Assembly (NCBI RefSeq): GCF_000725385.1
Contig: NZ_CP008884.1
Span: 1,674,001-1,738,000, forward strand
Direction of reading: 5' to 3'
From: Dyella japonica A8
GTDB taxonomy: Bacteria; Pseudomonadota; Gammaproteobacteria; Xanthomonadales; Rhodanobacteraceae
Length of the DNA stretch: 64,000 bases
How positions within the stretch are numbered: the first letter of the stretch is position 1; each line of letters starts with the position of its first letter. The position numbers and the translations under genes are program-made. Shown piece by piece: positions 1 through 64,000 of the stretch. Under the pieces are notes generated by a model. The model saw nothing but the letters and a program-made list of their open reading frames with translations, was not told where the DNA came from and ran no database searches.

Positions 1-577
1 TGAACGCGCGCGCTTGCTCGCCTGTCACGAGGCCCTGGCGGCGCGGGGTGGGTGGCTGATCGTCGACGAAGCCTTCATGGACGCGACGCCGGAGGAGAGT
101 CTTTGCCGTGAGTCGTCACGCGAAGGGCTGATCGTGCTGCGCTCTTCCGGCAAGTTCTTCGGCATGGCGGGCGCGCGTGCGGGATTCGTCGCGGCGCACC
201 CTGCCTTGCTGGAAGCACTGCGCGAGCGGCTCGGTCCATGGACACTCAGTGGTCCGACACGCTACGCACTGAAGCAGGCGCTCGCCGATCACGCGTGGCA
301 CACCACGGCCCGTGCATGGTTGCACGCGGCCAGCGATGGCTTGTCGTCCCTGTTGTCACGACATGGCATGCCGCCCACGGCCGGTTGCGCCTTCTTCCAC
401 TGGTGGAAGAGCGCTCAGGCCGAATCCGTGCATGTGGCGCTGGCACAGCGGGGCATCCTTACGCGGTTGTTTACGACGCCGGCCAGCCTGCGGTTCGGCT
501 TGCCCGCCGACGAAGCAGGTCTGCACCGGCTGGGCGATGCACTCGGATCACTTGAACAAGGGAGGGCTTCGCCATGA
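1..577 (+). CDS. cobD: Threonine-phosphate decarboxylase, 5' end missing
   Basis: This is the C-terminal part of a fold-type I PLP enzyme that decarboxylates L-threonine-O-3-phosphate to (R)-1-aminopropan-2-ol phosphate, the linker of the cobalamin nucleotide loop. The frame is open to the left edge, so the start lies outside the window. The visible part has the VDEAFMD segment (PLP-contacting Asp) and [15 protein letters not shown], where the lysine is the expected Schiff-base residue; the C-terminal small domain ([15 protein letters not shown]) is intact. Its stop overlaps the cobQ start as ATGA (574-577), which implies translational coupling. Histidinol-phosphate aminotransferase has the same fold, but the position in front of cobQ-cobU-cobT decides for CobD (named CobC in the aerobic pathway). 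Confidence 0.88.
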
Positions 578-2058
578 GCGGCGCCGTGTTGATGGTGCAG
601 GGCTGCACGTCCGACGCGGGCAAGAGCACGCTGGTTGCCGGCTTGTGCCGGTGGTTGCGCCGGCGCGGCGTCGCCGTGGCGCCGTTCAAGCCGCAGAACA
701 TGGCGCTGAACTCGGCGGTGACGATCGATGGCGGCGAGATCGGGCGCGCCCAGGCCGTGCAGGCCCAGGCGGCGGGCCTGCTTCCGCATACGGATTTCAA
801 TCCCGTGCTGCTCAAGCCCAACAGCGACGTCGGCGCGCAGGTGATCGTGCACGGCCACCCCGTCGCCAACATGGATGCGCGCGACTACCACCAGTACAAG
901 CGCATGGCGATGGACGCCGTGCTCGCCTCGCACCATCGACTGATCGACCGCTATGACGCGGTGATCGTCGAAGGCGCGGGCAGCCCGGCCGAGATCAACC
1001 TGCGCGACCGTGACATCGCCAACATGGGTTATGCAGAGGCGGTGGATTGCCCTGTCGTCCTCATTGCCGACATCGATCGTGGTGGCGTGTTCGCGCATCT
1101 GGTCGGCACGCTGGCCCTGCTGTCGGAAAGCGAGCGACGGCGCGTGGCCGGTTTCGTCATCAACCGCTTTCGCGGTGACCTTGCTCTGCTGCAACCCGGG
1201 TTGGACTGGCTTGTGCGGGAAACCGGCAAGCCGGTGCTCGGCGTGCTGCCCTACCTGCACGGCCTGCAACTGGAAGCCGAGGATGCGCTGCCGCGTGAGG
1301 TTGCCGTGAACCCGGAAGCCAGACTGCGCGTGGTGGCGCCGGTGCTGCCGCGCATCAGCAATCACACCGACTTCGATGCCTTGCGCGCCCATCCGGACGT
1401 CGGCTTCCGTTTCGTCAGTGCTGACGAAACGCACCCGCCGGCCGACCTCATCGTGCTGCCTGGCTCCAAGTCCACGCGCGCGGACCTGGCATGGCTGCGC
1501 GCGCAGGGCTGGGAACAGACCATCGCCCGCCACCTGCGCTACGGCGGGAAGCTCATCGGCATCTGCGGTGGCTTCCAGATGCTGGGGCGATTCGTGCATG
1601 ATCCGCAGGGTATCGAGAGCACGCCGGGCTCGAGCGATGGACTGGGTTGGTTGCCGATGGAGACCACGCTGGAAGCGCGCAAGCAATTGCGACGCGTGGA
1701 GGGAAAGCTGGTCCTTGGAGGTGCGTGCGTGAGCGGCTATGAAATCCATTGCGGCATCAGTCGTGGTGAAGCATTGGGAAGGCCCTCGAGCATCCTTGGT
1801 CAGGGTGAGCCTGACGGCGCGTTGTCGGCCGACGGCCAGATCCTCGGCAGCTACCTGCATGGATTGTTCGACGAACCGCAAGCCCTTGCGGCCGTGCTCG
1901 CCTGGGTTGGCCTGCGCGACGCCGCGCCGCTCGACGTGCAGGGCCTGCGCGAGGCGAGCATCGACCGCGTGGCCGATGCCGTGGAAACCCATCTGGACAC
2001 CCCGGCCCTGCTGCGCCTGCTGCAACCGGCGACGGAATCTGCGCCATGCGTACCTTGA
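574..2058 (+). CDS. cobQ: Cobyric acid synthase
   Basis: This glutamine-dependent enzyme amidates four carboxyl side chains of adenosylcobyrinic acid a,c-diamide to give adenosylcobyric acid. The 494 residues match the usual length. The N-terminal part is an ATP-binding BioD-like domain with the P-loop [10 protein letters not shown] (about residues 10-19). The C-terminal part is a class I-type glutamine amidotransferase with the nucleophile Cys331 in [10 protein letters not shown] and His429 in SYLHGLFD. The start is fixed by the four-base ATGA overlap with the upstream gene, and a GGGAGG ribosome-binding site lies just upstream. The end overlaps cobU by 13 bases. It belongs to the same operon as cobU, cobT, cobC and cobS. 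Confidence 0.97.
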
Positions 2059-2567
2059 TCCTTGGCGGCGCCCGCTCCGGCAAGAGCGCGCTGGCCGAGC
2101 GGCTGGCGGTGGAGTCCGGGCACGAGGTGGTCTACATCGCCACCGCGCAGGCGCATGACGAGGAGATGGCGGCGCGCATTGCCCATCACCGCGCGCAGCG
2201 TCCTGCTCACTGGCTGAGCGTGGAAGAGCCGCTGGCGCTGGCCGCCGCCCTGGAAGCGCACGCGCGCCCCGGTCGCTGCGTGCTGGTGGATTGCCTCACG
2301 CTGTGGCTCAGCAACCTGTTGGGCGCGCCTGACGGCGACCGCTTCGGGCAGGAGCGCGAAGCGCTGCTCCGGCTGCTGCCTGCGCTGAAGGGGCAGGTAT
2401 TGATGGTCAGCAACGAAGTGGGGTTGGGCGTCGTCCCCATGGGTGAATTGACGCGACGTTTCGTGGATGAAGCCGGACGGCTGCACCAGGCGCTCGCCGC
2501 ACAGTGCGAGCGGGTGCTGTTGGTCGCCGCCGGATTGCCGATGTCCCTCAAAGGAAGCCTTGCATGA
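2046..2567 (+). CDS. cobU: Adenosylcobinamide kinase/guanylyltransferase
   Basis: This bifunctional enzyme phosphorylates adenosylcobinamide and transfers GMP to it, making adenosylcobinamide-GDP. The 173-residue protein has a P-loop [10 protein letters not shown] at residues 7-16, the His47-His48-Arg segment where the family carries its guanylylated histidine, and the Walker B-like [12 protein letters not shown]. The ATG lies inside the end of cobQ, and the stop overlaps the cobT start (ATGA at 2564). Length and motifs match the CobU/CobP family, and nothing is unusual. Confidence 0.97.
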
Positions 2568-3613
2568 GCCAAGACTGGCTGACCGAGCCCTGCTTCGCCA
2601 TCGATGAAGCCAGCCGCGAGCGCGCGCTGGAACATCAGTCGCAGCTGACCAAGCCGCCCGGCTCACTGGGTACGCTGGAAGCCCTGGCCGTGCGCTTGGC
2701 CGGCATGCAGCACGTGGTGACGCCGTCGGTGCAGTCGGTGTGGATCAGTGTTTTCGCGGGCGATCATGGTGTGGCCGCCGAAGGCGTGTCCGCGTTTCCC
2801 CAGGTGGTCACGGGCGAGATGATCCGCAATTTCGCCAACGGCGGTGCGGCCATCAGCGTGCTTGCGCGCGGGCTTGGCGCCATGCTCGAGGTGGTGAACC
2901 TGGGCACGGTGAACGATCCGGGCGAGCTGCCTAATGTGCGTCGCGCCATCATCGCGCCGCAGACCAACAACTTCTGCGAGCGTCCCGCCATGAGCGCGAT
3001 GCAGCTGGAGCTGGCGTTGCGTGCTGGTGCCGCCAGTGCGCAGGCGGCGCAGGACGCCGGCGCCAAACTGTTCATCGGCGGCGAGATGGGCATTGCCAAC
3101 ACCACGTCGGCCGCGGCGCTTGCCTGTGGCCTGCTGGGTGAAACCCCGGGCACCCTGGCTGGCGCGGGCACCGGCCTGGACGCGAAGGGCATCCAGCACA
3201 AGGTGGCGGTGATCGAGCGCGCACTGGCGCTTTATCCCTCCGACGACGATGACGCCCTGGCCTGGCTCAGCCGCGTGGGCGGCTTCGAAATCGCCGCCTT
3301 GTGCGGCGCGTATATCAGCGCGGCGCAGCGTGGCATTCCCATCCTGGTGGATGGCTTCATCACCACCGCCGCCGCGCTGGCGGCGGTGCGCATCAACCCG
3401 TCCAGCCGCGAGTGGATGTTCTTTGCGCATCGCTCGCGCGAACGCGGTCATGCGCGCCTGCTTTCCGTACTGGAAGCCGACCCGCTGCTCGACCTTGGCC
3501 TGCGCCTGGGCGAGGGCAGCGGCGCCGCAACGGCGGTGCCGCTGATGCGTCTGGCTTGCGACCTGCACTCCCGCATGGCGACCTTCGCACAGGCGGGGGT
3601 GAGCGGCGCATGA
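2564..3613 (+). CDS. cobT: Nicotinate-nucleotide--dimethylbenzimidazole phosphoribosyltransferase
   Basis: CobT activates the lower ligand by transferring phosphoribosyl from nicotinate mononucleotide to 5,6-dimethylbenzimidazole, giving alpha-ribazole phosphate. The start at 2564 (MSQDWL) gives 349 residues. It sits in an ATGA overlap with the cobU stop and has AAGGAAG at 2551, so the open frame further upstream is not used. Family signatures are [11 protein letters not shown] near residue 30, [16 protein letters not shown], and [12 protein letters not shown] near the C-terminus. Glu317 falls at the same number as the catalytic glutamate of the Salmonella enzyme. Its stop overlaps cobC by ATGA. 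Confidence 0.97.
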
Positions 3614-4188
3614 TCGGAAAGCACATCGGCATCGACCTGTTGCGCCATGGCGACACCGGGCAGCGCAGCTATCGCGGCCAACTGGACGACAGCCTCAGCC
3701 CGCTCGGCTGGAGCCAACTGCGTGCGGCGATCTTCGGGCGCGGCTGGGATGCCATCGTGACCTCGCCGCTGCGCCGTTGTGCGGAATTTGCCCAGGAGCT
3801 TGCCGGGGCGCGCCGCGTGCCCCTGCGCATCGATCCGCGCCTGGCCGAGTACCACTTCGGCCAGTGGCAGGGCGTGCCCATTGAAACCCTAGCCCAAGAG
3901 CAGGGCGAGGCACTGACGCACTTCTGGATGAACCCGGTGGCCCACCCGCCGCCGGGTGGCGAACCCTTCGCCGCGTTTCGCGATCGCCTGTGCGCGGCAT
4001 TGAACGACGTGGCCGAGGCGGCGCAGACGCAGCGCGTGCTGGTGGTGACGCACGGCGGCGTGATCAGGCTGCTGCGTTGCGAGGCGGAGGGGCGCGACTT
4101 TGGCGAGATGGCCAACATCGATGTGCCGCACGCATCGTTGCATCCGTTGCACTGGGCCGTGCCACAAGGGGCGCAGGTAGGCACGTGA
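3610..4188 (+). CDS. cobC: Alpha-ribazole phosphatase, histidine phosphatase family
   Basis: This is a 192-residue histidine phosphatase that would remove the phosphate from alpha-ribazole-5'-phosphate, or from the cobalamin phosphate, in nucleotide loop assembly. It has the family's LLRHGDTG motif (phosphohistidine His13), TSPLRRC, the [10 protein letters not shown] acid segment and a second histidine in [11 protein letters not shown]. The start at 3610 overlaps the cobT stop, and the longer open frame upstream is not supported. Histidine phosphatases have many substrates; the assignment rests on the position between cobT and cobS. The stop TGA shares one base with the cobS ATG. Confidence 0.88.
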
Positions 4189-4904
4189 TGCGGGGGCTGT
4201 TCGCCGCCATCGGTTTCCTCACGCGCTTGCCGGTACCGGCGAGCGTGTTCGACGAGGAAGGTTCGCCTTCGGCGCAACTGGCGTGGTATCCGGCGGTGGG
4301 GCTGCTGATCGGTGGCCTGCTCTGGTGCCTGGCCTGGCTGTTGTCCGGGGCACCGCCGTTGCTGGCGGCGGCCCTGCTGCTGGCCGCGTGGGTGGTGCTC
4401 ACCGGCGCGCTGCACCTGGATGGCCTGGCCGACAGCGCGGATGCCTGGGTGGGTGGATTGGGCGATCGCGAGCGCACCCTGACGATCATGAAGGACCCGC
4501 GCAGCGGCCCGATCGGCGTCACCGCCGTCGTGCTCGTGCTGCTGCTGAAATTCGCCGCGCTGGCCAGCCTGCCGCATCCCTCGGCGGTGATCTGGGTGGC
4601 GCCGCTGCTGGGCCGTGCCGCATTGACCCTGGCTTTCATGACGACGCCTTACGTGCGCAGCGGTGGGCTGGGCAGCGGGCTGGCCGGCGAGTCGGGCCTG
4701 GCCTGCACGGTGGCATTGCTGGCGACGACCCTCATCAGCCTGTTTGCCGGCTGGCATGGCGTGCGTGCCCTCATCGTGGCCGCGCTGGTGTTTGCCTGGT
4801 GGCGATGGACCTGCCGGCGTCGCCTCGGCGGCATGACCGGCGATACCTGCGGCGCCCTCGCCGAGCTGACGGAGATGGCCGTGCTGGTGGCGTGGGCGCT
4901 TTAG
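4188..4904 (+). CDS. cobS: Adenosylcobinamide-GDP ribazoletransferase (cobalamin synthase)
   Basis: This integral membrane enzyme joins adenosylcobinamide-GDP and alpha-ribazole (phosphate) in the last step of B12 assembly. The 238 residues contain the N-terminal GFLTRLPVP signature, several hydrophobic helices and the HLDGLADSADAWVGG motif with conserved acidic residues, then MKDPRSGPIGV. The start at 4188 overlaps the cobC stop by one base (TGATG). This is the last gene of the operon: 138 bases without coding potential separate it from the next gene. Confidence 0.95.
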   Translation: MRGLFAAIGFLTRLPVPASVFDEEGSPSAQLAWYPAVGLLIGGLLWCLAWLLSGAPPLLAAALLLAAWVVLTGALHLDGLADSADAWVGGLGDRERTLTIMKDPRSGPIGVTAVVLVLLLKFAALASLPHPSAVIWVAPLLGRAALTLAFMTTPYVRSGGLGSGLAGESGLACTVALLATTLISLFAGWHGVRALIVAALVFAWWRWTCRRRLGGMTGDTCGALAELTEMAVLVAWAL

Positions 4905-5042
4905 CCGCCCCTGCCACTCACAAGGGGCGCAGGCGGCCCGGATCGTTGAAATTGCGCCGTTCGGCTCGATAATGGAGAGCTGTCGCGTGGCGATGCCGGT
5001 GAGCATTCCCGGCCGGCGGCGACCGATATTCCCGGAGTTTCC

Positions 5043-5321
5043 ATGCCTATCTACGAATTCGAATGCAGCAGTTGCGGCCACCGGTTCGACCGCCTGCAGA
5101 AGATGTCCGATCCCGATCCGTCGGTTTGCCCGGCCTGTGACGTGGCCGAAGTGAAGCGCCGCCTCAGCGCGCCGGGATTCCGCCTGGCCGGCAGCGGCTG
5201 GTACGAAACCGATTTCAAGAAAGACGGCGACAAGAAGCGGAACCTGGCGGGCGACAGCGCCGCGCCCTCGTCGGGTTCTTCCGGTTCATCCAGCTCCTCC
5301 AGCTCCTCCAGCGAAAGCTGA
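5043..5321 (+). CDS. FmdB-family zinc ribbon protein with poly-serine tail
   Basis: This 92-residue protein has the FmdB-type putative regulatory zinc ribbon: MPIYEFEC, with metal-binding pairs Cys8-x2-Cys11 and Cys29-x2-Cys32, followed by the common LSAPGFRLAGSGWYETDFK segment. The last 20 or so residues are almost only Ser and Gly, so the tail is probably disordered. A GGAG ribosome-binding site precedes the ATG. The family is widespread and its molecular role is not settled; the name comes from formamidase/acetamidase operons and does not indicate a function here. In many proteobacteria it lies next to aspS, which is the next housekeeping gene downstream. Confidence 0.85.
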   Translation: MPIYEFECSSCGHRFDRLQKMSDPDPSVCPACDVAEVKRRLSAPGFRLAGSGWYETDFKKDGDKKRNLAGDSAAPSSGSSGSSSSSSSSSES

Positions 5322-5415
5322 TCCGGCGGCATGCCTGAATGCCGGATAGCCGGCCGGCAGGTTTCTGCGAGCAGTCGCAAGATATTCAAACCCGGTTGAA
5401 GATGCGCCCACTAGC

Positions 5416-5430
5416 GTGACGTCCCGTCAC
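5416..5430. promoter_or_regulatory. Short inverted repeat upstream of the DUF3011 gene
   Basis: GTGACG and CGTCAC are separated by three bases, about 18 bases before the start codon at 5448 and just before an AAGGAG ribosome-binding site. The symmetry resembles a small operator, but the position is also compatible with a leader hairpin, and no protein can be named. Confidence 0.25.
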
Positions 5431-5447
5431 AGTGAAGGAGTGGGTGG

Positions 5448-6062
5448 ATGTTCCGGACAAGAGCGGGTTTGATGGGTGTCGCGACGGGCCTGCTGGCGGG
5501 CCTGATGTGGGTCGTCGCACCGGTCGCCCATGCGCAGGGGCGGGACGTGGTCCGCTGCGGCAGCGAAGATGGCCGCTTCCAGCGTTGCGGGGTGCCCTGG
5601 CGTGACGCGGAAATCATCCGCCAGGAATCGAACAGCCCGTGCACGCGCGGGGAAACCTGGGGCGTCGATCGCGGTGGCCTGTGGGTGGACCGCGGTTGCC
5701 GCGGCCAGTTCGTCGAGATGGGGCGCGGCGGTTACCGTCCGCCGGATAGCGGGTATTACCCACCTTCGAACGGCGGCTATTACCCGCCGCCGGGCTATGG
5801 CCCTCCGCCGGGTTACCGCCCGCCGGACAACGGCTGGCGGCCGGGCCCTGACTGGGATCGCGAGATCCGTTTCCAGTGCGAAAGCAACGACCACCGCTAC
5901 CAGTTCTGCCAGGTGGACGTGGGCGGGCGCGGCGACGTGCGCCTGCTCAGGCAGCTTTCCGGCACGGATTGCGAGGAGGGCTACAACTGGGGCTGGAACC
6001 GCGCCGGCGTGTGGGTTTCCAAGGGCTGCCGCGGCCTGTTTTCGGTGAATCGCCGCTGGTAA
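5448..6062 (+). CDS. Exported protein with two DUF3011-type repeats
   Basis: This 204-residue protein has an N-terminal hydrophobic signal segment (about residues 8-28, ending AHAQG). Two Cys-rich repeats of the DUF3011 kind follow, the first around residues 30-85 (RCGSEDGRFQRC ... VDRGCRGQF) and the second around 140-200 (QCESNDHRYQFCQV ... VSKGCRGLF). Each has a W-G-W/R-x-G-x-WV core and four cysteines, probably two disulfides in the periplasm. They are joined by a linker of Pro, Gly and Tyr repeats (residues 95-135). AAGGAG precedes the ATG. The function is unknown. It stands alone between the zinc ribbon gene and aspS. Confidence 0.75.
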   Translation: MFRTRAGLMGVATGLLAGLMWVVAPVAHAQGRDVVRCGSEDGRFQRCGVPWRDAEIIRQESNSPCTRGETWGVDRGGLWVDRGCRGQFVEMGRGGYRPPDSGYYPPSNGGYYPPPGYGPPPGYRPPDNGWRPGPDWDREIRFQCESNDHRYQFCQVDVGGRGDVRLLRQLSGTDCEEGYNWGWNRAGVWVSKGCRGLFSVNRRW

Positions 6063-6191
6063 GTGGTTGAAACGCGGTATCGGACGTGGTTTTCGCGCCA
6101 CGTCCGACACCCGCCTCCGGGCATGCCGGTGTTAACATTCCCGGTTCTTGTCCACGCATCACGCCGCCCCGCGGCCCGGAGTTCCAAGCGC

Positions 6192-7961
6192 ATGCGCACG
6201 CATTACTGCGGCCTCATCGATGAGGCACTGGTCGGTCAGACCGTCACCCTTTGTGGCTGGGTCAACACCCTTCGCTTGCAGAGCCACGTGGCTTTCGTCG
6301 ACCTGCGCGACCACGAGGGCCTTGCCCAGGTGGTGATCGAGCGCGAGAACGCCGACGCGTTCGCCGTGGCCAACGAGATCGGCAACGAATACTGCCTGCG
6401 CGTCACCGGCACCATTCGCAAGCGCCTGTCGGTGAACGACAAGCTGCGCACCGGCACGGTGGAGCTGCTGGCCGACAAGGTCGAGATCCTCAACGCCGCG
6501 AAGGACCTGCCGTTCGCGCTGCACGAGAATCCCAACGAGGACATGCGGATGACCTACCGCTACCTCGACCTGCGCCGCCCCGAGATGCAGAAGATGATGC
6601 GCACGCGCATCAAGCTGGTGCAGGCGCTGCGCCGCTACCTGGACGCGCGCGGCTTCCAGGACATCGAAACGCCCATCCTCACCAAGGCCACGCCCGAAGG
6701 CGCGCGCGACTACCTGGTGCCCAGCCGCGTGCATGCGGGCCAGTTCTACGCGCTGCCGCAGTCGCCGCAGCTGTTCAAGCAGATCCTGATGATGGCCGGC
6801 TTCGACCGCTACTATCAGATCGCCCGCTGCTTCCGCGACGAAGACCTGCGCGCCGACCGCCAGCCGGAATTCACCCAGCTCGACCTTGAGTTCGCCTTCG
6901 TCGAAGAGAAGGACGTGCAGGATTTCGTCGAGGCACTGATCCGCCATGTCTTCAAGGAAGTGGTGAGCGTCGAGCTCGACGACGTGTTCCCGCGCATGAC
7001 CTGGGCCGAAGCCATGCGTCGCTTCGGTTCGGACAAGCCGGACCTGCGCATTGCGCTCGAGCTGGTCGACATCGCCGACGCCGTGAAGCATGTGGAGTTC
7101 AAGGTGTTCGCCGAACCGGCCAACGCCCAGAACGGCCGCGTCGCCGCGCTGCGCGTGCCGGGCGGCGCCACCTTCACCCGCAAGGAAATCGACCAGCTCA
7201 CCGAATACGTCGCCAAGTACGGCGCGAAGGGCCTGGCCTGGCTGCGCGTGGACGATCTGTCCAAGGGCCGCGACGGCATCAACTCGCCGGTGGCCAAGTT
7301 CCTCGACGACAAGGCGCTGGAAGGGGTGCTCAAGCTCACCGGCGCCGAGAGCGGCGACATGGTGTTCTTCGGCGCGGGCACCTGGAAGGCCGTCACCGAT
7401 TTCATGGGCGCCCTGCGCCTGAAGGTCGGCAAGGACCGCGGCATGGTGGAAAACACCTGGAAGCCGCTGTGGGTCACCGACTTCCCGATGTTCGAGTACG
7501 ACGAGGAAGAGAAGCGCTTCGTCGCCCTGCATCACCCGTTCACCGCGCCGAAGGTGGACGACGTCGCCGACCTGCGCGCCAACGCCGCCATCGCGGTGAG
7601 CCGCGGCTACGACATGGTGCTCAACGGCAACGAGATCGGCGGCGGCTCCATCCGTATCCATCGCCCGGATATGCAGAGCACGGTGTTCGACCTGCTCGGC
7701 ATCGGCCCGGAAGAGGCGGAGGCCAAGTTCGGCTTCCTGCTCAAGGCGCTGAAGTTCGGCGCGCCGCCGCACGGTGGCCTGGCCTTCGGCATCGACCGCA
7801 TCGCCGCGCTGATGGCCGGCACCGAGTCGATCCGCGACGTGATCGCCTTCCCCAAGACCACCAGCGCGCAGGATCTGATGACGGATGCACCGTCGTTGGT
7901 GAGCGATGCGCAGCTCAAGGAGCTGCACGTGAAGGTGGCGGTGGAAGCCAAGCCGGCTTGA
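6192..7961 (+). CDS. aspS: Aspartyl-tRNA synthetase
   Basis: This class II aminoacyl-tRNA synthetase charges tRNA with aspartate. The start at 6192 ([11 protein letters not shown]) gives 589 residues, the usual bacterial length; the frame is open further upstream but shows no family similarity there. Visible parts are the N-terminal anticodon-binding OB fold ([11 protein letters not shown]), motif 2 ([23 protein letters not shown]), the bacterial GAD insertion domain, and motif 3 ([13 protein letters not shown]). A hairpin that could end transcription follows at 7984. Confidence 0.97.
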
Positions 7962-7983
7962 TGCGGCTGGAAAGCTTTTGACC

Positions 7984-8024
7984 GTCATTCCGGCGCCCCC
8001 TTTTGTGGGGTGCGCCGGAATGAC
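7984..8024. repeat. Palindromic GTCATTCCGG element after aspS
   Basis: A hairpin with arms GTCATTCCGGCGC and GCGCCGGAATGAC, extended by CCCC/GGGG around a short T-rich loop, starts 22 bases after the aspS stop. It shares its GTCATTCC/GGAATGAC ends with the dispersed palindromes at 23.5, 27.8, 35.5, 54.4 and 61.3 kb. It may also act as an aspS terminator, but no T-run follows. Confidence 0.7.
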
Positions 8025-8195
8025 GAGCCGAACACGCAGGGCGCCGAGGCGCGATAGACCCCGCACCCCGTGCGCCAATCGCGGCACGGCGTCGCGACCT
8101 CATCGCAACTTTTCTTGCAGAATGGACTCATCAGAATGACCGGATGTTCTTGCCCGGTCATTCCTTCCTTCATCGATGAACGCCTCGTCCGCCCC

Positions 8196-8831
8196 ATGAC
8201 CGACCACGTCATTCTCCTGCACGGCCTGTGGATGCGCGGTTTCGCGCTCCTCATGCTGCACCGGCGGATGATGGAGGCCGGCTTTCGCGTCCATCGCTTC
8301 GACTACATGAGCGTGGCCGCGTCGCAGCCGCGCATCCTGGGCAGCTTGCAGTCGCGGGTGCAGGAGCTGGGGCAGGATGGGCATGTCGTGCATCTTGTCG
8401 GGCACAGCCTCGGCGGTTTGCTGGCCCTGCGCGCCTGCGCCGAAGGTTCCCTGCCACCCGGGCGTGTCGTCTGCCTGGGCTCGCCGCTCAAGGGCAGTGC
8501 CGCCGCGCGCCGCTTTGCGGGCATGGGGCGGGGTGGCGAGGTGCTGCTGGGCCACAATCGCGAGTTGCTGGAATACGGCTTCGACCGCTGGAGCGGCGAG
8601 CGCGAGGTCGGGGTGATCGCGGGCCGCGTCCCGCTGGGCCTGGGCGCGATGATCGGCCAGTTCGCCGGTGACAATGACGGTTGCGTGACGGTGGACGAGA
8701 CCTGCCTGCCGGGCATCGCCGACCACTGCGCCATCGAAACCAACCATACGGGCCTGCTGTTTTCGCAGGAGGCCGCGCGACAGGTGACGCTGTTCCTTCA
8801 GCAGGGCCGGTTCAACCATTCCGGGGCCTGA
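8196..8831 (+). CDS. Alpha/beta hydrolase (lipase-like)
   Basis: This 211-residue protein has an alpha/beta hydrolase fold: VILLHGLWMRG near the start supplies the oxyanion segment, and HLVGHSLGG holds the nucleophile Ser71. Likely acid and base residues are in GDNDGCVTVDET and in ETNHTGLLF near the C-terminus. No signal peptide is visible if it starts at 8196 (MTDHVILLH); the open frame upstream is probably non-coding. The substrate is unknown; similar proteins are annotated as PGAP1-like or esterase/lipase. It is a single gene between aspS and yebC. Confidence 0.8.
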   Translation: MTDHVILLHGLWMRGFALLMLHRRMMEAGFRVHRFDYMSVAASQPRILGSLQSRVQELGQDGHVVHLVGHSLGGLLALRACAEGSLPPGRVVCLGSPLKGSAAARRFAGMGRGGEVLLGHNRELLEYGFDRWSGEREVGVIAGRVPLGLGAMIGQFAGDNDGCVTVDETCLPGIADHCAIETNHTGLLFSQEAARQVTLFLQQGRFNHSGA

Positions 8832-8933
8832 CTGGGGGCGGTTCCGCGCCTTTTCGGGTGGCGCTTGCCCGCCTGACACCCTGAAGCGATACAATTCGCG
8901 GCTTGTCCGTTCACCAGATTTGCAGGAAATGCC

Positions 8934-9668
8934 ATGGGTAGAGGCCCGTCCATCGAAGGTCGCAAGAACGCCGAAGACGCCAAGCGCGCCAAGGTGTTCA
9001 CCAAGCTGATCCGCGAAATCACCGTCGCCACCCGTGCCGGCGTGCCCGACCCTTCGCTCAATCCGCGCCTGCGCTCGGCGGTGGACAAGGCGCTGTCGGC
9101 CAACATGCCCAAGGACACCATCGAGCGTGCGATCAAGCGCGGCTCGGGTGCCGACGGCGGCGCGGCGATGGAAGAACTGCGCTACGAAGGCTACGGCCCG
9201 GGCGGCATCGCGCTCATCATCGACTGCTTCACCGACAACCCGACCCGCACCGTGGCCGACGTGCGCCATGCGCTGACCAAGCACGGCGGCAACCTGGGCA
9301 CGTCCGGTTCGGTGGCTTTCCAGTTCGCCCGCGTCGGTGAGCTGGTATTCGCCACCGGTGGCGATGAAGCGGCCGAGGAGAAGGTGCTCGAGGCCGCGCT
9401 CGAAGCGGGTGCCGACGACGTGGTGAACGAGAACGGCGAAAGCACCGTGGTATGCGCGCCGGAACATTTCGAAGCCGTGCAGCAGGCGCTGACCGCCGCT
9501 GGCCTCAACGCACAGCATGCGGGCGTCGGCATGCGCCCGAGCAATCGCGTGCCGGTGCCGGAAGAAGCGCTGGAGCCGCTGCTGGACCTGCTCGAGAAGC
9601 TCGACGGCCTGGACGACGTCAGCGAGGTTTCGCATAACGCACTGCTGCCGGCCGAGGCCGCCAGCTGA
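8934..9668 (+). CDS. yebC: YebC/PmpR family protein
   Basis: This 244-residue member of the YebC/TACO1 family has [15 protein letters not shown] near the N-terminus, the [24 protein letters not shown] core, and the three-domain length typical of the family. Members have been described as transcriptional regulators and, more recently, as factors that help ribosomes through difficult proline stretches. The start [12 protein letters not shown] differs from the enteric MAGHSKW and is the form I associate with Xanthomonadales. AGGAA precedes the ATG. As in many bacteria, it lies directly before ruvC-ruvA-ruvB. Confidence 0.95.
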
Positions 9669-9703
9669 TTCGCTGAGCCGCTCAGGCCCGGCGTATACCG
9701 CCC

Positions 9704-10222
9704 ATGACCCGCATCATCGGCATTGACCCGGGCAGCCAGCGCACCGGTGTCGGCATCATCGATGTCGACGCCAGTGGCAGGCTGTCCCATGTGTTCCATG
9801 GCGCGCTGGCAGTGGCTGGCGAGGCCACTTTTCCGCTGCGCCTGAAACGCATATTTGACGAGCTGTGTGACATCATCGCCGCCCATCGGCCGGACGAGTG
9901 CGGCGTGGAGCGCGTGTTCATGGCGCGCAACGCGGACTCGGCATTGAAGCTGGGGCAGGCGAGGGGCGCCGCGATCTGCGCGGTGGTCAGCCAGGGGATC
10001 GCGGTGCACGAGTACGCAGCGACGGAAGTCAAACAGGCCGTGGTCGGCAGTGGTCGCGGCGACAAGACCCAGGTGCAGCACATGATCGGCGTTCTGCTCG
10101 GACTCAAGGGGCCCCTGCAGGCCGACGCGGCGGACGCACTGGCCATTGCGGTGACCCACGCACACACCCGTGCGAGCCTCGCGCGCGTTGGCATTCCCCG
10201 TACCGCCTGGAGGCGTCGATGA
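9704..10222 (+). CDS. ruvC: Holliday junction endodeoxyribonuclease RuvC
   Basis: RuvC resolves Holliday junctions by paired nicking after branch migration by RuvAB. The 172 residues have the RNase H-like fold with the acidic residues in [12 protein letters not shown] (Asp8), CGVERVF, and [13 protein letters not shown] near the end. The stop overlaps the ruvA start as ATGA at 10219-10222. Confidence 0.97.
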
Positions 10223-10818
10223 TCGGTCGTTTGCGCGGCACCCTCGTTTCCAAGCAGCCACCGTGGCTGATGGTGGAAGTGGGCGGCGTGGGGTACGAAC
10301 TCGAAGCACCCATGTCCACCATCTACGACCTGCCGGCGACCGGCAAGGAAGTGACCCTGCTCACGCATTACGCCGTGAAGGAAGACAGCGTCGCGCTGTA
10401 CGGTTTCCTGCACGAAGCCGAGCGCACCCTGTTCCGCAACCTGCAGAAGGTGAGCGGCATTGGCGCGAAGATCGCGCTGGCCGTGCTGTCGGGCGTATCC
10501 ACCGGCGATTTTGCGCGCCTCGTGCAGGCGGGCGACGTGGTGGCGCTGACCAAGATCCCGGGCATCGGCAAGAAGACGGCCGAACGCATGGTGGTCGAGC
10601 TGCGCGATCGTGTGGATGGCCTGGGCACCACCTTGCCAGGCGCGCATCCGGCGACGAATGGCGCGCCGCTCGATCCGGCCGGCGAAGCCACCGTCGCGCT
10701 GCAACAGCTTGGCTACAAGCCAGCCGAAGTCACCCGTCTGGTGCAGAAGGTCGCCGCCGAAGGCGACAGCGCCGAAGCCATCATCCGCAAGGCGCTGCGC
10801 GCCGCACTAGGGAACTGA
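10219..10818 (+). CDS. ruvA: Holliday junction branch migration protein RuvA
   Basis: RuvA binds the four-way junction and loads the RuvB motor. The start at 10219 ([12 protein letters not shown]) overlaps the ruvC stop and gives 199 residues, the normal length. It has the N-terminal OB fold, two helix-hairpin-helix motifs ([18 protein letters not shown] and [19 protein letters not shown]) and a C-terminal UBA-like domain III ([19 protein letters not shown]) that contacts RuvB. RuvB is not next in line; kup intervenes. Confidence 0.97.
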
Positions 10819-10821
10819 GAC

Positions 10822-12723
10822 GTGACCCCGGATTCCACTCACGGCATGACCGACGCCGATACCAAACGCCGCCTGGCCGCACTCGCGCTTGGCGCGATCG
10901 GCGTGGTGTACGGCGACATCGGTACCAGCCCGCTGTACACCTTGCAGACCACGCTCAGCCACGACGGCATGAAGCCGACGCCGGAAAGCATCTATGGCGT
11001 GCTGTCGCTCATCTTCTGGGCGCAGATCATCGTGGTGTCGCTGAAGTACGTGGTCTTCATCATGCGCGCGGACAACAAGGGCGAGGGCGGCATCATGGCG
11101 CTGCTCGCGCTGGCCCTGCGCAGCGTGCGCGGCGATGCGCGGCAGCGCTGGTTGCTCGCCATCATCGGCATCTTCGGTGCCTCGTTGTTCTACGGTGACG
11201 GCGTGATCACGCCAGCCATCTCGGTGTTGTCGGCGGTGGAAGGCGTCAAGGTCGCCGCACCGAACCTCGAGCACTGGGTGGTGCCGATCACCGCCGTGAT
11301 CTTGTTCTTCCTGTTTGCATTGCAGCGCCATGGCACGGAGCGCGTGGGCAAGCTGTTCGGCCCGGTGATGGTGGTGTGGTTCATCGTCATTGCGCTGCTT
11401 GGCGCCAACATGGTGGTGCGCAACCCGCACGTGCTGTGGGCAATCAACCCCTACTACGGCGTGAAGTTCTTCTTTACCCATGGCCTGCAGGCGTTCATCG
11501 CGCTGGGCGGCGTGGTGCTGGCATTGACCGGCGCGGAAGCGCTGTATGCCGACATGGGGCACTTCGGCAAGCGCCCGATCCGCCTCGCCTGGTTCAGCTT
11601 CGTGCTGCCTGCGCTGGTGCTCAACTATTTTGGTCAGGGCGCGCTGTTGCTCGATCACCCGGAAGCCATCGACAGCCCGTTCTTCAAACTGACGCCGGCG
11701 CCGCTGCTGCTGCCGATGATCGGTCTGGCGACCATTGCCACCGTGATCGCGTCGCAAGCGGTGATTTCCGGCGCGTTCTCCATGACCCGTGAAGCGATGT
11801 CGCTGGGCTATTCGATGCGCATGCCGGTGGTGCACACCTCGCGCGAGATGTCCGGCCAGATCTTCGTGCCCTGGGTGAACAACTTCCTGCTGATCATGGT
11901 GCTGGCCGCGGTGCTGGGCTTCCGCAGCTCGGACAACCTGAGTGCGGCCTACGGCATCGCCGTGACCGGCACCATGACCATCACCACCATCCTTGCCTTG
12001 ATCGTGGCGCGTCGCCAGTGGCACTGGAGCCGCCTCACCGTCATCGTCGCGGGCCTGTTCCTGTTGACCATCGACTTCTCGTTCCTCGGCGCCAACCTGA
12101 TCAAGATCGAGTTCGGCGGCTGGTTCCCGCTGGTGCTGGGCGTCGGCGTGTTCATCGTGATGACCACCTGGCGTCGCGGTCGCGAGCTGGTGGTGCGCGA
12201 GATCAAGCAGTCGGGCCTGGCGCTGCAGCCCTTCATCGAGAACATCGCTGAGCACCCGCCGCTGCGCGTGCCGGGCACCGCCGTGTTCCTTACCGCCAAC
12301 CAGGCCGCCGTGCCGCATGCGCTGCTGCACAACCTCAAGCACAACAAGGTGCTGCACGAGCGCAATGTGCTGCTGACCGTGGAAATGCTGGAAACGCCCA
12401 CGGCCGATCCGGGCGAGCGCATCGAAATCACCGAGCTGGGTGGTGACTTCTATGGCCTGGCCTTGCGTTTCGGCTTCGCGGAAGACCCGAATATTCCGCG
12501 CGCGTTGACCATCTGCTCCAAGAAGGGGCTGCCGTTCGACATGATGGACACCACCTTCTTCCTGTCGCGCGAAAACATCATCGCCGACGCCAAGCGGCCG
12601 GGCATGGCCTTGTGGCGCGACAAGCTGTTCGCCTTCATGGCCCGCAACGCATTGCCAGCGACGGCGTTCTTCCAGATTCCCGGCAATCGCCTGATCGAGC
12701 TGGGCGCCCAGGTCGAAATCTGA
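10822..12723 (+). CDS. kup: Low-affinity potassium transporter Kup
   Basis: This inner membrane potassium:proton symporter of the KUP/HAK/KT family has 633 residues from a GTG at 10822, three bases after ruvA; an ATG at 10846 (MTDADTKRR) is an equally possible start. It shows the family signature GAIGVVYGDIGTSPLYTL, about twelve hydrophobic helices (ADNKGEGGIMALLAL, FYGDGVITPAISVLSAVEG) and a soluble C-terminal domain of about 180 residues. It lies between ruvA and ruvB and ends in a strong hairpin, so ruvB has its own transcription start or depends on read-through. Confidence 0.96.
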   Translation: MTPDSTHGMTDADTKRRLAALALGAIGVVYGDIGTSPLYTLQTTLSHDGMKPTPESIYGVLSLIFWAQIIVVSLKYVVFIMRADNKGEGGIMALLALALRSVRGDARQRWLLAIIGIFGASLFYGDGVITPAISVLSAVEGVKVAAPNLEHWVVPITAVILFFLFALQRHGTERVGKLFGPVMVVWFIVIALLGANMVVRNPHVLWAINPYYGVKFFFTHGLQAFIALGGVVLALTGAEALYADMGHFGKRPIRLAWFSFVLPALVLNYFGQGALLLDHPEAIDSPFFKLTPAPLLLPMIGLATIATVIASQAVISGAFSMTREAMSLGYSMRMPVVHTSREMSGQIFVPWVNNFLLIMVLAAVLGFRSSDNLSAAYGIAVTGTMTITTILALIVARRQWHWSRLTVIVAGLFLLTIDFSFLGANLIKIEFGGWFPLVLGVGVFIVMTTWRRGRELVVREIKQSGLALQPFIENIAEHPPLRVPGTAVFLTANQAAVPHALLHNLKHNKVLHERNVLLTVEMLETPTADPGERIEITELGGDFYGLALRFGFAEDPNIPRALTICSKKGLPFDMMDTTFFLSRENIIADAKRPGMALWRDKLFAFMARNALPATAFFQIPGNRLIELGAQVEI

Positions 12724-12756
12724 CGAGAAAGGGTGCCCCAGGGCACCCTTTCTCGT
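12724..12756 (+). terminator. Hairpin terminator after kup
   Basis: A 15-bp perfect stem (CGAGAAAGGGTGCCC paired with GGGCACCCTTTCTCG) starts directly after the kup stop codon. Only two T residues follow, so it may work as a weak intrinsic terminator or as an RNA end stabiliser. Confidence 0.6.
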
Positions 12757-12822
12757 TGCGGGGCCTGATCCGGAGGGCGATTTTCAAGCCTGCGTCATCC
12801 GGCTCTGCCATAATTTCGCCCC

Positions 12823-13872
12823 ATGACCGAACACCGCATCGTTACCGCCGCCGCCCAGATGGACGACGAGGCCCTGGAAGCCTCCATCCGCCCCAAGCGG
12901 CTGACCGAGTACCTGGGCCAGCAGGCGGTGCGCGAGCAGCTGTCGATTTACATCGAAGCGGCCAAGAAGCGTGGCGGCGCACTGGACCACGTGCTGATCT
13001 TCGGGCCGCCGGGCCTTGGCAAGACCACGCTCAGCCATGTGATCGCCAACGAACTGGGCGTCAACGTGCGCTCCACCTCCGGCCCGGTGCTGGAGCGTGC
13101 CGGGGATCTGGCCGCGCTGCTGACCAACCTCGAGCCGCACGACGTCCTGTTCGTGGACGAGATCCATCGCCTCTCGCCGGTGGTGGAGGAAGTGCTCTAT
13201 CCGGCGATGGAAGACTTCCAGATCGACATCATGATCGGCGAAGGTCCGGCCGCCCGCTCCATCAAGCTGGACCTGCCGCCTTTCACGCTGATCGGCGCCA
13301 CCACGCGCGCAGGCCTGCTCACGGCCCCGTTGCGCGATCGCTTCGGCATCGTGCAGCGTTTGGAGTTCTATACGCCTGACGAGCTCACCGCCATCGTGCG
13401 GCGCTCGGCGCGCATCATGAACATCCCGTGCGAACTGGAAGGCGCGCAGGAAATCGCCCGACGCTCGCGCGGCACGCCGCGTATCGCCAACCGCCTGCTG
13501 CGACGCGTGCGCGATTACGCCGAAGTGCGCGCCGCTGGGCAGATCACCCGTGACGCGGCCCGTGCCGCGACGGACATGCTCAAGGTGGATGCCGAGGGCT
13601 TCGACGAGCTGGACCGCCGCCTGCTGTCCGTCATCATCGAGAGCTTCGACGGCGGCCCGGTGGGCGTCGAGTCGCTGGCGGCTGCCCTCAGCGAAGACCG
13701 CGGCACCCTCGAGGACGTGGTCGAGCCTTATCTGATCCAGCAGGGTTTCCTGGTGCGCACCGCGCGCGGCCGCATGGCCAGCGCCAAGGCCTGGCGCCAC
13801 CTGGGCCTGACCCCGCCGCCGCGGCACCCGGTGGCCGCCGACCTTTTCACCGCCGGGCAAGCCGATGACTGA
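12823..13872 (+). CDS. ruvB: Holliday junction branch migration ATPase RuvB
   Basis: RuvB is the hexameric AAA+ motor that drives branch migration with RuvA. The 349 residues contain the [12 protein letters not shown]-terminal segment, Walker [10 protein letters not shown] (residues 61-69), Walker [12 protein letters not shown], sensor [10 protein letters not shown], the arginine finger segment LRDRFGI, and the winged-helix C-terminal domain ([17 protein letters not shown]). Its 3' end overlaps ybgC by eight bases, which ties recombination and Tol-Pal genes in one transcript. Confidence 0.98.
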
Positions 13873-14293
13873 TGCCATGCAGGCCGCCACCGACCCGTTC
13901 CAGTGGCCGGTGCGCGTCTATTGGGAAGACACCGACGCCGGCGGGGTGGTCTACCACGCCAGCTACCTGCGCTTCATGGAGCGCGCCCGCAGCGAATGGC
14001 TGCGGGCCCTGGGCATCAACCAGTCCACCGTCAAGGAAAGCACCGGGCTGGCCTTCCTGGTCCGCGAGATGCAGATCGATTTCCTGCGCGCGGCCCTGCT
14101 GGATGATGAACTGTCGGTAAGCGTCGAGGTCAAAGAGAGGCGGGCAGCCAGTATCCTTTTCGCCCAGACGATCCGCCGGGCGGACGGCGTGGAGCTGATC
14201 CGCGCGAAGGTGCGCGTGGCATGTGTCGACGTTCGCCGTATGCGCCCGGTGCAGATTCCGGCCGACCTCATCCCCGGCCTTCCCCCTCAATAA
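13865..14293 (+). CDS. ybgC: Tol-Pal system acyl-CoA thioesterase YbgC
   Basis: This 142-residue hotdog-fold thioesterase carries the 4-hydroxybenzoyl-CoA thioesterase-type motif [25 protein letters not shown], with the active Asp24. It is the usual first gene of the tol-pal operon and is thought to act on acyl-CoA or acyl carrier protein near the membrane; its link to Tol function is not clear. The start is inside the end of ruvB; an ATG four codons later (13877) is an alternative. Confidence 0.95.
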
Positions 14294-14326
14294 ATTCAAG
14301 TACGTGCGCTGGAGAATCTTCGAGCA

Positions 14327-15013
14327 ATGAACGGTGGACTGAACATTTTCAAGCTGATCGCGGAAGCGAGCGTTCTGGTACAGGCCGTCATGCTGGTCTT
14401 GCTGGTGTTCTCCTTCCTTTCCTGGGTGATCATCATCCGCAAGCACCAGCAGCTGAAGTCGGCGATGGAAGAGGCCGAGGGCTTCGAGGAGCGCTTCTGG
14501 TCCGGCGCCGATCTCGCCCAGCTGTTCCGCGAAGTCAGCAACCGCGGTGCGGGCAATGGCGGCATGGAAAATGTGTTCGAGTCGGGCTTCCGCGAGTTCG
14601 TGCGCCAGCGCCAGCGCCGCGTGCTTGACATGCGCATCGTCATCGAAGGTTCCGAGCGCGCCATGCGCGTGGCCGGCACCCGCGAGATCGGCCGCCTGGA
14701 ACGCAACCTGGAATTCCTCGCCAACGTGGGCTCGATCAGTCCCTATGTCGGCCTGTTCGGCACCGTCATCGGCATCATGGGCGCCTTCCAGGGCCTGGGC
14801 GAGATGAAGGACGTGACCATCGCCGTGGTCGCACCGCACATTTCTGAAGCGCTGATCGCCACGGCCATGGGCCTGTTCGCCGCGATTCCGGCCGTGTGGG
14901 CGTACAACCGCTTCGCCAACAAGGTCGAGCGCGTTGCCTCGCGCTATGAGGTGTTCCAGGAGGAGTTCTCTTCGGTGCTGCAGCGTCAGATCCAGACCGA
15001 CGAAGCGGCTTGA
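14327..15013 (+). CDS. tolQ: Tol-Pal system proton channel subunit TolQ
   Basis: This 228-residue inner membrane protein of the MotA/TolQ/ExbB family has three transmembrane segments: one near residues 15-38 and a pair around residues 130-190 (NVGSISPYVGLFGTVIGIMGAF and the ATAMGLFAAIPAVWAYN helix with its conserved Thr/Ala face). With TolR it converts proton flow into movement of TolA, which keeps the outer membrane attached during cell division. It belongs to the ybgC-tolQRAB-pal-cpoB operon. Confidence 0.97.
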   Translation: MNGGLNIFKLIAEASVLVQAVMLVLLVFSFLSWVIIIRKHQQLKSAMEEAEGFEERFWSGADLAQLFREVSNRGAGNGGMENVFESGFREFVRQRQRRVLDMRIVIEGSERAMRVAGTREIGRLERNLEFLANVGSISPYVGLFGTVIGIMGAFQGLGEMKDVTIAVVAPHISEALIATAMGLFAAIPAVWAYNRFANKVERVASRYEVFQEEFSSVLQRQIQTDEAA

Positions 15014-15025
15014 GGATCTTCAGTC

Positions 15026-15463
15026 ATGCGTAGCTCTGCGCGCCACAAGCGCTTCAAGCTGAAATCCGAGATCAACGTCGTTCCCTACATCGACGTGATG
15101 CTGGTGCTGTTGATCATCTTCATGGTCACCGCGCCCATGATCAACAAGAACGTCGACGTGAACCTGCCACAGGCCAATGCCAAGTCGTTGCAGGACAAGA
15201 AGGACCCGGTGATCGTGGTGGTCGACAAGGACGGCCAGCTGTTCCTGACCCTGGGTACGGAAAAGCGCCAGCCCGTCGACGTCGCCACCATGCAGGCCAA
15301 GGTCAGTGCGTTCGTGAAGGTCAATCCGGAGGTCAGCGTGCTCGTCGCTGGCGACCGTGACGGCAAGTACGAAGGCGTGTACCAGGTGCTGGCCCAGTTG
15401 CAGCAGGCCGGCGTGGCCAAGGTCGGTCTGATGAGCGCGCCGGAGTCGAGCAACAAGAAATGA
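15026..15463 (+). CDS. tolR: Tol-Pal system protein TolR
   Basis: This 145-residue ExbD/TolR family protein has a short cytoplasmic N-terminus, one transmembrane helix holding the proton-carrying Asp23 (NVVPYIDVMLVLLIIF), and a periplasmic domain of about 100 residues. GAGGA lies upstream of the ATG. Its stop overlaps the tolA start as ATGA. It pairs with TolQ. Confidence 0.97.
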   Translation: MRSSARHKRFKLKSEINVVPYIDVMLVLLIIFMVTAPMINKNVDVNLPQANAKSLQDKKDPVIVVVDKDGQLFLTLGTEKRQPVDVATMQAKVSAFVKVNPEVSVLVAGDRDGKYEGVYQVLAQLQQAGVAKVGLMSAPESSNKK

Positions 15464-16404
15464 GGGCCGACTCCCCCAAGGGCACGTCCAAGGCGGTTGT
15501 CCTTTCCGCCATTCTCCATCTAGGCATCGTGGGCTTCCTGGCCCTCGCGGTGGTGCCGTGCTCGTTCTACGAAAGCCTGTTCGAGACCTTGCACCTGCCG
15601 GCGAGCTGGAACCCCATCACCTGTACCAAGCCGGTGTCGCTGCAAGGCGAAATCATCGAGGCCGAGCTGGTGGGCATCACGGGTGCGCCCCCGCCGAAGC
15701 ACACGCCGGCCAAGCCCACGCCGAACACGGTGCCGCCGCCGCCCAGCGTGCCGCCGCCGCCATCGGAAGAAACCCCGAAGATCAAGACCCTGCCGCCGCC
15801 GCCCGAGCATCCGGATACCAAGGATCAGGAGAAGGTGGTAGCCGAGGGCATCCAGAAGGCCGAGGACGCCAAGAAGGAACAGGAAGAGAAGCAGCGCCAG
15901 CGTGCTGCCGAACTGGACGCCCAGGCGGCCAAGCACAAGCAGGAAGAGCAGAAGAAGATCGACGAGCTGTTCGCCAAGATGGACGCCGCGGACAAGTCCG
16001 TGAAGCAGGCGCAAAGCAAGGCCAAGCAGGCCAAGCAGCAGATGGAAGACCTGAAGAACGCCCAGGACAACGGCGTGGACAACGTGCCTTACGCGGCCCA
16101 GAAGCAGACCGGCGCCAATGGCCCGGATGCGAGTCTGCGTGCCCAATATCTGGCTGCGATTCAGAATACGCTCAAACAGAACTGGGTCGGCCCGGATAAC
16201 ATGCCGGCCAACCAGCAATGCCTGCTGCATATCGTGCAGTTGCAGGGTGGCCAGGTGGTCAGTGCCAAGGTCGACTCGAGCTGCCCATTCGATGACGCAG
16301 GGCGCAAGTCCGTCGAAGACGCGGCCATGAGGGCCAACCAGTTGCCTTACAAGGGATTTGAAAGTGTCTTTAGTCGCAACGTTGATATGTTCTTCAAGCC
16401 ATAG
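15460..16404 (+). CDS. tolA: Tol-Pal energy-transducing protein TolA
   Basis: This 314-residue protein spans the periplasm. It has an N-terminal transmembrane helix (about residues 10-30), a proline-rich stretch (about 65-120: KHTPAKPTPNTVPPPP, LPPPPEHP), a Lys/Gln/Glu-rich coiled coil (about 120-205: KKEQEEKQRQRAAELDAQ) and a C-terminal TolA domain (about 220-314) with SLRAQYLAAIQNTLKQNW and two cysteines (NQQCLL, SSCPF) likely to form a disulfide. It is shorter than the E. coli protein (421 residues) because the coiled coil is shorter, which is common in Xanthomonadales. Confidence 0.95.
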   Translation: MRADSPKGTSKAVVLSAILHLGIVGFLALAVVPCSFYESLFETLHLPASWNPITCTKPVSLQGEIIEAELVGITGAPPPKHTPAKPTPNTVPPPPSVPPPPSEETPKIKTLPPPPEHPDTKDQEKVVAEGIQKAEDAKKEQEEKQRQRAAELDAQAAKHKQEEQKKIDELFAKMDAADKSVKQAQSKAKQAKQQMEDLKNAQDNGVDNVPYAAQKQTGANGPDASLRAQYLAAIQNTLKQNWVGPDNMPANQQCLLHIVQLQGGQVVSAKVDSSCPFDDAGRKSVEDAAMRANQLPYKGFESVFSRNVDMFFKP

Positions 16405-16415
16405 GTGATGACCTG

Positions 16416-17738
16416 ATGAAAAAGACTTCCCGTTATCTGGTCCTATTGCTTGGCATCCTGGGCCTGCTGTTCGCGGGCCTGGCGTCCGCGCAGACCTCCA
16501 CCCTCACCGGTACGGTGGAAGGTGTGACCAAGTCGGCCACGCCGATCGTGGTCGTGCCGTTCGCGCAGGCCGGTGGCGCGCCGCTGCCCACCGACATCGC
16601 CGATGTCATGCGCAATGACTTCAACCGCTCCGGCAAATTCCGCTCGCTCGCCAAGAGCGACATCGTGGAAACGCCGTCCAAGGGTGCGGACGTCAACTTC
16701 GCCACCTGGCGCCTGCTCAAGCAGGACTACATTACGGTCGGTCGCATCAGCGATGCCGGCGGCGGCATGCTGCGCATCGAATACGAACTGTGGGACGTCA
16801 ACCGTCAGCAGAACCTGCTGGCCCAGGCGTACACCGCCCCGGCCGGCGACCTGCGCGGCGTGGCCCATCAGATCGCTGACGCGATCTACGAAAAGATCAC
16901 CGGCGTGCGTGGCGCGTTCTGGACCCGCATCGCCTACATCACCGCCGTGGGCCTGGGCAACAACACCACCTACTCGTTGATCGTGGCCGACTCGGACGGC
17001 TACAACCCGCAGGTCGTGGCCCGTTCGCGTGAGTCCCTGCTGTCCCCGGCCTGGTCGCCGGATGGCCGCAAGATCGCCTACGTGTCCTTCGAGAGCGGCA
17101 ACTCCGCCATCTACGTGCAAGACATTACGACCGGCTCGCGTCAGCTGGTGTCGGCACGCGCCAAGGGCATCAACGGCGCGCCGTCGTTCTCGCCGGATGG
17201 CAGCAAGCTGGCCCTGGCCCTGTCCTACCAGGGCAACCCCGAGATCTACGTGATGGACGTCGGCTCCCGTTCGGAGACCCGCCTCACCAACAACCTGGCC
17301 ATCGATACCGAGCCGCGCTGGACCCCGGACGGCCAGAGCATCATCTTCACCTCCGACCGTGGCGGTAAGCCCCAGCTCTACCAGATGTCGGCCGGTGGCG
17401 GCGGGGCAGAGCGCATCACCTTCCAGGGCCAGTTCAACGCCAATGCCTCGATCAGCTACGACGGCAAGCAGATCGCGATGGTGCAGGGCAACGGGAACGT
17501 GTATCGTATTGCTATCATGGATCGCAGTCTGGGTGGGCAGGTGCGCTTCATCTCGCCGGGTCCGATCGACGAAACGCCGAGTTTCGCGCCGAACGCGAGC
17601 ATGTTGCTGTACGCCGCCTCCGAAGGAAGGCGTGGCGTGTTGTACGCCGTGTCCGCCGATGGTCTCGTCCGCCAGCGCCTGGTGCTGGCCGACGGCGACG
17701 TTCGCGAACCGGCTTGGGGTCCCTATCGTCAGCGATAA
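16416..17738 (+). CDS. tolB: Tol-Pal system periplasmic protein TolB
   Basis: This 440-residue periplasmic protein has a signal peptide (residues 1 to about 26, ending ASAQ), an N-terminal TolB domain (TPIVVVPFAQAGG) and a six-bladed beta-propeller made of WD40-like PD40 repeats (SPAWSPDGRKIAYVSFES, APSFSPDGSKLALALS, EPRWTPDGQSIIFTSDRGG). It shuttles between Pal and the outer membrane porins and is released from Pal by TolA. Only 11 bases separate it from tolA. Confidence 0.97.
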   Translation: MKKTSRYLVLLLGILGLLFAGLASAQTSTLTGTVEGVTKSATPIVVVPFAQAGGAPLPTDIADVMRNDFNRSGKFRSLAKSDIVETPSKGADVNFATWRLLKQDYITVGRISDAGGGMLRIEYELWDVNRQQNLLAQAYTAPAGDLRGVAHQIADAIYEKITGVRGAFWTRIAYITAVGLGNNTTYSLIVADSDGYNPQVVARSRESLLSPAWSPDGRKIAYVSFESGNSAIYVQDITTGSRQLVSARAKGINGAPSFSPDGSKLALALSYQGNPEIYVMDVGSRSETRLTNNLAIDTEPRWTPDGQSIIFTSDRGGKPQLYQMSAGGGGAERITFQGQFNANASISYDGKQIAMVQGNGNVYRIAIMDRSLGGQVRFISPGPIDETPSFAPNASMLLYAASEGRRGVLYAVSADGLVRQRLVLADGDVREPAWGPYRQR

Positions 17739-17986
17739 GCAGTTCATGCCGGGGCGCGTAAGTGTCACGGTCATGTGATCTGGACGTGAAAGCCTAGGCA
17801 CACGTCGGATCAAACAGCTTGCCGGCCGCGGCACTCCGTCGCGGTTGGCGGGCCAGGTGGTTGCGAGACAGCGCGCCGCCGGCAGCAAAATGTCAAAATA
17901 ACAGCCGGTTCACCGGCGAACACTGTCCCGAAACCGCAATCAATATTGACTGTCGGAACTCAAACCTGTTTGAAGGAACGTCCACC

Positions 17987-18493
17987 ATGAATAAGACCGT
18001 TCGCGTCGCCCTGGTCGCCCTGCTCTGCGTTGGCGCGGCCGCATGCTCGAAGAAGCAGGAAGTCAAGCCGCAGCCGGCTCCGGAAGCGCCCGTGACTGCC
18101 CCGGCTCCGTCGACCGCTGGCAAGTACACCCCGGCCGATCTCGACACCGACGCCTGCCTCCGTCAGCGCGTTGTGTACTTCGATTTCGACAAGGACGAAA
18201 TCAAGCCGGAGTTCCAGCAGATCATGGCGTGCCACGCCAAGTACCTGCAGGACCGCCCGATGGCCCAGATCCGTCTGGAAGGCAATGCTGACGAGCGCGG
18301 CACCCGCGAGTACAACCTCGGCCTCGGCGAGCGCCGCGGCAACGCCGTGTCCAGCGCCCTGCAGTCGAACGGCGGCTCGGCCAGCCAGATCAATGTGATC
18401 TCGTATGGCAAGGAAAAGCCGGTGTGCCGTGAGCACAACGAAGACTGCTGGAGCAAGAACCGTCGCGTCGAGATCGTCTACACGGCGAAGTAA
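17987..18493 (+). CDS. pal: Peptidoglycan-associated lipoprotein Pal
   Basis: Pal is an outer membrane lipoprotein that binds peptidoglycan and is the target of TolA/TolB. The start at 17987 gives 168 residues with a lipoprotein signal ending at Cys20 (GAAAC), a Pro/Ala-rich linker, and an OmpA-like domain (YFDFDKDEIKPEF, GNADERGTREYNLGLGERR, KNRRVEIVY). Two extra cysteine pairs in the OmpA-like domain (CLRQRV, CREHNEDCW) could form disulfides. A 248-base gap to tolB leaves room for a separate promoter. The stop overlaps the next gene by one base. Confidence 0.97.
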   Translation: MNKTVRVALVALLCVGAAACSKKQEVKPQPAPEAPVTAPAPSTAGKYTPADLDTDACLRQRVVYFDFDKDEIKPEFQQIMACHAKYLQDRPMAQIRLEGNADERGTREYNLGLGERRGNAVSSALQSNGGSASQINVISYGKEKPVCREHNEDCWSKNRRVEIVYTAK

Positions 18494-19356
18494 TGAAGAA
18501 GACACTGGCTAACAGCTTCACGGCCAGGATGGGCATGGCGGGCGCGATCGCGTCCGCCATGCTTTTTGGTATGCCGGCCCACGCACAGGATTCCCGCCTC
18601 AGTCTCGCCGATCGCGTATCGCGGCTTGAGCAGCAGGCGCAGAACCAGAACGGTACCGCGCTGGTCAACCAGGTCCAGGCGCTGCAGTCGCAAGTGCAGC
18701 AGATGCAGGGCCAGATCGAGGAACTGCAGCACCAGCTGCAGGAAGCCAACGACAAGAACAAGGCGCAAGCCTCGGATTTCGATTCGCGCCTGGGCCACCT
18801 CGAAAGTGGTGCCGGTGCTGCGGCTGCCAATCCGGGGAATGCCGCCAACCCGAACAATCCGCCGCCATCGGCGAACGCGGCCCCGACGCCGCCTGCGGCA
18901 GCTCCCACGCCGGCCCCGGCCGCTGCTGGCAAGCCCGCTGCGGGCAAGGCTGCGGCAACCAACAACTCGACGGCGCAGTCGGCTTACGACGATGCCTTCA
19001 AGTCGCTGCGTGCTGGCGACTACGTGAAGTCCTCGCGCGATTTCCGCAACTTCATCCAGCAATACCCGGACAGTCCGCTGCTGCCCAATGCGTTCTACTG
19101 GCTGGGCGAGTCGTACTACGCCACCAGCAACTACCAGGTGGCGATGGAAGCGTTCCAGCATCTGGTCAGCCAGTTCCCGCAGAGCGAGAAGGTGCCGGAT
19201 GCGATGCTCAAGGTGGGCTACAGCCAGCTTGAGATGAAGCAGATCGATGCAGGCAAGGCCACGCTGAAGAACGTCAGCGCGAAGTATCCGGGCTCCAAGG
19301 CGGCCGGCCTGGCGCAGGAGCGCCTGCGGCGCCTGCAGGGCCAGTCGGCCAATTGA
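18493..19356 (+). CDS. cpoB: Cell division coordinator CpoB (YbgF)
   Basis: This 287-residue periplasmic protein has a signal peptide (residues 1-31, ending AHAQ), a coiled coil (about 35-105: LADRVSRLEQQAQ ... LQHQLQEANDKN) that drives trimerisation, a Pro/Ala linker, and three TPR-type repeats in the C-terminal half (SAYDDAFKSLRAGDYVKSS, NAFYWLGESYYATSNYQVA, DAMLKVGYSQLEMKQ). In E. coli CpoB links PBP1b-driven peptidoglycan synthesis with outer membrane constriction through TolA. It is the last gene of the Tol-Pal operon. Confidence 0.95.
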   Translation: MKKTLANSFTARMGMAGAIASAMLFGMPAHAQDSRLSLADRVSRLEQQAQNQNGTALVNQVQALQSQVQQMQGQIEELQHQLQEANDKNKAQASDFDSRLGHLESGAGAAAANPGNAANPNNPPPSANAAPTPPAAAPTPAPAAAGKPAAGKAAATNNSTAQSAYDDAFKSLRAGDYVKSSRDFRNFIQQYPDSPLLPNAFYWLGESYYATSNYQVAMEAFQHLVSQFPQSEKVPDAMLKVGYSQLEMKQIDAGKATLKNVSAKYPGSKAAGLAQERLRRLQGQSAN

Positions 19357-19360
19357 GGTT

Positions 19361-20059
19361 GTGGTTGTGACCGGCAGTAACGCGAGCGTGGCATCCCCCA
19401 CGTCGACGCAGGCGCCCGCTGAGCGCCTGCGCATCACCGAGATCTTCCATTCGATCCAGGGCGAGGCCGATGCCATCGGCTGGCGCACGGTGTTCGTGAG
19501 GCTCACCGGTTGTCCGCTGCGCTGCGTGTGGTGCGACACCGAGTATTCCTTCTACGGCGGCAACTGGCGCGCGATCGACGACATCGTGGCCGAAGTGGCT
19601 TCGCATGGCGCCAGGCACGTCTGCGTGACCGGCGGCGAACCGCTGGCGCAGAAGCGCTGCCTGATCCTGCTCAAGCGCCTGTGCGATGCGGGCCATGATG
19701 TGTCGCTGGAAACCTCCGGTGCACTGGACGTGTCGCTGGTTGATCCGCGCGTACGCAAGGTGATGGACCTCAAGGCCCCGGATTCGGGCGAGGCCGCGCG
19801 CAACCTGTGGTCGAACCTTGAACAGCTGTTGCCGCATGACCAGGTGAAGATCGTCATCGCCAGCCGCGCCGACTACGAGTGGGCACGCGAGGTGGTGGCG
19901 GAGCATCAGATCACCGCGCGCTGCATGGTGTTGTTCTCGCCCGTCCACGGGGCCATCCAGCCGCGTGAACTGGCGGAATGGATCATCGAGGACAAGCTGG
20001 ACGTGCGTTTCCAGCTGCAGCTGCACAAGCTGCTGTGGAACGACGCGCCCGGACATTGA
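19361..20059 (+). CDS. queE: 7-carboxy-7-deazaguanine synthase QueE
   Basis: This radical SAM enzyme contracts the ring of 6-carboxy-tetrahydropterin to 7-carboxy-7-deazaguanine for queuosine synthesis. The 232 residues carry the CX3CX2C cluster motif in TGCPLRCVWCD, the preceding FHSIQGEADAIGWRTVFVRL segment and VTGGEPLAQ. The start is one of two in-frame GTG codons, 19361 or 19367; the N-terminal 20 residues are Ala/Ser/Thr-rich and poorly conserved. It follows cpoB by four bases, and queC is the next gene. Confidence 0.95.
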   Translation: MVVTGSNASVASPTSTQAPAERLRITEIFHSIQGEADAIGWRTVFVRLTGCPLRCVWCDTEYSFYGGNWRAIDDIVAEVASHGARHVCVTGGEPLAQKRCLILLKRLCDAGHDVSLETSGALDVSLVDPRVRKVMDLKAPDSGEAARNLWSNLEQLLPHDQVKIVIASRADYEWAREVVAEHQITARCMVLFSPVHGAIQPRELAEWIIEDKLDVRFQLQLHKLLWNDAPGH

Positions 20060-20071
20060 CATCAGGAATGC

Positions 20072-20137
20072 GTGAAGAGGAGTGAGAAGTGGGCGCGCGA
20101 CGACCCGGCTCTTCCCTCACTTCTCACTCCTCTTCAC
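20072..20137. repeat. 20-bp perfect inverted repeat between queE and queC
   Basis: The arm at 20072-20091 (GTGAAGAGGAGTGAGAAGTG) is exactly complementary to 20118-20137, with a 26-base GC-rich spacer. The right arm continues with CACTTCTC, a partial direct repeat. It is not followed by T residues and does not resemble the other palindromes in this window. Possible roles are an operator, an mRNA hairpin between the two genes, or a relic of a small mobile repeat. Confidence 0.8.
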
Positions 20138-20226
20138 TCACTTCTCGCCTTACGCGCGCTGGCCTGTCTTGCCGGTGGCGCCTGTCGGCCGGATCACCGG
20201 CCTGAACCCCTAGTGGAAGTCATCCC

Positions 20227-20913
20227 ATGACCCAAACCTCTCCCCGCAAGGCTGTCGTGCTCGTCTCCGGCGGCATGGACTCGGCCGTCACCATCGCCAT
20301 CGCCCGCGAGCAGGGCTATCAGGTGCACTCGCTCAGCGTGGCCTACGGCCAGCGCCACAGCGCCGAGCTGGCGGCCTCCGAGCGGGTGTCGCGACTGCTG
20401 GGCGCCGTGGAGCACAAGACCGTGCACGTGGACCTGCGCACCATCGGCGGCTCGGCGCTGACGGCCGACATCGACGTGCCGCTCGACCAGACGGGCGAGC
20501 AGGGCATTCCGGTGACCTACGTGCCGGCACGCAACACCATCATGCTGTCCATCGCGCTGGGCTGGGCCGAGGTGCTGGGCTCCAACGACATCTGGTGCGG
20601 CGTGAACGCGGTGGACTACTCGGGCTATCCCGACTGCCGCCCGGCCTTCATCGAGGCGTTCGAGCAGCTGGCGAACGTGGCCACCAAGGCTGGCGTGGAA
20701 GGGGCGGGCATCCGCATCCATGCCCCGCTGATGCGCATGAGCAAGGCCGACATCGCCCGCGAGGGCCAGCGCCTGGGCGTGGATTTCTCTGAGACGGTCA
20801 GCTGCTACCAGGCCGACGCCGAGGGACGCGCCTGCGGCCATTGCGACGCCTGCCGCCTGCGCGCGCAGGGCTTCAGCGCGGCCGGTCTGCCGGACCCCAC
20901 CCGCTACGCCTGA
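20227..20913 (+). CDS. queC: 7-cyano-7-deazaguanine synthase QueC
   Basis: This ATP-dependent enzyme turns 7-carboxy-7-deazaguanine into preQ0, the nitrile precursor of queuosine. The 228 residues have the N-type ATP pyrophosphatase loop SGGMDS (residues 14-19), the [11 protein letters not shown] segment, and the C-terminal zinc-binding cysteines ([20 protein letters not shown]). GGAAG at 20215 precedes the ATG. It works with QueE; queD and queF are not in the window. Confidence 0.97.
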
Positions 20914-20974
20914 ACGGGCTTGCTTGTGCCGTGGGCGCCCAGCCCATAAAATGTCGGGCTTGCTTTTCAAGTGT

Positions 20975-21050
20975 GGGCCGTTAGCTCAGTCGGTAGAGCA
21001 GTAGACTTTTAATCTATTGGTCGATGGTTCGAATCCATCACGGCCCACCA
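20975..21050 (+). tRNA. tRNA-Lys (anticodon UUU)
   Basis: A full 76-base cloverleaf including an encoded CCA. The acceptor stem is GGGCCGT with ACGGCCC, the D arm is AGCTCAGTCGGTAGAGCA, the anticodon loop CTTTTAA has TTT at the anticodon position, and the T arm has GGTTCGAATCC. It is followed at once by a terminator, so it is transcribed as a single unit after queC. Confidence 0.98.
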
Positions 21051-21059
21051 GAACGCATG

Positions 21060-21087
21060 AGACCCGCGGAAACGCGGGTCTTTTTTT
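21060..21087 (+). terminator. Intrinsic terminator of tRNA-Lys
   Basis: The stem AGACCCGCG / CGCGGGTCT with a GAAA tetraloop, followed by seven T residues, lies ten bases after the tRNA CCA end. Confidence 0.95.
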
Positions 21088-21124
21088 GCCTGTGGGAAGC
21101 CGGTTGGGCGGGAAGGGCGGCGAC

Positions 21125-22561
21125 TCAGCTCGCCTCGCGCCACGCCGCGGCAGGTTGCTTCTGCGGGCAGGAGTGGCGCTCCAGCATCGGCATGCGCGGC
21201 AGGTCGAACCAGAAGGTGCTGCCACGCCCCGGTTCCGAACGCAGCCCGATACGGGTGCCCAGCAGGCGCGCCAGGCGTTCGGCAATGGCCAGGCCGAGGC
21301 CGTAGCCACCGCGCCGCTCGCTTTCCCCGCCCTGCAACTGCACGAACTCTTCGAAAATGCGTTGCTGATGGATCACGGCGATGCCCGGACCGTTGTCGCG
21401 CACTTCAATGCGGATGGACTGGCCGCGACGGCGTGCCGCGATGAGCACGCGTCCTTCGGGCGCATTGGCAATGGCGTTGCTGGCCAGTTGATAGAGCAGG
21501 CTGGCCGCCACATCGGCGTCGCCGTGCAACTGGTGCTGGCTGCCTCGCCAGGCCAGTGTGACGCGGTGCTGCGCGGCCTCGTGGTTGAGCGAGGTGCGAT
21601 CACGCATGAACAGTTCTGCGGCGGTGAAGCCGATGGGCTTCACGGCGATCACGCCGGCGTCGAGGCGGGAGATCTCCAGCAGCGCATCCAGCAGGCGGGT
21701 CATCGACGCGATGCTGTGGCGCATCTGCTGGAACAGCGATTGCTGCTCGTTGCTGACGTTCTGGTCCAGGCCAGCCGCAAACAGTTCCAGCGCCTGCAGC
21801 GGCTGCCGGAAGTGGTGGCTGACCAGGGCAATGAACTGCGATTTGCTGCGCGTCGCCGCCTGGCTCTGGCGCAGGCGATCCAAGGCCTCGACGGCGTTGT
21901 CGTGCTGCATCGCACTCCAGTCGCGTCGCTGCTCTTCGTGCAGCTCGGAGAGGCGCTGCAGGGTTTTGCGCACTTCGATGAACTCGGCGCTGGCAGGGGT
22001 GTTGTCCAGCTGCGGATGCCGCCCATTCACCAGCTCATGCACCGCATAGCGCACCTGCGACAGCGGTTCGAGCACGCGATGGCGAATGGATACGCGGGCG
22101 AGCCACGCAAGCACCAGCACCCCGGCCACGCACAGCGCCCCCAGCAGCCAGACCATGGCCTGCGCCTGCCGCAGCGGGCGCGTGTCCACCTGCATGCTTA
22201 CCCAGGACGTGGCAGTGCCGTGGGGCCTTACCTCGCTGCGGTAGGTGGTGCCGTCGCTGGACGAGGGCTTGCCGCTGCTCCACAGGGTGCCGTCGGCGCC
22301 ATGCCATTCCACGCGCACCACCCGGTCGGCCTGGCCTTCCTGCAGGGTGCGGTCGAGGGCGATCTGGGGCGACAGTTCGCCGGGCACGTCGAGCTCGCCG
22401 GCCAGCCGCGCCAACCGCAGGCTGGCGGTGGAGTCCACGCGTTCGGCCAGGGCATGGCTCTGCTGCACGCACAGCGCCAGGATCAAAGCCACGGCGGCGA
22501 TGGTGCTTGGCAAAACCACATCGATGAACAGGCGGGGCAGCAGTTGCGCGCGCGGCTCCAT
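21125..22561 (-). CDS. Membrane sensor histidine kinase
   Basis: This 478-residue kinase has two transmembrane segments (about residues 13-33 and 136-156) that enclose a periplasmic sensor region of about 100 residues, a HAMP-like region, a short coiled coil, a HisKA domain with His249 in SHHFRQPLQAL, and an ATP-binding HATPase domain (N box LASNAIANAP, DNGPGI, GYGLGLAIAERL). It has no receiver domain, so it needs a partner regulator; the nearest is the NarL-type protein at 24695-25378. It shares the unusual RQPL phosphorylation motif with the hybrid kinase at 27975-29873. The signal is unknown. Confidence 0.9.
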   Translation of the reverse strand: MEPRAQLLPRLFIDVVLPSTIAAVALILALCVQQSHALAERVDSTASLRLARLAGELDVPGELSPQIALDRTLQEGQADRVVRVEWHGADGTLWSSGKPSSSDGTTYRSEVRPHGTATSWVSMQVDTRPLRQAQAMVWLLGALCVAGVLVLAWLARVSIRHRVLEPLSQVRYAVHELVNGRHPQLDNTPASAEFIEVRKTLQRLSELHEEQRRDWSAMQHDNAVEALDRLRQSQAATRSKSQFIALVSHHFRQPLQALELFAAGLDQNVSNEQQSLFQQMRHSIASMTRLLDALLEISRLDAGVIAVKPIGFTAAELFMRDRTSLNHEAAQHRVTLAWRGSQHQLHGDADVAASLLYQLASNAIANAPEGRVLIAARRRGQSIRIEVRDNGPGIAVIHQQRIFEEFVQLQGGESERRGGYGLGLAIAERLARLLGTRIGLRSEPGRGSTFWFDLPRMPMLERHSCPQKQPAAAWREAS

Positions 22562-22896
22562 GCGTCAGGCCTCCCGGGCGCGGCCGTGCGCCGGTGGCGA
22601 TGCGGGCCTGGAGTACGGGGAGACGCAGATTGACGACATGTCTTGGATCCCGGCAATCAGGGTACGAAAGGGCCCAGGGACGCACCGCGGCGCGGATAGG
22701 CCCTGGTTGGCACTCTAAAGAATCCAGAGGGCCCCTTCGATACGCACTTCGTTCTAGCGCGAGGCGCCATAGTGCTAACGGACTATGGGCCGGACGCCGT
22801 ATGGTGCTGCGTTGCGGCATCCTCTGGCATGACGGCGGCCACGTTTGGCGCTACCTTGCCACCCGCACGCCCACCCCGGGCGGATTGGAGAACCCC
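22562..22896. other. Divergent intergenic region, kinase / DUF3617 gene
   Basis: 335 bases between two divergent genes, so both promoters should lie here. No convincing small gene is visible. The one structured signal is the 21-base motif at 22768-22788, which recurs upstream of the response regulator gene. Confidence 0.6.
22768..22788. promoter_or_regulatory. Motif shared with the response regulator promoter, copy 1
   Basis: The pattern CATAGT-N3-AACGG-N2-TATGG occurs here and at 25481-25501 (16 of 21 bases identical by eye). In this copy the ends form an inverted repeat, CCATAG...CTATGG. It lies 108 bases before the DUF3617 start and 206 bases before the kinase start. A shared operator or promoter element is inferred; no binding protein can be named. 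Confidence 0.4.
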
Positions 22897-23421
22897 ATGT
22901 CCTCACGTTGTCGCTGGATGATCGCCGTTTCCCTGCTGGGCCTGGCCGGTGCGGCCCTGGCGCAGGATATTCCCGCCAACATGCCCAAGCGCAAGCCGGG
23001 TCTGTGGGAAATGCAGACCTCCGGCATGGGCGGACAGTCTCAGACGACCAAGTTCTGCCTTGACGCCGATACCGACACGGCGATGTACAAGATGGGCACG
23101 CACATGAGCGGCCAGATGTGCAGCAAGTTCAAGATCGACGTGCAGGGCAGCAACAAGGTGGTGACGGATGCCGTCTGCAAGATCAACACGCCCAACGGCG
23201 GGGTCGACATGACCAGCCACAGCGAGACCACCTACCAGGGCGATACCTCCTACGCGACGCAGGGCCACATCACGTACAACCCCGCCATCATGGGCCATGC
23301 GGACATGGCCATCACCAGCACCGGTCGCTGGGTCGGGCAGTGCGCCGCGGGCCAGAAGCCGGGCGACATGATCATGCCCAACGGCCAGACCATGAACATC
23401 AAGGACATGCAGGGGCACTAA
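22897..23421 (+). CDS. Exported DUF3617 family protein
   Basis: This 174-residue protein has a signal peptide (residues 1 to about 22, ending ALAQ) followed by a DUF3617 domain: KRKPGLWEMQTSG, TKFCLDADT, and four cysteines in all that could form disulfides. GGAG at 22887 supports the start at 22897. Family members are periplasmic proteins of unknown role common in Xanthomonadales and other proteobacteria. It is transcribed away from the kinase gene. Confidence 0.8.
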   Translation: MSSRCRWMIAVSLLGLAGAALAQDIPANMPKRKPGLWEMQTSGMGGQSQTTKFCLDADTDTAMYKMGTHMSGQMCSKFKIDVQGSNKVVTDAVCKINTPNGGVDMTSHSETTYQGDTSYATQGHITYNPAIMGHADMAITSTGRWVGQCAAGQKPGDMIMPNGQTMNIKDMQGH

Positions 23422-23461
23422 GAGCCCATTCGCGACCTCCTTCAAGCGCCAGATTTCCTCA

Positions 23462-23500
23462 CCGTCATCCCCGCGGGGACCCCACAAAACGGGATGACGG
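23462..23500. repeat. Small hairpin with GTCATCCC ends
   Basis: CCGTCATCCC at 23462-23471 pairs with GGGATGACGG at 23491-23500 across a 19-base GC-rich loop. It sits between the convergent ends of the DUF3617 and PhnD-like genes and has the same end sequence as the larger palindromes in this window. Confidence 0.6.
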
Positions 23501-23557
23501 TGAAGGCAAGCAAGGTGCTACGGCGGGATTTTGAGCAGGCTCCAGGCGCCGCGGCAG

Positions 23558-24619
23558 TCAGGGAGTGCTGGGCGCCATCAGCTGGCGCACCAGCGCTTCG
23601 TGCTCGGCGTCGATCTTCTTGAGCCGCGTCTGCATGGCGGCATCGCTGACCCATTGCGCGCTGTAGGCGCGGCGGCGGTCCAGGTTGAACTCGATGTCGG
23701 CGAAGGGTACCAGGGCCTCGTTGCCAGCGGGGGCAAAGCCGCTGATGTCGTGGATCAGGCGCAGCTTGGCCAGTTCGGCCTGGGCGTTCCTGCCCTTCGC
23801 ATACGACGTCAGCGCCGCGGCCACGCGCTGCCGCAGCTCGGCCGGAAGGTCCGTGCGGATCACCACCACGGCATGCGGAATCAGGCTGGAGGTCCACAGC
23901 ACGCGCAGGCGCGCGTACTGGTCGGGAAAGCGCACCGCGAACCGTTCCAGGTCGGCGGTGTTGTTGGTGGCGATGTCCACCTCGTTGTTGGCCACGGCCA
24001 GCGCATTGTTCTGGTGGTTGTCGACCGCGACCGTGGCGAAGAAGGTGTCCGAATCCAGCCGGCGGTTGGCGAACACCTGGGTTTCGGGGACCAGATAGCC
24101 CGACACCGACAACACCTCGCCGCGTCCGTAGCGCAGCTTGCCCGGCTGTCTGAAGAGGTCGTCTAGGTGCTGCAGGGGCGAGTCCTTGACCACGATCAGC
24201 ACGGAGTAATACCCGCGTGAGCCGTTGGTGCGCGTGAGCTGCGCGATCACCTGCATGCGGTCGTGCACGACCGCATCCAGCGCCAGCCGGCCGGAGACGA
24301 AGGCGAAGTCGACCCGCTCCTCGGCCATGGCCTGCCCCAGGCCCTCATAGGTGCTCACCGACAGGCTGTGGACGGGCAAGTGCAGCGTGCGGCTCAGGTC
24401 GTCGAGCATCGGGCGCCAGGCGGCGAGCGATTCGGACGGGCCACCCATGGGCAGAATGCCGAAGGTCAGGGCATTGATATGCCCGCTGTCCTGCGCCGGA
24501 CCGGCCCATGCCGTGGGTGCGGCGGGCAGGGCAAGCAGGAGCAGCGCCGCCATCAGCGCTGGGATGAAGCCTCCAGGACGAGCCTTCCGGCGAGTCCTGG
24601 CGATCCTTTCTTTCGACAC
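23558..24619 (-). CDS. PhnD-like phosphate/phosphonate-type binding protein
   Basis: This 353-residue exported protein of the PhnD/PtxB periplasmic binding family has an N-terminal signal segment (about residues 18-40, ending AWAG), the first-lobe sequence LTFGILPMGGPSESLAAWRPMLDDLSRTL, then VDFAFVSGRLALDA and NHQNNALAVANNEVDIATNNTADLERF. No permease or ATPase gene is near, so transport is unlikely to be its main job. It lies 75 bases downstream of, and on the same strand as, a NarL-type regulator, so it may feed ligand sensing to the kinases here. That role is an inference. Confidence 0.8.
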   Translation of the reverse strand: MSKERIARTRRKARPGGFIPALMAALLLLALPAAPTAWAGPAQDSGHINALTFGILPMGGPSESLAAWRPMLDDLSRTLHLPVHSLSVSTYEGLGQAMAEERVDFAFVSGRLALDAVVHDRMQVIAQLTRTNGSRGYYSVLIVVKDSPLQHLDDLFRQPGKLRYGRGEVLSVSGYLVPETQVFANRRLDSDTFFATVAVDNHQNNALAVANNEVDIATNNTADLERFAVRFPDQYARLRVLWTSSLIPHAVVVIRTDLPAELRQRVAAALTSYAKGRNAQAELAKLRLIHDISGFAPAGNEALVPFADIEFNLDRRRAYSAQWVSDAAMQTRLKKIDAEHEALVRQLMAPSTP

Positions 24620-24694
24620 GGCGTGATCTCCGAACAGATCAGAGCATCCCGGCGAAACATGGGGCTGATGGCGTTGACTGGGGAGGACAGGTCC

Positions 24695-25378
24695 TCAGAG
24701 ACCGCTGATGCGACGCGAAGCCACCACGGCCTCGACCCGGTTGCGTACGTTGAGCGCGCGGAAGATGGCGGCCAGATGGATCTTCACCGTGCCTTCGCTG
24801 ATCCCCAGGTCGCGGGCAATCAGTTTGTTCGGCTTGCCCTGCGACAGCAGGCGCAGGACATCGATCTGCCGTTCGGTAAGCAGCTTGCGCAGGCGCTCTT
24901 CCAGTGAGTCGGCGGTGTTCGGCGGCGGCTGCGTGGCGGCCGACGGCGCCGGCGTGGCGGCGGCGCCATCCGTGCGTTCCTGCAGCAACAGCGGCGGCAC
25001 ATAAATGCCGCCCGACAGCACCAGGCGCACGGCGGACAGCATGACGTCGGGCGAATAAGCCTTCGGGATGAAACCCTGCACGCCCATGGCCAACAGGCTC
25101 TTCATGAGCGTGGCGTCTTCGGAACCCGACAGCACCATCACGGGAACGTGCGGCAGATGTTCGATGACCTCGGCCAGATGCTCGCTGCCATGCACTCCCG
25201 GCATGGCCAGGTCGATAAGCGCCAGGGACAGCGACGGTGCCTCCGGCGCATGGATCGCCTCGCGAAGCTCCGCCATGTCCATGGCAGTGACAAAATCCGT
25301 GGCCGGCCCAAGTTCGGCCAGCTTCAGCTTGACACCCTCGACGATGAGCCGATGGTCGTCCGCGATCAATATGCGCAT
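24695..25378 (-). CDS. NarL/FixJ-type response regulator
   Basis: From the ATG at 25378 (MRILIADDH, preceded by GGGGA) this has 227 residues; an ATG four codons upstream is possible. It has a receiver domain with the acidic pair Asp7-Asp8, phosphoacceptor Asp56 in ALIDLAMPG, and Lys in PKAYSP. An Ala/Pro-rich linker (about 140-160) follows, then a LuxR helix-turn-helix (LTERQIDVLRLLSQGKPNKLIARDLGISEGTVKIHL). Likely partners are the kinases at 21125 and 27975. The motif at 25481-25501 is 103 bases upstream. The PhnD-like gene follows on the same strand. Confidence 0.92.
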   Translation of the reverse strand: MRILIADDHRLIVEGVKLKLAELGPATDFVTAMDMAELREAIHAPEAPSLSLALIDLAMPGVHGSEHLAEVIEHLPHVPVMVLSGSEDATLMKSLLAMGVQGFIPKAYSPDVMLSAVRLVLSGGIYVPPLLLQERTDGAAATPAPSAATQPPPNTADSLEERLRKLLTERQIDVLRLLSQGKPNKLIARDLGISEGTVKIHLAAIFRALNVRNRVEAVVASRRISGL

Positions 25379-25921
25379 TTCGTTCCCCATGGCGTCAGCG
25401 GCACTCCCATCGCCGCGCATCCGCCTGCGCAACATAGCCCCAGCCTGTGTGCGCGGCAACCTCAAAGCGCGTACGAACGGCATAGTCTCAACGGGGTATG
25501 GCCGCCCCGGGGCACCGGCCGTGAAAATCCGCCCACTGCAACAGGGGAGTCACTCAGGTGCCGCGCTTCGAGGGAAGCGATGGCGACTCGGGCCGGGCAA
25601 ACCTTCGACATGGCCCACGCCGATCAACGAGCCCGACACCTGCATGAAAGCCACGCGTAGCGTCATCGGCCCGGCCGGGCATGAGGGCTGCCCCGCGCTC
25701 CTGCGAGCCGGCGGTGCCGGCAAGGCAGCGGGCGTGACGAGGGCGTTGACGGCCTTGCCTTTGCGGCCCAGCCCCCCAGTCGCCGTGGGGCGGATGCCGG
25801 TTTTCCGGCGCGGAGTCTCACCACGGGCAGGCGGTGGTCGGCACGAAGGCATCTATCGTCGTAGACTTCGGCGCGCGTCCCCTGCAGGCGCGGCACGTTC
25901 CTGCGGGGGCTATGGAGCAAC
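25379..25921. other. Long intergenic region before the DotU fusion gene
   Basis: 543 bases between divergent genes. Open frames exist on both strands, but none has a recognisable product or a ribosome-binding site. It must contain the regulator's promoter and probably that of the DotU fusion gene. Apart from the shared motif at 25481-25501, I see nothing recognisable. Confidence 0.5.
25481..25501. promoter_or_regulatory. Motif shared with the kinase region, copy 2
   Basis: Second copy of CATAGT-N3-AACGG-N2-TATGG, ending 103 bases upstream of the regulator's start codon. Relative to the two minus-strand genes (kinase and regulator), both copies have the same orientation. Compatible with autoregulation of this signalling module, but unproven. 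Confidence 0.4.
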
Positions 25922-27685
25922 ATGCAACGGGCTCTGACGGCTATCGATGCCATGCGGCTGCTGGAATGTTTCGCCCCTTTGTTCGCCTACGGCTTGCTGA
26001 TCGACGAGCAGGCGGCAACCCAGAACCTCCCCGACGACGAATGGCCGTCCATCCACGCGCGCGCGCTCGCGCTGGTGGAGCAGGGGCGTGGTGCCGCGTT
26101 CGCGCTGGGCAAGCCGCTGGCGGAGGTGGAGCTGGCGGCATTCGCGGCGGTTGCCTGGCTCGACGAGGTGGCGATGCGGTGCGGCGGCTGGGGCCATCGG
26201 GTCAGTTCGTTGCAGCAGACGCTGTTCCGCACCGGCAGTGCCGCCACGGAGTTCTTCGACCAGCTCGGCCGGCTCGGCAACAACGAGGAAGAAGTCCGCG
26301 AAGTGTTCAGCATGGCACTGCTGCTCGGCTTCTCCGGCCAGTACTACTACGAGCAGGGCGATAGCGGCGAGCTGGGGCGCATCAAGGCGCTGTACTGCCC
26401 GGCAGGCACGACGGCACAGGCCGTGCTGCAGTCGCTGCAGCGCGAGTCCGTGACGCCGCAACCCTATATGACGCCCGGGTCGCCGGTGCTGCGCCTGCCG
26501 GCGACGTGGGTGGGGCGCCGCCTGGCGCAGCTGGTCGCCGCCGTGGTGGTGGTGCTGGTGTTCGTCGCCTTCGTGGCACCGGTCTTCAGTCAGGCAGTGT
26601 CCGAGCAGGCATGGTTCGTGGGCGGCATCGTAGTGGCCGTGCTGGGGCTGCTTGGCTGGACGGGCGTGCTCGCCTGGCAGTCGCTGGTGATGATGCGCGC
26701 ACACACGCGTGTGGCGGACAGTACCGAGGCCGGCTACGGCATCGGCAGTTTTTCCGCCGTGGTGACGGACGCCGCCCGCCGCCTGCGTGGCGCCTTGCTC
26801 CATCCCTTCCGCCGGCGTGGCGAATGGCGACAGCTGTCCCGCCATCCCTGGCTGCTGTTTGTGGGCGACAGCGCGGCCGATGTGCGCTCCCTGCTCCAGG
26901 CTGCCGTGGTTTCGCCCCATGCGCGGGAGCTGTCCCGCGCCAGCGATACACCCTGGCATTGGTGGGTGTTCCGCTCGTTGGTGGCGATCGAGCCCGGTCC
27001 GCGCCTCTCGCATCCGCACGCCACCATCGGCGAGGGCGATGCGCCGTGGACGAAAGCCTTGTCCCTGCTGGCCAGGGAGCGTCGCAAGCTTCCGCTCGAT
27101 GGGCTGGTGGTCTGTATGGCGGCGCAGAGCCTGCGCGAGGCGGAGGGGGCAGTCGCCTCCCATGCCGATCGCCTGCACCGGCTGGCCGACGAAGCGACAC
27201 GCCTCCTGCAGTTGCAGCTGCCGGTTTACGTGGTGGTGACCGGGCTGGAAGCCTTGCCGGGCCACGGTGCCTTCCGCGCCGCGCTGCCCTCGTCGGTGTT
27301 TCGTCGCGTGCTGGGATGGCGCCACGCGAACCCGGTACGCGACGGCATGCTGGATGGACGTATGGACGTCCATGCCGACATGGTGTCCGGTCGCCTGATT
27401 TCCGCTGCGCTCGCCGTGCTGGCGGTGGAGCGCGATCCGCACCGGCGTCGCGAGGCATTTGCCTTTCTCCAGGCGCTGCAGGGTTTGCAGCGTGGGCTGC
27501 ACACGTTCGTGGAACGGCTCCAGGCCAACGACGCCGGTGGCGAGCATCGCCTGTACTGGCAGGGGCTGTATGTCACGGGCGGCTCGCGCGGCGAGGCGCC
27601 GGGCGGCGACTTCGTCGACGATCTTTTCCATCGCTTCCTGCCCGCCGACCGGGTGCTCGCACGTCGCGTGGCGCCCAAGGGTTAA
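25922..27685 (+). CDS. DotU/TssL - degenerate TssM (IcmF) fusion protein
   Basis: 587 residues with two parts. Residues 1 to about 222 are a DotU/TssL-type cytoplasmic domain and helix (MRLLECFAPLFAYGLLID, AAVAWLDEVAMRCGGW, GFSGQYYYEQGD; helix 201-222). After a second helix (232-257), residues 265-587 match the cytoplasmic part of TssM/IcmF: HPWLLFVGDSAADVRSLLQ stands where TssM has its P-loop, WHWWVFRSLVAIEPGPR where it has WWFTDEAVLIDTAGR, and VYVVVTGLEALPG where it has VYVLFTKCDL. It ends at LYWQGLYVTGG...DLFHRFLPADRVL, which matches the end of the TssM cytoplasmic region. All nucleotide-binding motifs are lost and the large periplasmic part is absent. No other baseplate or membrane-complex genes are adjacent. 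Possible roles are an alternative secretion anchor, a decoy, or a relic. Confidence 0.8.
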   Translation: MQRALTAIDAMRLLECFAPLFAYGLLIDEQAATQNLPDDEWPSIHARALALVEQGRGAAFALGKPLAEVELAAFAAVAWLDEVAMRCGGWGHRVSSLQQTLFRTGSAATEFFDQLGRLGNNEEEVREVFSMALLLGFSGQYYYEQGDSGELGRIKALYCPAGTTAQAVLQSLQRESVTPQPYMTPGSPVLRLPATWVGRRLAQLVAAVVVVLVFVAFVAPVFSQAVSEQAWFVGGIVVAVLGLLGWTGVLAWQSLVMMRAHTRVADSTEAGYGIGSFSAVVTDAARRLRGALLHPFRRRGEWRQLSRHPWLLFVGDSAADVRSLLQAAVVSPHARELSRASDTPWHWWVFRSLVAIEPGPRLSHPHATIGEGDAPWTKALSLLARERRKLPLDGLVVCMAAQSLREAEGAVASHADRLHRLADEATRLLQLQLPVYVVVTGLEALPGHGAFRAALPSSVFRRVLGWRHANPVRDGMLDGRMDVHADMVSGRLISAALAVLAVERDPHRRREAFAFLQALQGLQRGLHTFVERLQANDAGGEHRLYWQGLYVTGGSRGEAPGGDFVDDLFHRFLPADRVLARRVAPKG

Positions 27686-27720
27686 GAGCGGCTGACAAAA
27701 CCCTGTGATGTTTCAATATC

Positions 27721-27866
27721 GTCATTCCCGCGAAAGCGGGAGGCGCTGTATCAACAGCCGAATGGCTGGTCATCCAGCGCCTTTTAAACGCCATCGAAAG
27801 CTGAAAGTCACTGGATGACCAGCCGTTCGGCTGTTGAAAGACGCCTCCCGCTTTCGCGGGAATGAC
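27721..27866. repeat. Large nested palindrome (REP-like)
   Basis: The left arm 27721-27777 and right arm 27811-27866 are near-perfect reverse complements (57 and 56 bases) around a 33-base spacer. Each arm itself contains two small hairpins: GTCATTCCCGCGAAAGCGGGA, and CAACAGCCGAATGGCTG. It lies between convergent genes. A right arm of the same type, without its partner, is present at 35605-35660. Three short GATGAGGGGG repeats follow to 27909. Confidence 0.85.
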
Positions 27867-27974
27867 GATGAGGGGGGCGATGAGGGGGAATGACGATGAG
27901 GGGGAATGAGCGTTCAAGCAAGATCGTGAACAGGCTCTAAGCCGCTCTAAGTCCGCCTCTCGTCGCTGTGGTGT

Positions 27975-29873
27975 TCAGGCGGCGGCGCGCGATGCGCTCC
28001 ACGCGGCCATCAAGGCTTCCCGCAGCTGTTCCGGCGATACGGGCTTGTAGAGCACGGGTATCCGCGCGGCCATGATTTCGCGCAGCCTGTCGCTGCGGGT
28101 TTCGCCCGTGATGAGCAGGCGCGAGAACGGGGGAATGCCGTCGATCTGGTAGTGGGCGTCCAGCGCGGCCAGCACGTCGAGGCCGCTTTCGCCGTCGCGC
28201 AGGCGCAGGTCGGAGATCACGATATCCGGCGGCACGTTCCATTCCTCCGCCGCCTGCAGCGCCTGCACGCGGTCCTCGGCGACGGCCACCTCGCAGCCCC
28301 AGCTCGCCAGCAGGTAACGGATGCCGGACAAGATGGCCGGCTCGTCGTCGATCACCAGCACGCGCATGCCAGAGACGTCGGGCGACGGTTCATGGCCACC
28401 GGCCGCCGGCAGCTGCTGCGCGGGCACTTCGGGCAGGTGGAAGGTGAATACGCTGCCATGCCCCGGCTTCGATTTCAGTTGCACCCGCGTGTCGAGCAGT
28501 TCGGCCAGGCGCTGTACGGTGGCAAGGCCAAGGCCGAGGCCGCGACGGCGTCCCGCGTCGTGCTCGTTGCTGTGGCATTCCACGCGGTAGAACTCGTCGA
28601 ACACGCGCACCTGGTGTTCCGGCGCGATGCCGCTGCCGGTATCCCACACGTCCACGCGCACGGTGCCGTCCTCGCGGCGGCGCGCCACGACCAGTACGCC
28701 GCCGCGACTGGTATAGCGCAGCGCGTTGCTCACCAGGTTGTTGAGGATGCGCGAAAGCATCGTGCGGTCGCTGCGCACCCACAGGTGGGTGGCGCGCATG
28801 ATCAGGCGCAGGCCATGCTGCTCGGCGATCATGCGGAAGTTGCGGCTTACTTCCTGGAACACATGGTCGAGCGGGAATTCCGCGATCTCGATCTGCATGG
28901 CGCCGGTTTCCAGACGCGACAGGTCGAGCAGCTCGCTGAAGAGATGGTCCAGTGCCTCCACGCATTCCTGGATGTGCGCGATGCGGTCCAGCCGGATCGG
29001 GTCGCGCTCGTCCTCGGCCAGCGCCGAGGAGAACAGGGTCAACGCATACAGCGGCTGGCGCAGGTCGTGCGATGCGGCGGCGAGAAAGCGTGCCTTGGCG
29101 ACGCTGGCGGCTTCGAGCGCAGCGTTCTTGCGTGCCAGTTCCACGGTGGCGTGCTCGATCTCGCGCTCCATGCCGCGTTGCACGTCGAACAGCGCCATGG
29201 CCGCGCTGTTGAAGCCGCGTTGCAGTTCGCCGATCTCGGTCTGGTCGGTGACCTCCACCTCGACGCGGCGATCACCGCGGCCCAGCTGATGCACGGCGTC
29301 GACGAGGCGGCGCAGCGGGGCGCTGATCCAGCGGGCTGCCTGCCAGGCGATGATCGCCGCCAGTATCAGGCTGATCGCCAGGGCAATCAGCGCGTGCCGG
29401 AGGCTGGCCTGCTGCATGGCGATGGCATCGCGCAGGCTCACGTCGATCACCACCGAGCCGAGCACCGGCAGGCCGGGGCGCTCCGTGTCCACCACGTCGC
29501 GCACCACGGTCAGGCTTTCGTTGTTGTCGGCGCCGCTGCGACCCAGGCTGTCCGCCAGGATCTCGCCGTCGGCGGCGCGGATCTGCACGCGGGCGACATG
29601 GGGCAGGTCACCGATGGATTCGGCGATGCGCACCAGCTCGCGCCGTTGCATGTCGCGCAGCGGCGCGGCCGTTACCGATGCCGCCTGGGTGGCAATGGCA
29701 TCGGCCGTGTTCTGCTCCATGCTGCGCAGGGTCATCAGCTGCTGCGGCGCGAGCATGGCGACCAGCAGCGTGGCCGTCACCAGGGTGGGCACGAGGGTCA
29801 CCAGCGCAAGCCGCTGCATCAGCGACGTGCGACGCCACCATTGCACCGTCCGCGAGTTGGCCCCTGTACCCAT
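27975..29873 (-). CDS. Hybrid sensor histidine kinase/response regulator
   Basis: The start at 29873 (MGTGANSRTVQWW, preceded by AAGGGG) gives 632 residues. It has two transmembrane helices (about 22-43 and 159-178) with a periplasmic sensor region between, a HAMP domain (179-232), a coiled coil, HisKA with His269 in SHDLRQPLYAL, HATPase (NNLVSNALRYTS, DTGSGIAPEH, GLGLGLATVQRL), and a C-terminal receiver with Asp555 in VISDLRLRDG and Lys610 in LYKPVSP. The RQPL motif links it to the kinase at 21125. It could pass phosphate to the NarL-type regulator, as such hybrid kinases often do; this pairing is inferred. Confidence 0.93.
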   Translation of the reverse strand: MGTGANSRTVQWWRRTSLMQRLALVTLVPTLVTATLLVAMLAPQQLMTLRSMEQNTADAIATQAASVTAAPLRDMQRRELVRIAESIGDLPHVARVQIRAADGEILADSLGRSGADNNESLTVVRDVVDTERPGLPVLGSVVIDVSLRDAIAMQQASLRHALIALAISLILAAIIAWQAARWISAPLRRLVDAVHQLGRGDRRVEVEVTDQTEIGELQRGFNSAAMALFDVQRGMEREIEHATVELARKNAALEAASVAKARFLAAASHDLRQPLYALTLFSSALAEDERDPIRLDRIAHIQECVEALDHLFSELLDLSRLETGAMQIEIAEFPLDHVFQEVSRNFRMIAEQHGLRLIMRATHLWVRSDRTMLSRILNNLVSNALRYTSRGGVLVVARRREDGTVRVDVWDTGSGIAPEHQVRVFDEFYRVECHSNEHDAGRRRGLGLGLATVQRLAELLDTRVQLKSKPGHGSVFTFHLPEVPAQQLPAAGGHEPSPDVSGMRVLVIDDEPAILSGIRYLLASWGCEVAVAEDRVQALQAAEEWNVPPDIVISDLRLRDGESGLDVLAALDAHYQIDGIPPFSRLLITGETRSDRLREIMAARIPVLYKPVSPEQLREALMAAWSASRAAA

Positions 29874-29983
29874 CGGATCCCCTTGCACGCGTGAAGCGTC
29901 AGGCGGAATCAGCCTAGCGCGATTTTTCAGATGAGACAGCAGGCCGACTGGTGTAGCCGCGTTGGCCAAGGTGGCCGCGGAAT

Positions 29984-30721
29984 TCAATCCTGGCGCGGGT
30001 TTGCCTCGTTGGCCATGACGGCCTGGTGACGACGACGGGTAAACCGTTCGACCAATAGCGGCAGCAGGGCCAGCACGGCAATGGCGGTGAGGGGCATCCA
30101 GATGCCTCGTTGCATCAGCAGGCCCGGCCCGAACTGGCCGTGGCTCTTGGCCAGGGCTTCGCCCAGGCCGGCGCCGATCGATGTCTCGAACACCAGGGAG
30201 ACGGTTCCGCCCAGCCAGCTGGCGCCCAGGAACAGCCACAGCGGGCAGCGCAGCCACGCCAGCGCGACCGTGACCAGGCCGAACGGCGCCACCGGCACAA
30301 AGCGCAGGAACATGGTGTAGGCCACAGGGTGCCGCTCGAACCCGTGATGCAGCTTGTCGACCAGGGCAGGCGGATGCTTGCTGCCGGCGCCGAAGGCATA
30401 ACGGCTGGCCAGGAACAGGATCAGCGTGCCCAGGGTCAGGCCGATGGACGAGTAGATGGTGCCTTCCACCGCACCGAAGGCGAAGCCGCCGGCGATGATG
30501 ATGATCACCGTGCCCGGGATGCCCGTGGACATCGCCAGCGTGAGCAGCCCGATGTAGGTGATCCTGCTAAGCCAGGGGGCGGTATCGATGTCGGCGCGCA
30601 TCTGCGCCTGGTGCTGCACCAGCTGTTCCGGGTGCAGCCGGTCCATCAGGCCCGAGCTGAACAAGGCGATGCCGGCGATCACCAGCAGGATCAGCGGCAG
30701 GGCGGCGCGCAGGCGGCTCAA
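29984..30721 (-). CDS. VTT-domain (TVP38/TMEM64, DedA-like) membrane protein
   Basis: This multi-pass inner membrane protein of the VTT superfamily has a typical core: MSTGIPGTVIIIIAGGFAFG, then FLRFVPVAPFGLVTVALA, where the F-x-R-x2-P motif is the family signature. The best start is a TTG at 30721 that overlaps the stop of the upstream deaminase gene (TTGA) and gives 245 residues; the longer open frame upstream is the wrong-frame image of the deaminase. Members are thought to be lipid scramblases or transporters. The ligand is unknown. Confidence 0.82.
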   Translation of the reverse strand: MSRLRAALPLILLVIAGIALFSSGLMDRLHPEQLVQHQAQMRADIDTAPWLSRITYIGLLTLAMSTGIPGTVIIIIAGGFAFGAVEGTIYSSIGLTLGTLILFLASRYAFGAGSKHPPALVDKLHHGFERHPVAYTMFLRFVPVAPFGLVTVALAWLRCPLWLFLGASWLGGTVSLVFETSIGAGLGEALAKSHGQFGPGLLMQRGIWMPLTAIAVLALLPLLVERFTRRRHQAVMANEANPRQD

Positions 30722-31275
30722 TAGTGCTGCCCGCTCTGGCCGTAGGCGGCCAGTACGCCGCGCGCCTGCTCGCGCAGGATGTCGCGGCGCACGGCGATAC
30801 CGCGGCGCTCGAGCTCGCCGATCCAGTCCGCCGGCAGCGGGCCTTCGTCGAACTCGGTGAGTTCTTCCACGTCCTCGGCGCGCGCGCCGATCAGCAGCTC
30901 GTCCACGCCGGCCCACACGGTGGCCCCGTAGCACTGGCAGCAGGGTTGCGCACTGGTGGCCAGCGCGTAGCGGCCGCCATCCGCATTGAGACGGAAGGCG
31001 GCAAGGCGTTGCTGCGCGCTCATGTAGGCCATCATTTCGGCGTGCGCGACAGAGCAGGTCTGCGGCACCACGCGGTTGACGCCCACCGACACCACGCGGC
31101 CGTGACCGTCGAACACCGCCGCGCCGAACGGGCCGCCATGGCTGCGCTCGACATTCAGGCGCGAGAGTTCAATGGCCAGCGCCACGCGTTCCTCGTCGGT
31201 GGTGTAACGCTTGTTGGTGTCGACCACATCGCCGATCCACGGCGGCAGGGTCAGGTGAATCTGTTGGCGCAGCAT
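30718..31275 (-). CDS. Nucleoside/guanine deaminase-like protein
   Basis: This 185-residue zinc deaminase of the CMP/dCMP deaminase superfamily binds zinc through His78 (HAE, with catalytic Glu80) and Cys112/Cys115 (PCCQC). The arrangement and RSHGGPFGAAV resemble the guanine deaminase/TadA branch of nucleobase deaminases rather than cytidine deaminase. It sits 24 bases after glnS on the same strand and overlaps the VTT gene, so all three may form one transcript. The substrate cannot be fixed from sequence. Confidence 0.82.
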   Translation of the reverse strand: MLRQQIHLTLPPWIGDVVDTNKRYTTDEERVALAIELSRLNVERSHGGPFGAAVFDGHGRVVSVGVNRVVPQTCSVAHAEMMAYMSAQQRLAAFRLNADGGRYALATSAQPCCQCYGATVWAGVDELLIGARAEDVEELTEFDEGPLPADWIGELERRGIAVRRDILREQARGVLAAYGQSGQHY

Positions 31276-31299
31276 GAAACGGTCCTTGTGATGCGGATG

Positions 31300-33084
<1,785 letters not shown>

Positions 33085-33279
33085 CGGAGCGAGGCTCGTA
33101 CGCGGTGGTGGAAACAGGGGAGTTTACCCTGTCCTTAGGTGGGGGTGTTTTACCGGCTTTTCAGCCGCCGGGCCCAGTGGCCAAAGGGCGGCAAATGGCC
33201 GCGAACGGTCGTCTTCACCCCGGCAACACGCCTGTGACAAGAACTTGCCCTCATCCCGCCCCGGCGCTAGCGTGGCCCC

Positions 33280-33558
33280 ATGCGCATTGCCTACCGAGCC
33301 GAAAGCCTGATCGACGCCCATCTGGTGAAGGATGCGCTGGAGCGCGCGGAGATCCCTGCCTTCGTGTCCGGCGAATACCTGACCGGGGCCGTCGGGCAGT
33401 TGCCCGCCCTGGACTACGTGGCCGTGCTGGTTCCCGAGGCCAGCCAAGAGGCCGCCGAGCAAGTGGTGCGGGAGGTGGAGCGGGATCTGCGGGAGGCTCG
33501 CCTCGCGCTGAGCGACCCGGACGAAGACCCCGACGCGCCGTATCCCGCTTTTTGCTGA
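33280..33558 (+). CDS. DUF2007 family protein
   Basis: This 92-residue soluble protein begins MRIAYRAESLIDAHLVKDALERAEIPAFVSGEYLTGA, the pattern of the DUF2007 (putative signal transducing protein) family, which has a GlnB-like ferredoxin fold. The tail is acidic (SDPDEDPDAP). No molecular role is established. It stands alone between glnS and apt. Confidence 0.8.
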   Translation: MRIAYRAESLIDAHLVKDALERAEIPAFVSGEYLTGAVGQLPALDYVAVLVPEASQEAAEQVVREVERDLREARLALSDPDEDPDAPYPAFC

Positions 33559-33658
33559 ACGCACCCCCCGGTAGACGACGCCGTTGCCGTGCCCGGTGGC
33601 CCGGCAGCGACGCGTTATCCTGCCCTGCGGCCGTCCTGACCCTGCGGAGTGACAGACC

Positions 33659-34192
33659 TTGGATACCTCGCTGCAACAGATCGCGTCGCTGATCCGCGAC
33701 GTGCCGGATTTCCCCAAGCCCGGCGTGATGTTCCGCGACATCACACCGCTGCTGGCCGATGCCGGCGGTTTCGCGCGTTGCATCGACGCCCTGGCGCAGC
33801 CGTGGCAGGGCAGCGGCGTGCAGGCAGTCTGCGGCATCGAATCGCGCGGCTTCATCTTTGGCGCGGCGCTGGCGCAGAAGCTGCACGCGGGTTTCGTGCC
33901 CTTGCGCAAGCCCAACAAACTCCCGCCCCCTGTCGTGTCGGTGGACTACCAGCTCGAATATGGCGTGGATCGCCTGGAGGCGCGCAACGACGCCCTGCGG
34001 CCTGGCGAGCGGGTGCTTATTGTCGATGACGTATTGGCGACAGGCGGCACGTTGGCCGCAGCGCGCGCACTGGTGTTGAAACTCGGCGCGCAACTAGTCG
34101 GGGCGAGTGTGGTGATCGAACTGGCTGCATTGCAGGGGCGTGCGCGCTGGCCGGACGAGGGTGCGCCGCTGCATGCCTTGCTGCGTTACTGA
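33659..34192 (+). CDS. apt: Adenine phosphoribosyltransferase
   Basis: This enzyme salvages adenine with PRPP to AMP. The 177 residues have the family N-terminus (IRDVPDFPKPGVMFRDITPLL), CGIESRGFIFGAALA, the flexible loop PLRKPNKLP, and the PRPP-binding VLIVDDVLATGGT (residues 119-131). The only suitable start is a TTG at 33659, which falls where other Apt proteins start. Confidence 0.95.
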   Translation: MDTSLQQIASLIRDVPDFPKPGVMFRDITPLLADAGGFARCIDALAQPWQGSGVQAVCGIESRGFIFGAALAQKLHAGFVPLRKPNKLPPPVVSVDYQLEYGVDRLEARNDALRPGERVLIVDDVLATGGTLAAARALVLKLGAQLVGASVVIELAALQGRARWPDEGAPLHALLRY

Positions 34193-34247
34193 GTGCAGGG
34201 CCGGCGCGTCGCGCCCTTGATTTGCCCGGCGGATGCGGCGAAGAGCC

Positions 34248-34315
34248 GTCGCGCACAGGGTGCGCTCCCACAGGGACTCGCCGGCTTGTCTGTGGGAGCG
34301 CACCCTGTGCGCGAC
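34248..34315. repeat. 26-bp perfect inverted repeat after apt
   Basis: The arm 34248-34273 (GTCGCGCACAGGG, then TGCGCTCCCACAG) is exactly complementary to 34290-34315, with a 16-base spacer. The flanks (GCGGCGAAGAGCC and GGGACTCGCCG) extend the symmetry imperfectly. It lies between the convergent apt and oxyR genes. GTGGGAGCGCACC-type repeats are common in pseudomonads and xanthomonads, so this is probably a REP-like element that also serves as a transcription end. Confidence 0.8.
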
Positions 34316-34402
34316 GGGACTCGCCGAATCGCCGCAGATCACGCCGCCAGCCCCACGCGCTCCACATAAACCCGCACGCCCCCTCACCGGCGTCGTCGCG
34401 CG

Positions 34403-35347
34403 TCAACGAGCCGGCGTTCGCGCGGGCTTGGCTTCGAGAATATCCGGCTGCAGCAGGCCAGCAGGCAGGTCGCGAATCACCGCCGCAAAGCGCTCCAGGA
34501 ACGTGCCCATCGACGAACTCTTGCGCCACACCAGTGCGATGCGCCGGCTCGGCGGGCGCCCTGCAAATTCCAGCAGGTGCACGTTGTCCGTGCGCGCCAC
34601 CGGCGGCTTGATGGCGAGTGTCGGCAGCAGCGTGATGCCGACGTTCGCCGCCACCATCTGGCGCAGTGTTTCCAGGCTGGTGGCGCGGAAACCCGAACGC
34701 TCGCCGGCACCGGCCAGCTGGCAGACTTCCAGCGCCTGGTCGCGCATGCAGTGACCATCTTCGAGCAACAGCAGGCTTTCGTCTTCCAGATCGTCAAGCT
34801 TCAGGCGCTTCTGCTTGTGCGCGAGCGGGTGGTCCTCCGGCACCGCGAGTACGAAGGGCTCCTCGAACAGGAATTCCGAATGCAGGCTTTCTTCGTGCAG
34901 CGGCAGCGCGAGGATGCCCACGTCCAGCGAACCCTCGCGCAGCATGCGGATGACCTGCTCGGTTTTCTCCTCCACCAGCAGCAGCTCCAGCCTCGGGAAC
35001 TGCTTGCGTACCAGCGGCACCAGATGGGGCAGCAGGTAAGGGCCCAGCGTAGGGAAGATACCCAGGCGCAACGTGCCCGACTCCGGATCGCGCGTGCGCT
35101 GCGCAATGGCCTTGATCTCTTCGATCTCCGACAGCACGCCACGCGCACGGCGCGCGATCTCTCGCCCGGTTTCCGTCAGCAGCACCTTGCGCGGCGTGCG
35201 CTCCACCAGCGCCACGCCCAGCTCATCCTCCAGCTTCTTGATCTGGGTGGACAAGGTCGGCTGGCTCACGAAGCTCGCCTCGGCGGCGCGTCCGAAATGC
35301 CGGTGCTCAGCGAGGGCGACGAGGTAGTGCAGGTCACGCAGGTTCAT
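34403..35347 (-). CDS. oxyR: Hydrogen peroxide-sensing LysR regulator OxyR
   Basis: This 314-residue LysR-type regulator has an N-terminal winged helix-turn-helix (LHYLVALAEHRHFGRAAEASFVSQPTLSTQIKKLEDELG). It has both redox cysteines of OxyR, Cys200 and Cys209, in LLEDGHCMRDQALEVC, matching Cys199 and Cys208 of E. coli, which form the regulatory disulfide on oxidation by peroxide. IFPTLGPYLLP and the C-terminal VRAAN-like QMVAANVGITLLP are also typical. No catalase or peroxiredoxin gene is next to it here. Confidence 0.94.
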   Translation of the reverse strand: MNLRDLHYLVALAEHRHFGRAAEASFVSQPTLSTQIKKLEDELGVALVERTPRKVLLTETGREIARRARGVLSEIEEIKAIAQRTRDPESGTLRLGIFPTLGPYLLPHLVPLVRKQFPRLELLLVEEKTEQVIRMLREGSLDVGILALPLHEESLHSEFLFEEPFVLAVPEDHPLAHKQKRLKLDDLEDESLLLLEDGHCMRDQALEVCQLAGAGERSGFRATSLETLRQMVAANVGITLLPTLAIKPPVARTDNVHLLEFAGRPPSRRIALVWRKSSSMGTFLERFAAVIRDLPAGLLQPDILEAKPARTPAR

Positions 35348-35472
35348 GGTCAGCTGCCCCGGGATTGCCGATAGGTTGTGTCTATCATATTGGTGGTTGT
35401 CATCGGCGGAGGCAATGCCCGCCCAATGAATTCGTTAGGGGCACTCCTATGGCTACGGGCACCCTTCTATCC

Positions 35473-35567
35473 GTCATCCCAGCGAAAGCTGGGATCCAGC
35501 GTCTTTAGTCCATTGATAGCCGCGCCAGGGGGCAAAGTCACTGGATCCCAGCCTTCGCTGGGATGAC
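35473..35567. repeat. Palindrome of the GTCATCCCAGC type
   Basis: The left arm 35473-35499 (GTCATCCCAGCG, AAAGCTGGGATCCAG) is matched by the right arm 35541-35567, with one base differing (GCGAAAGC versus GCCTTCGC context), around a 41-base spacer. Each arm is itself a hairpin (CCCAGCGAAAGCTGGG). The stem differs from the copies at 54.4 and 61.3 kb by paired changes. Confidence 0.85.
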
Positions 35568-35604
35568 GAGCGAAAGAGCTGCCATCGAGGCAAAGACGAA
35601 GTCG

Positions 35605-35660
35605 CTGGATGACCAGCCATAAGACTGTTGAAGATCGCCTCCAGCCTTCGCTGGGATGAC
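35605..35660. repeat. Solitary half of the 27.7-kb palindrome
   Basis: CTGGATGACCAGCC, then a diverged stretch, CTGTTGAA and CGCCTCCAGCCTTCGCTGGGATGAC follow the same order as the right arm of the element at 27811-27866. The matching left arm is missing, so this looks like a decayed or partial copy inserted next to the palindrome at 35473. Confidence 0.7.
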
Positions 35661-35697
35661 GAGCGAAAGAACAGCCGCCGAATCATGGTAGCCGCGC

Positions 35698-35728
35698 AAA
35701 AAAAATGCCCCGGCATGCACCGGGGCAA
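35698..35728 (-). terminator. Intrinsic terminator of the TonB receptor gene
   Basis: Read on the minus strand, TGCCCCGGTGCATGCCGGGGCA forms a GC-rich stem followed by a run of eight T residues, 27 bases after the receptor's stop codon. Confidence 0.9.
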
Positions 35729-35754
35729 AGGTCGGGTGACAACTGTTTTTTTGC

Positions 35755-38277
35755 TCAGAACTCCTGACTGAAGCGGATACCCACGGTGCGCGGCTGGTTC
35801 ATGACGGTGTAGACCTGCCCGTCCGGATACCCGGGCACCACGTTGTGGGCGGCACAGGTCGCGGCGGCGCATTCGGTGTAGCGGAACAGCTGGCCCCGCT
35901 TGTCGAAGGCGTTGTTGACGTACAGATCCAGAGACATGCCGTGGTACTTCGCGCCAGCGGAAAAATCCGCCGTGGTGTAGGCCGGCATGTTGCCGACCAG
36001 GTCGTTGGCGAAGACGCGAAGGTCCGAACTGCGCTCGCCCACATGCACCACCGCGACCTGCCCGAACACCTCGTAGTCGCCGATGTTGGTGGTGTAGCGG
36101 GCGTTGAGGTTGTACTTCAGCTTCGGCGTCACCGGCAGGCGTGTTCCCTTGGGCGCTAGCGGGCCGGTCACCACGGCACCGGTGATCGGGTTGATCGAAC
36201 CGGCGGGGCAGTTGGAGATCGGGTTGCCGCTGGTGTCGGTGAAGCCGCAGTAGTCCTGCGTCAGCTTAGCGTCGTAGTAGGCCATGCCCGCACCGATCTG
36301 CAGGTTGTACGTGGCCGCCCAGTTCACGTCCTGCTCGATGCCGTTGATGCGCGCCTGTCCCGCGTTGCGGATTTCGGTGAGGCCGTTGGCGCCGAGGATG
36401 CTGAACTGGAAGTCCTTCCATTTCTCGCGGAACACCGCGCCGTTGTACGACAGCCGGTGGTCGAACCAGGTGGTCTTCCAGCCAAGCTCATAGTTGGTGA
36501 GGAAGTCCGACTTGTACGGCGGCAGCGAACCACGGCGATTGATGCCGCCGGGCCGGAAGCCCTGCGACCAGGTGCCGTAAATCATCTTGTCCGGCGAGAT
36601 CTGCCAGGTCAGGTTGGCCTTGCCCAGCGAATCGGTCTCCTTGGTGGCCTTGTCGAAATCCATGCACGGCGCGCCGTGGAACGGGTTCGACGAGGTGCAG
36701 CCGGCCACGCCATAGGTCGACGTGGGCGAGAAGCCCGCGCTGAAACCGTAGAAGCCCTTCAGGCTGTTGTTGGTGTGGAACCAGCGCCCGCCGACGGTGC
36801 CGATAAGCGTTTCCGGAATGAAGTCGTACGACAGCTCGCCGAACAACGCTTCATCGCGATCGACGCGCTCCTGCTGGGTCAACCACAGCGTGTTCGGCCA
36901 GCCCGGTACGGACAGCGAATTGGCCAGGCCATTGATCAGGTAATCCTGCTGGATCTCGTGCACCTGCCGCTGGAAGAACACGCCGCCCACCACGCGCAGG
37001 CGCTCGTCCGCCGGCGAGGCGATACGCAGCTCGTGGCTTTGCTTGGTGTAGTGGTTGTGCGCCTGGATGTACTGCGACGGGTTGATCAGGTTGCCGGCGT
37101 TGTCCTGGATGTAAGCGCCGTAGTGGGCGATGGTGTCGTACCAGAACGAGTAGTCGCTGTAGTCGTTGTCTTCTTCCTGGCTGCGCGTCAGGTGCGAGTA
37201 CGCATAAGTCAGGTCGAAATTGCCGATCTTGCCTTCCACCGTCAGCGCCGCCTGCACCCAGCGGTCATTGGCGTAGTCGGGGTAGTAGTGCGTCAATGCC
37301 AGTGAGCCCACCTGCGGGTCGCTGGCGAAGTTGCCGTTGGTGATGGTGTGCTGCCCCATGACGGTGGGGCTGATCGACCAGTCGTCGTTGATGTTGTATT
37401 TCAACGCCAGGCGGCCACCCTGGATGTCGACGTCGTTGTAGTCCTTCTTGGCCTGGCCGGTACACACCAGGCTGGGCGGGTTGGAGCAGCCCTTGGCGTT
37501 GCTCACCGTGATGCCCGAGGTCGGGAACGTGCGGGAGCCTACTTCGTTGTTGATATACCCCGCGTCGTGCTCGTCCCACCCAACCAGGCGAATCGCGGCG
37601 TTCGACGACATGGGAATATTGACCATGCCTTCCGCGGTATAGCCCACGCCGCCGTGATCGACGGAGTTCACACCCGCGCTGTAGCTGGCGGCGAAACCGC
37701 TGGGGTCGGGCTTGTTGGTGATGATGCGTATCGCACCGGCTTCGGCGCTGGCGCCATACAGGGTGCCCTGCGGGCCCGACAGCGATTCGACGCGCGCGAT
37801 GTCATACATGTGCACATCGAGCGGTCCCTGGATGGTGGTGATCGGCTGCTCATCCAGGTACACGCCCACGCTTGGCATCGAACCGGAATGGTTGCCGTCG
37901 CCGCCGCTGGCCACGCCGCGCATGTAGATCAGCGCAAAGCCCGGGCCGTACGTCTGGTACGACACGCTGGGCAGGTATTTCACATAGTCGTTGAAATTCT
38001 GGACGTGAAGTTCCTGCAGTTTGTCCGTATCCAGCACCTGCAGGCTGATCGGCACTTTCTGCAGGTTTTCCTCGCGCTTCTGCGCCGTGACCGTCACCGC
38101 GCTCAGTGTCTTGGTTTTCTCCAGCGGGCCCGGTGCCGGATTGCTGGCCGGGTTCTGCCCGGCGTCCTGCGCCACGGCGGGTGACGCCATGGCAAGGCAG
38201 ATCGCCGCCGCCAGCGGCAACCGGGACAACGTGATGTGCCGCGTACTTGTCGGCCCCCTCAGCCTGACTTTGTGCAT
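35755..38277 (-). CDS. TonB-dependent outer membrane receptor
   Basis: This 840-residue receptor has a signal peptide (to about residue 36, ending AVAQ), an N-terminal plug domain (VTVTAQKREENLQKVPISLQVLD, GVASGGDGNHSGSMPSVGVYLDE, SLSGPQGTLYGASAEAGAIRIITNKP) and a C-terminal beta barrel ending in the phenylalanine residue of FSQEF. The plug signature VTAQKREENLQ is that of the large FecA/CirA-like family expanded in Xanthomonadales and sphingomonads. The cargo is unknown. It lies 42 bases downstream of a TPR-sulfotransferase gene on the same strand, a common pairing for this receptor type. Confidence 0.93.
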   Translation of the reverse strand: MHKVRLRGPTSTRHITLSRLPLAAAICLAMASPAVAQDAGQNPASNPAPGPLEKTKTLSAVTVTAQKREENLQKVPISLQVLDTDKLQELHVQNFNDYVKYLPSVSYQTYGPGFALIYMRGVASGGDGNHSGSMPSVGVYLDEQPITTIQGPLDVHMYDIARVESLSGPQGTLYGASAEAGAIRIITNKPDPSGFAASYSAGVNSVDHGGVGYTAEGMVNIPMSSNAAIRLVGWDEHDAGYINNEVGSRTFPTSGITVSNAKGCSNPPSLVCTGQAKKDYNDVDIQGGRLALKYNINDDWSISPTVMGQHTITNGNFASDPQVGSLALTHYYPDYANDRWVQAALTVEGKIGNFDLTYAYSHLTRSQEEDNDYSDYSFWYDTIAHYGAYIQDNAGNLINPSQYIQAHNHYTKQSHELRIASPADERLRVVGGVFFQRQVHEIQQDYLINGLANSLSVPGWPNTLWLTQQERVDRDEALFGELSYDFIPETLIGTVGGRWFHTNNSLKGFYGFSAGFSPTSTYGVAGCTSSNPFHGAPCMDFDKATKETDSLGKANLTWQISPDKMIYGTWSQGFRPGGINRRGSLPPYKSDFLTNYELGWKTTWFDHRLSYNGAVFREKWKDFQFSILGANGLTEIRNAGQARINGIEQDVNWAATYNLQIGAGMAYYDAKLTQDYCGFTDTSGNPISNCPAGSINPITGAVVTGPLAPKGTRLPVTPKLKYNLNARYTTNIGDYEVFGQVAVVHVGERSSDLRVFANDLVGNMPAYTTADFSAGAKYHGMSLDLYVNNAFDKRGQLFRYTECAAATCAAHNVVPGYPDGQVYTVMNQPRTVGIRFSQEF

Positions 38278-38319
38278 CGACTTCCCTCCCCAACAAAAAC
38301 GGCGACTGATGGTTATCTG

Positions 38320-40347
38320 TTATGTCGCCTCGCACGCCGGTGCGTCGGGATAGCTCCCCAGCACCGGCCCCAATACTTCCTCCAGCGGTGCCAGCCATGG
38401 CGAGTAGTGCCGCCAGTGATCCACGCCTTCGCGGTAGATCGGCTGGCGCACCTGTTCCGAACTTGCGGTGCGCACCGGCCTGTCGTTCTGGAAGAACCGC
38501 AGGCAGGACGCTTCAAAGGGCAGGCCGCAGTAGTCGAGCAGACGCCGGATCTCCCCTTCCGTGTCCTCGACCATGCGTTCGTACACGACGCGGTGGATGC
38601 GGCCCGGCAACACCGCGTCGTAGTGCGCCATCAACGACACGTAGTCGCGGTAATAGCGCCCGATGTCTTCCAGGCTGTAACTGAAGCTCTGGCCGCGCGC
38701 GAAATGCTGCTTGAAGCCTGAAAAGCAGCACGCCAGCGGATGGCGTCGCGCATCGATGATCCTGGCGTTGGGCAGCATCAGGTGGATCAGGCCGATGTGC
38801 ATGAAGTTGTTCGGCATCTTGTCGATAAACAGCGGTGCCGAGGTCTTGCGCTGGATGCGCGTGTGGGCCAGGTAACGCTCGCCAAGATCGCGCAGCGCCG
38901 CCGCGTCCAGCGTCGCCAGCACATCGTGGTAGGGCGCGTCGCTTTCCGCCTCGCCGCGCTCGCGCAATACGCGCGTGATCGAGGTGATCTCCGGCAACTC
39001 CATCGTGCCTTCCACCTGGCTGTGGCTCGACAGGATCTGCTCGATCAGGGTGGAGCCGGCGCGCGGCAGGCCGACGATGAAAATGGGGTCGCGCGCCTCG
39101 CTGCCCATGCCGGCGCGCGCATCGAAGAATTGGTGCGTGTAGCGCTGGCGGATATAGCGCACGCGCGCACTCGTATCCTCGGCGTGATAGCGAAGCTGCC
39201 CGCGCCGTAGCGCATTGGCCTGGGCGTAATGCTGGAATGACGGTTCGTATTCGGCGGCATCCTCCAGCGCCTTGCCGATGGCGAAGGCGAGGTGCAGGCG
39301 ATCGTCCTCGTTCAGATCATGGCGCGCGTACTGCTGGCGCATCGTGGCGAGGTCGTCGCCGCCAAAGCGGAACGTCTTGAGGTTGGCGAGGCTCCACCAG
39401 ATCTCGCCGCAGGACGGCTCCAGCGCCAATCCGCGGCGATAGGCTTCGATGGCGCGATCCGCGTGGCCGGCGGTCTTGAGCGCATGCCCATAGCTCATCC
39501 AGACGCGCGGATGACGTGCATCACTGGCTACCAGCTCGCCATAGATGCGGATGGCCGGCTCGTAGTCGCCGATGCGGCACAGCACGGCGGCCTTCAGGTT
39601 GAGATAGCCGGCATGCGCCGGCTCCGTGGACAGCAGCCGGTCGATTTCCGCCAGCGCCTGTTCGGGCTGGTTGCTGCGATGAAGGATCAGCGCATGGTTG
39701 AAGCGCGCCGCATCGAAGCTCGGCGCAAGGGCCAGGCAATGCTCCAACTGCTGGCGTGCTTCGTCGTGACGACCAAAGCGCGCGGCCACCTCGGCGGACA
39801 TGCGCAGCGCGGCGACGTCGGTGGGTGCCTGCTTCAGTTGCTCACGCAGCAGGGTTTCCGCGTCGGGCAGGCGGTTCTCGGCCAGCGCCGCCGCAGCGGC
39901 CAGCAGGCGCGGATCATGCGTGGCGTGCTGGACGTGCTGCGTGTAGGCAGCATCGGCTGCGGCGTGATCGCCCACGGCGTGCAGGCTGTCTGCCAGTGCG
40001 CGCCATACCTGCGGCAAGTCGGCTTTCAGTGCGGCGGCCCTGCGCAGGCTTTCGATGGCTTCGTGGTGGCGTCCCGCGCTGGCCAGCGCCACGCCGAGAT
40101 CAGCATGGGCGAAGGACCACGTCGGCTGCGCCTGGGCAAGAGGCGTCAGGATGTCGATGGCCGCTTGCGTGTCGCCTTGCGCCGATCGCGCCGCCGCAAG
40201 CAGGTGCAGCGCCGCAGGGTGTTCCGGTACGACCTTCAGGATTTCCGCGGCTTGCTCGGCGGCCAGCGCCGGCTGGTTCTGGAGCAGGCGCGCCGTGTGT
40301 TGCAGCGCTTGTTGCAGGGTGCCGGTGGCGTCGTCGGGAGCCCTCAT
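38320..40347 (-). CDS. TPR-repeat sulfotransferase
   Basis: The start at 40347 (MRAPDDATGTLQQALQ) gives 675 residues. Residues 10 to about 410 are a run of tetratricopeptide repeats (AILKVVPEHPAALHLLAAARSAQGDTQAAI and similar). The C-terminal 260 residues are a PAPS-dependent sulfotransferase, with the phosphosulfate loop in PIFIVGLPRAGSTLIEQILSSH and the 3'-phosphate segment DARRHPLACCFSGFKQHFA. No signal peptide is visible, so it should be cytoplasmic. The acceptor, whether a peptide, lipid or glycan, is not known. It is followed directly by the TonB receptor gene. Confidence 0.9.
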   Translation of the reverse strand: MRAPDDATGTLQQALQHTARLLQNQPALAAEQAAEILKVVPEHPAALHLLAAARSAQGDTQAAIDILTPLAQAQPTWSFAHADLGVALASAGRHHEAIESLRRAAALKADLPQVWRALADSLHAVGDHAAADAAYTQHVQHATHDPRLLAAAAALAENRLPDAETLLREQLKQAPTDVAALRMSAEVAARFGRHDEARQQLEHCLALAPSFDAARFNHALILHRSNQPEQALAEIDRLLSTEPAHAGYLNLKAAVLCRIGDYEPAIRIYGELVASDARHPRVWMSYGHALKTAGHADRAIEAYRRGLALEPSCGEIWWSLANLKTFRFGGDDLATMRQQYARHDLNEDDRLHLAFAIGKALEDAAEYEPSFQHYAQANALRRGQLRYHAEDTSARVRYIRQRYTHQFFDARAGMGSEARDPIFIVGLPRAGSTLIEQILSSHSQVEGTMELPEITSITRVLRERGEAESDAPYHDVLATLDAAALRDLGERYLAHTRIQRKTSAPLFIDKMPNNFMHIGLIHLMLPNARIIDARRHPLACCFSGFKQHFARGQSFSYSLEDIGRYYRDYVSLMAHYDAVLPGRIHRVVYERMVEDTEGEIRRLLDYCGLPFEASCLRFFQNDRPVRTASSEQVRQPIYREGVDHWRHYSPWLAPLEEVLGPVLGSYPDAPACEAT

Positions 40348-40887
40348 GCGCCGCGCACCGATGGCGGTGCGAGGGGTCTTTCCAGGCAGGTTATCTGGCG
40401 AAGCGGCGCAGGTACGGCGTGGGGCATGGGGCGATTGCGACTCCTGGACAAAACAAGGGCATCCATCAGGCGCAATGCTTGGCGCCCTGATGAAGCGAGC
40501 GGGGTGATCAGCCGGCGAGCGGTATTCGGTGGGGGCGTTGGCGGGCGCCTGCGGCGTCCGGTGGCGTGGCGAAGGGTGTGTGCAACGATCGGTGGTATCG
40601 CCTGCCATGCCCGCAAGAAAGGTTCATCTCACGCCCGCTGTTGTTCTGGTTTGCGGTCCACCCTACGCCCCGCCTTGGCGGGTGGGTATCGGAAAATGTC
40701 GGAGGGCGGGGGCATCTGCGTGAAGCAGCGACGGCGATCACGGTTGCGCGTTAACCGGGCCTGACACGGGGCTTTCGATAGGCCGCGCCCCGCAAGGACG
40801 GGGAAGGCTATGCCTTCTGGCACTGGGTCATTCGTCATGGCAGCACCTAGCGTGAGCGATTGTCTTTCCCCAGGGGAGCTCCCTCGC
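40348..40887. other. Divergent intergenic region, sulfotransferase / aminopeptidase
   Basis: 540 bases between divergently read genes. It should contain both promoters. Short open frames are present but lack ribosome-binding sites and family resemblance. I see no riboswitch, RNA gene or repeat here. Confidence 0.5.
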
Positions 40888-43572
40888 ATGCGTCGTCTTG
40901 TCCGCCCGTTCGTTCTCACCGCACTCGCTGCCTGCTGCGGCGCCGCCCTGGCCGCGCCGGCCACCGATGACCAGCCGCACGGCAGGCTGCCGGGCTGGGC
41001 CCAGCCGGAGTCCTACCAGCTCGACTTCAAGGTGGATCCGCGCCAGCAAGACTTCTCCGGCACCACCGTCATCAAGGTGAAGCTCACCCAGGCCTCCGAC
41101 CACCTGTGGCTGCACGGCCGCGAACTGAAGGTGGGCAAGGTCGCCGTCACCGACGCCGCCGGCAAGAAGCACGCGGCGAAATACGTGGAAGTGGCACCGC
41201 AGGAAGGTGTGGTGCGTATCGACTTTGGCGGCACCCTGCAGCCGCAGGAACTGACCCTGGCCTTCGACTACACCGCGCCGCTCAACCAGCAGCTGCAGGG
41301 CCTGTACAAGGTCAGCCACGAGGGCCAGCCGTATGCGATGACGCAGATGGAGCCCATCAGCGCGCGCTTCGCCTTCCCCGGCTTCGACGAACCGGGCTTC
41401 AAGACGCCCTTCGACATCCGCCTGACCATCCCTGACGACGAAGTGGGCGTGGCCAACACCAAGCAGGTGAAGGAAGAGACCGCCGGCAAGGGCTGGAAGA
41501 AGCTGACCTTCTCCACCACCAAGCCGCTGCCGACCTACCTCGTGGCTTTCGGCGTGGGTCCGTGGGACGTGGTGAAGGGCCTGGACATCCTGCCGAGCCA
41601 GTACCGCAGCGAGAAGCTGGAACTGCGCGGCATCGCCGCCAAGGGCGAAGGCCACCGCATGCAACACGTGCTGGGCGAAACGCCGAGCATCATCCACACG
41701 CTGGAGGATTACTACGGCTTCGGCTACCCGTGGGACAAGCTCGACCTGCTCGCCGCGCCGGACTTCTCCGCGGGCGCGATGGAAAACCCGGGCCTGGTCA
41801 CCTTCCGCGACTGGCTGCTGCTGATCGATCCGGATTCCTCGGCCAACTACGTGCGCGGTTCGTTCAACGTCACCGCGCATGAGCTCGCGCACCAGTGGAC
41901 CGGCGACACCGTCACGCTGGCCTGGTGGGACGACCTGTGGCTCAACGAAGCTTTCGCCACCTGGATGCAGCAGAAGGTGACGCAGAAGGTGCACCCGGAA
42001 TACCGTGCCGATCTCGACCGCGTGCGCGGCGCGCAGGGCGCGATGAACGGCGACAGCCTGGTCACCACGCGCAAGATCCGCCAGCCGATCACCGGCAATG
42101 GCGACATCGAAACCGCTTTCGACGGCATCACCTACCAGAAGGGCGCGGCGGTGCTCGGCATGTTCGAAGGCTACGTCGGCGAGCCGACGTTCCAGCAGGG
42201 CATGCGCACGTATATCCAGGACCACAAGTTCGGCAACGCCACCGCCGACGACCTGATCGACGCCATCGCCAAGGCCGCCGACAAGGGCGACGACTTCAAG
42301 CAGGCGTTCAAGAGCTTCCTCAACCAGCCTGGCGTGCCCTACGTGCAGACCGAGCTGAGCCAGGAAGGCGGCAAGACCGTGCTCAAGCTCAGCCAGAGCC
42401 GCTACCTGCCTTACGGCAGCAAGGGCGACACCAAGCAGGTGTGGGGCGTGCCGATGTGCGTGCGCTACGGCACCGCCAGCGGCAGCAAGGTGAGCTGCGA
42501 ATTGTTCAACCAGGCCACCGGTTCCATGGTGCTCGAAGGCGCCAGCAAGGGCACCTGGGTGCTGCCCAATGCGAACGCTACGGGTTACTACCGCTTCGCC
42601 ATGGCGAAGAACGACCTGGGCAGCCTCGGCAAGCAGATCGGCAAGCTCGACGATGCCGAACAGCTCGCCTACGCCGACGCCGTCAACGCCAGCTTCAAGC
42701 ATGGCGACCTCGATGCGGGCGACGTGCTCGCCGCGCTCAAGCCGCTCACGTCGTCCAAGACGCGCGAAGTGGCCATTGCGCCGCTGAGCAGCTTCAACTG
42801 GATCTATCGCAACCTCGCACAGACCGACGCGCAACGCGCCAAGCTGGCCGCGTGGGCCAAGGCAGCCTATCTGCCGCGCATGACCCAGCTCGGCTACCAC
42901 CGCAAGGCCAACGAGGCGGACAGCGACTCGCTGCTGCGCAACACCCTGGCCGATGAACTCGCGCTGGTGGTGAAGCTGCCGGAAGTGCGAGCCGAACTGC
43001 TCAAGCAGGGCGACGCCGCGCTGAAGCGCAAGGCCGATGGCCGCCTCGACCTCGCCGCCGCCGACCCGGACCTGATCGGCAGCGCGCTCGCCGTGGCCGT
43101 GCAGGAGCGCGGCAAGCCGGCGGTGGATGCGCTCATCGCCGAACTGCCGCAGACCAGCGACCCGGCCCTGCGCAACGCCATGCTCGATGGCCTCGCCGAA
43201 GCGAACGATCCGGCGCTGACCCAGCAGGTGCGCAACTTCGCCCTCGACAAGAAGGTGAAGGTGGGCGAGATGGGTATGCTGCTGCGCGGCGGCCGCGACA
43301 CCCGCACCGAGCGCGATGCGGCATGGCAGTGGGCCACCACCAACTACGACAAGATCGTGGAGCGCACCGGCAGCTTCTCCGGCGGCCGTCTGCCTGACCT
43401 TGTGGGCGGCGGCGGTTGCTCGCAGGACGAAGCCGATCGCCTGCAGGCCTTCTTCAAGGATCGCGCGAAGCAGGTGAGCGGCGCCGAACGTGGCCTGGCA
43501 CAGACCAGTGAAGCCACCGTGCTGTGCTCGGCACTGGTGGAGAAGCAGAATCCGGCTGTCATCCTTCGCTGA
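40888..43572 (+). CDS. Exported M1 family aminopeptidase
   Basis: The start at 40888, after AGGGGAG, gives 894 residues with a signal peptide (MRRLVRPFVLTALAACCGAALAA), so the enzyme is periplasmic or secreted. It has the exopeptidase motif GAMEN at residues 296-300 and the zinc site H331ELAHQW with Glu354 in LWLNEAFATW, exactly 19 residues on, then YQKGAAVLGMFE. A C-terminal ERAP1-like helical domain follows. All catalytic residues are present. It cleaves N-terminal residues from peptides. It is not PepN, which is cytoplasmic. Confidence 0.94.
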   Translation: MRRLVRPFVLTALAACCGAALAAPATDDQPHGRLPGWAQPESYQLDFKVDPRQQDFSGTTVIKVKLTQASDHLWLHGRELKVGKVAVTDAAGKKHAAKYVEVAPQEGVVRIDFGGTLQPQELTLAFDYTAPLNQQLQGLYKVSHEGQPYAMTQMEPISARFAFPGFDEPGFKTPFDIRLTIPDDEVGVANTKQVKEETAGKGWKKLTFSTTKPLPTYLVAFGVGPWDVVKGLDILPSQYRSEKLELRGIAAKGEGHRMQHVLGETPSIIHTLEDYYGFGYPWDKLDLLAAPDFSAGAMENPGLVTFRDWLLLIDPDSSANYVRGSFNVTAHELAHQWTGDTVTLAWWDDLWLNEAFATWMQQKVTQKVHPEYRADLDRVRGAQGAMNGDSLVTTRKIRQPITGNGDIETAFDGITYQKGAAVLGMFEGYVGEPTFQQGMRTYIQDHKFGNATADDLIDAIAKAADKGDDFKQAFKSFLNQPGVPYVQTELSQEGGKTVLKLSQSRYLPYGSKGDTKQVWGVPMCVRYGTASGSKVSCELFNQATGSMVLEGASKGTWVLPNANATGYYRFAMAKNDLGSLGKQIGKLDDAEQLAYADAVNASFKHGDLDAGDVLAALKPLTSSKTREVAIAPLSSFNWIYRNLAQTDAQRAKLAAWAKAAYLPRMTQLGYHRKANEADSDSLLRNTLADELALVVKLPEVRAELLKQGDAALKRKADGRLDLAAADPDLIGSALAVAVQERGKPAVDALIAELPQTSDPALRNAMLDGLAEANDPALTQQVRNFALDKKVKVGEMGMLLRGGRDTRTERDAAWQWATTNYDKIVERTGSFSGGRLPDLVGGGGCSQDEADRLQAFFKDRAKQVSGAERGLAQTSEATVLCSALVEKQNPAVILR

Positions 43573-43590
43573 TCGTTAGTGGGTTCCATC

Positions 43591-43626
43591 AACGCCGGGC
43601 GGTGCAAACCGCCCGGCGTTTTTTTT
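43591..43626 (+). terminator. Intrinsic terminator of the M1 aminopeptidase gene
   Basis: The stem AACGCCGGGCGGT / ACCGCCCGGCGTT with a GCAA loop, followed by T residues, lies 18 bases after the stop codon. Confidence 0.93.
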
Positions 43627-43867
43627 GGGCGTTTCCCAAGGATCAAGACAAAGACATCAAACGGACTTCCAGGCTTGGGCGAGCGCCCCGTGCGCGCCCG
43701 TCAGCCCTGCGCGGGTTGCGTGGGGAAGTTCTGAAATTCAGGCGAAAAGCAGCCATGTGTACCGATGGCGACGCCCAGTCACGTTAAGGTCGTTCTTCCA
43801 TCGCGCACGGCCACGGGAGGATCGCGCGCGAAACATCTCGCTCGATCACGCTCAAGGAAACCCGGCC

Positions 43868-46192
43868 ATGCAGGACGCCATCGACCGACTCGCCACGCTC
43901 ATTCCCGGCCAGCAGCAGTACTTCGTTGACGTTACCGGCACGCCAGGCGCCAGCGCGCTCTCGCTGGTTCGCTTCACGCTGAAGGAAGCGCTCGGCGAGC
44001 CTTACCACATCGAGCTCACGCTGACCCATCCCGAGGCGTTGTCGCGGCAGGACTACCTTGGCAAAGATGCCACCTTCCGCATGGCACCGGCTGGGGGTGA
44101 ACCGCGCCAGTGGCAAGGCTGCATCACCGGCTTCAGCCAGCTCAAACGCACCCGCGACGAAGTCACCTACGTATTCGTCATCGAGGCCCACGTCGCCCGC
44201 CTCAAGCTCACCCGCGCCTCGCGCATCTTTCAGCAACAGACCGCCCCGCAAATCATCGAGGCTATCCTGCGCCGCCACGGCCTCCAGGGCCATCAGTTCG
44301 CCTTCAAGCTGCGCCGCACGTACCCCACGCACGCATTTCGCCTGCAATATCAGCAGAGCGACTGGGATTACCTCCGTCTTCTGATGGAGCAGGAGGGCAT
44401 CTACAGCTATTTCCTCGCCGGCGAACACGGCGATGTGTTCGTGCTGGGTGATGACATCGATCACTACCTGTACCAGCCGACACTGGCCTTGCCGTACCGC
44501 GAATCAGCCGGCCTGGAAACGAACCGCGACGCCATCCTGTCGCTTGCCACCGCCACGTACACCGTTCCGCAATCCGTGCTGGTCGCCGACTACAACCCCC
44601 GGCAGGCGTGGGAGCGCTTCAAGGCCGACGCCAACCTCGCCAGCAAAGATCCCACCACCTACGGGCAACCCTACGTCTACGGCACCGGCCATCTCGACCA
44701 GGAGCAGGCGAGATGGGAGGCACAGCTTCGCCACGAAGCAGCCCTCGCCGGCCAGGTCATCTACGACGGCGCCAGCACCTACGCCGGGCTGACATGTGCG
44801 CGCGTCGTGCAAACCGACTTGGCGTTGCCGGATGCACCCCATGGCATGGTGATCACCGCTGTCGAACACACCGGCGCCCGCGATCAGGCCTATCGCAACA
44901 CCTTCAAAGCCATCCCGGCCGACCGGCGCTTCCGTCTGGCGTTGCACGAAGACCAGTGGCCGGTCATCCCGGGCACGCTCTCCGCCCGCGTTACCTCACC
45001 AAGCAAGTACAAGTACGCCTATCTCACCCAGGCGGGTGAGTATGTCGTGCGCTTCGACCTGGATTTCGACCCCTGGAACCCCGGTGGCGAAAGCGTGCCG
45101 TTGCGCCTCGCCAAGCCGTTCGCCGGCAAGCTGCAAACCGGCATGCACTTCCCGGCGCTGGATGGCGACGAAGCCGTCATCGCCTTCCGCGACGGCGACC
45201 CCAACAAACCCTACATCGCCGCGTTCCATCACCACAGCCAAGCCACCGACCTGATCACCAACCAGGATCGCTGGATGTCGCGCAACGTCATCCGCACGCA
45301 AAGCGACAACAAGCTGCAGATGGAAGACTGGGAAGGCCAGGAGCACGTCAAGCTCAGCACCGAGCATGCCGGCAAGAGCCAACTCACGCTCGGCCACATG
45401 GTGAGCGGCGCGATGGTCAACGGCCAGCGCGAGACGCGCGGCGAGGGCTTTGAACTGCGCACCTCCGCCAAGGGCGCGGTGCGGGCGGGCCAAGGTCTAT
45501 TCGTCACCACCGATGATCGTCCGCGTGCCCAGGGCAAGCAATTGGACATGCAGGAGGCGGTGCAGCAGTTGAGCGCCGCGCACGCGCAGCTGGAGAGCCT
45601 GGCCCAAGTCGCGCAGGCCGCCCAGGCCGACGCCGCCGACGCCAAGGCGGTGCAGGCCGTTCTGCAGCAGCAACTGAAAGACCTCAACGAGGCGGTGATG
45701 CTGTTCTCCGCCAAAGCGTCCATCGCCATCACCACGCCGGAAACCATCCAGCACAGCGCCGGCAAAAACCTCACCTTCACCGCAGGCGACAACGCCGACG
45801 TGGGCGTGCTGAAAAATTTCACCGTCGCGGCGGGCGAGGCGATCAGCCTGTTCGCGCAGAAGCTGGGTATCAAACTGTTTGCCGCCAAAGGCAAGGTCAC
45901 GATCCAGGCCCAGAACGACGACATGAATCTGGCCGCCCTGAAAGACCTCACCATCACCAGCAGCAACGGCAGGCTGATCCTCAGCGCCAAAGACGAAGTG
46001 TGGATCGGCGCCGGCGGCTCGTACATCAAGATCAACAGCAACCGCATCGAAAGCGGCACACCAGGCGATATCTACGAAAAGTGCGCGTGGTGGGGGACAC
46101 AGGGCGCGTGCTCCGAGACAAAAAGTGTTGCGCTGCCAGGAGCACAGGTGCTCGCCGGCCTAACCCGCCACGGCTCCAAGTTCTCCGGCTAA
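43868..46192 (+). CDS. vgrG: Type VI secretion spike protein VgrG
   Basis: This 774-residue VgrG forms the trimeric needle tip of a type VI secretion system. The start at 43868 follows AAGGA. Residues 1 to about 400 are the gp27/gp44-like part (SDWDYLRLLMEQEGIYSYF), about 420-500 the gp5 OB fold, DRWMSRNVIRTQSDNKLQMEDWEGQEHVKLST the T6SS VgrG signature, then a Gln/Ala coiled coil (about 560-620) and a DUF2345 beta-helix extension (about 625-740). The tail has two cysteines (EKCAWWGTQGAC). The effector gene starts 45 bases downstream, so the VgrG tail probably carries that effector. Confidence 0.95.
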   Translation: MQDAIDRLATLIPGQQQYFVDVTGTPGASALSLVRFTLKEALGEPYHIELTLTHPEALSRQDYLGKDATFRMAPAGGEPRQWQGCITGFSQLKRTRDEVTYVFVIEAHVARLKLTRASRIFQQQTAPQIIEAILRRHGLQGHQFAFKLRRTYPTHAFRLQYQQSDWDYLRLLMEQEGIYSYFLAGEHGDVFVLGDDIDHYLYQPTLALPYRESAGLETNRDAILSLATATYTVPQSVLVADYNPRQAWERFKADANLASKDPTTYGQPYVYGTGHLDQEQARWEAQLRHEAALAGQVIYDGASTYAGLTCARVVQTDLALPDAPHGMVITAVEHTGARDQAYRNTFKAIPADRRFRLALHEDQWPVIPGTLSARVTSPSKYKYAYLTQAGEYVVRFDLDFDPWNPGGESVPLRLAKPFAGKLQTGMHFPALDGDEAVIAFRDGDPNKPYIAAFHHHSQATDLITNQDRWMSRNVIRTQSDNKLQMEDWEGQEHVKLSTEHAGKSQLTLGHMVSGAMVNGQRETRGEGFELRTSAKGAVRAGQGLFVTTDDRPRAQGKQLDMQEAVQQLSAAHAQLESLAQVAQAAQADAADAKAVQAVLQQQLKDLNEAVMLFSAKASIAITTPETIQHSAGKNLTFTAGDNADVGVLKNFTVAAGEAISLFAQKLGIKLFAAKGKVTIQAQNDDMNLAALKDLTITSSNGRLILSAKDEVWIGAGGSYIKINSNRIESGTPGDIYEKCAWWGTQGACSETKSVALPGAQVLAGLTRHGSKFSG

Positions 46193-46237
46193 ACGCCGGA
46201 GGCGCTTTGTCCTTTTCCAGCATCGAACGAATCCTTT

Positions 46238-48904
46238 ATGACGACGCCCTCACCATCGCGCCCTTCGTCCGCTCCGGCGCCACTACCCGCGACCGACAGC
46301 ACACCGCCGCTCACCTGGCGATACCCTTTCCTGTCTCGCGATGGCTCCGAGGTCTCCCGGCCACAAGCGCTCTACGACGCACTGGGTCAGATGGACGACG
46401 GCTTCTTTCCGCTCGGCGTCAACGGCTTCCCACATGGCGGCGTGCACTTCGGTGCCCACACCGCGCACACCTGTGATCAGGCGAGCGGTGTGCGCTGCCT
46501 GGCCGATGGCGAGATCGTTGCCTACAAGCTCGACGACACCTACCCCAAGCTGCACTTCACCCAGGACAATCACTGGGCGATGTACTCCACCGGCTTCGTG
46601 CTGGTGCGTCACACCCTCACCTTGCCGCCCGATCCCCGCGGCGGCGCGTCAGCCGATGACGCCCAAACGCTGTACAGCCTGTACATGCATCTGGCCAGTT
46701 GGTCGACCTATCTGGCGGATGGGGCACTGAAGCGACCGGGCTGGTGGATCGGCGTGGAAGCGTTCCGCATCGGCCACGCCGATACCCAAAGCGGCGGCAC
46801 CGCCAAGGGCGCACGCGTACGCACCGAGCCCAAACCCGCCGCGCGCGGACGCTACACGTCCGGCCAACTCGTCGGCTTTCTGCCTGAGGGCAGCGAAGTG
46901 CGCATTGACGAAAAGCGCGGACCCTGGGGCCATATCGCCGCCATCACGGCGGGCGCCATGATCAGTGCGGACAGCGGCGGCGTGTTTGGCGGCGACGACG
47001 ATCTGTATGGTCCCTGGCATCGCTCCGACGGTGCGCCTAACGATGCGCCTGTCACACCGACCGGTGACTGGGGCTGGATCTACCTGCACGAGCAACACGC
47101 CGTCACGGAGCCGACCCGTGTTGGCAGCGTTGTCATTCCCCCCACCCCGATTCCGATCAAGGCCGGCACCTTGCTGGGCCAACTGGGCGAATACATCGAC
47201 TACGAACACGCATCGCCGCTGCCGCCCGTACCGGCGCGTCAGTTGCTGCATCTGGAGGTGTTCGCCGACGACGGCTTCGCGGCATGGCTCGCGCGCAGCC
47301 GGGCCCGCGCTGCATCCCTGCCGGCCGATCAGAAAACCACGCTGTTGATCACGGCGGGTGCCACCCTCACTAACGAGCCTTCGCGCGCCGATCGCCAGGT
47401 GAGTGACCGGTATACCCAGCGCTTCAGCAGTGCCAAGCCGACACCGGATAGCCCGGCCGAAGGCCATTGGGTCAAGGTGCAGCCGTATGGCCGCCCGACC
47501 CCGAACCTCCCTATCGACCAACCGGATGGACCGCCGGTGTGGATCGAGCGCACGCAACTGGCCACCGTCACCGCCACCACGCCAGCCTGGAGCCGCTTTC
47601 CGCTGCAACCGGCCGACAACGGACCGGTCAATGCACTGGCCGTCACCTATACACGCGCCGCCCTCGATGCGCTCGACGGCGCCGACCGCGCCAGCGACGA
47701 CCAGGGCCATCACTGGTGGCGCATCGAGATCGGCACGACCGACGGGCGCGCCGCCCGTGGCTGGGTCCGCGACACGCACACCGGCACCACCTGGGAAAGC
47801 TCGTGGGCGTGGCCCGGTTTCGAACTGGTGGACGCCACCACGCTGGCTCTGGCCGACGCATTTCAGCGCAACCTCGTTTCCACCGGCTCGGCGGAAGGGT
47901 TGGAAGTCTATAAATACCAAGGCGCCATCGCCCGCGTGGAGGCCAGCCCACTGTTCCAGCGGTTAGCCGCCATCCTCGGCAAGCGCAAGCGCGAGGGTGT
48001 GCTCCACAGGCTGCTCACCGACTACCCGGTAAACGCACGCGCCATGCAGGAAGCCTTGCGTATCCCGTGGCTCGCTCACGCCATCAGCCATCTCATCCTG
48101 CGCTACGAGAGCGAATGGGGCGGCAGCATGAGCCGCTGGGAGGCGCTCACGCCGTTCATGCGCGACGCGCGTGAGAACTGGCAGTGCGAGATGCAGCGCA
48201 TCGCAAAGTTGCAGTGGTGGGATGAGGTGAGAGGCAAGGTGGAAGGGTTTCCTGAGAGCCCCGCCGTGTATCACATCCATCCGGTGGCGTTGGTGGGGAA
48301 TTTTGCGTCTCCATGCAAGTGCATCGTCTACGACGCAATCTTGGTCGAGAGGGCCTCGCCAGAGTACCGCGATAGCCAAATTGTTATTCATAGTCACTAT
48401 CGCACGCCGATTGACCGTAGTTCAGGGAGGTTTGCCGGCAACAGCCGGCGCGCGGGAGATGCAATCAAGCAAGTTCAAATAAAGGCGATTGACGCACTCG
48501 TAGAGAAAGCGAAAGCGCGTCATCTGTGTCGAGAAGATATTGCAATGATTTTAGCCACAGCAAGGCATGAGTCCGGGTTTAATCCGGATGCAGCTGCGGG
48601 GACAACGTCAGCATCTGGACTCGGGCAGTTTGTCGATCAAACAGCTAGCACCTACGGTATTAACTCCGACGAACAGCGCTTCGATGTTGAGAAGGGTGCT
48701 GAGGCTCTGGTCAAGCATTACATGGAAAATAAGAGGCTAGCTCAGAACGGCGGTGCGACAGGACGCAACTTGTTCACCATGACGTACGCCTATCATCATG
48801 ATGGTCCGTCATTAGCCTACGGTGGACGGCAGATATCGGAGTCAAGCGTGATGCCATGGTTTGACACCATATTGAGTCACATTTGCTTGAATATTGCGGA
48901 TTGA
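46238..48904 (+). CDS. T6SS effector: M23-like N-terminal region, lytic transglycosylase C-terminal toxin
   Basis: 888 residues in two parts. The N-terminal part has an M23 (lysostaphin)-like layout: FPHGGVHFGAH (66-73), CLADGEIVAY, SLYMHLA (His151) and LLHLEVF (His338), but the HxxxD zinc motif is altered (H70 where Asp is expected). SH3-like segments follow. After VYHIHPVALVGNF (about residue 688) the base composition drops and a GH23-type transglycosylase domain begins: ILATARHESGFNPDAA with likely catalytic Glu778, then TSASGLGQF and YHHDGPSLAY. The expected target is peptidoglycan of competing cells. It lies directly after vgrG and before small exported proteins that may give immunity. 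No signal peptide is present, as expected for a T6SS effector. Confidence 0.85.
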   Translation: MTTPSPSRPSSAPAPLPATDSTPPLTWRYPFLSRDGSEVSRPQALYDALGQMDDGFFPLGVNGFPHGGVHFGAHTAHTCDQASGVRCLADGEIVAYKLDDTYPKLHFTQDNHWAMYSTGFVLVRHTLTLPPDPRGGASADDAQTLYSLYMHLASWSTYLADGALKRPGWWIGVEAFRIGHADTQSGGTAKGARVRTEPKPAARGRYTSGQLVGFLPEGSEVRIDEKRGPWGHIAAITAGAMISADSGGVFGGDDDLYGPWHRSDGAPNDAPVTPTGDWGWIYLHEQHAVTEPTRVGSVVIPPTPIPIKAGTLLGQLGEYIDYEHASPLPPVPARQLLHLEVFADDGFAAWLARSRARAASLPADQKTTLLITAGATLTNEPSRADRQVSDRYTQRFSSAKPTPDSPAEGHWVKVQPYGRPTPNLPIDQPDGPPVWIERTQLATVTATTPAWSRFPLQPADNGPVNALAVTYTRAALDALDGADRASDDQGHHWWRIEIGTTDGRAARGWVRDTHTGTTWESSWAWPGFELVDATTLALADAFQRNLVSTGSAEGLEVYKYQGAIARVEASPLFQRLAAILGKRKREGVLHRLLTDYPVNARAMQEALRIPWLAHAISHLILRYESEWGGSMSRWEALTPFMRDARENWQCEMQRIAKLQWWDEVRGKVEGFPESPAVYHIHPVALVGNFASPCKCIVYDAILVERASPEYRDSQIVIHSHYRTPIDRSSGRFAGNSRRAGDAIKQVQIKAIDALVEKAKARHLCREDIAMILATARHESGFNPDAAAGTTSASGLGQFVDQTASTYGINSDEQRFDVEKGAEALVKHYMENKRLAQNGGATGRNLFTMTYAYHHDGPSLAYGGRQISESSVMPWFDTILSHICLNIAD

Positions 48905-48912
48905 GGACTCGT

Positions 48913-49404
48913 ATGAAATTAAGCTTCATAGCAGTTTTTTCAGCTTTTCTCGTTGCTTGCCTTTTTAGTCCGCCATCTCGCTGCGAAGTGCCCCTGGCCT
49001 CCGTTGAGAGCGCTGAGCTAAAGGCCATTCCCAGCGAGATCAACTCTATGCTGATCCGTAGCAAGTCCTTCGGTGTGTTTGCACAACTAAATTGCCAAAC
49101 GAAAGGAGTGGAACTTGGCCTTTCTGAAAATAAATCAAATAGGGCATGGTTCGTTACCACCGCAGACGGCTGCGGTTGGGGAGCGGCGATGGGCCCCATT
49201 TGGATAGTTGGGGCGATGGGTGCACACAAAGTCTCCGTGCTTCTTTGCACGGGGGGCTACTCAATAACTGCATCAAAAGGAATTCATAAAGGCATGGTCG
49301 ACATAGTCATTTCAGGTGGAACTGCGGGGCGAGAAGAGTCTGCAACATACATCTACAATGGCAAGTCATACGTGCGGAAGAAGCTGGGGATCGCGCCACC
49401 TTAA
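48913..49404 (+). CDS. Putative periplasmic immunity lipoprotein
   Basis: This 163-residue protein starts eight bases after the effector stop with GAGGA before its ATG. It has an N-terminal signal with a possible lipobox LVAC (Cys16), so it is either a lipoprotein or a cleaved periplasmic protein. The rest shows no family I recognise; it has cysteines in QLNCQT, DGCGWG and LLCTGG, and a Gly-rich middle. Low GC and tight linkage to a peptidoglycan-degrading effector make a periplasmic immunity role likely, but this is inferred from position only. Confidence 0.65.
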   Translation: MKLSFIAVFSAFLVACLFSPPSRCEVPLASVESAELKAIPSEINSMLIRSKSFGVFAQLNCQTKGVELGLSENKSNRAWFVTTADGCGWGAAMGPIWIVGAMGAHKVSVLLCTGGYSITASKGIHKGMVDIVISGGTAGREESATYIYNGKSYVRKKLGIAPP

Positions 49405-49466
49405 CCACCTCATCTCAAATGAGGCATTCACTCTTGTTTGCGGCATATAAAACAGGATGCCATTGC
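49405..49466. repeat. Direct repeat in the immunity region, copy A
   Basis: CCACCTCAT...ATGAGGCAT with a small internal hairpin (CCTCAT/ATGAGG) and a further 40 bases match the copy at 50187-50249. It begins immediately after the first immunity-like gene. It could be read as the start of a coding region (MRHSLLFAAYK), so it may be duplicated coding or leader sequence. Confidence 0.75.
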
Positions 49467-49511
49467 CCCAATAAAGATGATGTACTTGTCAGTCCCTTTG
49501 CAGGTCCGCAT

Positions 49512-50177
49512 GTGAAGATTAGAAAGGAAATCCTTTTCATACTTTCTCTTGGCTGTTTAATTGTAAGCATTTCCGTCCTGGCACTTGAAAATAGCGCTTT
49601 TACGGGGCGATGGTCATTTGTTGAGCATCATGCAGGATCGGAAGTGCCGTATTCGACTTTGCAGATTCAGCTTCTGGAGGATAAGGACGGATCAATTCGA
49701 GGGTCATACTGTTTCATACTGCAGTCTGGCAACAGAATTGATTGCGACGACCGTGGAAAAGAATTAAACATTGCAGGCCGCGCCGGCGCGACAGGAAGAA
49801 AGGCCGTTGTACATTTCTATTCCTTCTTTGGCGCAAAAGACGGGATAGCTGAGCTGACTTTAATTAACGACAGGCTTCTATGGGACGTAAAGAAAGAGCC
49901 ACAGGGGGATTTCTTCTATGGACCTTTTAAGGCAGAGCTAAAAGCAGAGCAAAAGGATTTGCACACAGGTGAGCGAGTTATTGTATTGGATAAAACTCAT
50001 CTGTATCGCATGCCAAAAAGATCGGTTGAATTAAAAGACACAATTGTTAAAGGTCAGTACGTAAAGCCGGTCGCGATATCCGATGATTTGAAGTTTTGGA
50101 AGGTTCAATATGTCCGAGATGACGGCCAACCCTTTGAGGGATGGGTAGCCTGCAAGGCGATAGACTTTTGTCCGTGA
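49512..50177 (+). CDS. Exported protein with C-terminal SH3-like region
   Basis: From a GTG at 49512 (VKIRKEILFILSLG) this has 221 residues and a classic signal or anchor segment; an ATG at 49419 would add 31 residues ahead of it, which is less likely. The middle (FTGRWSFVEHHAG, GSIRGSYCFI) is beta-rich and the C-terminal 60 residues (VKGQYVKPVAIS, FWKVQYVRDDGQPFEGWVACKAIDFC) look like a bacterial SH3 domain. AT-rich compared with the surroundings. Placed in the effector/immunity cassette; it could be a second immunity protein or an accessory cell-wall-binding protein. Confidence 0.6.
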   Translation: MKIRKEILFILSLGCLIVSISVLALENSAFTGRWSFVEHHAGSEVPYSTLQIQLLEDKDGSIRGSYCFILQSGNRIDCDDRGKELNIAGRAGATGRKAVVHFYSFFGAKDGIAELTLINDRLLWDVKKEPQGDFFYGPFKAELKAEQKDLHTGERVIVLDKTHLYRMPKRSVELKDTIVKGQYVKPVAISDDLKFWKVQYVRDDGQPFEGWVACKAIDFCP

Positions 50178-50186
50178 CGCCCCTAG

Positions 50187-50249
50187 CCACCTCATCTTAA
50201 ATGAGGCATCCACTCATGTCTGCGACATATAAAAGCAGGGCTCTATTGC
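50187..50249. repeat. Direct repeat in the immunity region, copy B
   Basis: This matches the copy at 49405-49466 with about ten differences over 62 bases, including the hairpin CCTCAT/ATGAGG and the GACATATAAAA stretch. It follows the second immunity-like gene and leads into the LprI remnant. The two copies bracket the gene at 49512-50177, suggesting duplication or recombination here. Confidence 0.75.
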
Positions 50250-50456
50250 GAACTCGCTTCATTTGATAAAAGTGTCGCAGAGGCGTATCAGCAACTCATA
50301 AAGCAAGCAAAAAACGCTAACGCTGATGTAATAAGGGCTGTTGGCGATCAACGCGCGTGGAATCCGAGACGCGATGCTTGTAGTCACGATGAAAAGTGCA
50401 TCTTGGACACGATGAAGTCGCGTCTTGAATGGCTTATGTCAGAAGTTGGAACTTAG
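50205..50456 (+). pseudogene. Remnant of an LprI/DUF1311-type lysozyme inhibitor gene
   Basis: An open frame without a start codon or signal peptide encodes about 80 residues: LYCELASFDKSVAEAYQQL, then VGDQRAWNPRRDACSHDEKC and MKSRLEWL. The pattern LxxFDxxxxxxYQ...QRAWxxxRDxC...C...RLxxL is the lysozyme-inhibitor LprI N-terminal (DUF1311) signature. The 5' part has been replaced by repeat copy B, so it is probably non-functional. A lysozyme inhibitor is what an immunity protein against a lysozyme-like effector would be expected to be. Confidence 0.65.
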
Positions 50457-50507
50457 CCAAAATGTGATCATATTCATTTCAAACGAGACGTCGATGAGTC
50501 GGGTGCT

Positions 50508-51629
50508 ATGAAAAAAGCTATGCAGTACGTCGCCATACTTGCGGCAACTTTGACGATGGCGAGCCTTCATGCGGAGACGTTGCTGCTGCGTGGCACGGTT
50601 GGAAAGTACCCTGTCGTGATGAAGCTGGCCAATGCTGATGGCCAGGTGTCGGGTTCGTATTTCTATGAGAAGTACAAACAAGACATCCCGCTGCGAGGGC
50701 AGCTCAATGGGCAAGGCTATGTGCTGAGCTCATCGATCTACGGCAACGACGACAAGGATGTGGACCACTTGGAGCTGACCCGTGCCGAGGATGGCATCAA
50801 GGGTGCCTTCACGAGCGGGAGTGGCAAGCAGTTGCCGGTAGATTTGCACGTCATTCCGTCCGGGGCAGTGCCCGAACCCAAGCCGGGCCTGCATTTCTCG
50901 CGGGGTCTAGATGACTACGAGAAGCTGCAGCTGGCGAATCTTACCTTCGCGCCCGGCAAGACGGAGACCGTTGGTGGCAAATACGTGATCCAGTGGTACA
51001 CCGAGTCGCGTTCCAAGGTGTCGATGTTCCGTGTGGTGAGTGGCTATCCGGCGCCGGTCATCGCGTCGATCAACAACGTGATCGACAGTGACTTCTACGA
51101 AAACCTAAGTGGCTATTTCGGTTGCTCGGACGAAACCGGCAAGCCAGGCACGGACACTTTGCAGGTCTCGGACCGTTATCTGGACGACCGCTTTGTGAGC
51201 TACGCCGTGTCCAATAGCTGGTTTTGCGCTGGGGCGGCGCACCCGGACTTTGCTTTAGGCGGAACGACCATTGATGCGAAGACCGGCAAGCGGCTCACTC
51301 AGGAAGATGTGTATTGGCTCGGCATCGGTTCGAAGCCTGCCCCAAACTCGGATGCCTGGATGAAATACCGCGACGCGGTATTCGGCCCTGCCGTGGTGAA
51401 GTTGCTCAAGCGGCTGTACCCAAAGGAAATGATGCCGGTTGGCGACGATAATGGCTGCAACTATGCCGATCCGGACGTCTGGAAGTTCGGTTCGTGGCGT
51501 CTGGCCGAAAAGGGCATGTACGTCGGCGCCTATTTCGCACGGGCCGAGAAAGCTTGCGACAACCCAGAATGGTCGTTTATTCCCTACGGCGAGCTCAAGA
51601 AAAACAATCCTGCGCTGTTTGGCGGCTGA
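50508..51629 (+). CDS. Exported protein of unknown function, end of T6SS island
   Basis: 373 residues with a clear signal peptide (MKKAMQYVAILAATLTMASLHAE). The N-terminal 100 residues are beta-rich (GTVGKYPVVMKLANADGQVSGSYFYE). The C-terminal part contains CAGAAHPDFALGGTTIDAKTGKRLTQEDVYWLG, which resembles the GAHP...D..TGK..T..D pattern of DUF3298-like periplasmic domains, and six cysteines. GC content returns to the chromosomal level in this gene. It may be a further immunity protein or an old resident gene; no function is assigned. Confidence 0.65.
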   Translation: MKKAMQYVAILAATLTMASLHAETLLLRGTVGKYPVVMKLANADGQVSGSYFYEKYKQDIPLRGQLNGQGYVLSSSIYGNDDKDVDHLELTRAEDGIKGAFTSGSGKQLPVDLHVIPSGAVPEPKPGLHFSRGLDDYEKLQLANLTFAPGKTETVGGKYVIQWYTESRSKVSMFRVVSGYPAPVIASINNVIDSDFYENLSGYFGCSDETGKPGTDTLQVSDRYLDDRFVSYAVSNSWFCAGAAHPDFALGGTTIDAKTGKRLTQEDVYWLGIGSKPAPNSDAWMKYRDAVFGPAVVKLLKRLYPKEMMPVGDDNGCNYADPDVWKFGSWRLAEKGMYVGAYFARAEKACDNPEWSFIPYGELKKNNPALFGG

Positions 51630-51709
51630 AAATGGGTAAAGTCTGGACTACCCCGCAGGAGTACAACTAGAGTTACAACTAGGGTCAGGTTGGACTATCC
51701 CAGGTTACC

Positions 51710-52726
51710 TCAACCGTCGTCAGCTACCTTCAGCACCAGCTTGCCCGTATGGCTGCCATCAAACAGGCGGTTGAGCACGAGTGGTGCATTCTCCAAACCT
51801 TCCGCCACCGTTTCGCCGGCCTTGATCTTGCCGCTGATCACCCAGCCCACCAGATCCTTCACGGCTTCCGCCTGGTGTTTGTAGTCGAAGGCGAGAAAGC
51901 CGCGCACGGTGAGTCGCTTGACGATGATGACGCCGTAGTCGTCGGAGGATTTGCCGCCGCTGGCGTAGTTGGCGATAAGCCCACACAGCGCGACGCGACC
52001 GCCGTTGACCATGCGCGACAGTACCGCGCGCATCACCGGGCCGCCGACGTTCTCGAAGTTGACGTGTACGCCGTCTGGTGTCGCGGCGACAAGTTTTTGC
52101 TTGAAGTCGTCGGCCTTGTAGTCGACGGCGGCGTCGAAGCCGAGATCTTCGACGAGATGACGGCACTTTTCCGCGCCACCCGCAATGCCGACCACGCGAG
52201 CGCCGCGCAGTTTGCCGATCTGTCCGGCGATGGAGCCCACCGAGCCCGCCGCCGCGGATACCACCAGCGTCTCGCCGGCTTCAACGGGAGCGATCTCGGT
52301 GAGTCCGTAGTACGCCGTGATGCCACTGAAACCGCAGGCACCGAGCAGCGTGGGCAGTGCGACGGGGGGCTTGGGCGGCAACTTTACCCAGTAGCCCATC
52401 TTGCTTTCGTCGATCAGAGCGTAGTCCTGCCAGCCCACCAGACCTTGCACGAGGTCGCCTTCCGCATAGTTCTTCGACTTGGACGCCACCACACGGCCAA
52501 TGCCGATGCCGCGCATCACTTCGCCGATGGCGACGGGCGGCATGTATTGCGGGATGTCACTCATCCACACGCGGTTGGTCGGGTCCATGGAGATGTACAG
52601 CACGCGCACCAGTGCCTGGCCCTCGGCGAGTTCCGGCAGGGGCGTTTCGCGCAGGTCGAAGTTGTCCAGGCTGACCAGCCCTTCGGGACGCGTCTTCAGC
52701 AGTAGTTGGCGGTTGGTGAGGCTCAT
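51710..52726 (-). CDS. NADP-dependent MDR family oxidoreductase
   Basis: The start at 52726, after AGGAGA, gives 338 residues of the medium-chain reductase family, leukotriene B4 dehydrogenase/CurA branch. It has YISMDPTNRVWMSD, the nucleotide-binding AAAGSVGSIAGQIGKLRGARVVGIAGG, ENVGGPVMRAVL and CGLIANY. No zinc ligands are present, as usual in this branch. It probably reduces alpha,beta-unsaturated ketones or aldehydes with NADPH. Last gene of the minus-strand block, 13 bases after the SDR gene. Confidence 0.9.
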   Translation of the reverse strand: MSLTNRQLLLKTRPEGLVSLDNFDLRETPLPELAEGQALVRVLYISMDPTNRVWMSDIPQYMPPVAIGEVMRGIGIGRVVASKSKNYAEGDLVQGLVGWQDYALIDESKMGYWVKLPPKPPVALPTLLGACGFSGITAYYGLTEIAPVEAGETLVVSAAAGSVGSIAGQIGKLRGARVVGIAGGAEKCRHLVEDLGFDAAVDYKADDFKQKLVAATPDGVHVNFENVGGPVMRAVLSRMVNGGRVALCGLIANYASGGKSSDDYGVIIVKRLTVRGFLAFDYKHQAEAVKDLVGWVISGKIKAGETVAEGLENAPLVLNRLFDGSHTGKLVLKVADDG

Positions 52727-52739
52727 GGGGTTCTCCTGG

Positions 52740-53528
52740 TCAGACGGCACGTGCGCCGCCATCGATGACGAGTTCTGCGGCAGTGACGTAGCGGCTTTCA
52801 TCGGAAGCGAGATAGAGCACGGCATAGGCCACGTCGTCCGGTTCGCCCAGGCGATGCATGGGGATGCCGCGCACCAGTTTCTTGGTGGCTTCTTCTTCGC
52901 CGAGCTTGTCGAAGAACGGTTTGACGATGCCGGTACGGATAAAGGCGGGATGGATCGAGTTGCAGCGCACGTCGATCTTCTGCCGGGTGCAATCCATCGC
53001 TACCGACTTGGTCAGCGCGGCGACGGCAGCCTTGGAGGTGTTGTACGCGGTGTAATCAGGATCGATCTTGAACGCCGCCAGCGAGGAGATGTTCACGATG
53101 GAGGCCGGCTGCGCGTCGCGCAGGTACGGCATGGCGAGCTTGCAGCCCAGCATCACGCTGTCCACGTTGACCGCCATGACGCGATGCCATTCCTTCAGCT
53201 CGATGCGTTCCACGCCGCCGAGCGAGCCGATGCCGGCGTTGTTGACCAGCACGGACAGCCCGCCCATGGTTTTCACGGCATCGGTCAGTACGCGTTCCCA
53301 GGTGGCCTCGTCGCGCACGTCCTGCGTGGCCGACCATGCCACGGTGGCGCCGGTCTCGCGATTGATCTGCGCTGCTACCGCAGCCGCGCCGTCGCCATCC
53401 ACATCGGTAAGGAAGACCTTGGCGCCGTGGCGCGCGAGCATGCGCGCCGATGCCGCGCCCAGTCCACCGGCCGCGCCGGTGACGAAGGCGCGTTTGCCAG
53501 CGGCGCGCGGGGGATGTGCAGAAGTCAT
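52740..53528 (-). CDS. Short-chain dehydrogenase/reductase (SDR)
   Basis: The start at 53528 (MTSAHPPRAAGKR) gives 262 residues. Classical SDR motifs are TGAAGGLG (17-24), NNAGIG, the Ser of NISSL and YNTSK. FLTDVDGDG after the second strand, with an Asp, suggests NAD rather than NADP. The substrate is unknown; the neighbours point to acyl or alcohol metabolism. 16 bases follow the second SDR gene upstream. Confidence 0.9.
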   Translation of the reverse strand: MTSAHPPRAAGKRAFVTGAAGGLGAASARMLARHGAKVFLTDVDGDGAAAVAAQINRETGATVAWSATQDVRDEATWERVLTDAVKTMGGLSVLVNNAGIGSLGGVERIELKEWHRVMAVNVDSVMLGCKLAMPYLRDAQPASIVNISSLAAFKIDPDYTAYNTSKAAVAALTKSVAMDCTRQKIDVRCNSIHPAFIRTGIVKPFFDKLGEEEATKKLVRGIPMHRLGEPDDVAYAVLYLASDESRYVTAAELVIDGGARAV

Positions 53529-53544
53529 GTCGTCGTTCCCTGGA

Positions 53545-54315
53545 TCAGACGCTGAGGTAACCGCCATCCACGTTCAGCACCGCGCCGGTGGTGTACGAGG
53601 CGGCGTCGGAGGCGAGATAGAGCGCGGCACCCGCCATTTCGGAGGGCTGCGCCACGCGCCGCATCGGCACGTGCGCCAGCGCCTGCTTGAGGATGGCTGG
53701 CGTGTTGACCAGCACGGAGGCGAACTTGGTGTCGGTCAGGCCGGGCAGAATCGCGTTGCAGCGCACGCCTTGTTCGGCGCATTCCACGGCGAAGGCCTTG
53801 GTCATGGAGATCACCGCCGCCTTGGTGATCGAGTAGATGCCTTGCTGGAAGCCGGGCACCACGCCGTTCACCGATGCCACGTTGACGATGGAACCGCCGC
53901 CGCTCTTCGCCATCAACCGCGCACCATGCGTGGACATGTAGAAGTAGCCGCGAATGTTCACATCGACGGTCTTCTGGAACACCGAAAGGTCCGTGTCGGT
54001 GATGTGGCCGAAGTAGGGGTTGGTGGCCGCATTGTTGATCAGGATATCAAGGCGGCCATGCGTGCCTTCCACCTGCGCGTAGAGCGCCTCGATCTGCTCC
54101 ATCTCGCCGATATGGCAGGCGAGGGCCTCGGCGGAGCCGCCCTCGGCAACAATGCCGTCCACCACGGCCTGGCAATCGGCCTGCTTGCGGCTGGAGACGA
54201 TGACATGCGCACCATGGGCGGCAAGCAGCTTGGCGATCTCCGCACCGATGCCACGGCTGGCGCCGGTGACGATGGCGATCTTGCCGGTGAGGTCGAAGGT
54301 GGTGGGTTTGGTCAT
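53545..54315 (-). CDS. Short-chain dehydrogenase/reductase (SDR)
   Basis: The start at 54315 (MTKPTTFDLTGK) gives 256 residues. Motifs are TGASRGIG, NNAATN, the Ser of NVASVNG, and YSITK as the YxxxK catalytic pair; SSRKQ after strand two suggests NADP preference. It resembles glucose/ribitol-type and 3-oxoacyl reductase SDRs. A palindrome at 54351-54453 separates it from the phosphatase gene, so the two SDR genes and the MDR gene may form a sub-operon. Confidence 0.9.
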   Translation of the reverse strand: MTKPTTFDLTGKIAIVTGASRGIGAEIAKLLAAHGAHVIVSSRKQADCQAVVDGIVAEGGSAEALACHIGEMEQIEALYAQVEGTHGRLDILINNAATNPYFGHITDTDLSVFQKTVDVNIRGYFYMSTHGARLMAKSGGGSIVNVASVNGVVPGFQQGIYSITKAAVISMTKAFAVECAEQGVRCNAILPGLTDTKFASVLVNTPAILKQALAHVPMRRVAQPSEMAGAALYLASDAASYTTGAVLNVDGGYLSV

Positions 54316-54350
54316 GGGTACCAATGTCCGATTGGGATGAATATTCCTCA

Positions 54351-54453
54351 CCGTCATTCCCGCGAAAGCGGGAATCCAGTGCCTTTGTTACGCCCCGGGC
54401 CATCGCTAGACCCGAAGAAAGTCGCTGGATTCCCGCTTTCGCGGGAATGACGG
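54351..54453. repeat. Palindrome of the GTCATTCCCGC type
   Basis: The left arm 54351-54379 (CCGTCATTCCCGCG, AAAGCGGGAATCCAG) is the exact reverse complement of the right arm 54425-54453, around a 45-base spacer. Each arm is also a hairpin (TTCCCGC GAAA GCGGGAA). It lies between two minus-strand genes in a block that otherwise has very short gaps. Confidence 0.9.
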
Positions 54454-54481
54454 TGTGTAAACTTTGTTGCGTTGTGCAAGG

Positions 54482-55171
54482 TCACCGCAGCGTCACTAGT
54501 TGGTCGTCCCGCATGCGCTCCAGGTGTGGCCATGTGTTGTAGGTCACCAGGCTCGGTCCGCGCGAGCCTAGCCGTAGGCGCGTCACGCCCGTGTTCACAA
54601 GTGACCAGCTGAGTTCGAAGGCATGCGACGGATCGGCCTGCAGCAGGGCGCTGGCGATGACGGCGATGGGGCCGCCTGAGGTGAATGCCCAGATCGTATT
54701 CGCCTTGCTTTCGTTGAGTTGTTGCAGGGCATCGAGTACGCCTCGGCGAAAATCGGCCCAGCTGCGCGTGTAGTCCGCATCGTGCGCGCCACTGCTCCAG
54801 CGGTCGAGTGCATCGACAAACAGCTGCTGGAAGGTGCGAAACGGATCGGCCTCCCGCTTCATCGCGGCGAACAGGGCACCCGGTGCGGCGAGATCGGGAC
54901 GCACCCGCGCCAGCAGTTCGACGTGATCGACCTCGTCCAGGCCCGGCATTACGATCGGCCGCGCATCCACGCCCGCCGCTTGTAGACAGGGCAGTGCCGT
55001 GTCGCGATGACGGACGCGCGGGCCCATGGCGACAAGGTCCGGCTTGGCACCGCATTCGGCGAACCACTGACCGAGCAGGGTGGATTGTCGCTCGCCCACG
55101 GGCGATAGCTGGTCATAGTCGTCCGCGTGGAAGCTCGCCTGGCCATGCCGTATCAGCAGCAACTCGCGCAT
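54482..55171 (-). CDS. Histidine phosphatase family protein
   Basis: This 229-residue phosphoglycerate-mutase-like phosphatase starts MRELLLIRHG (phospho-acceptor His9). It keeps QASFHADDYDQLSPVGERQS and a VRHRDTA segment, but where most members have a second catalytic His (VxHGG) it has AFTSGGPIAVI, with Ser replacing His. This occurs in some members of the family next to acyl-CoA dehydrogenase/APH genes, and activity may be reduced or altered. It starts three bases after the APH-like gene. Confidence 0.85.
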   Translation of the reverse strand: MRELLLIRHGQASFHADDYDQLSPVGERQSTLLGQWFAECGAKPDLVAMGPRVRHRDTALPCLQAAGVDARPIVMPGLDEVDHVELLARVRPDLAAPGALFAAMKREADPFRTFQQLFVDALDRWSSGAHDADYTRSWADFRRGVLDALQQLNESKANTIWAFTSGGPIAVIASALLQADPSHAFELSWSLVNTGVTRLRLGSRGPSLVTYNTWPHLERMRDDQLVTLR

Positions 55172-55174
55172 GAC

Positions 55175-56242
55175 TCAGCCCTTGCCCGCGATCAACCGGC
55201 GGCAACGCATGCCCATGTACGTCGCCGCGTCGCCGAAGCCCGCGAATTGCGGGTTGGTGGTCTGGCCCAGTGCATAGCGCCGGTAGATCTGCTGGATGAT
55301 CACCATCAGGCGGAACAGGCCGAAGATTTCATAGAACGGCCAGCGCGAGACGTCCATGCCGGTGCGTTCGCCGTAGGTTGCGACAACCTCGCGGCGGGTG
55401 AGCATGCCCGCCTCGTGCGTGGGCTGGCGACGGAACGACTGGAACACCGGGTCATCGTCCGCCTGCACCCAATAGGCGAGCGAGCTGCCCAGATCCATCA
55501 GCGGGTCGCCGATGGTGGCCAGTTCCCAGTCCAGCACGCCGATGATGTCCAGCGGGTTGTCCGTGGACAGCACGACATTGTCGAAGCGGAAGTCGTTGTG
55601 GATGACGCAGCTGGCGTTGTCGTGCGCGGGCTGGCTGGCATCCAGCCAGGCCATCACGTCCTCGCACGGGTCGGAACCTTCGGTGGCGGCCTGTCGCCAG
55701 CGCTCGCTCCAGCCGGAAACCTGTCGCGCGATATAGCCCTCGCCCTTGCCGAGCTCCTTCAAGCCCGCCTGCGTGGCATCGACCTGATGCAGTTGGATCA
55801 GGCGATCGATGAAGCCAAGGCACAGCGTGCGCACGCCGGCCGGGTCGAGGCCAAGTTCGGGTGGCAGGTCGCGGCGCAGGATGGTGCCGCCGAGGCGCTC
55901 CATGACGTAGAAGTCCTGGCCGATCACGCGTTCGTCGTCGCAGCGCGCCAGAATGGCCGGCACGTAGGGGTAGCTGGCTTTCAGTGCACCCATCACGCGC
56001 GCCTCGCGCATCATGTCGTGCGCGGATTTCGCCTTGGCGCCGCGTGGCGGTCGGCGCAGCACCAGGTCGCGCCCGGGGTAGTGCAGCAGGTAGGTGAGGT
56101 TGGAGGCGCCGCCCGGGAATTGCTGCACGGCGGGCATGCCTTCCAGGCCGTCGATGTGTTGCTTGAGGAAGGTGTCGACACGCTCGATGTCGAAGGCATC
56201 TTCTTCGCGAACGGCGCGTGCCTGGTCCAGGGTGGCGGTCAT
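55175..56242 (-). CDS. APH-like phosphotransferase (ACAD10/11 N-terminal type)
   Basis: This 355-residue aminoglycoside-phosphotransferase/choline-kinase fold protein has QFPGGASNLTYLL, the catalytic loop HNDFRFDNVV and the metal site DWELATIGDP. In animals the same domain is fused to acyl-CoA dehydrogenase in ACAD10 and ACAD11, where it phosphorylates 4-hydroxyacyl-CoA. Here it overlaps an acyl-CoA dehydrogenase gene by ATGA (56239-56242). An analogous role in hydroxy fatty acid breakdown is therefore likely, though the substrate is not shown. It is not an antibiotic resistance gene by this evidence. Confidence 0.85.
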   Translation of the reverse strand: MTATLDQARAVREEDAFDIERVDTFLKQHIDGLEGMPAVQQFPGGASNLTYLLHYPGRDLVLRRPPRGAKAKSAHDMMREARVMGALKASYPYVPAILARCDDERVIGQDFYVMERLGGTILRRDLPPELGLDPAGVRTLCLGFIDRLIQLHQVDATQAGLKELGKGEGYIARQVSGWSERWRQAATEGSDPCEDVMAWLDASQPAHDNASCVIHNDFRFDNVVLSTDNPLDIIGVLDWELATIGDPLMDLGSSLAYWVQADDDPVFQSFRRQPTHEAGMLTRREVVATYGERTGMDVSRWPFYEIFGLFRLMVIIQQIYRRYALGQTTNPQFAGFGDAATYMGMRCRRLIAGKG

Positions 56243-57468
56243 GCGTGGCTCTCCGTGGCGAGCTGTGCCTTGGCTTCGAGCTTGGCGACGACGGCGCGGT
56301 GCACTTCATCCGGGCCGTCGGCCAGTCGCAGCACGCGTGCATGGGCGTAGAGGCGCGCGAGTGGGAAATCATCGCTGAACCCGGCGCCGCCGTGGATCTG
56401 GATGGCGGCGTCAGCGGCCTGTTGCGCTACGGCTGGCACCACCACCTTGATCTGCGAGATCAGGCTGAGCGCGGCCTTGCTGCCATGCGTGTCCAGCGTC
56501 CACGCCGTCTTGAGCGTCAGCAGCCGCGCCTGCTCGATGGCCATGCGCAGGTTGGCGATGATGTCGGCGTTGCCACCCAGCCTGATCAGCGGCTGGCCGA
56601 ACGCCACGCGCGACGCGGCGCGCTGGCAGAGCAGGGACAGGGCGCGCTCGGCCGCGCCCAGCGCGCGCATGCAGTGGTGCACGCGGCCCGGGCCCAGTCG
56701 ACCCTGGGCGATCTCGAAGCCGCGGCCGGGGCCGAGGATCACGTGGGTTGCCGGCAGGCGCACGTTGGCGAAATGCAGTTCGCCATGGCCGGAGGGTTCG
56801 TCATGGTCGTGGAACACGGGGAGCATGCGTTCGATGTGCACGCCCGGTGCATCGAGCGGACAGATCACCATGCTGTGGCGGCGGTGCGGGTCGGCGCCAG
56901 CGTCGCTCAGGCCCATGAAGATGACGAAGCGGCAATGCGGATGGCCCAGCCCCGTCGTCCACCACTTGCGTCCGTTGAGCACCACCTCGTCGCCTTCCAG
57001 CGTGGCGGTGGCGCGCATGTTGGTTGCGTCGGAGGAGGCGACGTCAGGTTCGGTCATGGCGAAACCCGAGCGGATCTCGCCGCGCAGCAGCGGTTCCAGC
57101 CACTGTTCGCGCTGCGCGGCGGAACCGTAGCGGTGCAGCACTTCCATGTTGCCGGTGTCCGGTGCGTTGCAGTTGAACACCTCGGGCGCGATGAACGAGT
57201 GGCCCATGATTTCGGCCAGCGGCGCGTACTCCAGGTTGCTCAGGCCGGGGCCGCCGTCGAGGTCAGGCAGGAACAGGTTCCACAGGCCGGCGTCGCGCGC
57301 CTTCGCCTTGAGCTGTTCCATCACCGTAGGTTGGCGCCACTGGCGATGGTCGGCGCCACCGGCAAGTTGCGACGCATAGACCGGTTCGGCGGGAACCACC
57401 TCCTCGCGCATGAAGCGCTTGAGGCGTTCGGTGAGTTCGCGCGTGCGTTCGGAAGGGGCGAAATCCAT
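56239..57468 (-). CDS. Acyl-CoA dehydrogenase (ACAD10/11-like)
   Basis: The start at 57468 (MDFAPSERTREL, after AGGAG) gives 409 residues. It has the FAD-binding FAMTEPDVASSDATN, WWTTGLGHPHC, the RVHHCMRALGAAERAL helix and the C-terminal DGPDEVHR segment typical of the ACAD10/11 branch. It oxidises acyl-CoA to enoyl-CoA with electrons passed to ETF. It is the first gene of the minus-strand block and diverges from a LysR-type gene that is the likely regulator. Confidence 0.92.
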   Translation of the reverse strand: MDFAPSERTRELTERLKRFMREEVVPAEPVYASQLAGGADHRQWRQPTVMEQLKAKARDAGLWNLFLPDLDGGPGLSNLEYAPLAEIMGHSFIAPEVFNCNAPDTGNMEVLHRYGSAAQREQWLEPLLRGEIRSGFAMTEPDVASSDATNMRATATLEGDEVVLNGRKWWTTGLGHPHCRFVIFMGLSDAGADPHRRHSMVICPLDAPGVHIERMLPVFHDHDEPSGHGELHFANVRLPATHVILGPGRGFEIAQGRLGPGRVHHCMRALGAAERALSLLCQRAASRVAFGQPLIRLGGNADIIANLRMAIEQARLLTLKTAWTLDTHGSKAALSLISQIKVVVPAVAQQAADAAIQIHGGAGFSDDFPLARLYAHARVLRLADGPDEVHRAVVAKLEAKAQLATESHA

Positions 57469-57558
57469 GGCGGGTCTCCTCAACTCTGGTCCAGCGTACG
57501 CCTCGTGCAGCCGATTATTGAAATGAATATGCTTTATGGGTGTGCATTAATCCCGTGA
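57469..57558. promoter_or_regulatory. Divergent promoter region, acyl-CoA dehydrogenase / LysR
   Basis: A 90-base gap with an AT-rich core at 57513-57545 that stands out from the GC-rich surroundings. ATTATT-GAA-ATGAAT (57514-57528) is an imperfect inverted repeat that fits the T-N11-A pattern of LysR-type sites. It is the probable binding site of the neighbouring regulator. Confidence 0.45.
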
Positions 57559-58491
57559 ATGGGCATGGCCATGGAACGCGATAGCCGGATCGATCTGAAC
57601 CTGTTCCGCGTCCTCGACGCGATCTACACGCAAGGGGGCGTCAGCGCGGCGGCGCGCGTGCTGCACCTGACCCAGCCGGCAGTGACGCATGCGCTGCGGC
57701 GCCTGCGCGATCAGCTGGGCGATCCGCTGTTCGTGCGGCAGGGCAATCATCTGCTGCCCACCGACAAGGTGCGCGCGATGATGCCCGCGGTGCAGGCGCA
57801 CCTGAAGGGGCTGCTGGCGAGCACCCACGCGCAGCCGACGTTCGACCCCTCGCGCCTGCAGATGGCATTTTTCACTGGCTTTCGCGACATCCTTGAATCG
57901 ATCGTGCTGCCGGGGTTGATGGCGAGCATCGGCCGCGAAGCGCCTGGCGTGCGCGTGGTGAGCCGGCGCGTGGCCGCCGACGAGGTGGAGCGCGAGCTGG
58001 GCACCGGCGCGCTGGATCTGGCCGTGGACCGGCCGTTGCGGGCCGGCGAGCGCATCTCGCACCGGCGCCTGCTGGATGAGACGCTGGCGGTGGTGATGCG
58101 CCGTGATCACCCGCTGGCCGGCCAGCTGCGCCGCGGTGATTACTTTGCCGCGCAGCATGTCACCGTGTCCCCGCTGGGTGAGGCCAGCGCGCTGGATACC
58201 TTGCTGGGGCAGAACGGCCTGTTCCGTGAGGTGCGGATGGTCGCACAGCATTATTTTTCCGCGTGCGAGATCGCCGCCGCCAGCGACCTCTTGCTGACTG
58301 TACCCAAGGCCTATGCCGATCACCTCGCCCGGCTGCTGCCCATGGCGTCACAGCCGTTGCCTATCCGGCTCAAGGCCATTCCCATCCTGGCCTACTGGCA
58401 CGATTCCAAGGACGGCGACCAGGCCCATCGTTGGTTTCGTGAACGTCTCGTCAAGTCCATTACCGCCGCCATGCGGGCATCGTCGACGTGA
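57559..58491 (+). CDS. LysR family transcriptional regulator
   Basis: 310 residues from the first of three close ATG codons (57559, 57565, 57571). The helix-turn-helix is RIDLNLFRVLDAIYTQGGVSAAARVLHLTQPAVTHALRRLRDQLGDPLFVR, of the NodD/PcpR/LeuO-like branch that begins IDLNLFRVLDA. A C-terminal substrate-binding domain follows. By position it controls the divergent acyl-CoA dehydrogenase operon. Confidence 0.9.
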   Translation: MGMAMERDSRIDLNLFRVLDAIYTQGGVSAAARVLHLTQPAVTHALRRLRDQLGDPLFVRQGNHLLPTDKVRAMMPAVQAHLKGLLASTHAQPTFDPSRLQMAFFTGFRDILESIVLPGLMASIGREAPGVRVVSRRVAADEVERELGTGALDLAVDRPLRAGERISHRRLLDETLAVVMRRDHPLAGQLRRGDYFAAQHVTVSPLGEASALDTLLGQNGLFREVRMVAQHYFSACEIAAASDLLLTVPKAYADHLARLLPMASQPLPIRLKAIPILAYWHDSKDGDQAHRWFRERLVKSITAAMRASST

Positions 58492-58624
58492 CTTGCGAGT
58501 GACACGCCGGGGAGCGCACGATTCAGGCTACGGCGCCGCGCGATCCCCGCTGCACGCGCCGAGATGATCCCAGGACGCGCCTGGCGGCTTGCCGCCGGGC
58601 CGCCGCCATGACGAGGTGTCTTGC

Positions 58625-60301
58625 ATGTCCGAGCAGTCGCCAGCCCCCGAGGTCGTCTACGACCCCACAGATCCGATGAACCGCAAGGAGCAGATGTTCC
58701 CGCGCCTGGATCCGTCCATGGTCCGGCGCATCGCCGCCTATGGGCAGGAGGAACGCATCCCGGCAGGCACCATGCTGTTCGAACGTGGCCAGCGCGGGGT
58801 GGATTTCTTCCTCGTGCTCGATGGCCTGGTGGAAGTCTTCACGCCCGACAAGCACGGCCAGATCCACATCTTCACCATGTACTCGGCGCGCCAGTTCAGC
58901 GGCGAGATGAACATGTTCAACAAGCGCGCCGTGATGGCGTCGGCGCGCACGGCGATGGACTGCCATATCCTGCGCGTGCGCTCGGACGATTTCCGCCGCA
59001 TGGTGGCCGCCGAAGCGGATATCAGCGAAATCATCATGCGCGCCTTCATCCTGCGCCGCGTGGGCCTGATCCGCATGGGCTACGGCGGCGTGGTGCTGGT
59101 GGGGCCGGGACACAGCGCCGATACGTTGCGGCTGGAGCGCTTCCTGGTGCGCAACGGCTACCCGCATCGCACCATCGATACGGAGACCGATCCGGAGGCC
59201 GACGGCTTCATCGAATGCTTTCAGCTGACGCATCAGCAGCTGCCGGTGGTGATCTGCCCGGAGCATTGTTTCCTGCAGAACCCGAGCACCTCGGAACTGG
59301 CCGACGAGCTGGGCCTCACCGAAACCATCGATCCGGACTATGTGTACGACGTGGTGGTGGCTGGCGCGGGTCCGGCGGGCCTGGCGGCCGCCGTGTACGC
59401 CGCCTCGGAAGGGCTTTCCACCATCGTGGTGGAAGGCGTTGCGCCGGGCGGGCAGGCGGGCACGTCGTCGAAGATCGAAAACTATCTGGGCTTCCCCACC
59501 GGCATCTCCGGGCAGGCGCTGGCGGGACGCGCCCAGGCGCAGGCGCAGAAGTTCGGCGCGCGGCTGGCGATCTCGCGGCAGGCGGCCGGCATCGACTGCT
59601 CGGTGCAGCCGTACCGCCTTTTCCTTGACGATGGGCAGAGCCTGCAGGCGCGCGCGGTGATCGTCGCCACCGGTGCGCGTTATCGGAAGCTCGACGTGCC
59701 GGGCTACACCCAGTTCGAAGGCGCGGGCATCCACTATGCGTGTACGGCGATGGAAGGCCAGTTGTGCAGGGACGGCGAGGTGATCGTCGTCGGTGGCGGC
59801 AATTCCGCCGGACAGGCGGCGGTATTCCTGTCGCGCATCGCTTCGCACGTGCATGTGCTGGTGCGTTCGTCGGGCCTGGCCGCCACCATGTCCGATTACC
59901 TGGTGCAGCGCATCCTGCAGTCATCCTCGATCACGTTGCATACGCACAGCGAAATCGTCGGGCTGGCCGGCGACGGCCGGCTGAGCGAAGTGACATGGCA
60001 GCACAGCGAAACCGGCGAACAGACCACGCGCCACATCAACAATGTGTTCGTGATGATCGGCGCGGAGCCCAACACCGACTGGCTGAAGGATTGCCTCGCT
60101 CTCGACAGCAAGGGTTTCGTGCTCACCGGCCGCTGCGCGCAGGGCCATCTGCTTGAATCGCCCTATGCCACGACCAAGCCCGGCATCTTCGCGGTGGGCG
60201 ACGTGCGCTCGGGATCGGTCAAGCGTGTGGCGTCGAGCGTGGGCGAGGGCTCGGTAGTGATCCAGGCGGTGCATCGCTACCTGGCGCCCTCGCAAGTCTG
60301 A
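58625..60301 (+). CDS. Cyclic nucleotide-binding / thioredoxin reductase-like fusion
   Basis: The start at 58625 ([13 protein letters not shown]) gives 558 residues. Residues about 25-145 are a CRP-type cyclic nucleotide-binding domain ([34 protein letters not shown]). About 150-230 look like a thioredoxin/glutaredoxin fold ([19 protein letters not shown]). About 235-558 are a two-domain flavoprotein like thioredoxin reductase, with FAD-binding [25 protein letters not shown] and the C-terminal [18 protein letters not shown]. Where thioredoxin reductase has the redox pair CATC, this protein has C373-T-A-M, so only one cysteine remains and normal thioredoxin reduction is unlikely. Its partner is unknown. 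Confidence 0.88.
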
Positions 60302-60407
60302 CGACGCGGGCATTGGCTCTACACTGTGGCTTCCTCTGTTCGGGAAGCCGCGATGCCAGGCCGTTCGTACCAAGCTGTTTTTTCTTCCCTGCCGGGGTCT
60401 GCTGCGC

Positions 60408-61229
60408 ATGGCTGAGGTAAGGGAGGTCATTGCCGACGCGGCGGGCACGCTGGGCGACCGCCTGGAAGCGGAACTGCTGCTGGTCCACGTGCTGGGCAAG
60501 CCGCGCAGCTGGCTGATCGCGCATGCCGACGATGGGTTGGGTGAGGCTGAAGCTTCGGCGTTCGCCGCGTTGGTGCAGCGCCGCCGCCATGGTGAGCCGG
60601 TGGCGTATATCACGGGACACCGTGGCTTCTGGACGCTCGAGCTGGAAGTCACGCCCGCTACGCTGATCCCGCGCCCGGAAACCGAATTGCTGGTGGAGCT
60701 GGCCCTCGCGCGGATGACGTCGCGCGCGCGCGTGGTGGACCTGGGCACGGGCAGTGGTGCCATCGCGCTGTCGATCGCGCGCGAAAGCCCTGCGGCCAGC
60801 GTCGTCGCCACCGATGCCAGCGCCGACGCGCTCGCCGTGGCGCAGCGCAACGGTGAGCGGCACGGCATTCGCAACGTGCGTTTTGTGCAGGGTGACTGGC
60901 TTGCGCCACTGGCGGGCGAACGTTTTGATCTGATCGTGTCCAACCCGCCGTACATCGAGGCGGACGATGCGCACCTGCGGCAGGGCGATCTTCGCTTTGA
61001 GCCCGCCTCTGCGCTGGCCTCCGGCGTGGACGGTCTTGATGACATCCGTCGCATCGTCGCGCAGGCGCGCCAGCATCTGGAGCCGGGTGGATGGCTGCTG
61101 ATGGAGCACGGCTGGAACCAGGGTTCCGCTGTGCGCGAGATACTTTCGTCCGCGGGGTATCGTGACGTGCTTACCGTGCAGGACCTGGAGCAGCGGGATC
61201 GCGTGAGTGGTGGTGTCTGGGGCGGGTGA
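60408..61229 (+). CDS. prmC: Release factor glutamine methyltransferase PrmC
   Basis: This SAM-dependent enzyme methylates the glutamine of the GGQ motif in release factors RF1 and RF2. The 273 residues have the N-terminal helical domain, [18 protein letters not shown], the SAM-binding [16 protein letters not shown] and the catalytic N179-P-P-Y motif in [12 protein letters not shown]. prfA is not adjacent here. The gene is convergent with dxs. Confidence 0.95.
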
Positions 61230-61267
61230 CGGCTTTGTGGCTGACTGACGCCTGCATCCATGCCTCC

Positions 61268-61400
61268 CCGTCATTCCGGCGCAGGCCGGAATCCAGTAGC
61301 GAATACGTTGAGTGGTCGCGATAGTCGTCGATGTTCTTGGGTGGCTTCGCGAAAACCACATACAGCGGCCACTGGATTCCGGCCTGCGCCGGAATGACGG
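61268..61400. repeat. Palindrome of the GTCATTCCGGC type
   Basis: The left arm 61268-61296 (CCGTCATTCCGGCG, CAGGCCGGAATCCAG) is the exact reverse complement of the right arm 61372-61400, with a longer spacer of 75 bases. The small stem here is TTCCGGC...GCCGGAA, where the copy at 54.4 kb has TTCCCGC...GCGGGAA, a paired change. It lies between the convergent prmC and dxs genes. Confidence 0.9.
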
Positions 61401-61460
61401 TGAGGGGAAAGGGACGGTGAGGGGAAGGGGGGCTGGATGGGATCGCGGACAGGCTCCACC

Positions 61461-61499
61461 CCAACAAAAACGCCGCGCAATGCGCGGCGTTTTTGTTGG
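61461..61499. terminator. Bidirectional intrinsic terminator between prmC and dxs
   Basis: A 19-bp stem CCAACAAAAACGCCGCGCA / TGCGCGGCGTTTTTGTTGG has an A-run on one side and a T-run on the other, so it can end transcripts from both prmC and dxs. It starts 20 bases after the dxs stop. Confidence 0.9.
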
Positions 61500-61518
61500 G
61501 CCAGAAGACGCTGAAAAC

Positions 61519-63409
61519 TCAGGCCGTAACCTGACTCCGCGTCCCCACATGCGGGAACCGCGCACGGATCGCATGACGGATGCTCGGCAGGTCGAGCCCG
61601 GCCATGGTGAGCACTTCCTCGCGGCTGCCGTGTTCGAGGTACACGTCCGGCAGGCCCAGGTGCAGGATCGGCTTGACGATGCCGTGCGCCGCCAGGCATT
61701 CGGCCACGCCACTGCCCGCACCGCCGGCCACGGCGTTGTCTTCCAGCGTCACGAACGCGTCGTGGGTGCGCGCCAGTTCGAGGATCATCGCCCTCGTCCA
61801 GCGGCTTCACGAAGCGCATGTTCACCAGTGTCGCATCCATCTCGGCGGCGATCTCCGTCGCCGGGGCGAGCATCGCGCCAAAGCTGAGCAGCGCAAGGCC
61901 ATGGCCGCGGCGGCGCAGTTCCGCCTTGCCGATCGGCAGCGTTTCCAGCTCCCGCTGCAATGGCACGCCGAGGCCGGTGCCACGCGGATAGCGGATGGCG
62001 GCCGGGCCGGGATGCTCGAAACCGGTGGTGAGCATCATGCGGCATTCGTTTTCGTCTGCCGGCGCCATGACCACCATGTTCGGCAGGCAGCGCAGATAGG
62101 TCAGGTCGAAGCTGCCCGAGTGCGTGGCGCCGTCCGGGCCGACCACGCCGGCACGGTCGATGGCGAACGTCACGTCCAGGTTCTGGATCGACACGTCGTG
62201 GATGGCCTGGTCGTACGCACGCTGCAGGAAGGTGGAATAAATCGCCACTACCGGCTTGGCGCCTTCGCAGGCCATGCCCGCGGCCAGCGTTACCGCGTGC
62301 TGCTCGGCAATCGCCACGTCGAAGTAGCGCTGCGGGTATTCCCGGGAGAAGCGCACCAGGCCGGAGCCTTCGCGCATGGCTGGCGTGATGCCCAGCAGGC
62401 GTTCGTCGGCGGCGGCCATGTCGCACAGCCAGTCGCTGAAGATATCGGTATAGGTGGGCTTGGACGGGCCGGATTTCTTCACCAGGCCGGCCTGCGGATC
62501 GAACGGACCCACCGCGTGGTATTCGATCTGCGCCTGCTCGGCCGGGGCGTAGCCCTTGCCCTTGGTGGTGATCACGTGCAGCAGCTGCGGGCCGGGCAGG
62601 TTCTTCACCGTGCGCAGCGCGGCAAGCAGCTGCGGAATATTGTGGCCGTCGATGGGGCCGGTGTAGTGGAAGCCCAGTTCCTCGAACAGCGTGCTGGGCA
62701 CGATCATGCCCTTGGCGTGCTCTTCCCAGCGCTTGAAGAAGCGGCCGAAGAACGACTGCCGGGGAATCGCCTTTTTCGCGCGCTCACGCAGCGCGTTGAG
62801 GCGGCGGCTGGACATGGCGCGCGCGGCCATCTTGGTCAGCGCGCCGACGTTCTCGCTGATCGACATGCCGTTGTCGTTGAACACGACCAGCATGTCCGGT
62901 TCCGCATCGCCGCCGTGGTTGAGCGCTTCGAAGGCCATGCCGGCGGTCATCGCGCCGTCGCCGATCACGGCGACGACCTTGCGGTGGTCGCCCTTGCGCT
63001 GCGCGGCGATGGCCATGCCCAGGGCGGCCGAGATCGAGGTGGACGAATGGCCCACGCCGAAGGTGTCGTACTCGCTTTCCTCGCGACGCGGGAACGGCGC
63101 CAGGCCGTCCTTCTTCTTGATCGTGGTGATACGGTCGCGGCGGCCGGTGAGAATCTTGTGCGGGTAGCACTGGTGGCCCACGTCCCACACCAGGCGGTCG
63201 ACCGGCGTGTCGAACACGTGGTGCAGGGCGACTGTCAGTTCCACCACACCCAGGCCGGCGCCGAAATGTCCGCCGGAGCTGGCGACGGACTCGATCAGGA
63301 ATTGGCGCAGTTCGTCGGCGACGGCGGGCAGCTCCTCGTCGGAGATCTTGCGCAGGTCGGCCGGCGTCTCGATGGTCGCCAGATGGGGGTAGCGGGACAG
63401 GTCGGTCAT
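61519..63409 (-). CDS. dxs: 1-deoxy-D-xylulose-5-phosphate synthase, disrupted by a one-base frameshift
   Basis: DXS condenses pyruvate and glyceraldehyde-3-phosphate using thiamine diphosphate, the first step of the MEP isoprenoid pathway. The gene begins at 63409 ([20 protein letters not shown]) and carries [21 protein letters not shown], the TPP motif [16 protein letters not shown] with a following [24 protein letters not shown] and [16 protein letters not shown]. At MRFVKPLDE the frame breaks: the natural continuation [21 protein letters not shown] lies in another frame, down to 61519. One base too many (CCC at 61791-61793) explains it; the span is 1891 bases, 630 codons plus one. Without the shift the product would be 629 residues, the normal length. 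Confidence 0.92.
61791..61793. other. Frameshift site in dxs
   Basis: On the coding strand GACGAGGGCGATGATC should read GACGAGGCGATGATC to give DEAMI. The extra G in a GGG run (CCC on the plus strand) shifts the frame and adds about 170 unrelated residues before a stop at 61271. Short homopolymer errors of this kind are common in sequencing, so the lesion may not be real. Confidence 0.85.
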
Positions 63410-63557
63410 CTGCGTATTGTTGGACCAGCGAGGGGGCGGGGCAAGGGCGGCCGGGTGAAAACTTGCGGGCCGGTCCGAGCCTGGGCGCCGGGACGGTTCA
63501 GCCGGGATTCCCAGGCCGACGGGCGGGTTGACCGCCCGAATGGCGCTACTTCCCGGC

Positions 63558-64000
63558 TCAGGCCATGTGTTCGCGGCGGTCGCGCGGCAGGTGGTTGACC
63601 AGGAACTCCATCTGGTCGGCCAGGATGTTGCGGTTGGAGAGGATCAGGTGCTCCACCCAGCTCGGGCGGTAGGGCACCGCCAGCAGCGGCATGTTGGCCT
63701 GCTGGGGCGTGCGGTTGCTCTTCCTCAGGTTGCAGGCCAGGCAGGCGCTGACCACGTTTTCCCAGGTGTCCTTGCCGTGCTTGGAGATGGGCAGGACGTG
63801 GTCGCGGGTCAGTTCGCCGCGGCAGAAGCGCTCGCCGCAATACATGCAGAGGTAGCGGTCGCGGGCGAACAGGGCGGTGTTGGTCAGCGCCGGCGAAGGA
63901 TCAATCGCGTGGTCGCGGCAGTGGCCGGTGCTGGCCACGATGGGATGCAGGGACAGCATGCTCTGCAATCCGCTCAGGCGGTTGTGGCCGCCGTGGACGG
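63558..64000 (-). CDS. HNH endonuclease family protein, 5' end probably outside window
   Basis: The frame is open to the right edge; an internal TTG at 63968 would give 136 residues, but the residues beyond it ([19 protein letters not shown]) look like coding sequence, so the true start is probably outside. It has an HNH fold with two zinc-type pairs, CMYCGERFC and CLACN, around the catalytic [20 protein letters not shown]. This stand-alone type ([10 protein letters not shown]...) is widespread in proteobacterial chromosomes and resembles McrA-type nucleases, without restriction genes nearby. The cellular role is not known. Confidence 0.82.

Follow-up and report, generated by a model that had tools for sequence, protein, structure and literature searches.

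A Fused TssL–TssM Gene Found Throughout Dyella, Probably the Product of a Collapsed Type VI Secretion Cluster

Introduction

TssL (DotU) and TssM (IcmF) are separate partners in the membrane complex of the type VI secretion system (T6SS), and a DotU/IcmF pair serves as helper of the type IVB system of Legionella. The Walker A and TKxD motifs are not universal within the TssM/IcmF family.

TssM is described as having a three-helix topology (PMC3213119, in the text available), and TssM proteins lacking Walker A are already known: the available part of the account of Pseudomonas aeruginosa IcmF3 presents it as an IcmF/TssM with no identifiable Walker A motif (PMC4589678). A review of T6SSs in the Xanthomonadales places those of Dyella in group 3 and, in its accessible portion, describes no relic of the kind considered here (PMC6653060). 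In the literature that I searched, no TssL–TssM fusion gene is reported. The fate of genes that survive the loss of a T6SS cluster has, to my knowledge, seldom been traced.

The fusion gene considered in this study lies in a stretch of 64,000 nucleotides from Dyella japonica A8 (contig NZ_CP008884.1, positions 1,674,001 to 1,738,000), which I will refer to as the window and whose positions are used as coordinates throughout. An earlier note, made from the letters of the window alone, had called attention to the gene as an orphan DotU–TssM fusion with a dead nucleotide-binding site, perhaps a purpose-built scaffold or a regulator of the real complex. How the locus came about can be read only by comparing the same slot in related genomes, and so lies beyond the reach of a single window.

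Results

Anatomy of the Fusion Gene

The gene (25952..27685, plus strand) is a single intact open reading frame that joins the cytosolic domain of DotU/TssL to the N-terminal part of TssM, i.e., a transmembrane hairpin and a cytosolic domain. The fusion described in the earlier note is therefore real, and 51 of the 56 homologues returned by the first protein search contain both domains. The product has 587 residues if read from 25922, the numbering used here, and 577 if read from the ATG at 25952 (Met11), which is the more likely start, to judge from an alignment of 23 fusions: Met11 is the exact first residue in 12 of them, the remaining fusions carry dissimilar extensions, and near-invariant residues appear from Met11 onward.

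The DotU/TssL cytosolic domain occupies residues 12–185 (25955..26476, plus strand) and is recognizable in both sequence and predicted fold. Residues 12–222 align with residues 3–210 of the TssL from the syntenic T6SS described below (47% identity), and residues 195–580 with residues 7–391 of its TssM (38%). In the DotU half, 42 invariant residues are common to the fusions and 125 TssLs. Six others are found only in fusions, four of which sit in the TssM-derived membrane region; one residue scored as fusion-specific in this comparison, R12, is an artefact of the alignment.

Two transmembrane helices are predicted at about residues 203–221 and 232–254 (26528..26683, plus strand), on the basis of hydropathy peaks and of alignment to TM1 and TM2 of TssM. 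The C-terminal anchor that a TssL would have of its own is missing. Since the membrane region follows TssM (it contains the FVAP motif and the tryptophan before TM2) and not the TssL anchor, the joint falls at about residues 183–196, and the helix that had been assigned to DotU belongs instead to the TssM pair.

The IcmF-related cytosolic domain (residues 307–570; 26840..27631, plus strand) follows the membrane pair. PF14331 scores 105 bits on the fusion against a cut-off of 25, and TIGR03348 matches only at positions 36–367 of its 1168, with a score far below cut-off. The reading frame ends just before the point at which the third transmembrane helix of TssM would begin, and the periplasmic domain is missing, as the earlier note had said.

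The structure model is of middling confidence, with a pLDDT of 73 that falls below 50 at residues 254–298. Only one match with an E value under 0.001 was found by Foldseek, and no solved TssM cytosolic domain appears among the 50 fold-search matches listed. The fold predicted for the TssM-type part is that of a G domain, resembling small GTPases. The proposed likeness to TssM from residue 265 onward is thus borne out by TssM-like sequence together with a small-GTPase-like predicted fold.

The Nucleotide-Binding Site and the Arginine-Rich Segment

At the position of the P-loop (residues 315–323; 26864..26890, plus strand) stands the degenerate GDSAADVRS, and at that of TKxD (residues 440–443; 27239..27250, plus strand) stands TGLE. 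With both motifs gone, the sequence gives no reason to expect nucleotide binding, in agreement with the earlier note. GxxxxGK[ST] is found in none of 49 aligned fusions. It is equally missing from all nine intact TssMs compared from the T6SS class to which the fusion is most closely related (GDADAGVHG and similar), where TGLE, TGLD or SGLD likewise occupies the TKxD position. Canonical TssMs have GPPGSGK[ST] and TKCD or TKSD in all four of the readable sequences compared; a fifth row labelled canonical (L040) proved to be an antisense reading frame and was excluded from the motif counts. Because the P-loop had already been lost in 9/9 intact relatives, the sequences indicate that the dead site is inherited from the parent T6SS class, and the idea that it was purpose-built is not supported.

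What does distinguish the fusions is an arginine-rich segment, R..RG..LHPFRRRGxWR, at residues 286–303 (26777..26830, plus strand), near-invariant among them and absent from the nine intact class TssMs. Seventeen residues in all are near-invariant in fusions and absent from intact relatives, eight of them within 289–303. The segment may be less novel than it appears from the alignment, since a basic run (LRKTRR) stands in the same place in canonical TssMs and the relatives are gapped at two of the eight positions; confidence in the structure model is also low here.

Distribution in Dyella and Genomic Setting

Within 233 genomes of the family, the fusion was found in 20 of 20 Dyella genomes, always open. 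Absence from all relatives, which the earlier note had named as a ground for doubt, is thus not what is observed. The source organism of the 51 two-domain homologues, where given, is Dyella. A search with a profile built from 49 fusions (alignment A2, which omits P0005 and P0008 from the 51) scored 8000 candidates and returned the same 56 proteins with none added.

The fusion is bordered on the left by a gene for a NarL/LuxR-type response regulator (24695..25390, minus strand), itself syntenic with a gene for a PhnD-type substrate-binding protein (23558..24553, minus strand), and on the right by a gene for a hybrid histidine kinase with HAMP, HisKA, HATPase and receiver domains (27975..30257, minus strand; its start is uncertain). 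The order regulator (minus), fusion (plus), kinase (minus) is the same in all 20 loci of the genus (those of 19 relatives and the window), as called by a simple in-house gene caller, and none of the 20 has T6SS genes as immediate neighbors of the fusion. The stretch from the kinase gene at 21125 through glnS is common to all 20, and the side containing the genes I take, from domain and position, to be ybgF, queE and queC is seen in 19, the exception being L051.

The intergenic regions deserve brief description. Between the fusion and kinase genes of the window lies a palindrome some 150 bp long (27718–27869), with 28-nt outer arms that are 100% complementary and 34-nt inner arms that are 91% complementary. 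It resembles a REP/MITE-like insertion, and seemingly a recent one, because in 17 of the 20 loci the fusion's stop codon lies no more than 45 bp from the end of the kinase gene. The gap between regulator and fusion (25391–25921 in the window) varies from 245 to 573 bp across the genus, with conserved blocks beside the regulator, and eight near relatives have a conserved block roughly 60–100 bp upstream of the fusion start. A simple scan upstream of the fusion found no sigma-70-like promoter.

Selection on the Fusion

The ratio dN/dS was calculated by the method of Nei and Gojobori, dropping pairs with dS outside the range 0.05 to 1.5. The median for the fusion over 184 of the 190 pairs (six having been dropped) is 0.27, as compared to 0.06–0.25 for 15 neighboring genes, making it the highest in its neighborhood; these overall values are inflated by saturation. 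Within the clade of the window (8 genomes, 28 pairs) the value is 0.122, and that of seven flanking genes ranges from 0.061 to 0.164. By region, the fusion gives 0.24 for DotU, 0.34 for the transmembrane pair and 0.28 for the TssM part, against 0.09 for intact TssL and 0.11 for intact TssM over the corresponding stretches in the six related T6SS loci. The fusion looks to be under looser constraint than its intact counterparts, by a difference that saturation exaggerates.

Differences amongst fusions fall on the three codon positions in the proportions 0.27, 0.20 and 0.48. Simulated neutral evolution at 0.1, 0.25 and 0.5 changes per site produced on average 4.3, 8.8 and 14.9 internal stops, and out of 300 runs the number that escaped them entirely was 1, 0 and 0; the median dS among fusions of the genus is about 1. 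The gene is under purifying selection and is not a product of random decay, as the earlier note had surmised from its clean end. Conservation of the open frame across the genus, together with the dN/dS values, puts that surmise on firmer ground.

The Same Slot in Related Genomes

Six other genomes of the family contain proteins that score 352–368 bits with the fusion profile, as compared to about 200 for canonical TssM. Four belong to the group g22 (one of them Rhodanobacter sp. L36) and two to g8 (“Dyella silvatica” and “Dyella tabacisoli”). In all six, a T6SS cluster sits between the kinase gene and the genes for the regulator and PhnD-type protein, and in the orientation of the window the order is regulator (minus), T6SS genes (plus), kinase (minus), as at the fusion locus. 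The cluster encodes TraB/GumN, TssK, TssL (DotU plus DUF4384), TssM, TssA, TssB, TssC, Hcp and TssE, with four extra genes between TssA and TssB in the two g8 genomes.

The T6SS class seen at L042–L047, L085 and L086 is characterized by a TssL made of DotU and DUF4384, by a TraB/GumN gene at its head, and by a TssM that has no P-loop and falls below the TIGR03348 cut-off. In a sample of 398 genomes of the order, eight contain close relatives of this TssM. Beside one g8 cluster there is a protein, RHS-like by eye, that runs off the end of the stretch (L046:16723-19500).

I also examined 15 further genomes, those with the strongest matches to the regulator among 37 outside the 26 already placed (22 weaker ones were left aside). 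The slot is empty in 14 of these, the kinase gene lying directly beside the regulator gene with a gap of 68–201 bp. Related genomes therefore present the kinase–regulator slot in three main states: empty, occupied by a T6SS, or occupied by the fusion. In the remaining genome (L069:9286-11829, G101) the slot holds two other genes, with products of 545 and 164 residues, the longer being like a cation/proton antiporter by eye. Their presence suggests that insertions may favor this slot.

Phylogeny and Origin

The fusions form one clade, with support of 100/100 in a tree of the DotU domain (65 rows) and 100/99 in a tree of the TssM part (33 rows). The DotU tree has a very long outgroup branch (8.5), and 18 of its rows, designated other, were picked by hand from the matches listed. 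In the TssM tree, the fusions group with the parent T6SS class, separately from canonical TssM (100/100). They branch next to the entire class and not with the syntenic T6SSs, at a place where long branches meet. A grouping of fusions with syntenic TssMs was not recovered, nor was it rejected when imposed as a constraint (p-AU 0.159). The syntenic origin is therefore supported chiefly by position and less by the topology of the tree.

A tblastn search with the proteins of the six T6SS loci found no T6SS debris at an E value of 0.01 in the gaps longer than 20 bp beside the fusion (20 upstream, 5 downstream). No remnants having been found in these gaps, synteny and homology are the evidence for the collapse. 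On those grounds, the origin of the fusion from a T6SS cluster that collapsed at the same slot is well supported.

T6SS Content of Fusion-Bearing Genomes

The 20 genomes were searched for TssM, TssC, TssK and Hcp. TssM above the family cut-off is found in six, TssC in the same six, TssK in five of those, and Hcp in those six plus one more (7/20). Fourteen carriers were thus found to have neither canonical TssM nor TssC, and 15 to have no TssK. The genome of the window is among the positives, its canonical TssL and TssM lying 1.5 Mb from the fusion. With so few carriers possessing the core proteins (6/20 for TssM and TssC, 5/20 for TssK), service to a T6SS is unlikely to be the main function of the fusion, and a T6SS is unlikely to be its usual partner.

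One Dyella genome contains an orphan Hcp (G052:C12:28379-28765), with no TssC, TssK or canonical TssM found in it. Annotations merit caution: D. silvae and D. humicola are examples of species whose genomes list the fusion as a type VI secretion protein and in which searches for TssC, TssK and canonical TssM found none.

Discussion

Proposed History and Role

The history I would propose begins with a T6SS cluster between the histidine kinase and response regulator genes, which would have collapsed in the ancestor of the genus. The 3' part of tssL, encoding the membrane anchor and the DUF4384 periplasmic part, would have been lost along with the first residues of tssM, leaving an in-frame join. 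tssM would have been cut just before its third transmembrane helix, and the other genes of the cluster possessed by the six relatives would have disappeared from the slot. The order of these events is inferred.

The product would be a protein of the inner membrane with two transmembrane helices, holding DotU and a nucleotide-free, GTPase-like TssM domain in the cytosol, in effect a single chain that makes up the cytosolic half of the membrane complex of a T6SS. That both domains are cytosolic is suggested by the end of the fusion before TM3, provided that the three-helix topology of TssM holds. The two domains presumably pack against each other as do TssL and TssM. The most likely current role would be one free of the T6SS, the protein serving at the membrane as scaffold or adaptor to a cytosolic partner, and the arginine-rich segment, following as it does the membrane-proximal linker, would be a candidate contact site.

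Taken as a whole, I consider it fairly probable that a T6SS cluster collapsed to a tssL–tssM fusion kept for a T6SS-independent function in the inner membrane, probably scaffolding. I lean, by a hair less, toward the fuller statement that the cytosolic half of the membrane complex was exapted across the genus, independently of the T6SS, with a newly conserved arginine-rich contact segment. What stands of the earlier note, then, is an orphan fusion with a dead site, no periplasmic domain and a clean end, which the genus conserves under purifying selection; what is not supported is the dead site as a purpose-built device and the protein as regulator of the real complex.

Other Explanations

The setting of the gene invites the thought that the fusion is a membrane scaffold connecting its neighbors, the kinase (27975), the regulator (24695) and the PhnD-type protein (23558). 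It does lie between kinase and regulator in 20/20 genomes of the genus, and the T6SS that preceded it occupied the same place. The pair does without it, however, in 14 of the 15 other loci examined, the fusion is on the strand opposite to both genes, and its position is explained by the former T6SS insertion site, so I regard this connection as unlikely. Somewhat less probable still is that the fusion is a functionless remnant in slow decay, in which inactivating mutations have not yet become fixed. One could cite the disappearance of the rest of the ancestral cluster from the slot, the highest overall dN/dS of the neighborhood and a long stem branch (0.9). A remnant at a median dS of about 1, however, would be expected to have accumulated about 9 to 15 stops per lineage (at 0.25–0.5 changes per site), whereas the gene is open in all 20 genomes, differs mostly at third codon positions, has a dN/dS in the clade of the window (0.12) like that of ordinary flanking genes, and has acquired a conserved segment found only in fusions.

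The fusion might also be a regulator or decoy of the host's own canonical T6SS, binding TssK, TssL or TssM and so limiting or priming assembly. Such a system exists elsewhere in the genome of the window, the available text on Citrobacter rodentium describes a truncated TssM needed alongside the full-length form (PMC4256274), and the T6SS-positive genomes give a lower dN/dS than the others (0.117 versus 0.294). The lower value, however, comes mostly from one clade and the flanking genes exhibit the same trend; moreover, the fusion derives from a different T6SS class, and most carriers, by the counts given above, were found to have nothing canonical to regulate. I find a role of this kind, put forward in the earlier note, very unlikely. 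Finally, the precedent of the type IVB system raises the possibility of a helper of type IV secretion. The marker searched for, VirB10/TrbI (PF03743), is found in 6 of the 20 genomes and not in that of the window, and the explanation is disfavored as the most improbable of those considered.

If the exaptation is real, the cytosolic module of TssL and TssM would be a self-standing scaffold, open to study in isolation from the other secretion components, and if the fusion has a job free of the T6SS, strains that have no T6SS offer a place to look for its partner. The locus offers, in a single slot of related genomes, emptiness, a full T6SS, and a lone fused gene kept under selection genus-wide.

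Comparison with Known Systems

Among described proteins, IcmF3 of P. aeruginosa differs from the fusion in being part of a T6SS locus (H3), with no DotU fusion mentioned in the accessible text (PMC4589678). The truncated TssM of C. rodentium, TssM1[1-807], is, like the fusion, a shortened form, and it is functional (PMC4256274, in the part available). According to the same text, it is unlike the fusion in arising by transcriptional frameshifting, in keeping much of the periplasmic part, and in working with full-length TssM in a T6SS.

With TssL/DotU (PF09850; structures 3u66, 6y4r and 4v3i) the fusion has in common a cytosolic domain alike in sequence and predicted fold. It departs from TssL in that its anchor is the transmembrane pair of TssM, in being fused to TssM, and in that most of its carriers have no T6SS. 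With TssM/IcmF (TIGR03348, PF14331) it has in common TM1, TM2 and a GTPase-like cytosolic domain, and it is without TM3, the periplasmic domain and the P-loop.

The closest comparison is with the syntenic T6SS of the four g22 and two g8 genomes. There TssL and TssM are accompanied by TssK, TssA, TssB, TssC, Hcp and TssE, none of which accompany the fusion, and they are separate proteins, TssL of 447–448 residues with a DUF4384 periplasmic part and TssM of about 1150–1176 residues with a full periplasmic part. The DotU domain of this TssL and the N-terminal region of this TssM are nevertheless 47% and 38% identical to the corresponding halves of the fusion, the TssM is already devoid of a P-loop, and the flanking genes and their orientation are the same.
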